A stretch of DNA of 24,150 bases from a virus: positions 1 through 24,150 of IMG/VR virus record IMGVR_UViG_3300044733_000607. One strand, 5' to 3'. The notes under the pieces are model-generated. The model made no database searches. It saw only the letters and a program-made list of their open reading frames with translations, and was not told the origin of the DNA. Position numbers and translations under genes: made by a program. Shown piece by piece: positions 1 to 24,150 of the stretch (the stretch's first letter is position 1; each line of letters opens with the position of its first letter).

Positions 1-1
1 C

Positions 2-1435
2 AATCGACCATCCGCAACTCCACCAGCTTTAGGTGCGGTAACAACCTCAGGTGAGACAAACGTGACACCTTCTGCTGGCTCCAATGCAGCAGCCCCTTCG
101 ACGGTTGCTCAAGGTCGACCAATTACGTCTGAGGATATTGCGCGGCTTGCCAGTATGCCCGGAGGGGCTGCAAGAGCCAAAATCTTGCAAGACATGATTT
201 CTCAAGATCGAGACCGTTATAAAACCAACGAAAACTTCATCATCGACATGGACGCTCCGGGTGGTCCAAAACCAATTGCTGATTTGCGTGTAGGCAAACA
301 AGAGCCATCCGAGATTGTGGTTGATGGTAAGCCTTTGTTTATCAATATGACTCCCACTGAGTTGCGTGACTTCAACGCAGCATCTGCTCAGGGCAAAGGC
401 AAGGAGTTCTATAAGCAAAACTTTGAGGGTCGCAGAACTGATGTCAACTTGCCGTCCGCTGGTGGGGCACTTCAAGAGATTAATGTGCCTTTGCTTGGTG
501 ATGTTCGATTTATGGGTACAGCCAGACAAGCTGCAATCATTGAAAAACTTTCAGAAGAAGCGATTAAAACGGGAAACCCATCAGCGCTTAAAGCTCACGT
601 ACAGTCAATCACACAGAAAATGCCTATGCCTGCTGCTACAGCAGCCCCATCGGCAGCGCCAGCACCCTTAGCAGCACCAGCAGCGCAGGGTCAGCCGCCT
701 GCCGCAAGACCGCCTCAACCCGCGCCACAGGCTGCATCACAGCCTGCCGAACCTGTGAGTGACCTTTCTGGCTTGCCCTTAGCTGATCAGAATAAAACTA
801 TTTTGGAGCGGTTATCGCTTGCTGATAGGCCTGCGCAAGATACCATGGCTGTGTTGATGAAGAGTGCTGGCCCAGAGACAACCATTGCCTCAAATCAGCG
901 ACTTACCGAGCTGGTCAACATCATCAACCAAAACCCAAGAGTTGTTGGCCTGATGAACCAACAGGGGCTTGTTGCTGGTGCAGCCTCCGCTGCACAACAA
1001 GGCATACAGGTTGGTAACTACTCAGTTTCTTTGCCTGTAACAACCTTTCTCGAAAAGGCCAAGCTCAGCCCATCAGAGCAGCAGGTTGCACGTCGAGTTG
1101 CGCAGTTGTTGGATCAGGAATTCTTTACCCGAGCTGCACTCGCAAAAAGCGCACTTGGCCCACAGATTTCAAACGTTGATGCAATTGCAATGAGGTCGCC
1201 AATGGCTCGTCCAGAAGATGGTGCCCAACTGATCAAGTACTGGTCTTTGCACGGCGTTCTTGTCAACAGACAAAACGATGCGATAGTGAACTCCTACAAC
1301 TCTTGGCTGGATGGCACCAAGGGTAAGCAACCTACCCGTCAGTTCTGGAACACTGAAGGACGCAAAATTTTGAATCAGTACACGCCATATTTTGAGAAGC
1401 TGGAAAAAGACTTTTCACCAACTGGGTCGAGGTAA
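2..1435 (+). CDS. Virion-associated protein, 5' end outside the window
   Basis: The reading frame is open to the window edge, so the gene is probably truncated at its 5' end; a GTG at 62 is the first in-window start but the upstream codons are similarly Pro/Ala/Thr-rich. About 477 residues are visible. The middle (roughly 210-260 of the visible part) is an Ala/Pro/Gln-rich linker between two more ordered segments, and the C-terminal third is helical and charged. No catalytic motif is evident. It lies directly upstream of another Pro/Gly-rich protein and before a strong terminator, as expected for the last genes of a structural module. An internal virion or tail-associated protein is an inference from position and composition; I do not recognise the family. 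Confidence 0.6.
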   Translation, partial: NRPSATPPALGAVTTSGETNVTPSAGSNAAAPSTVAQGRPITSEDIARLASMPGGAARAKILQDMISQDRDRYKTNENFIIDMDAPGGPKPIADLRVGKQEPSEIVVDGKPLFINMTPTELRDFNAASAQGKGKEFYKQNFEGRRTDVNLPSAGGALQEINVPLLGDVRFMGTARQAAIIEKLSEEAIKTGNPSALKAHVQSITQKMPMPAATAAPSAAPAPLAAPAAQGQPPAARPPQPAPQAASQPAEPVSDLSGLPLADQNKTILERLSLADRPAQDTMAVLMKSAGPETTIASNQRLTELVNIINQNPRVVGLMNQQGLVAGAASAAQQGIQVGNYSVSLPVTTFLEKAKLSPSEQQVARRVAQLLDQEFFTRAALAKSALGPQISNVDAIAMRSPMARPEDGAQLIKYWSLHGVLVNRQNDAIVNSYNSWLDGTKGKQPTRQFWNTEGRKILNQYTPYFEKLEKDFSPTGSR

Positions 1436-1437
1436 TC

Positions 1438-2613
1438 ATGGAAGAAAAAAAAGAAGTTAGCCTTGAGGATTTGGACCCGATCTTTAAGCAGGCCTACATC
1501 CAAAAAGACAAAGAAGAAACTGAAGCTAAGAAGTCTGAGGCAAAGGGCGCAGACAAAAAGCCTCTGTCTGAGACAAGCATCAAGGACTTGAACATCCCAG
1601 TTGAAGACAGGTATTTGCTTGACCTGTTGGGTGCATACGGCGGCAAGAAGGCAGCACAGATGCTGGACACTGGAGTTCGCAAGATGGCAACGCCTCCAGC
1701 CCCTACGATGCCCAGCGCTGGGTTTAGTGCTCCTCCTGAACCGCGCAGAGCGCCAACGCAAGCGCTGGGTGCTTTTGACCAGTTATTCCGTGAAGGAACG
1801 GGCGGTGGAGCGCCTTCGCCTGCTCAGACTAGGGTTATGCCCACGCCAGTCGCTGGAGGCCCTGCTGGCCCCGTTGGAGGGCCTGCAAGCCCCCTTCAGC
1901 AGATGGGTGGGTCTGCCACTGCCAATTACGGCAAAAAGTTTGGCTTAACGGACATTGAAGCAGGCCGCGCTTTGGACATGACCAAGCAAACTGGTGGCGT
2001 CCACGACTTAACTTCGCAGCGCCGCGAAGGTCTGCAAAGGGTTCAGCAATTGGGTGGCGGTTATGTTGAGAACCCACGATTTGGTGGCATCATGACGCCA
2101 GACCAAGGCGGTGGCCGTGGCCCACGGGCAACTTACGTGCAAAACCCAACCGCACCCGGTGGCCTGTCTCAGTTGCCGCCTTCACAGCCAATTCCGAGCA
2201 CACCGATGCCACCGCAGGCACCTCCACAGCCACCCCCACAGCCCAGCAATCTTGCAAAGGTGGGTCAGGGACTCAAAACAGGCGTTGGTGCTGTGTTGAA
2301 CGCTCCGGGCGTCTCTGGCGCTCTTGGCGGCTTAGGTATTGCTGAGTCTGGTCAAGAGTACATGAAGCGTCAGGCCGCAGGCGATCTGCCCGGCCAAGTT
2401 ATGGCTGGCATGGGTGTCGCTGGTGGTGGTCTGGCTTTGGTGCCCAATCCGATGGCGAAAGCGCTCGGAGCAGCTTTGGCAACCGCTTCGCCTTTGTCTC
2501 TGTATCTTTACGACAAAATCAAAGCGATGCCAAAAAACTCTGATGTGCCTGAGCCAACGCCAGAAGAGTTGTTGGCAGCACAGCGGCCTGCCTTCCGATA
2601 CGCTCGACCCTGA
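1438..2613 (+). CDS. Gly/Pro-rich putative virion protein
   Basis: 391 residues. The ATG at 1438 lies two bases after the preceding stop, with GAGG five bases upstream of it. The N-terminus (1-45) is charged and Glu/Lys-rich. Residues about 80-280 are low-complexity Pro/Gly/Gln linker. The stretch around 290-365 is Gly/Ala-rich and hydrophobic, and could be membrane-active or ejected. The short C-terminus is polar. It is probably co-transcribed with the upstream gene and is the last gene before the rightward terminator at 2634-2662. The composition resembles internal virion proteins that are injected with DNA, but no family is recognised and the function is inferred only from context. Confidence 0.6.
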   Translation: MEEKKEVSLEDLDPIFKQAYIQKDKEETEAKKSEAKGADKKPLSETSIKDLNIPVEDRYLLDLLGAYGGKKAAQMLDTGVRKMATPPAPTMPSAGFSAPPEPRRAPTQALGAFDQLFREGTGGGAPSPAQTRVMPTPVAGGPAGPVGGPASPLQQMGGSATANYGKKFGLTDIEAGRALDMTKQTGGVHDLTSQRREGLQRVQQLGGGYVENPRFGGIMTPDQGGGRGPRATYVQNPTAPGGLSQLPPSQPIPSTPMPPQAPPQPPPQPSNLAKVGQGLKTGVGAVLNAPGVSGALGGLGIAESGQEYMKRQAAGDLPGQVMAGMGVAGGGLALVPNPMAKALGAALATASPLSLYLYDKIKAMPKNSDVPEPTPEELLAAQRPAFRYARP

Positions 2614-2633
2614 TCTCGTTGCCATGAGATTTG

Positions 2634-2662
2634 AACCCCCCGTAATTGGGGGGATTTTTTTT
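2634..2662 (+). terminator. Intrinsic terminator ending the rightward late module
   Basis: A perfect 6-bp all-GC stem (CCCCCC at 2636-2641 with GGGGGG at 2648-2653) encloses the loop GTAATT, followed after one A by eight T residues (2655-2662). It sits between two convergent genes and its T-tract runs into the stop codon of the leftward gene. On the minus strand no T-run follows the stem, so it should act mainly on rightward transcripts. Confidence 0.9.
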
Positions 2663-2900
2663 ACAGGTGGCCGCGCTTTTCTTCCAGCTTTTGACCAACG
2701 AAGGTGTTGAGGCTTTTCACAAAGTCGATGCACATGTGTCGTTCTGTTTTAACGATCATGGGCATTGCTTCCATGATGAAGCCTGTGGCAATCTTCTCCA
2801 GATCCTCTGGTGAGAACTCGTGATTCTCATCAAGATGGACAGCGATCTTGCTGAGGAAGGTCTTGACAATCTCTTTTTTAGTTAAGTAAGGGTTGTTCAT
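2661..2900 (-). CDS. Small hypothetical phage protein, last gene of leftward operon
   Basis: 79 residues from the ATG at 2900, chosen because it overlaps the stop of the upstream gene in an ATGA junction (2897-2900). An in-frame start further upstream at 2972 would lie deep in the previous gene. The protein is mostly helical and charged, with a Lys/Glu-rich middle and a basic C-terminus, and has no recognisable domain. Translational coupling to the coiled-coil gene suggests a joint role. Its stop codon touches the T-tract of the convergent terminator. Confidence 0.65.
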   Translation of the reverse strand: MNNPYLTKKEIVKTFLSKIAVHLDENHEFSPEDLEKIATGFIMEAMPMIVKTERHMCIDFVKSLNTFVGQKLEEKRGHL

Positions 2901-3688
2901 GATTGCTTGTTGGTTATTTTTGGTGGGCGACCGGGACGCCTTCTTGGTCCGCCGTCTTTCTTTACGCCCCAAGGGGCTTCAGGCGTTTTGACCAATGGTC
3001 CGAGCTTGATGCCTTTTGTGGGGTAACTTCTTTTGACTTTACTGACAACCTTATTAAGCAAATCTTGTCCGCTATCAAAGACAAAAACAGGCTCATCACG
3101 GGTGATAGCAACTTTGCAAAGATTATGAAAATCTTTCTTGTTGGTCATTACTTCTTTTTTTAATCCAAAAAGAACGGCTCTTGTAACTTCTAAACTTTTT
3201 TCAACAAAAAGAATTTTTGCGCCCTTCATCTTTTGTTCATTAGCCAGCACTTTTATGTCCTCTTTAATTTTTGTGCTGTTGTCTTTTTGCGATTCAACAA
3301 AATTAACAAATCTTTTATCAAGGCTAAGAATATCTGTAACTGCATTTCTGCTTGCGTTAGACAAAAACTTCAACTCTTTGTCCACTTCATCACAATGACG
3401 ATAGCGTGATGAAAAATAATTTTCCAACGATTCAAGTCTTGAGTCGCAGGTTGTAATCTTTGCAATGATTTCATCGCTCAAGCCATCTATATCTTGAAAA
3501 TCTTCAACAACTTCCGCAACCATTGACCGTTGCTGACTCTGCGCCTCTTCAATGCTTAAAAGTTTCAAAGACAGTTCTAATATTTTTTCTTCAGATTTGT
3601 GGGCGCGGTCTGAGGTTTGAGCCACAAGCAGCGACAGGTTTTCCACCTTTTGCTGAAGCGCTTCTTTCTCGTATTTTGAGATAAACAT
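2897..3688 (-). CDS. Coiled-coil protein with AT-hook-like C-terminus
   Basis: 263 residues; the start at 3688 has an AAGGAG ribosome-binding site seven bases upstream on the minus strand. Residues about 1-60 and 100-170 have Leu/Ile heptad-like spacing with many Lys/Glu, predicting coiled coils. The C-terminal 25 residues are very basic and contain RRRPGRPPK, with the Gly-Arg-Pro core typical of AT-hooks that bind the minor groove of AT-rich DNA. The gene is visibly more AT-rich than its neighbours, hinting at separate acquisition. It lies just downstream of the nuclease gene. A DNA-tethering or structural role is inferred; no enzymatic motif is seen. Confidence 0.75.
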   Translation of the reverse strand: MFISKYEKEALQQKVENLSLLVAQTSDRAHKSEEKILELSLKLLSIEEAQSQQRSMVAEVVEDFQDIDGLSDEIIAKITTCDSRLESLENYFSSRYRHCDEVDKELKFLSNASRNAVTDILSLDKRFVNFVESQKDNSTKIKEDIKVLANEQKMKGAKILFVEKSLEVTRAVLFGLKKEVMTNKKDFHNLCKVAITRDEPVFVFDSGQDLLNKVVSKVKRSYPTKGIKLGPLVKTPEAPWGVKKDGGPRRRPGRPPKITNKQS

Positions 3689-3697
3689 GATGGCTCC

Positions 3698-4468
3698 TTA
3701 AAGTTGTGTCTTGGCGTAATAGAAAGTCTTGAGTGCATCGAACATTGACCAGCCACGCCACAGTTCGTCTTGCGTCCACTCCTTGACCACGACAAGCCCC
3801 GGCTCAGTGACCGAGACAAAGACGTTTGCGCAACGGGCTTTGGGCAAGGCCAAGCCTGTTCTGTAGGCTGCAAGCTGCATGACGTTCTCGTCAAAGCCCA
3901 CAACCTTTTCCAGTGAGTCCTTGGTAAACTCCTTGGTCTTAAAGTCGATCACCACGCCGTCACCGTCCAAGCTGTGCATGTCAATCTTGCCTGCGTAGCC
4001 AGCAGATGATGAGGTTTGAGCAAACGACTTTTCAACAGCCCAGTTCAGGTCGCCAAACGCCTCATTGACGGACTTGTAGACCGCCTCAAGGTACGGCAGG
4101 CTGTCGGCATGGATGTGCCCCTCATAGAACCGCTCAATGGCCGAATGAACTTCAGTGCCACGCTCTGCGGCTTTTCGGGCTTGGTCCTTTGAGTCAGACT
4201 GAATGCGCTTGATGAACGATTCCTCGCCTTCGTCCTCACCCCGTGGGAGGGTAAGAGCGGCCAGCATCATCTGGTTCATCTTCCAAGCCTCTAAACCGGG
4301 GCTTGCAGCGGCTTTCATGATGGTGGTGACCGAGGGTAGCAGCCCCATCTTTTTGGCGTCTCTGAGGGTCGTAGAACGCTGCTCACCGTTCTTTGCGGTC
4401 ACGGAGTAGGCAGGTGCCCCGTCCTTGGTGTACCAGTGGTTCGATTCTGATGGTCTTGCTGCAATCAT
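3698..4468 (-). CDS. PD-(D/E)XK nuclease (RecB/Cas4-like)
   Basis: 256 residues from the ATG at 4468, which overlaps the preceding stop (ATGA) and has GGAAAG upstream; an alternative ATG at 4486 has no clear ribosome-binding site. The RecB/Cas4-like catalytic series is visible: His108 in GTEVHSAIE, Glu146 in VEKSF, Asp163 in GYAGKIDM, the D-x-K pair Asp175/Lys177 in VIDFKTK, and the QLAAY motif around 198-202. Such enzymes are metal-dependent exonucleases, often working with phage single-strand annealing or SSB proteins on DNA ends. No four-Cys iron-sulfur cluster pattern is seen, so it is not a canonical Cas4. The SSB-like gene lies two genes upstream. A role in phage recombination or DNA processing is inferred. 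Confidence 0.85.
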   Translation of the reverse strand: MIAARPSESNHWYTKDGAPAYSVTAKNGEQRSTTLRDAKKMGLLPSVTTIMKAAASPGLEAWKMNQMMLAALTLPRGEDEGEESFIKRIQSDSKDQARKAAERGTEVHSAIERFYEGHIHADSLPYLEAVYKSVNEAFGDLNWAVEKSFAQTSSSAGYAGKIDMHSLDGDGVVIDFKTKEFTKDSLEKVVGFDENVMQLAAYRTGLALPKARCANVFVSVTEPGLVVVKEWTQDELWRGWSMFDALKTFYYAKTQL

Positions 4469-4794
4469 GATGTTTTTGCTTTCCATAAAACTTTGGCTGA
4501 TCCGTTGGATGACTTGGCAGAACCAAAGCCAGTAGAAACAATAAGCCCAGCCCTTTGGCAGCGCTTGGCTATGTGCCCCCAAGCCCGTCCGTCTGGAGGG
4601 CTGGGAAGGCCGCAAAACTCGGCAAATTCCCGAGCATCTTCCGTGAGGAATGGAAACGGTGCCTGTTTTGCATAATCTGCAAACAAAGCCACCGCCTTTT
4701 CAGTCCATTCGTCAATCTCACGGTCAGCGCGGTCAGCCGATGCTTTTGCAGCGGCATGACCTTTTTCTGATGCATTGAAGAGATCTATTTGCAT
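4465..4794 (-). CDS. Small phage protein with winged-helix-like C-terminus
   Basis: 109 residues. The N-terminus (about 10-45) is Ala/Asp/Glu-rich and helical. The C-terminal half contains the pattern GRAWGHIAKRCQRAGLI followed by a short basic hairpin and KVLWKA. It resembles small phage proteins with a helix-turn-helix/wing at this position, which may bind DNA. The start at 4794 lies three bases after the stop of the SSB-like gene and has no good ribosome-binding site, suggesting translational re-initiation. The downstream nuclease overlaps by four bases. Function unknown; membership of a DNA-metabolism operon is clear. Confidence 0.7.
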   Translation of the reverse strand: MQIDLFNASEKGHAAAKASADRADREIDEWTEKAVALFADYAKQAPFPFLTEDAREFAEFCGLPSPPDGRAWGHIAKRCQRAGLIVSTGFGSAKSSNGSAKVLWKAKTS

Positions 4795-4797
4795 GGT

Positions 4798-5451
4798 CTA
4801 AAAAGGAATATCCGAGTCCATGTCATCAAACCCGCTGTCTGGCGCAGAGGCTTTAGGAGCCGCTGGTTGCTTCTTCAGAGACTTGAACTCAGGGGATGCT
4901 TCGATCTTGCTCTTCAAGCCCTTGGAGAAGGTCTCAAACATCGCCCAATCAGGCTCGGCCAAGCGGAACATCTGGAGCACGTTGACGCCTACGGGAAGGC
5001 CAGACTTCTTGATGATGCCGGGCACGGGCGATATGCCAGCCACATTCGCATACATCTTGTTGTTCTTGCCTTCAGCGTGGATGACATTCAACATGCACCA
5101 CTGACCCAGAATGTTCTTCAGGTCAAAGCGATTGGCCTCCGCATCCGTCCATGGTGTTCCGCGCCAGCCTTGCAGGTCTTTGCGCAGGTTGGCGTTCTCA
5201 CTCCACGACAGGGTGTAGTTCTTGAACATCGCCAGCGGTTCACCCTCTTCAGTCAACAGCGGCGTGCCGTCTTCCTCCTCGCCGTGTACCTCCCAGCCGA
5301 CCATGACCTTGCGCAGAAACTTCTGCTGGCCTTGCCACTCAGTTGCTTGCGTGCCCACATCAACGATGCGGTAGCAACGGGCAAGATGACTGCCCGAAGG
5401 AACCATCTTGAAATCTTTATTTCCTGTGCTTTCAACAAAAAAATTACTCAT
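4798..5451 (-). CDS. ssDNA-binding-like phage replication protein (NGO0469-type)
   Basis: 217 residues with a TTGGAGA ribosome-binding site upstream of the ATG at 5451. Residues about 1-170 match my recollection of the phage NGO0469-type replication family: an N-terminal PSGSHLARCYRIVDVGTQ segment, then KVMVGWEVHGEEEDG, YTLSWSENANLRKDL, and a CMLNVIHAEG strand. Residues 190-205 form an Ala/Pro/Lys linker, and the extreme C-terminus ends in an acidic DDMDSDIPF tail. That tail is the classic feature of SSB proteins, which use it to recruit partner enzymes. It likely coats single-stranded DNA in replication or recombination with the nearby nuclease. The family assignment is from memory. Confidence 0.8.
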   Translation of the reverse strand: MSNFFVESTGNKDFKMVPSGSHLARCYRIVDVGTQATEWQGQQKFLRKVMVGWEVHGEEEDGTPLLTEEGEPLAMFKNYTLSWSENANLRKDLQGWRGTPWTDAEANRFDLKNILGQWCMLNVIHAEGKNNKMYANVAGISPVPGIIKKSGLPVGVNVLQMFRLAEPDWAMFETFSKGLKSKIEASPEFKSLKKQPAAPKASAPDSGFDDMDSDIPF

Positions 5452-5479
5452 GCTTTTTCTCCAAAAAATTTAATTACTT

Positions 5480-5785
5480 TCACGACTTTCTAGGGGACTT
5501 GGTAGTTGCTTTCTTTGCTGGGGTTCCTTTCTTAGCCACTGTTGATACTCGCTTTGCGCTTGGGGGTCGTTTAGCCACTGCTGGTACTCCTCGTCCAAAG
5601 AGTAGGTCACCAATGGGTGCGGGGAACTGCGCCCCGAATGAAGTGATGAGGTTGACATCAATGTTCTCGTTGAGTCCATTACCCGCTCCAATCATGTAAA
5701 AGATTTCACCGAGTTCGTCCTCGGCCATAACGATGCCAACAATGTTGCGACTGTTGAACCATAAACATTTGATTGGGGTTAGCAT
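5480..5785 (-). CDS. Small protein with basic Lys/Ala/Pro tail
   Basis: 101 residues; the ATG at 5785 follows GGAGAG on the minus strand and overlaps the stop of the preceding gene by seven bases. Residues 1-65 are mixed and may form a small fold. The C-terminal 35 residues are a repetitive Lys/Ala/Pro/Arg tail with VAKR and VAKK units, like histone-tail or DNA-binding extensions. The underlying DNA contains an imperfect direct repeat around CAGTGGCTAA. A second reading frame on the same strand (5470-5691) is also open and reads the repeat as two YQQWL units. I prefer the 101-residue frame because of its start, spacing and ribosome-binding site. Function unknown. Confidence 0.6.
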   Translation of the reverse strand: MLTPIKCLWFNSRNIVGIVMAEDELGEIFYMIGAGNGLNENIDVNLITSFGAQFPAPIGDLLFGRGVPAVAKRPPSAKRVSTVAKKGTPAKKATTKSPRKS

Positions 5786-6018
5786 TCTTCTCTCTCCACG
5801 AGCATGGCGTCCGCCATGGCGTAGGCAGCTTCAGCACGGGAATGCCAATCGCCTTCTTCATTCCAGCCCTTAGTGTCAGATGCAAACATACCTTGCATAG
5901 CTGCTTTGGCGAACTCATCGCGCATGGTCATGCCAGAGTGATAGGCCTTGATGTTGTCGTCCTTTTCAGGCTCGATAAACGGGAAGGCCTGCATGTGTGC
6001 TTCTTTAACTTTCGTCAT
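5779..6018 (-). CDS. Conserved small phage protein (GMTMRDEF family)
   Basis: 79 residues from ATG 6018, preferred because GAAAG lies five bases upstream; an in-frame ATG at 6057 has no clear ribosome-binding site. It carries the signature of a very common small phage protein: AFPF near the N-terminus, then SGMTMRDEFAKAAMQG in the middle, and a C-terminal AAYAMADAMLVERE helix. The biochemical role of this family is unknown to me. It is the first gene of the leftward operon, next to the divergent control region, so it would be among the earliest expressed genes. Confidence 0.75.
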   Translation of the reverse strand: MTKVKEAHMQAFPFIEPEKDDNIKAYHSGMTMRDEFAKAAMQGMFASDTKGWNEEGDWHSRAEAAYAMADAMLVEREEC

Positions 6019-6074
6019 GTTGTCTTTCAAATAACCCGCCACATGGCGTAGCTGCATTACACCACAGCTTGAAC

Positions 6075-6088
6075 TTCTTGTGCAAGAA
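6075..6088. promoter_or_regulatory. Palindromic operator candidate
   Basis: TTCTTG TG CAAGAA is a perfect 6-bp inverted repeat with a 2-bp centre. It overlaps the best leftward -10 candidate, so a bound repressor would block leftward transcription. A longer imperfect 17-bp match to the TTGAA-N7-TTCAA element (TTGAACTTCTTGTGCAA, 6069-6085) overlaps it. Confidence 0.5.
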
Positions 6089-6113
6089 TACTGGACTGTT
6101 TTGTGTGGTCTTG

Positions 6114-6130
6114 TTGAATCGTGCGTTCAA
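6114..6130. repeat. Operator-like inverted repeat, copy 1 (upstream of cro)
   Basis: TTGAATCGTGCGTTCAA: 5-bp arms TTGAA/TTCAA with a 7-bp spacer. It lies two bases upstream of the TACAAT -10 candidate of cro. The same arms and spacing occur at 9448-9464 and 10577-10593, each at the start of a new rightward gene block. Confidence 0.6.
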
Positions 6131-6145
6131 TGTACAATCAGCGGC

Positions 6146-6346
6146 ATGAACCTTCAACAGTACTTTTCCGAAGAGCCTCGTGGCGCAAAGATTGAGATGG
6201 CACTGCATCTTGGGATCAGTGTCGAGTGGATGTCCAAGCTGATCAACTTCAAGCGTCAACCCAGCCCAGTGCTGGCAAGGGCCATAGAGGACGCTACAGG
6301 GGGTCTGGTGACACGTAAGGACTTGCGCCCTGATTTATTTGGGTGA
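6146..6346 (+). CDS. YdaS-type Cro-like transcriptional regulator
   Basis: 66 residues from ATG 6146. Longer in-frame starts upstream would run through the promoter and operator. The protein matches the YdaS/Cro pattern: an MNLQQYFSEE start, helix-turn-helix residues about 14-40 (IEMALHLGISVEWMSKLINF), a KRQPSPVLARAIEDATGG segment, and the typical C-terminal VTRKDLRPDLF. Such proteins are small DNA-binding switch regulators at the head of phage early operons. No Shine-Dalgarno precedes the ATG, and the -10 candidate ends only seven bases upstream, so the mRNA may be leaderless. A CI partner is not in the window. It probably binds the inverted repeats just upstream. Confidence 0.85.
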   Translation: MNLQQYFSEEPRGAKIEMALHLGISVEWMSKLINFKRQPSPVLARAIEDATGGLVTRKDLRPDLFG

Positions 6347-6352
6347 TATGAT
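6323..6352 (+). promoter_or_regulatory. Candidate promoter for the C4-like RNA
   Basis: TATGAT (6347-6352, five of six to the consensus -10) lies 18 bases after TTGCGC (6323-6328). Transcription would begin near 6359, just upstream of the complementary elements and the C4-like fold. It overlaps the 3' end of cro. Confidence 0.4.
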
Positions 6353-6368
6353 TTCGACCTATGACGCT

Positions 6369-6386
6369 TGGCGGCGTTTTCGTAGT
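6369..6386 (+). promoter_or_regulatory. Sequences complementary to both loop regions of the C4-like RNA
   Basis: TTGGCGG (6369-6375) is perfectly complementary to CCGCCAA (6423-6429) in the single-stranded junction of the RNA. CGTAGT (6381-6386) is perfectly complementary to ACTACG (6412-6417) in its first hairpin loop. Phage P1 C4 RNA likewise acts through two short separate complementarities. Here the partners lie immediately upstream on the same transcript. Confidence 0.55.
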
Positions 6387-6462
6387 GGGGTTACACATGC
6401 TGTCTGCTGGTACTACGCCAGTCCGCCAACGCTCGAAAGAGCGAGACAGCAGGTGTAGCCCC
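6387..6462 (+). ncRNA. c4: C4-type antisense RNA
   Basis: 76 bases fold into a clear multi-stem structure. The outer stem is GGGGTTACAC (6387-6396) with GTGTAGCCCC (6453-6462), ten pairs including one G-U. The second stem TGCTGTCT (6398-6405) pairs perfectly with AGACAGCA (6444-6451). Hairpin CTGG (6407-6410)/CCAG (6418-6421) is followed by hairpin CGCTC (6430-6434)/GAGCG (6439-6443), closed by a GAAA tetraloop. Length, stem order, the GGTTACAC/GTGTAGCC ends and the CGAAAG hairpin agree with my memory of the C4 antisense RNA family of phages P1 and P7, which blocks antirepressor translation. Here it lies between cro and the replication initiator, with no antirepressor gene in view. A 40-codon ORF crossing it (6361-6483) is judged non-coding. 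Confidence 0.75.
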
Positions 6463-6476
6463 TTTTTTTTGGGGTT
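6459..6476 (+). promoter_or_regulatory. T8 tract and alternative hairpin at the replication gene leader
   Basis: The outer C4 stem is followed directly by eight T residues (6463-6470), a terminator-like arrangement. The stem's CCCC (6459-6462) could instead pair with GGGG (6471-6474), which is the only Shine-Dalgarno-like sequence before the ATG at 6480. The two pairings exclude each other, so the fold could control read-through or translation of the downstream gene. Confidence 0.4.
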
Positions 6477-6479
6477 TTT

Positions 6480-7196
6480 ATGAAGATCAAAAATTGGTCG
6501 CAGTTCCAACACTTTAAGGATCGTCGTCCACCATGGATCAAGCTGTACAGGGAGATTCTTGACGACATTGAGTGGCACGAGCTAGACCCAAAGTCGGCCA
6601 AAGTGCTGGTCATGATCTGGCTCATCGCCAGTGAGTTTGACGGCTGCTTGCCAGACATCAAAAAGTTAGCTTTTCGGCTCAGAATGACAGAAAAGGATAC
6701 TGAAGTATCACTTATCAAGCTGTCTCACTGGCTGGAACAAGATGATATCAGCGTGATATCAGCAAGAGATCAAGATGATCTACTAGAGACAGAGAGAGAG
6801 ACAGAGACAGAGACAAAGAAAGAGAGAGAGACAGAGTTTAGCGTCGAGCCGCAAAGCGTCTCTCAGCCAGTCGTTGAGGTTCCAATTCTTGGCAACAAGG
6901 TTTACGGGGTCAATCAAGAGATGGTCAATGAGTGGTCAAAGGCCTACCCTGCTGTTGATGTTCAGGCTGAGTTACAGAAGATGCGGGTTTGGGCAATGTC
7001 AAACCCGACCATGCAAAAAACTTCTACGGGCATTCCACGGTTTGTGAATGCTTGGCTGTCGAAAGCCCAAAACGAGGCTGGGAAGGTTCCATCAAGTACG
7101 TTCAAAACACAGGGCGACCGCAATGCTGAAGTTATCAGTGGCTTGACTCGTGGACTTTTAGGGAGTGGCAAAAATGTCAAACTACTTGGAAACTGA
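6480..7196 (+). CDS. Phage replication initiator (O-like, helix-turn-helix plus C-terminal domain)
   Basis: 238 residues. Residues 1-95 are the common phage replication-initiator domain: KNWSQFQHFKDRRPPWIKLYR at the start, then EWHELDPKSAKVLVMIWLIAS and a winged-helix-like LAFRLRMTEKD segment. Residues about 100-120 are a Glu/Thr/Arg linker encoded by a GAGACA-type simple repeat. Residues 140-205 form a C-terminal domain (VNEWSKAYPAVDVQAELQKMRVW, then TSTGIPRFVNAWLSK) seen in proteins that contact the helicase loader. It probably binds the phage origin, possibly inside this gene as in lambda O. Only GGGG five bases upstream serves as ribosome-binding site, and this can be masked by the leader RNA. 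Confidence 0.8.
   Translation: MKIKNWSQFQHFKDRRPPWIKLYREILDDIEWHELDPKSAKVLVMIWLIASEFDGCLPDIKKLAFRLRMTEKDTEVSLIKLSHWLEQDDISVISARDQDDLLETERETETETKKERETEFSVEPQSVSQPVVEVPILGNKVYGVNQEMVNEWSKAYPAVDVQAELQKMRVWAMSNPTMQKTSTGIPRFVNAWLSKAQNEAGKVPSSTFKTQGDRNAEVISGLTRGLLGSGKNVKLLGN
6785..6836 (+). repeat. GAGACA/GAGAGA simple repeat inside the initiator gene
   Basis: About 52 bases are built of GAGACA and GAGA units and encode an alternating Glu/Thr/Arg linker. It is a low-complexity tract prone to replication slippage between the DNA-binding and C-terminal domains. Confidence 0.85.
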
Positions 7197-7593
7197 CTTC
7201 TGCGAACCCGAGCAGGGCTTGGACTACATCTTTGGCTACATGAGCGCTGCCTACGGTGCCAGCTTCACCCGTCATTGGGAGCAGGTTGAGCCTGAGCTTG
7301 TGCGCTCTGTCTGGCAAAAGGAGTTGGGCGGCTTCCTGACTTACAGGCCATCGCTTGAGTACGCTTTGGCTCTTCTACCGCCAAACATGCCGCCTTCGGC
7401 CATTGCCTTCAGGAACGCCTGCAAGGCTGGCCCTGCCATCCCCATGAAGCCCGTTGTTTTGATTGAGAAGCAGCAGACCCAGTACGAGCGTGTTCGTGCC
7501 GAAATTGTCAGGTCGGAGGCTCTTGCCAAGCTGGAGGAGCTAAAGCAGGAAATGAAAGCAGGAATTATGTCCAGAAAGGTTGACCATGAATAA
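7174..7593 (+). CDS. Candidate helicase-loader (P-like) replication protein
   Basis: 139 residues from ATG 7174, chosen because GGGAG lies eight bases upstream; it overlaps the end of the initiator by 23 bases. Residues 15-45 (LDYIFGYMSAAYGASFTRHW, then EPELVRSVWQKEL) and 70-95 (ALALLPPNMPPSAIAFRNAC) resemble the C-terminal helicase-loader-type domain found next to phage initiators, as in lambda O/P order. The rest (about 100-139) is a charged helix. It would deliver the host replicative helicase to the origin bound by the upstream protein. The assignment rests mainly on position and weak similarity from memory. Confidence 0.6.
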   Translation: MSNYLETDFCEPEQGLDYIFGYMSAAYGASFTRHWEQVEPELVRSVWQKELGGFLTYRPSLEYALALLPPNMPPSAIAFRNACKAGPAIPMKPVVLIEKQQTQYERVRAEIVRSEALAKLEELKQEMKAGIMSRKVDHE

Positions 7594-8542
7594 GATTGAA
7601 TTTGGAGACTGCCGCGAGACCATGCGGAAATGGAAAGAACAGGGCATCAAGGCGCAGACATGCGTGACCAGCCCTCCTTATTACGGGCTGCGCGACTACG
7701 GCCATGAGGGGCAGATTGGCCTTGAGGAAACACCAGAGGAATACATCAAGGCAATGGTCGAGGTATTCAGATGCGTGTGGGATGTGCTGGAGGATGATGG
7801 GACGCTTTGGCTGAACATTGGGGACAGCTATTACAACTACCGGCCTGGCCAAGGCCAGCGCCAAGGCAAACAATCAATTGCAAGCCAAAAATTTTCAGAG
7901 GTCGAGGTTTGCCATAAGCGAGGCTTAAAACTTGACGGCTTAAAGGAAAAAGACCTGATCGGTATTCCGTGGATGCTGGCCTTTGCCCTCCGCGCCGATG
8001 GCTGGTATCTGCGGCAAGACATCATCTGGCACAAGCCAAACCCCATGCCTGAGTCAGTGCAAGACCGATGCACTAAGGCGCATGAGTACATTTTTTTAAT
8101 GAGCAAGTCAGAGAGGTATCACTACGACAGAGAATCTATCAGGGAAGAAATTAAAGAAACAACAAATGGGAAGGCTGGAGTTAGACGCTCTGGAGATTCA
8201 AAAACTAGAAGTCGTGAGCATTGGGGTGTACCGCATAACCCAGAGAATGTAATTGTTGAATACGACGAAATTAAGGGCGCAAACAAGCGCAGCGTCTGGA
8301 CTGTCACCACCAAGCCTTACGCTGGCGCACACTTTGCCGTATTCCCAGAAGAATTGATTGAGCCTTGCATTCTTGCTGGCGCACCAGTGGGCGGCATTGT
8401 TCTTGACCCGTTTATGGGTAGCGGAACAACAGCACAGGTAGCGCAAGACCTTGGGCGACAGTACCTTGGGTGTGAACTCAATTTAGAGTACGAGGCGCTG
8501 CAAAAGAAAAGACTTAGCCAACTGTCTTTGGAACTGGCATGA
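7586..8542 (+). CDS. DNA methyltransferase, beta class (N6-adenine or N4-cytosine)
   Basis: 318 residues from ATG 7586 (AAAGG upstream, eight-base overlap with the previous gene). The catalytic motif TSPPY is at residues 28-32 and the SAM-binding motif DPFMGSGTT at 274-282, followed by YLGCELN. Catalytic motif before SAM motif defines the beta class of amino-methyltransferases. The middle (about 150-245) carries the variable target-recognition region and includes a more AT-rich stretch (roughly 8080-8270). No restriction endonuclease gene is adjacent, so it is an orphan enzyme, likely protecting phage DNA from host restriction or marking it. The target sequence cannot be read from the protein. 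Confidence 0.9.
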   Translation: MNKIEFGDCRETMRKWKEQGIKAQTCVTSPPYYGLRDYGHEGQIGLEETPEEYIKAMVEVFRCVWDVLEDDGTLWLNIGDSYYNYRPGQGQRQGKQSIASQKFSEVEVCHKRGLKLDGLKEKDLIGIPWMLAFALRADGWYLRQDIIWHKPNPMPESVQDRCTKAHEYIFLMSKSERYHYDRESIREEIKETTNGKAGVRRSGDSKTRSREHWGVPHNPENVIVEYDEIKGANKRSVWTVTTKPYAGAHFAVFPEELIEPCILAGAPVGGIVLDPFMGSGTTAQVAQDLGRQYLGCELNLEYEALQKKRLSQLSLELA

Positions 8543-8751
8543 CCCGTGAAGAAGCCAAAAAAAACCTTGATGCAGTTCGTGAGGGGGTCTGCATTAGCTC
8601 GTCCATCATTCGACGATCCCTATGGGTCACTGGAGACCTTAGAGCACCTGAAAGACTGCGAGGCCCGAGAGTGGATTGCGAGGTACCAGAGGAAGACTGG
8701 AGAAGTCGGATACGCAGCCGCCAGATCATGGTGGACAACAGTCTGCGATGA
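8539..8751 (+). CDS. Small phage protein overlapping the next gene out of phase
   Basis: 70 residues, starting at an ATGA junction with the methyltransferase stop and with GGAA just upstream. The first 34 residues (MTREEAKKNLDAVREG through IIRRSLWVTGDL) look like a real small phage protein. The remainder has little protein character and runs antiphase to the following gene. It may be a short gene whose tail is shadow, or the 5' part of a frameshifted product (CTT-AGA at 8638-8643 is a possible slip point). Function unknown. Confidence 0.45.
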   Translation: MTREEAKKNLDAVREGVCISSSIIRRSLWVTGDLRAPERLRGPRVDCEVPEEDWRSRIRSRQIMVDNSLR

Positions 8752-8827
8752 CATCGAAAAACGCAGGGGCAGACCAGCCCTTGATGACCTGAGAACCCGA
8801 ATGAACAAGGAGAAAGCAAATGTCTGA
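8546..8827 (+). CDS. Conserved small phage protein (CEAR...RRGR type)
   Basis: Up to 93 residues from GTG 8546; an ATG at 8570 is an alternative start, and neither has a strong ribosome-binding site. The convincing part begins near residue 28: LEHLKDCEAREWI, then KRRGRPALDDLRTRMNKEK. This CEAR...RRG pattern recurs in small proteins of phage early operons. Its stop is overlapped by the next gene, which has a strong AAGGAG inside this one. The unclear start and the 206-base overlap with the frame at 8539-8751 are unusual. Function unknown. Confidence 0.6.
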   Translation: MKKPKKTLMQFVRGSALARPSFDDPYGSLETLEHLKDCEAREWIARYQRKTGEVGYAAARSWWTTVCDDIEKRRGRPALDDLRTRMNKEKANV

Positions 8828-9098
8828 GAAAAAAGAGTTGAGCCAACTGGCCCGACAGATCCTGTCTGGTGGTGGTCATGTCACCATGTTCACCCAGTCC
8901 GAGTTTGATGAGGCTCTCGCGTTGGGCAAGGCCGAGATCATGCAGGTGGCAATTGAGACCACCAAGCAGGCCATCAAAATTACCAACGAGGCCTGCTCAG
9001 ATCTCGTTGCAGAGCTTGCAGCCCAAGAAGATGAGGGTGAGGTAGCCACAGCCCTGAAAAACGCCTCTGAGGCCATTAGAAGCCGCATTGCACGATGA
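8820..9098 (+). CDS. Small hypothetical phage protein
   Basis: 92 residues with a strong AAGGAG seven bases upstream of ATG 8820 and an eight-base overlap with the previous gene. The sequence is mostly helical and Ala/Glu-rich, without Cys pairs or catalytic motifs. Its stop overlaps the RusA start (ATGA), so both are likely translated together. No family recognised. Confidence 0.7.
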   Translation: MSEKKELSQLARQILSGGGHVTMFTQSEFDEALALGKAEIMQVAIETTKQAIKITNEACSDLVAELAAQEDEGEVATALKNASEAIRSRIAR

Positions 9099-9451
9099 GA
9101 GTAGAGCTTGACTTCCCCCCAGCCTGCCTGTTCCCCAACAGGGCCAAGGGCACGCACTGGACGGTAACGCACAAAGCCAAGACGTTGTACCGTGACAACA
9201 GCGCTTGGTTGACCAAGGGCCAGATCAAGAACTGGACGCCAACCGAGAAGCACATCAAGCTGACGGTGACCTTCATAACGCCTGACAAGCGGCACAGGGA
9301 TGCCGACAACTGCCTTGCCGCTGCCAAGGCTGGTCTGGACGGCATGGCTGATGCTTTGGGCGTTAACGACCAACAGTTCCAGCCGCTGGTCATTTTTCGT
9401 GAGCACGGCAAGAAGCCGGGAAAAATGATTGTTGATGTTGATGTGACTTGA
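9095..9451 (+). CDS. rusA: RusA-like Holliday junction resolvase
   Basis: 118 residues, about the usual RusA length (120). The catalytic Asp pattern is clear: Asp69 and Asp71 in RHRDADN and Asp92 in ALGVND, with the intervening AAKAGLDGMADAL helix typical of the family. RusA is a dimeric endonuclease that cuts four-way junctions, used by phages to resolve recombination and replication intermediates before packaging. It starts at an ATGA junction with the preceding gene. Its stop lies inside copy 2 of the operator-like repeat, which marks the end of this transcription block. Confidence 0.92.
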   Translation: MRVELDFPPACLFPNRAKGTHWTVTHKAKTLYRDNSAWLTKGQIKNWTPTEKHIKLTVTFITPDKRHRDADNCLAAAKAGLDGMADALGVNDQQFQPLVIFREHGKKPGKMIVDVDVT

Positions 9452-9464
9452 ATTTTCTGTTCAA
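9448..9464. repeat. Operator-like inverted repeat, copy 2
   Basis: TTGAATTTTCTGTTCAA has TTGAA/TTCAA arms and a 7-bp spacer, 10 bases before the next ATG. A 24-base stretch around it (9447-9470) differs from that around copy 3 (10576-10599) at only two positions. TTGATG (9438-9443) and TCAAAT (9461-9466), spaced by 17, could form a promoter overlapping the repeat. Confidence 0.65.
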
Positions 9465-9473
9465 ATAAATAGC

Positions 9474-9947
9474 ATGAAAAAAAGAAGCGCTTACAGGCCA
9501 AAACCAGTTTTTGCGAATCCTCTGGCCTATGTGTTGGAGAGCATGGTTCCAGTGAGTCGGCATGACAGCTACCTGCTCGACTTGAAGATCAAAAACCATG
9601 GCGCAATGAGCAGCCTGACCCAAGGGCTGGCTACCCGCAAGGACATGGATGTGCTGATCAGCATGGTCAATGTGACTGAAGCGTTGTATCGGATGGGGTT
9701 CGGTGAGGAGTACGGCCACATCGTGCAGCAGGGGCTTGATGCTTTGCACTGTGTCGGTCTGCGTGGCGCTGAGACCAGCCGCTTTACCCTGAAGGCTCAG
9801 GAGATGAGCCACCTGAACGACATCATGGAGCTACACGATGCCCAGATGGACTTGATCACCATCAAGGATATGGAAAGGGCGACCATGCTGATCAGGAGAG
9901 AGTTCGAGCAAAAAAAGATGAGACCTATTTTGGAGAAGACCACATGA
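9474..9947 (+). CDS. Conserved phage early-operon protein
   Basis: 157 residues. The N-terminus is basic (MKKRSAYRPKPV), followed by LDLKIKNHGAMSSL, a KDMDVLISMVNVTEALYRMGFG helix and LNDIMELHDAQMDLITIKDM. This combination recurs in phage early regions near HNH and small helical proteins, but I know no biochemical role. No Shine-Dalgarno precedes ATG 9474. If the promoter overlapping copy 2 of the repeat is used, the transcript would be nearly leaderless. The stop overlaps the next gene (ATGA). Confidence 0.75.
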   Translation: MKKRSAYRPKPVFANPLAYVLESMVPVSRHDSYLLDLKIKNHGAMSSLTQGLATRKDMDVLISMVNVTEALYRMGFGEEYGHIVQQGLDALHCVGLRGAETSRFTLKAQEMSHLNDIMELHDAQMDLITIKDMERATMLIRREFEQKKMRPILEKTT

Positions 9948-10288
9948 GCGAAAAGTTGATTGACCCACAAGCAGCCGTTGATTACATGATTGCCAAGTCT
10001 GGTGAGTACGCCCATGCTGAGGCAAACAAGGTGTACATGGAGGAGCTACGCAAGACGATCAAGGCCGAAGGTATGAAGGAGGCTGAGTTAAACGGCCATA
10101 AGACCGCCGCCATGCAGGAGAGGGAGGCCTATGCCAGTCAGATCTACAGAGACCACCTGTTGGCCTTGCAGGAGGCCGTAAAGCAGCGTGAGCAGCTTCG
10201 GTGGATGCTGATAGCCGCGCAGGCTCGTATCGAGGTCTGGCGGTCTCAGGAGACCAGCAGCCGAAATATCGTCAAGGCCACCCTTTGA
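9944..10288 (+). CDS. Conserved helical phage protein
   Basis: 114 residues starting at an ATGA junction. It is almost entirely helical: AVDYMIAKSGEYAHAEANKVYMEE, then GHKTAAMQEREAYAS and REQLRWMLIAAQARIEVWRS. The same pattern (AEAN...Y, EREAYA, RLRW..AAQARIEVWRS) is widespread in phage recombination/replication operons; function not known to me. It overlaps the HNH gene by four bases through TTGA. Confidence 0.75.
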   Translation: MSEKLIDPQAAVDYMIAKSGEYAHAEANKVYMEELRKTIKAEGMKEAELNGHKTAAMQEREAYASQIYRDHLLALQEAVKQREQLRWMLIAAQARIEVWRSQETSSRNIVKATL

Positions 10289-10548
10289 ACAACAAGCTGA
10301 ACGCCAAGGAGCGCCTGTACCTTGCCACGGTCAAGTCCCTGCCGTGCTCTGTCTGTGACGCCGCTGGCCCGAGCGAGGCTCATCACATCGAGCAGGGCTT
10401 GCAGTACACCTGCGTGGCTCTGTGCGTGGACTGCCACCGTGGCCCCATCCTTGGGCTGCACGGCCAACGCAGGATGTGGAACATCAAGAAAATGAACGAG
10501 TTGGCAGCGCTGAACGTGACGATTCGCAGGATTAGGGAAAGCACCTAG
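10285..10548 (+). CDS. HNH-type (Ref-like) nuclease candidate with TTG start
   Basis: 87 residues if TTG 10285 is the start. It overlaps the previous stop as TTGA, has AAGG seven bases upstream, and no in-frame ATG precedes the conserved part. Metal-site residues are visible: Cys21/Cys24 (CSVC), HH 33-34, Cys47/Cys50/His51 (CVDCH) and a GLHG segment near 57-60. This matches small phage HNH proteins related to P1 Ref, which is a RecA-dependent nuclease. Structural zinc binding by the Cys pairs is likely. Activity and RecA dependence are inference. Confidence 0.75.
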   Translation: MNNKLNAKERLYLATVKSLPCSVCDAAGPSEAHHIEQGLQYTCVALCVDCHRGPILGLHGQRRMWNIKKMNELAALNVTIRRIREST

Positions 10549-10576
10549 ATTTATTTTTACAAATGCATTAGGAACC

Positions 10577-10593
10577 TTGAATTTTGTGTTCAA
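10577..10593. repeat. Operator-like inverted repeat, copy 3
   Basis: TTGAATTTTGTGTTCAA has the same arms and spacing as copies 1 and 2 and one base change from copy 2. It sits in the 87-base gap before the next gene. A weak hairpin ACAGC/GCTGT (10602-10606/10613-10617) follows in the leader, before GAAAGG and ATG 10636. Confidence 0.65.
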
Positions 10594-10635
10594 ATACATC
10601 TACAGCAAAGACGCTGTGTAACTGAAAGGCAAATC

Positions 10636-10932
10636 ATGAATGCAAACGACATCGCTCTGACCCAAGTTGATCAACTGGGTTTTATCTTGGCTCAGATTGC
10701 AGAGTTGGAAGTTAAGGCTGATGCCATCAAGGCATCTATCAAAGACGCCGCCACTATTGCTGGCGCAAGCAACGTGTTTGAGGGCAACCTGTTCAAGGCC
10801 ACTGTGATCGAAGCCAATCGCAAGGTCACCGACTGGAAGGCAATTGCCAAGGTCTGCAACATCCCTGAGGATGTGATCATTGACAACACCAAGGTCACCG
10901 CCGTCTTCTCTGTCAAAACCACCAGCCGTTAA
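10636..10932 (+). CDS. Small phage protein, possible Gam/YqaJ-associated type
   Basis: 98 residues with GAAAGG eight bases upstream. Residues 10-40 form a helix (LGFILAQIAELEVKADAIKA), then a small beta segment (VFEGNLFKATVIEANR, VTDWKAIAKV) and a C-terminal VTAVFSVKTTS strand. This helix plus EG..F.ATV pattern recurs in small phage proteins of unknown function. It is the first gene after operator copy 3, so it heads a transcription block. Confidence 0.7.
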   Translation: MNANDIALTQVDQLGFILAQIAELEVKADAIKASIKDAATIAGASNVFEGNLFKATVIEANRKVTDWKAIAKVCNIPEDVIIDNTKVTAVFSVKTTSR

Positions 10933-10945
10933 TCAGGAGATCATC

Positions 10946-11233
10946 ATGAAAATCCAAATCACTGCACACATTCACTTTGTCAAACACTCTTGGGAGACTG
11001 AGGGCAGGTTTGATTTGTTCAGCATCAAGCTGGAAGACACCGACTACCGCACTTATGTTGGCGAACAGGAGGTTGAGATTGAAGTCCCTGAAGACTACGA
11101 CCCCCGCGCCCAGCAGATTGCTGCGCTGGAGAAGCAGAAGCAAAAAGTCATGGCTGACTTTCAGAAGTCCGTTGATGAGATCAATGAGCGCATCAGCAAA
11201 CTTCTGGCTGTTGAGTACTCGGAGGAAAAATGA
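10946..11233 (+). CDS. Small hypothetical with C-terminal coiled coil
   Basis: 95 residues from ATG 10946 with AGGAG six bases upstream; longer in-frame starts lie inside the previous gene. Residues 1-50 alternate hydrophobic and polar in beta fashion (MKIQITAHIHFVKHSW, VEIEVPEDYDP). Residues 55-90 are a Lys/Glu/Gln coiled coil. The AHIHF and YDPRAQQIAALEKQ segments resemble small phage early proteins. Function unknown. The stop overlaps the next start (ATGA). Confidence 0.7.
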   Translation: MKIQITAHIHFVKHSWETEGRFDLFSIKLEDTDYRTYVGEQEVEIEVPEDYDPRAQQIAALEKQKQKVMADFQKSVDEINERISKLLAVEYSEEK

Positions 11234-11364
11234 AACAGACCTACTTTACTCAGCAAAACCATGATCAAGCCAGATCATTGTTGATCAGCGTATTGGGCGC
11301 TGTCGTTCTGGTTGGCTTAGGAGTGATCCTGATGCTGGTTTTCTTTGACGTTCTAGTGAAGTGA
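11230..11364 (+). CDS. 44-residue single-pass membrane protein
   Basis: Starts at an ATGA junction with GGAGG four bases upstream. After a polar N-terminus of about 16 residues there is one hydrophobic helix (about 17-40: LLISVLGAVVLVGLGVILML) and a short VFFDVLVK end. Such small single-pass proteins in phage early operons can act at the host membrane, for example in superinfection exclusion, but nothing specific identifies this one. A holin role is less likely given the early position. Confidence 0.7.
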   Translation: MKQTYFTQQNHDQARSLLISVLGAVVLVGLGVILMLVFFDVLVK

Positions 11365-11371
11365 GGCTGTG

Positions 11372-11584
11372 ATGTTTAGATATATGTGGGCAGAACTAAA
11401 GACAATGGTAAAAACCATAACGCCAGCGCAGGCCGCAACACACGAACTACTTCACGCAGAGCATGATCTGCTGAAGGCAGAGGCTGGCGTGGAGTATGCG
11501 CAGGCTATGGTCACTTGCCAGAAGCAGCGCATCAAGCGGCTGAAGGCGTATCTGGCAGTAGAAGAAGTGAAGGAGCCATCATGA
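11372..11584 (+). CDS. Small helical phage protein
   Basis: 70 residues from ATG 11372, preferred over the GTG at 11369 because GAGG then sits five bases upstream. The core HAEHDLLKAEAGVEYAQAMV, then QKQRIKRLKAYL, is a helical hairpin common in short phage proteins. It lies between two small membrane-protein genes and overlaps the second through ATGA. No function known. Confidence 0.7.
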   Translation: MFRYMWAELKTMVKTITPAQAATHELLHAEHDLLKAEAGVEYAQAMVTCQKQRIKRLKAYLAVEEVKEPS

Positions 11585-11865
11585 ACAGGATGTGCGACAC
11601 AGGCCGTACCATCTGCCCACACAAGCCTCAGTGCATCTGGCATTGCCATTTCACAGCCTCTGAGTTGCCAGAGCCAAACCAACTTCCTGTTGGCAGTGGT
11701 GGCACAAGGAACACAACCCATCGACTTGTTGAGGAAGCCGAGCCAGTGCCTGAAACATGGCAAGTGATCGGCAGCATCGCAGTCGGCTTTGTTCTGTTTG
11801 GAGTAGCTGTGGTCGTTGCAATAATTTTTGCCACAGGCGCTTGGGTTTGGAGTCTTTTGATATGA
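11581..11865 (+). CDS. Small membrane protein with Cys/His-rich N-terminus
   Basis: 94 residues starting at an ATGA junction. Residues 1-27 hold four Cys and several His (CDTGRTICPHKPQCIWHCHF), a possible metal site. Residues 63-92 are a single hydrophobic helix (VIGSIAVGFVLFGVAVVVAI) with a Trp near the end. The combination of a metal-site-like head and one membrane span is unusual, and I recognise no family. Its stop overlaps the GIY-YIG gene. Confidence 0.7.
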   Translation: MNRMCDTGRTICPHKPQCIWHCHFTASELPEPNQLPVGSGGTRNTTHRLVEEAEPVPETWQVIGSIAVGFVLFGVAVVVAIIFATGAWVWSLLI

Positions 11866-12389
11866 ACTTGATGAAAAACAAAACACCAGAAGAGCGCAAA
11901 GTCATTGCTGCCAAGTCGGTAGCCACGAGGCAAAAAAATATACGAGAGCGCAATGCTCAAAGGCTTGCGGACATTGAACAACGAGACGTTTTGAAGTGCG
12001 AAATCAAAGCATTAAAAAACAAGCTCGACAGTTTAAAAAAACTTGAAGCGGTTAACAACGCAGCGTTGACCTTGACAAACAAAGCATTTTTAAGTGAAGA
12101 GCAAATTGTAAAATCTGCCAACACTTGGGAGTTGGCAACAGGAGTTTATTTTTTAATTGACAACGACAAGGTTGTCTATGTTGGACAATCAGTCAACGTG
12201 TATGCAAGGATTGCAAGTCATAACGACAAAGTGTTTGACAGCTTTGCGTTTATACCCTGCAAGAAAAAAATTCTTGACACTCTTGAATCGTTGTACATCC
12301 ACATCCTGCGTCCAGCGCTGAACGGTAATTTACGTGACGCAAAACTTGCTCCCATTTCCTTCAACAAACTTCTTGAGGCTTCCACATGA
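11862..12389 (+). CDS. GIY-YIG family nuclease
   Basis: 175 residues from ATG 11862 (ATGA overlap). Residues 1-65 are basic and coiled, starting NKTPEERKVIAAKSVATRQK, a possible DNA-binding segment. The GIY-YIG core follows: GVY at 94-96, YVG at 106-108, the conserved Arg116 in YARIASH, Glu142 in LDTLESLYI, and Asn154 in PALNGN. All key residues are present, so it is probably active. The gene is clearly more AT-rich than the packaging genes, consistent with a mobile, free-standing nuclease. It may be a homing-type enzyme or an anti-competitor nuclease; no intron is seen nearby. Confidence 0.85.
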   Translation: MNLMKNKTPEERKVIAAKSVATRQKNIRERNAQRLADIEQRDVLKCEIKALKNKLDSLKKLEAVNNAALTLTNKAFLSEEQIVKSANTWELATGVYFLIDNDKVVYVGQSVNVYARIASHNDKVFDSFAFIPCKKKILDTLESLYIHILRPALNGNLRDAKLAPISFNKLLEAST

Positions 12390-12589
12390 CACAAGAAGAC
12401 ATCATCCGCATGGCGCTGGAGGCAAAGCTACCCGTCAATCACCCAGATTGGGCAGACGCTGCTAGACGCTTTGCCGCCCTTGTCCGTGCTGATGAGCGTG
12501 AGAAGTTCTGTGCGGTATTGCGACAGTTACATGATTCGTATTCATTGGCAAGTGATTCAAACGTCATCCGAGCAAGGGGACAAGCATGA
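12386..12589 (+). CDS. Small conserved phage protein (MTQEDIIRMA...IRARGQA)
   Basis: 67 residues at an ATGA junction. The N-terminal TQEDIIRMALEA, the middle RRFAALVRADEREKFCAVL and the terminal VIRARGQA are typical of small proteins in phage accessory gene strings. It is a helical protein without catalytic residues. Function unknown. Overlaps the next gene by four bases. Confidence 0.7.
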   Translation: MTQEDIIRMALEAKLPVNHPDWADAARRFAALVRADEREKFCAVLRQLHDSYSLASDSNVIRARGQA

Positions 12590-12747
12590 CCGAAGAAGAC
12601 GATGACACACAGGTCTACAAGAAACCGTGGGTAGGGCTGACGGATGAGGAGATTGATGCAAGCAAGCCACCCTTATCAAACGATGCGGTAGTTTGGGAGC
12701 TTGCTGTTGAATGGGCAGAAGCCAAGCTAAGGCAGAAAAACACATGA
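12586..12747 (+). CDS. 53-residue small phage protein
   Basis: Begins at an ATGA junction and ends at another. The acidic N-terminus is followed by WVGLTDEEID, a motif common in short phage proteins, then a C-terminal helix VVWELAVEWAEAKLRQ. No domain or function is recognised. The tight coupling on both sides supports real translation. Confidence 0.6.
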   Translation: MTEEDDDTQVYKKPWVGLTDEEIDASKPPLSNDAVVWELAVEWAEAKLRQKNT

Positions 12748-12890
12748 CCGAGACCATCATGAGTGAGTACATAGAGGGGTTCAACGCTGGCTACGCCTAC
12801 GTGCTGGAGCAGATTGAGCGCCACCCCCACTTGACCATGGCCGAGATCCTGACTATGCTCAAAGGGCAGCAAGAAAAGCAAGATGCTTGA
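12744..12890 (+). CDS. 48-residue small phage protein
   Basis: Begins at an ATGA junction with the preceding gene. The visible pattern is MSEYIEGFNAGYAYVLEQIE, a short helix, then LTMAEILTMLKGQQ. An internal ATG at position 6 (MSEY) is an alternative start. Its stop overlaps the TTG of the next candidate ORF (TTGA). Function unknown. Confidence 0.6.
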   Translation: MTETIMSEYIEGFNAGYAYVLEQIERHPHLTMAEILTMLKGQQEKQDA

Positions 12891-13051
12891 ACTTAAAGTT
12901 TAAGCCCCGAGAAATCGGGGATCAACACGCATGGGGATTGACTCTGGGGGTTCTTGGAGTAGGCCACCAATCCCCAGCCGTGTTGGTGAACGCGCAGGCT
13001 GATGCGCAGCAAAAGAAACCCAGCGAGTATCGGAAGTTGCTGCGGGAGTAA
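12887..13051 (+). CDS. Candidate 54-residue protein with TTG start
   Basis: TTG 12887 overlaps the previous stop as TTGA, the same arrangement as the HNH gene at 10285. The peptide starts NLKFKPREIGDQHAWG, has a hydrophobic middle, and ends QQKKPSEYRKLLRE. That is plausible protein character, but the ribosome-binding site is weak and the region folds into strong hairpins. A 19-residue ORF follows at 13051-13110 (TAATG overlap) and is doubtful. Could also be non-coding. Confidence 0.4.
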   Translation: MNLKFKPREIGDQHAWGLTLGVLGVGHQSPAVLVNAQADAQQKKPSEYRKLLRE

Positions 13052-13081
13052 TGAGTCCGAAAGCCGGGGATCAGTACCGGC
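12905..13081 (+). other. Hairpin-rich segment before the terminase genes
   Basis: Hairpin 1: CCCCGA (12905-12910)/TCGGGG (12915-12920) with a GAAA tetraloop. Hairpin 2: AACACG (12924-12929) pairs CGTGTT (12979-12984) and TGGGGATTG (12932-12940) pairs CAATCCCCA (12968-12976), 15 pairs around a 2x2 internal loop. Hairpin 3: GCGCA/TGCGC (12992-12996/13003-13007). Hairpin 4: GCCGG/CCGGC (13063-13067/13077-13081). Nothing resembling a T-run follows, so these are not terminators. A leader RNA or packaging-site element is possible. Confidence 0.5.
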
Positions 13082-13156
13082 CACCAACACCCCATTTGCG
13101 CGTTTCTTGAACATCAGGGTAAACTTCAGGCATCCATATGTCTCTGAAAGTACGAG

Positions 13157-13798
13157 ATGCCACGCAAAAGCACCAAAACGGCCTCACAGGCCACTGAAAC
13201 CCTGTCGGTGATGGTAGACACCTCTACTACGCCATCAAGCGCTCAAATCGTCGATAAACAGACGACCAAGGGTAAACCCGAACAAATCCCCGCAAAAGAA
13301 AAAAAGGTGGGCAGACCTACGCTGTACACCAAGGAGCTAGGAGACATCATCTGTTCTCGCATAGCAGAGGGAGAAAGCCTAAGGGAGATAATCAAAACCG
13401 AAGGGATGCCAGACAGGACTGTGGTCTACGATTGGTTGCTGCGCGACCCTGAGTTTGCCAACCACTACACTCGCGCACGGGAAGATCAGGCTGACACTTT
13501 GGCTGACGAGATCATCGCCATTGCTGACGAGCAGCCTGAGATCATCGCCGTGATCGACAAGAAGACTGGCGCTCTCATTGAGCACAAGCTGGACCATGCC
13601 TTCCTTCAGTGGCAAAAGAACAGGATGGACGCCCGTAAGTGGACGGCCATGAAGCTCAAGCCCAAGAAGTACGGCGACCGCCTTGTCCATGCTGGTGACT
13701 CTGAAAACCCGCTGGAGATCCAGAACGATGCCATGACCATCTTGGCCGCAGCCGTGAAGAACCTAGAACTCAAGCGCCAGACGGCCAATGAGGAGTGA
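13157..13798 (+). CDS. terS: Terminase small subunit
   Basis: 213 residues, GAAAG six bases upstream of ATG 13157. Residues 1-50 are a polar, Thr/Lys-rich tail. Residues 51-113 form the DNA-binding helix-turn-helix region (VGRPTLYTKELGDIICSRIA, then VVYDWLLRDPEF and HYTRAREDQAD). Residues 114-175 (TLADEIIAIADE, KWTAMKLKPKKYGDRL) form the oligomerisation part and C-terminal segment of this phage terminase small-subunit type. It recognises the phage packaging site and feeds DNA to the large subunit, whose gene overlaps by 11 bases. Confidence 0.85.
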   Translation: MPRKSTKTASQATETLSVMVDTSTTPSSAQIVDKQTTKGKPEQIPAKEKKVGRPTLYTKELGDIICSRIAEGESLREIIKTEGMPDRTVVYDWLLRDPEFANHYTRAREDQADTLADEIIAIADEQPEIIAVIDKKTGALIEHKLDHAFLQWQKNRMDARKWTAMKLKPKKYGDRLVHAGDSENPLEIQNDAMTILAAAVKNLELKRQTANEE

Positions 13799-15227
13799 CC
13801 TGCTGACAACCTTGCAGGACCCCGAGGTCTTGCAGGCTCTGAGCAATGCGCCTGACGCCCACAAGATGGCCTTCGCCAAGAGGGCTAAATGGCTCACAGA
13901 AGCTCACAACCACCAAATCCTGCCCCATGGGGACTGGTGGTCGATCTGGCTGCTGCTGGCTGGACGAGGGGCTGGAAAGACCCGCACCGCCGCCGAACAG
14001 ATCTGGTGGTGGGCATGGGAGCACCCCGGCACCCGCTGGCTGGTATCCGCCCCAACAAGCGCTGATGTCCGAGCTACCTGCTTTGAGGGTGACTCAGGCC
14101 TGCTGGCCGTGATCCCCAAGATCCTGATCGCTGACTACAACAAGCAGATGCACGAGTTGAAGCTGGTCAACGGCAGTCTGATTAAGGGTATACCCGCATC
14201 AGAGCCTGAGCGGTTCAGGGGGCCACAGTTCCATGGTGGCTGGGCAGACGAGTTGGCCGCATGGGACTACCTGCAAGAAGCGTGGGATCAGATCATGTTC
14301 GGTATGCGCCTGAAGGTGGACGCCGACTGGAAGACCCGCATGATCTGCACCACGACCCCAAGACCCAAGGACTTGATTGTCGAGTTGGTGGGCAAGGAGG
14401 GCGAAGATGTCTACCTGACGACCGCCTCGACCTACGCCAACATTGACAACCTGTCAGACAGCTTTCGCAAGCAGATCCTCCAGTACGAGGGCACCAAGTT
14501 GGGGCAGCAGGAGATTTACGCTGAGATCCTTGACCCTGAGCAAGGCGGCATCGTCAAGCGGGACTGGTTCAAGCTCTGGCCTGCTGACAAGCCCCTGCCC
14601 AAGCTGGAGTACATCCTTCAGTCCTACGACTGCGCCTACACCGAGAAGGCCCAGAACGACCCGACAGCCCAGATCACCTTCGGGGTGTTCAAGCCTCAGG
14701 ACGGTGGGATGTCCGTGCTGGTCATTGACGCATGGCAGGACAGGCTCCAGTACCCTGACATGAAGGAGAAGGTGCTTGAGGAGTACGAGACGGTCTATGG
14801 CGAGGGCAAGGACGCCAGACGGGTGGATCTGGTGCTGGTGGAGGACAAGGCCGCTGGGATCTCCCTGATCCAAGACTTGCAGCGTGCCCACATATTCGTG
14901 CGCTCCTACAATCCGGGCAAGGCTGACAAGGTGCAGCGGCTGTCCATCGTGGCAAACATCATTAAGGCTGGCCGTGTCTGGATACCCGAGTCGAGCAACC
15001 GTAAGGGGTTTGTCAGGGACTGGGCTGAGGGCATGGTGAGCCAGATCTGCTCCTTCCCTGAGACGACCCACGACGACTATGTGGACGCCACCTCGCAGGC
15101 CCTGCGGTATCTCAGGGACGCTGGCTGGCTGAACATTGATCCGCCACCACCAGATACTTATGACGAAGACGATGTTATTGACGCAGGATGGGAGCACCGC
15201 GCCAAAGAGAACCCATACGCGATGTAA
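13788..15227 (+). CDS. terL: Terminase large subunit
   Basis: 479 residues. ATPase domain: Walker A GRGAGKT at 59-65, Walker B WADE at 152-155, and the coupling motif TTTPRPKD at 188-195. Nuclease domain (RNase H-like): Asp281 in QSYDCAY, Asp353 in VLVEDKAAG, and Asp429/430/433 in THDDYVDATSQAL. All catalytic elements are present. It drives ATP-dependent DNA packaging at the portal and cuts concatemers. The ATG at 13788 lies within the end of terS without a strong ribosome-binding site, implying coupling. GC content is high relative to the early genes. The next gene is not the portal but a large polyvalent-type protein. Confidence 0.95.
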   Translation: MRSDLLTTLQDPEVLQALSNAPDAHKMAFAKRAKWLTEAHNHQILPHGDWWSIWLLLAGRGAGKTRTAAEQIWWWAWEHPGTRWLVSAPTSADVRATCFEGDSGLLAVIPKILIADYNKQMHELKLVNGSLIKGIPASEPERFRGPQFHGGWADELAAWDYLQEAWDQIMFGMRLKVDADWKTRMICTTTPRPKDLIVELVGKEGEDVYLTTASTYANIDNLSDSFRKQILQYEGTKLGQQEIYAEILDPEQGGIVKRDWFKLWPADKPLPKLEYILQSYDCAYTEKAQNDPTAQITFGVFKPQDGGMSVLVIDAWQDRLQYPDMKEKVLEEYETVYGEGKDARRVDLVLVEDKAAGISLIQDLQRAHIFVRSYNPGKADKVQRLSIVANIIKAGRVWIPESSNRKGFVRDWAEGMVSQICSFPETTHDDYVDATSQALRYLRDAGWLNIDPPPPDTYDEDDVIDAGWEHRAKENPYAM

Positions 15228-15334
15228 GGTGCTGGGCGTGTGCCAAGCCTTGAAGCTGTGTAAGGATTGCCCAAGGCTGGACTTGACAAACCCCCGAAGG
15301 CATAATCAAAGAGAATCAATACCGAGGCTTGACG
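15228..15334 (+). promoter_or_regulatory. Gap between terL and the large protein, weak promoter candidate
   Basis: Contains a consensus -35 TTGACA (15283-15288) but the best -10, TAATCA (15303-15308), is only 14 bases away, so a standard promoter is doubtful. AGCCTTG (15246-15252) can pair with CAAGGCT (15272-15278). GAGG (15324-15327) is the ribosome-binding site for ATG 15335. No gene is supported here. Confidence 0.25.
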
Positions 15335-18300
15335 ATGCCCACAAAGAAGACCACCGGCAATAAACTGGCCGACATGATGTACGGCAGTGGCGAGATTCGC
15401 CCTACCCCGCAAAGTCGAATCACTGGCCCAATTGCCAATGCCGTGCGCAAGGCGCAGGAGTTTGCAAGCCAGTACGAGGTCAGCCCCAGTGTCCCGCTTC
15501 TGGGCGGCACTAGCGTTGATGAGCTGCTTAGTCTGCCCGGAGCCGCCTCCCTGCTAGAAGATGTGTCCTACAACGGCATGGGCGCATTGATACGAGGCGG
15601 TAACGCCGCTACTGGCGGCATCGGCACCTTCCGCCTTGACCCCAGAATCATCGACACCGCCGATCTGGTTGGGACGGCCACGGGCGTGGGCGCATTGGGC
15701 AAAGGCGCGGTTAAGACTGGCGTCAAAGGAGCCATGGCCGCTGGTCGTGCTGGTGAGCGCATGGCTGAGAAGTACGTCCCCAAGATCATGGAGCGCGGCG
15801 GGGCTGGCGCTGACATCATGAGGGACATGGCGCAAGGATCACGCTCGTATGCTTATTTGCCCCACACCCCGCAGAAGCCTGACCCAACCGTGGGGTCAAG
15901 ATTTAAAACTCAATCTGTTGGCAACCTAGCTCCAAAGACTGACTTCAACATTGAAACCGAGCAAGGCTCAAGCGTCATGTCCAACCCATGGGACTCGACC
16001 AGTCGGGGCGAAAAGGTATTGGAAGTCTCAGACATCCCACTGTCAAACCAAATCACCACCGAGGGCGGTCAAGACTTTGCCAGAGACATTGCCAACATTC
16101 AGGCAAATGTAGGTGGAGCTTCGGGCAGGCAGATTGCTGAACGCATGCAAGATCGTGTGAATGATGCGTACTTCGCCAATATGTTTGACCAAGGCACAGG
16201 TCGCGTGTTCACGATGCCAAGCACCATGGACGTCACAGGCTCAAACTATTCCACGATGCCAACAGACATCGTCATGGACATATTTCAGCAGGCAAGCCCC
16301 AACAAAAAAGAAGTCAACAGAATCACTGACGACTTGCGTTCGTTTGTTTTTGAAGAGGAGCGCGGCAAGTTTAAGAACGCTGCGCAGGTTGGCTCTCCTG
16401 AGTTCTTAAAGCAACTACGAGAAGGCGGCGATGGGTTTAGTGCTGGAGATCTCCGCAAGGGCTTGATGAACCGCATGTCAAAGTCTGAGTATCAAAAGAT
16501 GCTTGGCTTTAACATTGAAGATGTCTACGGGGCAATTCATGACCCAACCTTAGAGGGTTTGCCAAAGGGGTTTGTTGGCAACACAATGATTGAAACCAGC
16601 CCATACGCTGACATCAGGCCATCAACGCACCAGTCATACGACTCGGCCAATGCAGGAAAGTATGCTGGAAGTATGCCAAGCATGCCGCTTGAGCTGATGA
16701 TGCCTGACTTGTATCAATACATGGAGACTACATTCCTCAGTCAACCCAAGTATCAGAATCTAACGCCGAACCAGCTTAGAACCATGATAGTCAACACGAT
16801 TGAGAAGCGTGGCAGCGGAATTTCTCAGCCAATCAATCAACGTGTGGTTGACAATGTCATGCGTTACAAAGAAGGGCTGAAGCAGGGGCACTTTAACCCC
16901 AAAGATCACAAAAGCATCATGGAGTACATGAGCCGCAGTGGTGGGTACAAAGAAGGTGGCTCCGTCCAGTTTTCCGACAACCCAGACGTCATGCAGCTTG
17001 AGCTGGCTGGTGGTGGACTGGTCAAGGGGCTGGCAAAGGGCTTCTTCTCCGCTGTTGACAAGACTGCGCAAAACCTCAAGCGACCAGCGGGTACTGGCAA
17101 GGAGTTCATGGCCGAGGTTAAGGCCGCTCCCGGCATTAAGGCGACTGAACTCAAGGGGCGCAAGCTGGCTGAGATTGAAGCCATGCCTAAGATGACCAAG
17201 GAGCAGTTCATCAAGGAGCTTGAGGCTCGTCCTCCTGTCAAGATTGAAGAGAAGGTGTTTGGCAACCCAAGCCAAAAGGAAATTGATGCTTTGGCCGACA
17301 AGCTGGCTTACGACAAAGCTGTTGAGAACGCTCGTTACTATGGCGAACGTGGTGACGACATTGATGCGTTGGCTGAAGAAAACTACTTGTCTAACATAAG
17401 AAACAATTTGGAAGAGCTTCGAGAGGAAGCCCGTCGATCTTTGATTGATGATGGTTCGATCAATCATGGGATTGGCAGGCCCAGCCCCTACCACGAGAAG
17501 TACACGATACCCGGCGGTGAGAACTACCGCGAGATCTTGCTGAAAGCGCCAGCCGCTAAGGGTGAAGGCTTTCTCGGCACCCCTGCGCACTTTGGTGGTG
17601 AGCCAAACATTCTGGCAAGCATCCGAGTTAGTGATCGCACTGGTCCCAACGGCGAGAAGATCCTGCACGTTGAGGAGATCCAATCTGACTGGCATCAAGC
17701 TGGCCGTGACAAAGGCTACAAAGAGGAATACAAATCAAGGTTTGGCGACATAAACGGGCAGCAAATGAAGGTGTCCGACTTAATTGCGCAGCAAGGCGAT
17801 GCTGGGATTAAATGGATCGAAGGTAAAAATTCAGTAAACCGTGACCTTGATTTGCCCGAACTTGCGGGGGACGACCTTATCAATGTTGTTACTGAAAATG
17901 GAGCGCCAGTCTATATTAAAGAAGCCCGATTTAGTGACATCACAAAAATGGTAGATTCTCACCGACGAGGGGTTAGCGACTTAGATGCACAAGAGCGCCA
18001 GTTGTTTAATAGATCCCAGCAAGAAAAACTGCCCGATGCCCCGTTCAAGAAAGATTGGCAAGAGCTGGCTCTGCGCAGGGTAATGCAAGAGGCTGCTGAG
18101 GGTGGCTACGACACGGTTGCCCTGACAAAAGGCGCAGAGCAGGCTGACCGATACGACCTCAGCAAGTATGTAGATACGGTTATTTGGGAAAAAAATCCTC
18201 AAGGAAAAATTACATTTACGCCAGAAAAAGACGGGATGACGTTGACTGCACCAAAAACGGTTAGCCAAGGCGAATTAGAAAACCAACTTGGAAAAGAAGT

Positions 18301-18778
18301 TGCGGAAAAAATTCTGCGTGACCAAGAAACTAGCGGTGCTTTGAGTGGCCTTGATCTGAAAATTGGCGACAAGGGCATGAAGGGTTTCTACGACAAGATG
18401 CTGCCCGACTACCTTAACAAGCTGGGCAAGCAGTACGGGGTGAAGGTCGATGAAATTGGCATCCAGCTAAATCCAGAAACTAAGCAAACAACCTACAACT
18501 TTAACGGTCGGCCCTCGGGCGAAATTGTTTACCCCTCTGAAGCAAAGCAGGTTCACTCCTTTGAGGTAACCCCTCAGATGCGCGAAGACATCAACACCAA
18601 GGGCCAGCCCCTGTACCAGCAGATCGGCATTCCTGTCGGGGCTGGTACAGCAGGCACAGGAACAGCGACAATAGCCCCCGAGGGCTTACGCACCAATGAT
18701 GAACAACAGGTTCAAAATCCGGTAAATTTCACCGAAAACCCAGATGCTATGCTTCTGGAACTGATGCAGAGGAATTGA
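15335..18778 (+). CDS. Large polyvalent-type phage protein between TerL and portal
   Basis: 1147 residues from ATG 15335 (GAGG upstream). The N-terminal part (about 105-140) is Gly/Ala-rich and could be membrane-active. Around 235-250 is a PLSNQITTEGGQDF segment like one seen in large phage virion/polyvalent proteins. A second conserved region holds EEIQSDWHQ (780-788), PFKKDWQELALRR, and GMKGFYDKMLPDYLNK (1014-1029), also recurrent in such proteins. The motif V-x-F-x-x-N-P-D-x-M-x-L-E-L occurs at 544-557 and again at 1130-1143, at the C-terminus, suggesting two units. Coding DNA at about 17720-17970 and 18180-18330 is AT-rich compared with flanks. It is likely a virion protein delivered with DNA; enzymatic activity is unknown. 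Confidence 0.75.
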   Translation: MPTKKTTGNKLADMMYGSGEIRPTPQSRITGPIANAVRKAQEFASQYEVSPSVPLLGGTSVDELLSLPGAASLLEDVSYNGMGALIRGGNAATGGIGTFRLDPRIIDTADLVGTATGVGALGKGAVKTGVKGAMAAGRAGERMAEKYVPKIMERGGAGADIMRDMAQGSRSYAYLPHTPQKPDPTVGSRFKTQSVGNLAPKTDFNIETEQGSSVMSNPWDSTSRGEKVLEVSDIPLSNQITTEGGQDFARDIANIQANVGGASGRQIAERMQDRVNDAYFANMFDQGTGRVFTMPSTMDVTGSNYSTMPTDIVMDIFQQASPNKKEVNRITDDLRSFVFEEERGKFKNAAQVGSPEFLKQLREGGDGFSAGDLRKGLMNRMSKSEYQKMLGFNIEDVYGAIHDPTLEGLPKGFVGNTMIETSPYADIRPSTHQSYDSANAGKYAGSMPSMPLELMMPDLYQYMETTFLSQPKYQNLTPNQLRTMIVNTIEKRGSGISQPINQRVVDNVMRYKEGLKQGHFNPKDHKSIMEYMSRSGGYKEGGSVQFSDNPDVMQLELAGGGLVKGLAKGFFSAVDKTAQNLKRPAGTGKEFMAEVKAAPGIKATELKGRKLAEIEAMPKMTKEQFIKELEARPPVKIEEKVFGNPSQKEIDALADKLAYDKAVENARYYGERGDDIDALAEENYLSNIRNNLEELREEARRSLIDDGSINHGIGRPSPYHEKYTIPGGENYREILLKAPAAKGEGFLGTPAHFGGEPNILASIRVSDRTGPNGEKILHVEEIQSDWHQAGRDKGYKEEYKSRFGDINGQQMKVSDLIAQQGDAGIKWIEGKNSVNRDLDLPELAGDDLINVVTENGAPVYIKEARFSDITKMVDSHRRGVSDLDAQERQLFNRSQQEKLPDAPFKKDWQELALRRVMQEAAEGGYDTVALTKGAEQADRYDLSKYVDTVIWEKNPQGKITFTPEKDGMTLTAPKTVSQGELENQLGKEVAEKILRDQETSGALSGLDLKIGDKGMKGFYDKMLPDYLNKLGKQYGVKVDEIGIQLNPETKQTTYNFNGRPSGEIVYPSEAKQVHSFEVTPQMREDINTKGQPLYQQIGIPVGAGTAGTGTATIAPEGLRTNDEQQVQNPVNFTENPDAMLLELMQRN

Positions 18779-18781
18779 TTC

Positions 18782-21307
18782 ATGGCTACAGAGTTCCCAA
18801 TTGAACCCGACTATGGACGCTTTGTCCAAGGCATAGCCGACGAACCACAAGAGTCTCAGGAGGAGCAGTTAGAGTTTGACCTGCCTGATGACGACTCTGA
18901 GATTGAAGAGCTGCCTGACGGCTCTGTGGTGGTCAAGATGGACACCCAAGGTCCACAGGAGGACGAAGAGTTCTACCAGAACCTTGCTGAGATCATCGAC
19001 CCCAGTGAGCTTGACAGCCTTGCCATGCGCTACGTCGACTTGATCGAAAAGGACAAGCAAGCTCGTGAAGAGCGCGACAAGCAGTATGAGGAAGGCCTCA
19101 AGCGCACGGGTCTTGGCAAGGACGCTCCCGGCGGTGCGACCTTTGCTGGTGCCTCCAAGGTAGTCCACCCTGTCATGGCCGAGGCCTGCGTGGACTTTGC
19201 CTCCCGCGCCATTAAAGAGATGTTCCCGCCAGACGGTCCCGTCAAGACCAAGATCATTGGTCAGGTTGACGAAGAGAAGACTGCCCGAGCCGAGCGCAAG
19301 CGCGACTACATGAACTGGCAGCTTACCGAGCAGATTGAAGAGTTCCGCGATGAGCAGGAGCAGCTTCTGACCCAGCTACCACTGGGCGGCTCTCAGTACA
19401 TGAAGCTCTGGTACGACGAGCAGAAGAAACGCCCATGCGCTGAGTTCTTGCCGATTGACCGAGTGATCGTGCCGTTCTCGGCCACCAACTTCTACACCGC
19501 CCAGCGTGCGACTGAGGTCCATGTCATCACTGAGTGGGAGTTCAAGCGCCGCATCAGCACTGGTCTGTACCGCGACATCAGCCTGATTCGCGCAACCATG
19601 CAGCCCGAGCAGTCTGCGGCTGAGAAGGCCAACGACAAGATTGAGGGCAAGAAGTGGCAGGACAACGATGACGGTGAGCGCACGGTCTATCATGTCTACT
19701 GCCACTTAGAGCTGGACGATGACGGCCAGTCTGGAGGCGAGTCAGCCCCGTACATCATGATGATCGACGAGCTGGACAACGAGGTTGTTGGCCTGTACCG
19801 CAATTGGGAAGACGGCGACGACACCATGACCAAGCTGGATTGGGTTGTGGAGTTTAAGTTCATCCCATGGCGGGGCGCCTATGCCATCGGCCTGCCTCAC
19901 CTGATTGGTGGCCTGTCCGCTGCCCTGACTGGCGGCATCCGCGCTTTGCTGGACAGCGCACACATCAACAACGCTGCCACCATGCTCAAGCTCAAGGGAG
20001 CCAAGATCAGCGGCCAGAGCCAGCAGGTTGATGTCACCCAGATCGTTGAGGTTGAAGGGGCACCCGGCGTGGACGACATCCGCAAGATCGCCATGCCGAT
20101 GCCGTTCAACCCACCATCGCCAGTCCTGTTCCAGTTGGTGGGCTACCTTGACAAAGCCGCCCGTGGCGTGGTCACCACCGCAGAAGAGAAGATTGCTGAT
20201 GTCAACTCCAACACCCCTGTTGGCACGACTCAGGCGCTGATTGAGCAGGGTGCTGCCGTGTTCTCGGCCATCCATGCCCGTCTGCATGACTCTCAGGCCC
20301 GTGTGCTCAAGATCCTTGGCCGCTTGAATCGTTGGTACTTGGATGACCAGCGCAAGGGTGAGATCGTTGAGGACTTGGAGATCACCTCAGAGGACTTTAA
20401 GCGCAACACCGATGTGGTACCAGTGTCTGACCCCCACATCTTCTCTGAGACCCAGCGTATGGCTCAGATGCAGGCTGTGCTGGCTCGTGCTGACAAGGCT
20501 CCAGACCTGTACAACCGTCAGGCTGTGGAGCAGCGCCTGCTCAAGCAGTTGAAGATTCCGGGCATCAACGAGCTACTCAAGGACACTCCAGCCCCTGAAG
20601 AGCGCACGCCAGCGGATGAGAATGTCGCCATGGCTTTGGGTCAGAGCGGCTTTGCGTACATCCACCAAGACCACTTGGCTCACATTCAGAGCCATCTGGA
20701 CTTTGCGCTGAACCCTGTCTTTGGCTCCAACCCCATCATGGCTTCGTTCTACTTGCCGCGCTCACTGGAGCACATCAAGCAGCACATGGTGATGTGGTAC
20801 TTGAACCGCATGAACGGGTATGTGACCAAGTCTCGTGGCGACAAGGTGCTGACCGAGGAAGAGTACGAGAACAGGGCGCTGACCGCAGAGATCGACAAGG
20901 TCTTTGCGTTGGCCTCTCAGCATGTCAAGATGGACAGCGAGAAGGCGTTTAACCAGATCGTCCCATTGGTGCAGCAGCTTATGCAGTCCATGCAGCAACT
21001 GTCACCCAAGCCAGAGATGCCGCCCGAAGCGATGGTGCTGCGCGAGACATCCATGGCTGAGACAGAGCGTAGGGCCAAGAAGGATGCTCAAGATGCACAA
21101 ATCAAGATCCAGCAGATGCAGCAAGACGCTACCGAAGCCGAACGCAAAGAGCAACTTGAAATCGCGCTCAACTCCGTGGACAACCTCACGAAAGAGCGCA
21201 TCGAGACTGCACGCCTGACCCAGAAGGATCAGGAGTTGCAAACCGAGCAGTTTGAAACTGCAATCCGCCTCCAGCAAGAGGTACAACGCAAACTTGGAGA
21301 ATATTGA
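18782..21307 (+). CDS. Portal protein
   Basis: 841 residues, three bases after the previous stop, with AGAGGAA upstream. The N-terminus is acidic (about 20-75). The core includes FAGASKVVHPVMAEACVDFA (about 120-140), LPIDRVIVPFSATNF, and IPWRGAYAIGLPHLIGGLSA at about 361-380, followed by the long helix ALLDSAHINNAATM typical of the portal stem/wing. Residues about 715-841 are a Gln/Glu/Lys coiled coil. Portals form the 12-subunit DNA channel at one head vertex and dock the terminase. The length and motif order fit P22-type large portals. Separation from terL by a 3.4-kb gene is unusual. Confidence 0.88.
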   Translation: MATEFPIEPDYGRFVQGIADEPQESQEEQLEFDLPDDDSEIEELPDGSVVVKMDTQGPQEDEEFYQNLAEIIDPSELDSLAMRYVDLIEKDKQAREERDKQYEEGLKRTGLGKDAPGGATFAGASKVVHPVMAEACVDFASRAIKEMFPPDGPVKTKIIGQVDEEKTARAERKRDYMNWQLTEQIEEFRDEQEQLLTQLPLGGSQYMKLWYDEQKKRPCAEFLPIDRVIVPFSATNFYTAQRATEVHVITEWEFKRRISTGLYRDISLIRATMQPEQSAAEKANDKIEGKKWQDNDDGERTVYHVYCHLELDDDGQSGGESAPYIMMIDELDNEVVGLYRNWEDGDDTMTKLDWVVEFKFIPWRGAYAIGLPHLIGGLSAALTGGIRALLDSAHINNAATMLKLKGAKISGQSQQVDVTQIVEVEGAPGVDDIRKIAMPMPFNPPSPVLFQLVGYLDKAARGVVTTAEEKIADVNSNTPVGTTQALIEQGAAVFSAIHARLHDSQARVLKILGRLNRWYLDDQRKGEIVEDLEITSEDFKRNTDVVPVSDPHIFSETQRMAQMQAVLARADKAPDLYNRQAVEQRLLKQLKIPGINELLKDTPAPEERTPADENVAMALGQSGFAYIHQDHLAHIQSHLDFALNPVFGSNPIMASFYLPRSLEHIKQHMVMWYLNRMNGYVTKSRGDKVLTEEEYENRALTAEIDKVFALASQHVKMDSEKAFNQIVPLVQQLMQSMQQLSPKPEMPPEAMVLRETSMAETERRAKKDAQDAQIKIQQMQQDATEAERKEQLEIALNSVDNLTKERIETARLTQKDQELQTEQFETAIRLQQEVQRKLGEY

Positions 21308-21459
21308 TGGCTACCAACCCTTACCACAATGAAGGTGTGCCCATGCACAAGCGTATTGCCGCTGGCGAGAAACTTGACGGCTCATCCTTGAAGACGCAAG
21401 GCGGCAACGCCAAGCCAACCCAACCCAAAGGAGGCGCACTGAGCCAGAAGAAAAAATGA
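21307..21459 (+). CDS. 50-residue small basic protein after portal
   Basis: ATG 21307 overlaps the portal stop by one base (TGATG). The sequence MATNPYHNEGVPMHKRIAAG is followed by a Gly/Lys/Gln-rich tail ending in QKKK. It is polar, probably unstructured, and ends in an ATGA junction with the next gene. Possibly a minor head or assembly protein by position; no family recognised. Confidence 0.6.
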   Translation: MATNPYHNEGVPMHKRIAAGEKLDGSSLKTQGGNAKPTQPKGGALSQKKK

Positions 21460-21641
21460 AAACCCTCTCTGATCTGATCGGTGCGGTAGAGTCTCGTCAA
21501 GCTGAAATACGCTTGTCCCTAGCGGATGGAAATGCTGCTTCATGGGAGACATATCAGCGCATGGTCGGTCATTACGCAGGACTCGCTGAGTCCATGCAAA
21601 TATTGAATCAACTTCTGAAAGAAGACAATGATGATGAATGA
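21456..21641 (+). CDS. Small conserved helical protein of the head module
   Basis: 61 residues at an ATGA junction. The pattern LSDLIGAVESRQAEIRLSLA, then SWETYQRMVGHYAGLAE and a final acidic LLKEDNDDE, is a helical hairpin recurrent between portal and GroES-like genes in related phages, as I recall. Function unknown. Confidence 0.7.
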   Translation: MKTLSDLIGAVESRQAEIRLSLADGNAASWETYQRMVGHYAGLAESMQILNQLLKEDNDDE

Positions 21642-22065
21642 ACCGGAAGCGTTTAACGACGCTGACATTGCTTGGGCTTTCCCGAGCGTAGAACCCGGCG
21701 CAAAACCTCTAGGTGGGCGGATACTTGTGCAACTTCGCCGTACCAAAAAGAAAACGACTGGGTCTGGGATTATCTTGGTTGAAGAGACCAAGGAAGCAGA
21801 AAAGTGGAACAACATGGTGGCAAAAGTCATCGCCATTGGTCCACTTGCATTCAAGAACCGCGACAGCATGGAGAGTTGGCCTGAAGGCTCTTGGGTTGTT
21901 GCTGGCGACTACATCCGTGTCCCTAAGTGGGGCGGTGACCGCTGGGAAGTGAAAGTGCCTGAAGAGGATGTCCTTGAGGACCCTGCACTTTTCATGATCC
22001 TGAATGACCACGAAATCATCGCCAAGGTGACATGCAGTCCCCTTGAGATGCGTTCTTTTATTTGA
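21628..22065 (+). CDS. GroES-like co-chaperonin
   Basis: 145 residues; three consecutive ATG codons (21628, 21631, 21634) make the exact start uncertain. The GroES order is visible: PLGGRILVQLRR (compare GroES PLHDRVIVKR), a mobile-loop-like TTGSGIILVEE, AKVIAIGPLAF, then GDYIRVPKWGGDRW and the terminal LNDHEIIAKVT (compare SESDILAIVE). About 40 residues longer than bacterial GroES. Phage GroES analogues, such as T4 gp31, replace or adapt the host cap so that GroEL can fold the large capsid protein. Its place between portal and scaffold supports that role. Confidence 0.85.
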   Translation: MMMNEPEAFNDADIAWAFPSVEPGAKPLGGRILVQLRRTKKKTTGSGIILVEETKEAEKWNNMVAKVIAIGPLAFKNRDSMESWPEGSWVVAGDYIRVPKWGGDRWEVKVPEEDVLEDPALFMILNDHEIIAKVTCSPLEMRSFI

Positions 22066-22073
22066 GGTAAATC

Positions 22074-23054
22074 ATGACCAAAGAAACACAAGACGAACAA
22101 ATCGAAGTCAAGGAGGCGGTAGACGGTTCTGCGTCTGTTGCCCTTCCTGACAGCATCCCGAACCCGCAGTCCAACGACAGCGATGATGATGAAGACCGCG
22201 ACGAGCCAAAGATGGCCGAAGGCGGGGAAACTGACGGCGATGATGACCATCCCGATGACAACGATGCCCTGCGTGCCGTAAAGCGCGACCGCCGCCGCAC
22301 CAAGAAGCAACTTGTCCGCCAGACAAATGCCGAAAAAGAGATCAAGCTCCAAATGCTTGAACGCCAGAATCAAGATCTGATCTCACGCCTGTCTGTGGTG
22401 GAGCGCAAGACCCATTCTGCTGACTTGGCTCGGATTGACAAGGCGATTGAGGACTCTGAGCTGCGCATCAACTACGCCAAGATGAAGTTGAGCGAGGCTT
22501 CTGAGTCCCGTGACGGCGCTGCCATGACCAAGGCTCAGGAGATGTGGATGGAGGCCCGTCAACAGGCCGAATCCCTGCGTAACCTGAAGAAGAACGCCAC
22601 CCAGCCCCGTCAGGAGTCAAGCATCCCCGACCCCCGTTTGCAGCGTAATGCCGCAGACTGGATGGAGCGCAATTCTTGGTACAAGCCTGACGGCAAGGAC
22701 ATTGACAGCCGCATTGCCAAGCAGGTTGACGAAACTCTGACAGCCGAGGGCTGGGACCCCAATACCAAAGATTATTGGGAAGAGCTTGACAATCGCTTGC
22801 AACGATATGTATCTCACAGATACAATGCAAATACCGACGAAAGTCCTAACCAACGTAGTAAGCCAAGGGGAATTGTGACCGGATCTGGACGCGAATCAGC
22901 CTCACGGGCAGGTGGAAAGAACACCTTCACTTTGTCACCTGAACAAGTTCGGGCGATGAAGGATGCGGGTTTCTGGGATGACTCAGAAAAACGCAACAAG
23001 ATGATCAAGCGTTACGCTTCCGAAGCAAGACAAACCCAAGGTTACAGGAGTTAA
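22074..23054 (+). CDS. Scaffold-like protein
   Basis: 326 residues with GAGG upstream. The N-terminal 60 residues are strongly acidic (Asp/Glu-rich). Residues about 65-185 are a highly charged coiled coil. A more folded part (205-255, with NAADWMERNSWY and GWDPNTKDYWEELDNRL) precedes a basic C-terminus with LSPEQVRAMKDAGFWDD and MIKRYASEA. Charge pattern, coiled coil and position before capsid genes match phage head scaffolds, whose basic C-terminal helix binds the capsid protein. No protease motif is seen. Assignment is by composition and context. Confidence 0.7.
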   Translation: MTKETQDEQIEVKEAVDGSASVALPDSIPNPQSNDSDDDEDRDEPKMAEGGETDGDDDHPDDNDALRAVKRDRRRTKKQLVRQTNAEKEIKLQMLERQNQDLISRLSVVERKTHSADLARIDKAIEDSELRINYAKMKLSEASESRDGAAMTKAQEMWMEARQQAESLRNLKKNATQPRQESSIPDPRLQRNAADWMERNSWYKPDGKDIDSRIAKQVDETLTAEGWDPNTKDYWEELDNRLQRYVSHRYNANTDESPNQRSKPRGIVTGSGRESASRAGGKNTFTLSPEQVRAMKDAGFWDDSEKRNKMIKRYASEARQTQGYRS

Positions 23055-23057
23055 GTT

Positions 23058-23603
23058 ATGACTGATAGTCGTTTAAAAAAATCCCTTCAGGCCGGTGGCC
23101 GCAATGATCGCGCAAGCGAGGACGCAAGCCGTCGACCACCTGAAGACAAGTTCATGAGTGCGCAGGAACGTCGAAAGATGTGGAGCGACGAGTGGACGCA
23201 ATCGGCTCTGCCCAAGACTCCCGCACTTGCGGGATGGCACTTGTGCTGGCTTTCTACAACCAACGCTTACGACACTATCGACAAGAGAATGCGACTCGGG
23301 TATGTACCTGTGACGGCAGATGAGTTACCCGGATTCGACAGTTATCGAGTTAAAGCTGGTGAGCATGTTGGGCACATTGCGTGCAACGAGATGTTGTTAT
23401 TTAAACTGCCGATGGACGTCTACCAAGAAGTCATGACGCAGATGCACTATGAGGCTCCCCGTGACGAGGTGGAGCGTATCCGCACTCAAGCGGAAAGCTC
23501 AGGTGCAAAAGACAGCTCTGGTCGCCGTTTGGTGCAGATGGAAGCTGGAATGGACAGATTCGATCAACAGCAACCAAATCGTGCCCCCGTTTTCGAGGGC
23601 TAA
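23058..23603 (+). CDS. Conserved head-module protein of unknown function
   Basis: 181 residues with AGGAG seven bases before ATG 23058. A basic N-terminus (RLKKSLQAGGRNDRASED) precedes a compact domain: WSDEWTQSALPKTPALAGWH, TTNAYDTIDKRMRLGYVPV and GEHVGHIACNEMLLFKLPMD. The C-terminal 50 residues are polar. This arrangement, between scaffold and capsid genes, suggests a head assembly or minor capsid factor. I do not recognise a biochemical function. Confidence 0.7.
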   Translation: MTDSRLKKSLQAGGRNDRASEDASRRPPEDKFMSAQERRKMWSDEWTQSALPKTPALAGWHLCWLSTTNAYDTIDKRMRLGYVPVTADELPGFDSYRVKAGEHVGHIACNEMLLFKLPMDVYQEVMTQMHYEAPRDEVERIRTQAESSGAKDSSGRRLVQMEAGMDRFDQQQPNRAPVFEG

Positions 23604-23622
23604 TTTTTAAAGGAGCTAGACT

Positions 23623-24150
23623 ATGTCTGCAACAAACGCTCCGTTTGGCCTGCGCCCTGCGTTCCACCCCTCCGGTCTGGATCGCGCCACGGCGCTGGCT
23701 GACGGTATTACTTCGACCTTCGGGTCGGCAATCCTTAAAGGCCAACCAGTCAAGTATGTGACTGGCGGAGTCATTCAACCCGCTGCTGCTGGAGACGCCT
23801 TTGTTGGTGCCTTCGCTGGCGTCGAGTTTACTGACACCACAGGTCGTCATCGTGTGTCCAACAACTGGCCTGCCTCTACGGCATACCAGACTGGTTCATG
23901 CACTGCTTATTTCTACGCTGACCCAAACATCGTGTATGAAATTCAGGCTGACGGCTCACTGGCTCAAACCTCTATCGGCGACGAAGCCGATTTGACTGCC
24001 ACTACCGCTGGTTCCACAACCACGGGTCTGTCGCAATGTACTCTGTCAACCACACTGGTTGGCGCGGGTAACAGCGCTCAGATGCGTATCGTGAACCTCG
24101 CTCCGTACCCCGGTAACGACTGGGGTGATTCTTTCACTATTGTCCGTGCA
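23623..24150 (+). CDS. Head decoration or capsid protein, 3' end outside the window
   Basis: The open frame from ATG 23623 (AGGAG seven bases upstream) runs to the window end without a stop, 176 residues visible. It starts MSATNAPFGLRPAFHPSG and contains short beta-like repeats (ILKGQPVKYVTGGVIQPAAAG, VGAFAGVEFTD, TAYFYADPNIVYEIQADG). This resembles small beta-rich proteins encoded beside capsid genes in aquatic phages, which coat or stabilise the head. It could be the decoration protein or, less likely, the capsid protein itself. No classical HK97 fold signature is visible in this part. Confidence 0.65.
   Translation, partial: MSATNAPFGLRPAFHPSGLDRATALADGITSTFGSAILKGQPVKYVTGGVIQPAAAGDAFVGAFAGVEFTDTTGRHRVSNNWPASTAYQTGSCTAYFYADPNIVYEIQADGSLAQTSIGDEADLTATTAGSTTTGLSQCTLSTTLVGAGNSAQMRIVNLAPYPGNDWGDSFTIVRA

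Follow-up and report, generated by a model that had tools for sequence, protein, structure and literature searches.

Which kind of RNA occupies the leader of a phage replication initiator gene, and how could it act on the gene that follows? This question is raised by a freshwater phage record, of which the whole stretch of 24,150 bases was analysed and is called the window in the following. A sequence-only reading of this DNA had pointed to a fold at 6387–6462, with four stems and a GAAA tetraloop, and had interpreted it as a C4-type antisense RNA like that of phage P1. The fold is confirmed as described, and it is the 3′ part of a larger element of about 110 nt. Beyond that reading, a U8 tract, a −10 box and two upstream segments, a and b, complementary to segments a′ and b′ of the fold, were recognized. 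Our model, which we consider likely, is that the element is a self-contained antisense attenuator of the C4/CI type heading a phage replication operon. It builds on what was computed here, namely the fold, the covariation in a:a′ and b:b′, the promoter–terminator layout, the replication context and the kinship of the core to C4. The features of the locus are as follows.

6146–6346, plus strand: gene of a Cro/YdaS-like DNA-binding protein of 66 aa, upstream of the element (Pfam YdaS_toxin, 2.6e-10; PHROG transcriptional repressor, 2.4e-9).
6347–6352, plus strand: TATGAT, a putative −10 box of a promoter belonging to the element; most representatives have a TANNNT-type −10 box at the equivalent place.
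6359–6470, plus strand: predicted leader/antisense RNA of about 110 nt, its start inferred from the −10 box and its end from the U8 tract; model R1, in which the window sequence itself is included, matches 6360–6468.
6363–6378, plus strand: hairpin P0, the loop of which shows target a; compensatory stem changes among relatives.
6368–6374, plus strand: target segment a, UUGGCGG, complementary to a′; only matched variants in whole-collection scans.
6381–6386, plus strand: target segment b, CGUAGU, complementary to b′; 6/6 pairs covary.
6387–6462, plus strand: C4-like fold P1–P4, which doubles as the terminator hairpin (shuffle test, covariation).
6412–6417, plus strand: antisense segment b′, ACUACG, in the P3 loop (covariation with b).
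6423–6429, plus strand: antisense segment a′, CCGCCAA, in the junction (matched a:a′ types, model R1).
6430–6443, plus strand: hairpin P4 with the GAAA tetraloop (fold computation, covariation).
6463–6470, plus strand: U8 tract of the intrinsic terminator; in the copies examined, with one exception, the stem is followed by at least 5 T, and in many by 8–9.
6480–7196, plus strand: replication initiator-like gene of 238 aa, the presumed regulated gene (PHROG replication protein, 4.2e-16).

Terminase, portal and RusA-like genes are found farther downstream in the window. A DNA methyltransferase gene (7580–8542 of the window; PHROG, 1.6e-74) lies two genes past the element.

From 5′ to 3′, the −10 box is followed by P0 with a in its loop, by b and by P1 and P2; then come P3 with its b′ loop, the unpaired a′, P4, the returning arms P2′ and P1′, and the U tract. 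The stems of the fold pair 6387–6396 with 6453–6462, 6398–6405 with 6444–6451, 6406–6410 with 6418–6422 and 6430–6434 with 6439–6443. P1 and P2 together form 18 pairs, with a single mismatch between them. The minimum free energy of 6387–6462 is −45.3 kcal/mol, compared with −23.2 ± 3.3 kcal/mol for dinucleotide shuffles (z −6.68), and 0 of 200 shuffles were as good. Because the U8 tract at 6463–6470 and the ATG at 6480 follow, the fold is shaped like an intrinsic terminator right before the initiator gene. This ATG is located 17 nt past the fold and 9 nt past the U8 tract, and since these 9 nt leave no room for a promoter, the initiator must be expressed by read-through. Across the family, the P3 loop with b′ measures 6–8 nt, and the start codon usually stands 8–14 nt past the U tract. 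A −10 box of the TANNNT type was present in 67 of 72 representatives, at an equal distance before P0, compared with 9–13 of 72 in control slots. No convincing −35 box was seen in the window, where the best candidate agrees at 3/6 positions. Judging from the placement of the −10 box and the U tract, the RNA seems to begin just before P0 and to end in the U tract, which gives a length of about 110 nt.

Relatives were collected in IMG/VR with a pattern in which a, a′ and part of P3 were the only fixed elements, and it matched at least 119 contigs. In 71 aligned representatives, the structure and both long-range pairings are kept in 97.5% of cells, against 79.7% in shuffled and 34–44% in slid controls, which leave phylogeny in. 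Both sides have changed in 28 of 43 pairs overall, in 16 of 18 in P1/P2 and in 6 of 6 in b:b′, so the compensatory changes that the sequence-only reading had proposed to seek in related phages do exist. Segment b lay outside the search pattern. The 32 distinct b′ loops form a mean of 6.2 pairs with their own leader versus 3.9 with foreign leaders. The a:a′ pairing had been fixed by the pattern and was therefore tested by scans of the whole collection. Its variable position is of the G–C type in at least 119 contigs and of the A–U type in 48, all of which were confirmed by model R1; both mixed combinations occurred in 0 contigs of these scans. A third a/a′ type, UGGGGAG/CUCCCCA, was found in L036 by means of model R1 and not by the pattern. 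When both main a types are counted, 45 a/b′ combinations were seen. To judge by these alignments and scans, the matching of two separate segments across so many variants is hard to explain other than by pairing, despite phylogeny.

Compact elements with an a segment of the P1 type (TTGACAG/CTGTCAA) were present in 0 contigs of IMG/VR. A hairpin between the 3′ arm of P1 and the ribosome-binding region (AGCCCC/GGGGUU in the window) was also considered. Comparison of the stem classes showed no conservation of this hairpin (8.6 versus 8.0), and for this reason it was kept out of the model. Two copies stand apart from the rest of the family. The most divergent copy found by the pattern, L244:7520–7641 (45 bits), has another outer stem and a 10-nt P3 loop, and it is possible that it bridges toward other C4-like forms. 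The divergent copy L036:1748–1880 repeats the a hairpin (TTGCTGGGGAGCAAATATG) at the start codon of the next gene, where it covers the ribosome-binding site in the manner of C4 a2.

How close is this element to C4 RNA itself? The core CTGCTGG-N(4–14)-CCAGTCYGYCAA has one match each in P1 C4 and in the window, with 0.00 expected. It reads CTGCTGG-TTTCACTAACG-CCAGTCTGTCAA in P1 C4 and CTGCTGG-TACTACG-CCAGTCCGCCAA in the window. P1 C4 (RF01695; c4-a1b1, RF03163) and the element have in common the core CUGCUGG-b′-CCAGUCYGYCAA, the three-way fold, and an upstream a in a hairpin loop followed by b. In P1, the annotated a1 (TTTGACA), located in a hairpin loop, and b1 (GTTAGTGC) complement the junction and loop segments. 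Two traits of RF01695 are present in the window. One is the core hairpin GCUGG-b′-CCAGU with the unpaired a′ (YGYCAA) after it, and the other is the pair of upstream targets, of which a1 occupies a hairpin loop and complements a′ and b1 complements b′. Trans action as a processed RNA of about 77 nt is a further trait of C4 RNAs; for the element, action in trans is a proposal. The a:a′ pairing is UUGACAG/CUGUCAA in P1 and UUGGCGG/CCGCCAA in the window, a difference of two compensatory changes.

There are also clear differences between the two RNAs. In P1, 66 nt separate b1 from C4, whereas in the window the target adjoins the antisense. P1 has a2/b2 beside the icd start and no U tract, whereas the window has a U tract. 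The extra stabilising hairpin is located 5′ of P3 in P1 C4 and 3′ of a′ in the element. P1 C4 silences an antirepressor, whereas the element heads a replication module. With regard to a second b target, the b 6-mer recurs downstream in 2 of 112 cases with the own sequence compared with 7.3 with shuffled ones, and no full a2/b2 was found among them. The Rfam C4 model (RF01695), a search with which had been suggested for this segment, gave nothing at the gathering score in the window or in ten relatives; up to E = 10, neither the region of the element nor the copies in L144 and L244 gave a match. The same model scores P1 at 68.8 bits and P4 at 74.9 bits, and model R1 has no match to P1 C4 or P4 CI. 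The proposed C4 identity thus stands with respect to the core, the roles of loop and junction, the order of a and b and the covariation, but not with respect to the Rfam model, the side of the hairpin and a2/b2, and on these last grounds the element was not filed in RF01695. Judged by its sequence, it is C4-like, outside strict C4 membership.

The closest functional precedent is found in satellite P4, in the leader region of which the Rfam scan gives this C4 match together with an isrK match. The C4-scoring RNA is taken to be the CI RNA because of where it lies and because segments on either side, upstream and downstream, are complementary to it. The replication genes of P4 are shut off by premature termination when the CI RNA pairs with seqA and seqC (PMC4825925). 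C4-type control of phage replication is therefore already known, and the earlier view of it as a use not described before has to be given up. Of the P4 segments, a′ (TTCTCAC) finds its match in an upstream hairpin loop and b′ (CCTGTGAA) in the segment next to it, after which comes a hairpin with T7. P4 CI and the element are alike in that a C4-type RNA heads phage replication genes and a terminator comes right after the upstream targets. The stretch of a, b and terminator precedes the P4 antisense RNA by a considerable distance, whereas in the element the terminator hairpin is the antisense fold. Moreover, P4 has a2 and b2 copies after the antisense RNA and an extra hairpin 5′ of P3, and the element is without a full a2/b2. 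By analogy, the element may be viewed as a fused version of the P4 layout.

Similar arrangements are known from other systems. IsrK of the Salmonella prophage Gifsy-1 likewise has its own promoter, a short RNA, an intrinsic terminator and read-through into the next gene (PMC4825925). IsrK works in trans on the longer version of its own transcript (PMC4825925), and the same is proposed for the element. Unlike the element, IsrK activates an antirepressor operon, has another fold and has its target within the downstream ORF. In plasmid pIP501, the antisense RNAIII lowers the expression of the repR initiator via transcription attenuation in the leader (PMC4981023). RNAIII is convergent and has its own promoter, whereas in the element the leader would double as the antisense RNA.

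A position at the front of replication genes, originally noted for the window, is shared by nearly all copies. The gene directly next to the element is a member of the initiator/primosomal cluster in 68 of 110 pattern-found contigs. Of the remaining loci that were inspected, most have a small ORF, a ParB-like gene or a gene of the HNH- or GIY-YIG-like type in between, with a replication protein, primase or helicase farther on. In L049, L108, L143 and L036, the element and the initiator gene are separated by HNH- or GIY-YIG-like genes, probably those of homing endonucleases. A search with the initiator protein returned 80 IMG/VR loci, and more than half of these have the same leader element.

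A different conserved leader fold was observed in 15 distinct relatives, mostly in the equivalent slot before the initiator (e.g., L028:2081–2145, L033:2410–2474, L050:2407–2471, L064:2405–2471). It has the form GAAACA-CGGCUAGG ... CCGAAAAGCG ... CCUGCCG-NGUUUC plus a U run, and ten loci scanned with Rfam gave no match. Its loop (e.g., TACTCCC, AACTCCC, ACTTGTC) is in many cases complementary to the sequence just past the U run; overall, this complementarity is modest (6.2 versus 5.2 pairs).

Of 7 pattern matches in a species-level genome collection, L206, a betaproteobacterial MAG, and L211, the chromosome of Polynucleobacter sp. UK-Kesae-W10, are real; L205 and L207–L210 were set aside as chance matches. 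In the Polynucleobacter chromosome, where the element belongs to a prophage, a gene of an XRE-type repressor lies upstream on the opposite strand, an initiator gene and an AAA+ helicase-loader-like gene lie downstream, and an integrase is located 17 kb from the element. The element was found in 1 of 186 genomes of this genus. Among named phage records, it is present in two uncultured circular genomes, and plasmid records contain no match to it. Limnohabitans phage DC33 (PQ492659.1, 39 kb) has an initiator homologue and is filed under Inoviridae, a classification that looks doubtful. Each of 37 long contigs contains one copy of the element. A tyrosine integrase is encoded in 2 of these 37 contigs and an HTH_3-type match in 25. 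A phage-plasmid lifestyle was considered and rejected, as ParA was found in 0 of the 37.

How could such an element act? We infer that the RNA exists and acts in trans, that the direction of control is repression, and that its role is that of an immunity device or of a brake on copy number or timing. From the element's own promoter, a leader with the targets a and b would be made, followed by the fold bearing b′ and a′, which would at the same time be the intrinsic terminator. As long as the far arm of the terminator is still to be transcribed, a and b would be paired with a′ and b′ of the growing transcript, so that the terminator would be delayed and some polymerases would read through into the initiator gene. 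The terminated RNAs of about 110 nt would build up with b′ and a′ exposed and, in trans, would occupy a and b on newly made leaders. A leader bound in this way could fold only as the terminator, and the extent to which the replication genes are turned off would be proportional to the RNA. Specificity would be encoded in the a/b pair.

Folding computations are consistent with such a switch. For a prefix of the window ending just past a′, the minimum free energy structure contains a:a′ and b:b′ (−23.5 to −29.8 kcal/mol), and the prefix switches to the terminator once P2′ has been made, with −54.4 kcal/mol at full length. Early a:a′ and b:b′ pairing followed by the terminator appears in 60 of 72 representatives versus 75 of 360 foreign-loop controls, and the early fold is missing in 12 of the 72, the minimum free energy of prefixes being a crude proxy for cotranscriptional folding. 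The duplex of leader and loop region has about −21 kcal/mol. Since b abuts P1 and b′ lies at the other end of approximately 18 bp, it seems sterically impossible for b:b′ to form in cis while P1 is fully closed. We therefore propose that cis pairing delays termination and that a second RNA copy on a and b lifts this delay and thus favours termination.

The b:b′ pairing could also serve solely in cis. In this case, a:a′ and b:b′ within one nascent RNA would act as an antiterminator, with read-through that is fixed or tuned by a protein or metabolite. The early fold and its switch to the terminator are what such an attenuator would display, and the 9-nt gap to the ATG and the single copy per genome also suit it. 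However, the core, the loop placement and the order of a and b are those of the trans-acting C4/CI RNAs, and the b code is highly diverse yet always matched. Furthermore, of 152 pairs of close relatives (proteins at least 85% identical), 21 differ in b′ and 8 in the adjoining stem, which suits an immunity-type code over a structural element. Action in cis alone is, in our judgement, rather unlikely. Even less probable is a trans activator like IsrK, in which the short RNA would bind the read-through transcript and raise the expression of the downstream gene. The order of promoter, short RNA, terminator and read-through gene does match that of IsrK, which in trans gave 8-fold transcription and about 140-fold translation (PMC4825925). 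IsrK, however, needs complementarity to the downstream orf45, whereas copies of b downstream of the element are fewer than in shuffled sequences, and the alternative hairpin that would sequester the ribosome-binding site is not conserved. An ordinary conserved terminator of the cro-like gene, free of antisense regulation, would account for the GC-rich stem followed by U8 but leaves the covarying a:a′ and b:b′, P0 and the adjoining promoter unexplained, and it is very improbable, since segments beyond the hairpin covary too, in contradiction to it.

With respect to the attenuator of the C4/CI type, the point against repression is that IsrK, the closest dissected relative by layout, activates. 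A role in prophage immunity is not general, because most carrier genomes are without an integrase. We speculate that a brake on replication timing or superinfection fits better than a pure prophage-immunity device.

The fused architecture of target, antisense and terminator is new, as are its abundance, its more than 40 a/b specificities and its mostly integrase-less carriers. Such RNAs are common in related uncultured phages and are missed by current RNA databases. The immunity-RNA principle of C4/CI, best known from P1, P7 and P4, is thereby extended to many uncultured phages in a far smaller architecture, and the hosts of the carriers are betaproteobacterial where known. A tentative further idea is that these elements form a distinct and widespread class of fused immunity RNAs, a coded replication brake of mostly integrase-less phages, in which phages with the same a/b code would be excluded and others would not, so that more than 40 codes could coexist in freshwater phage populations. 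If the proposed mechanism is true, the a/b code would predict mutual exclusion among phages, and a compact RNA whose terminator is its own antisense repressor would stand at the decision point for phage DNA replication.
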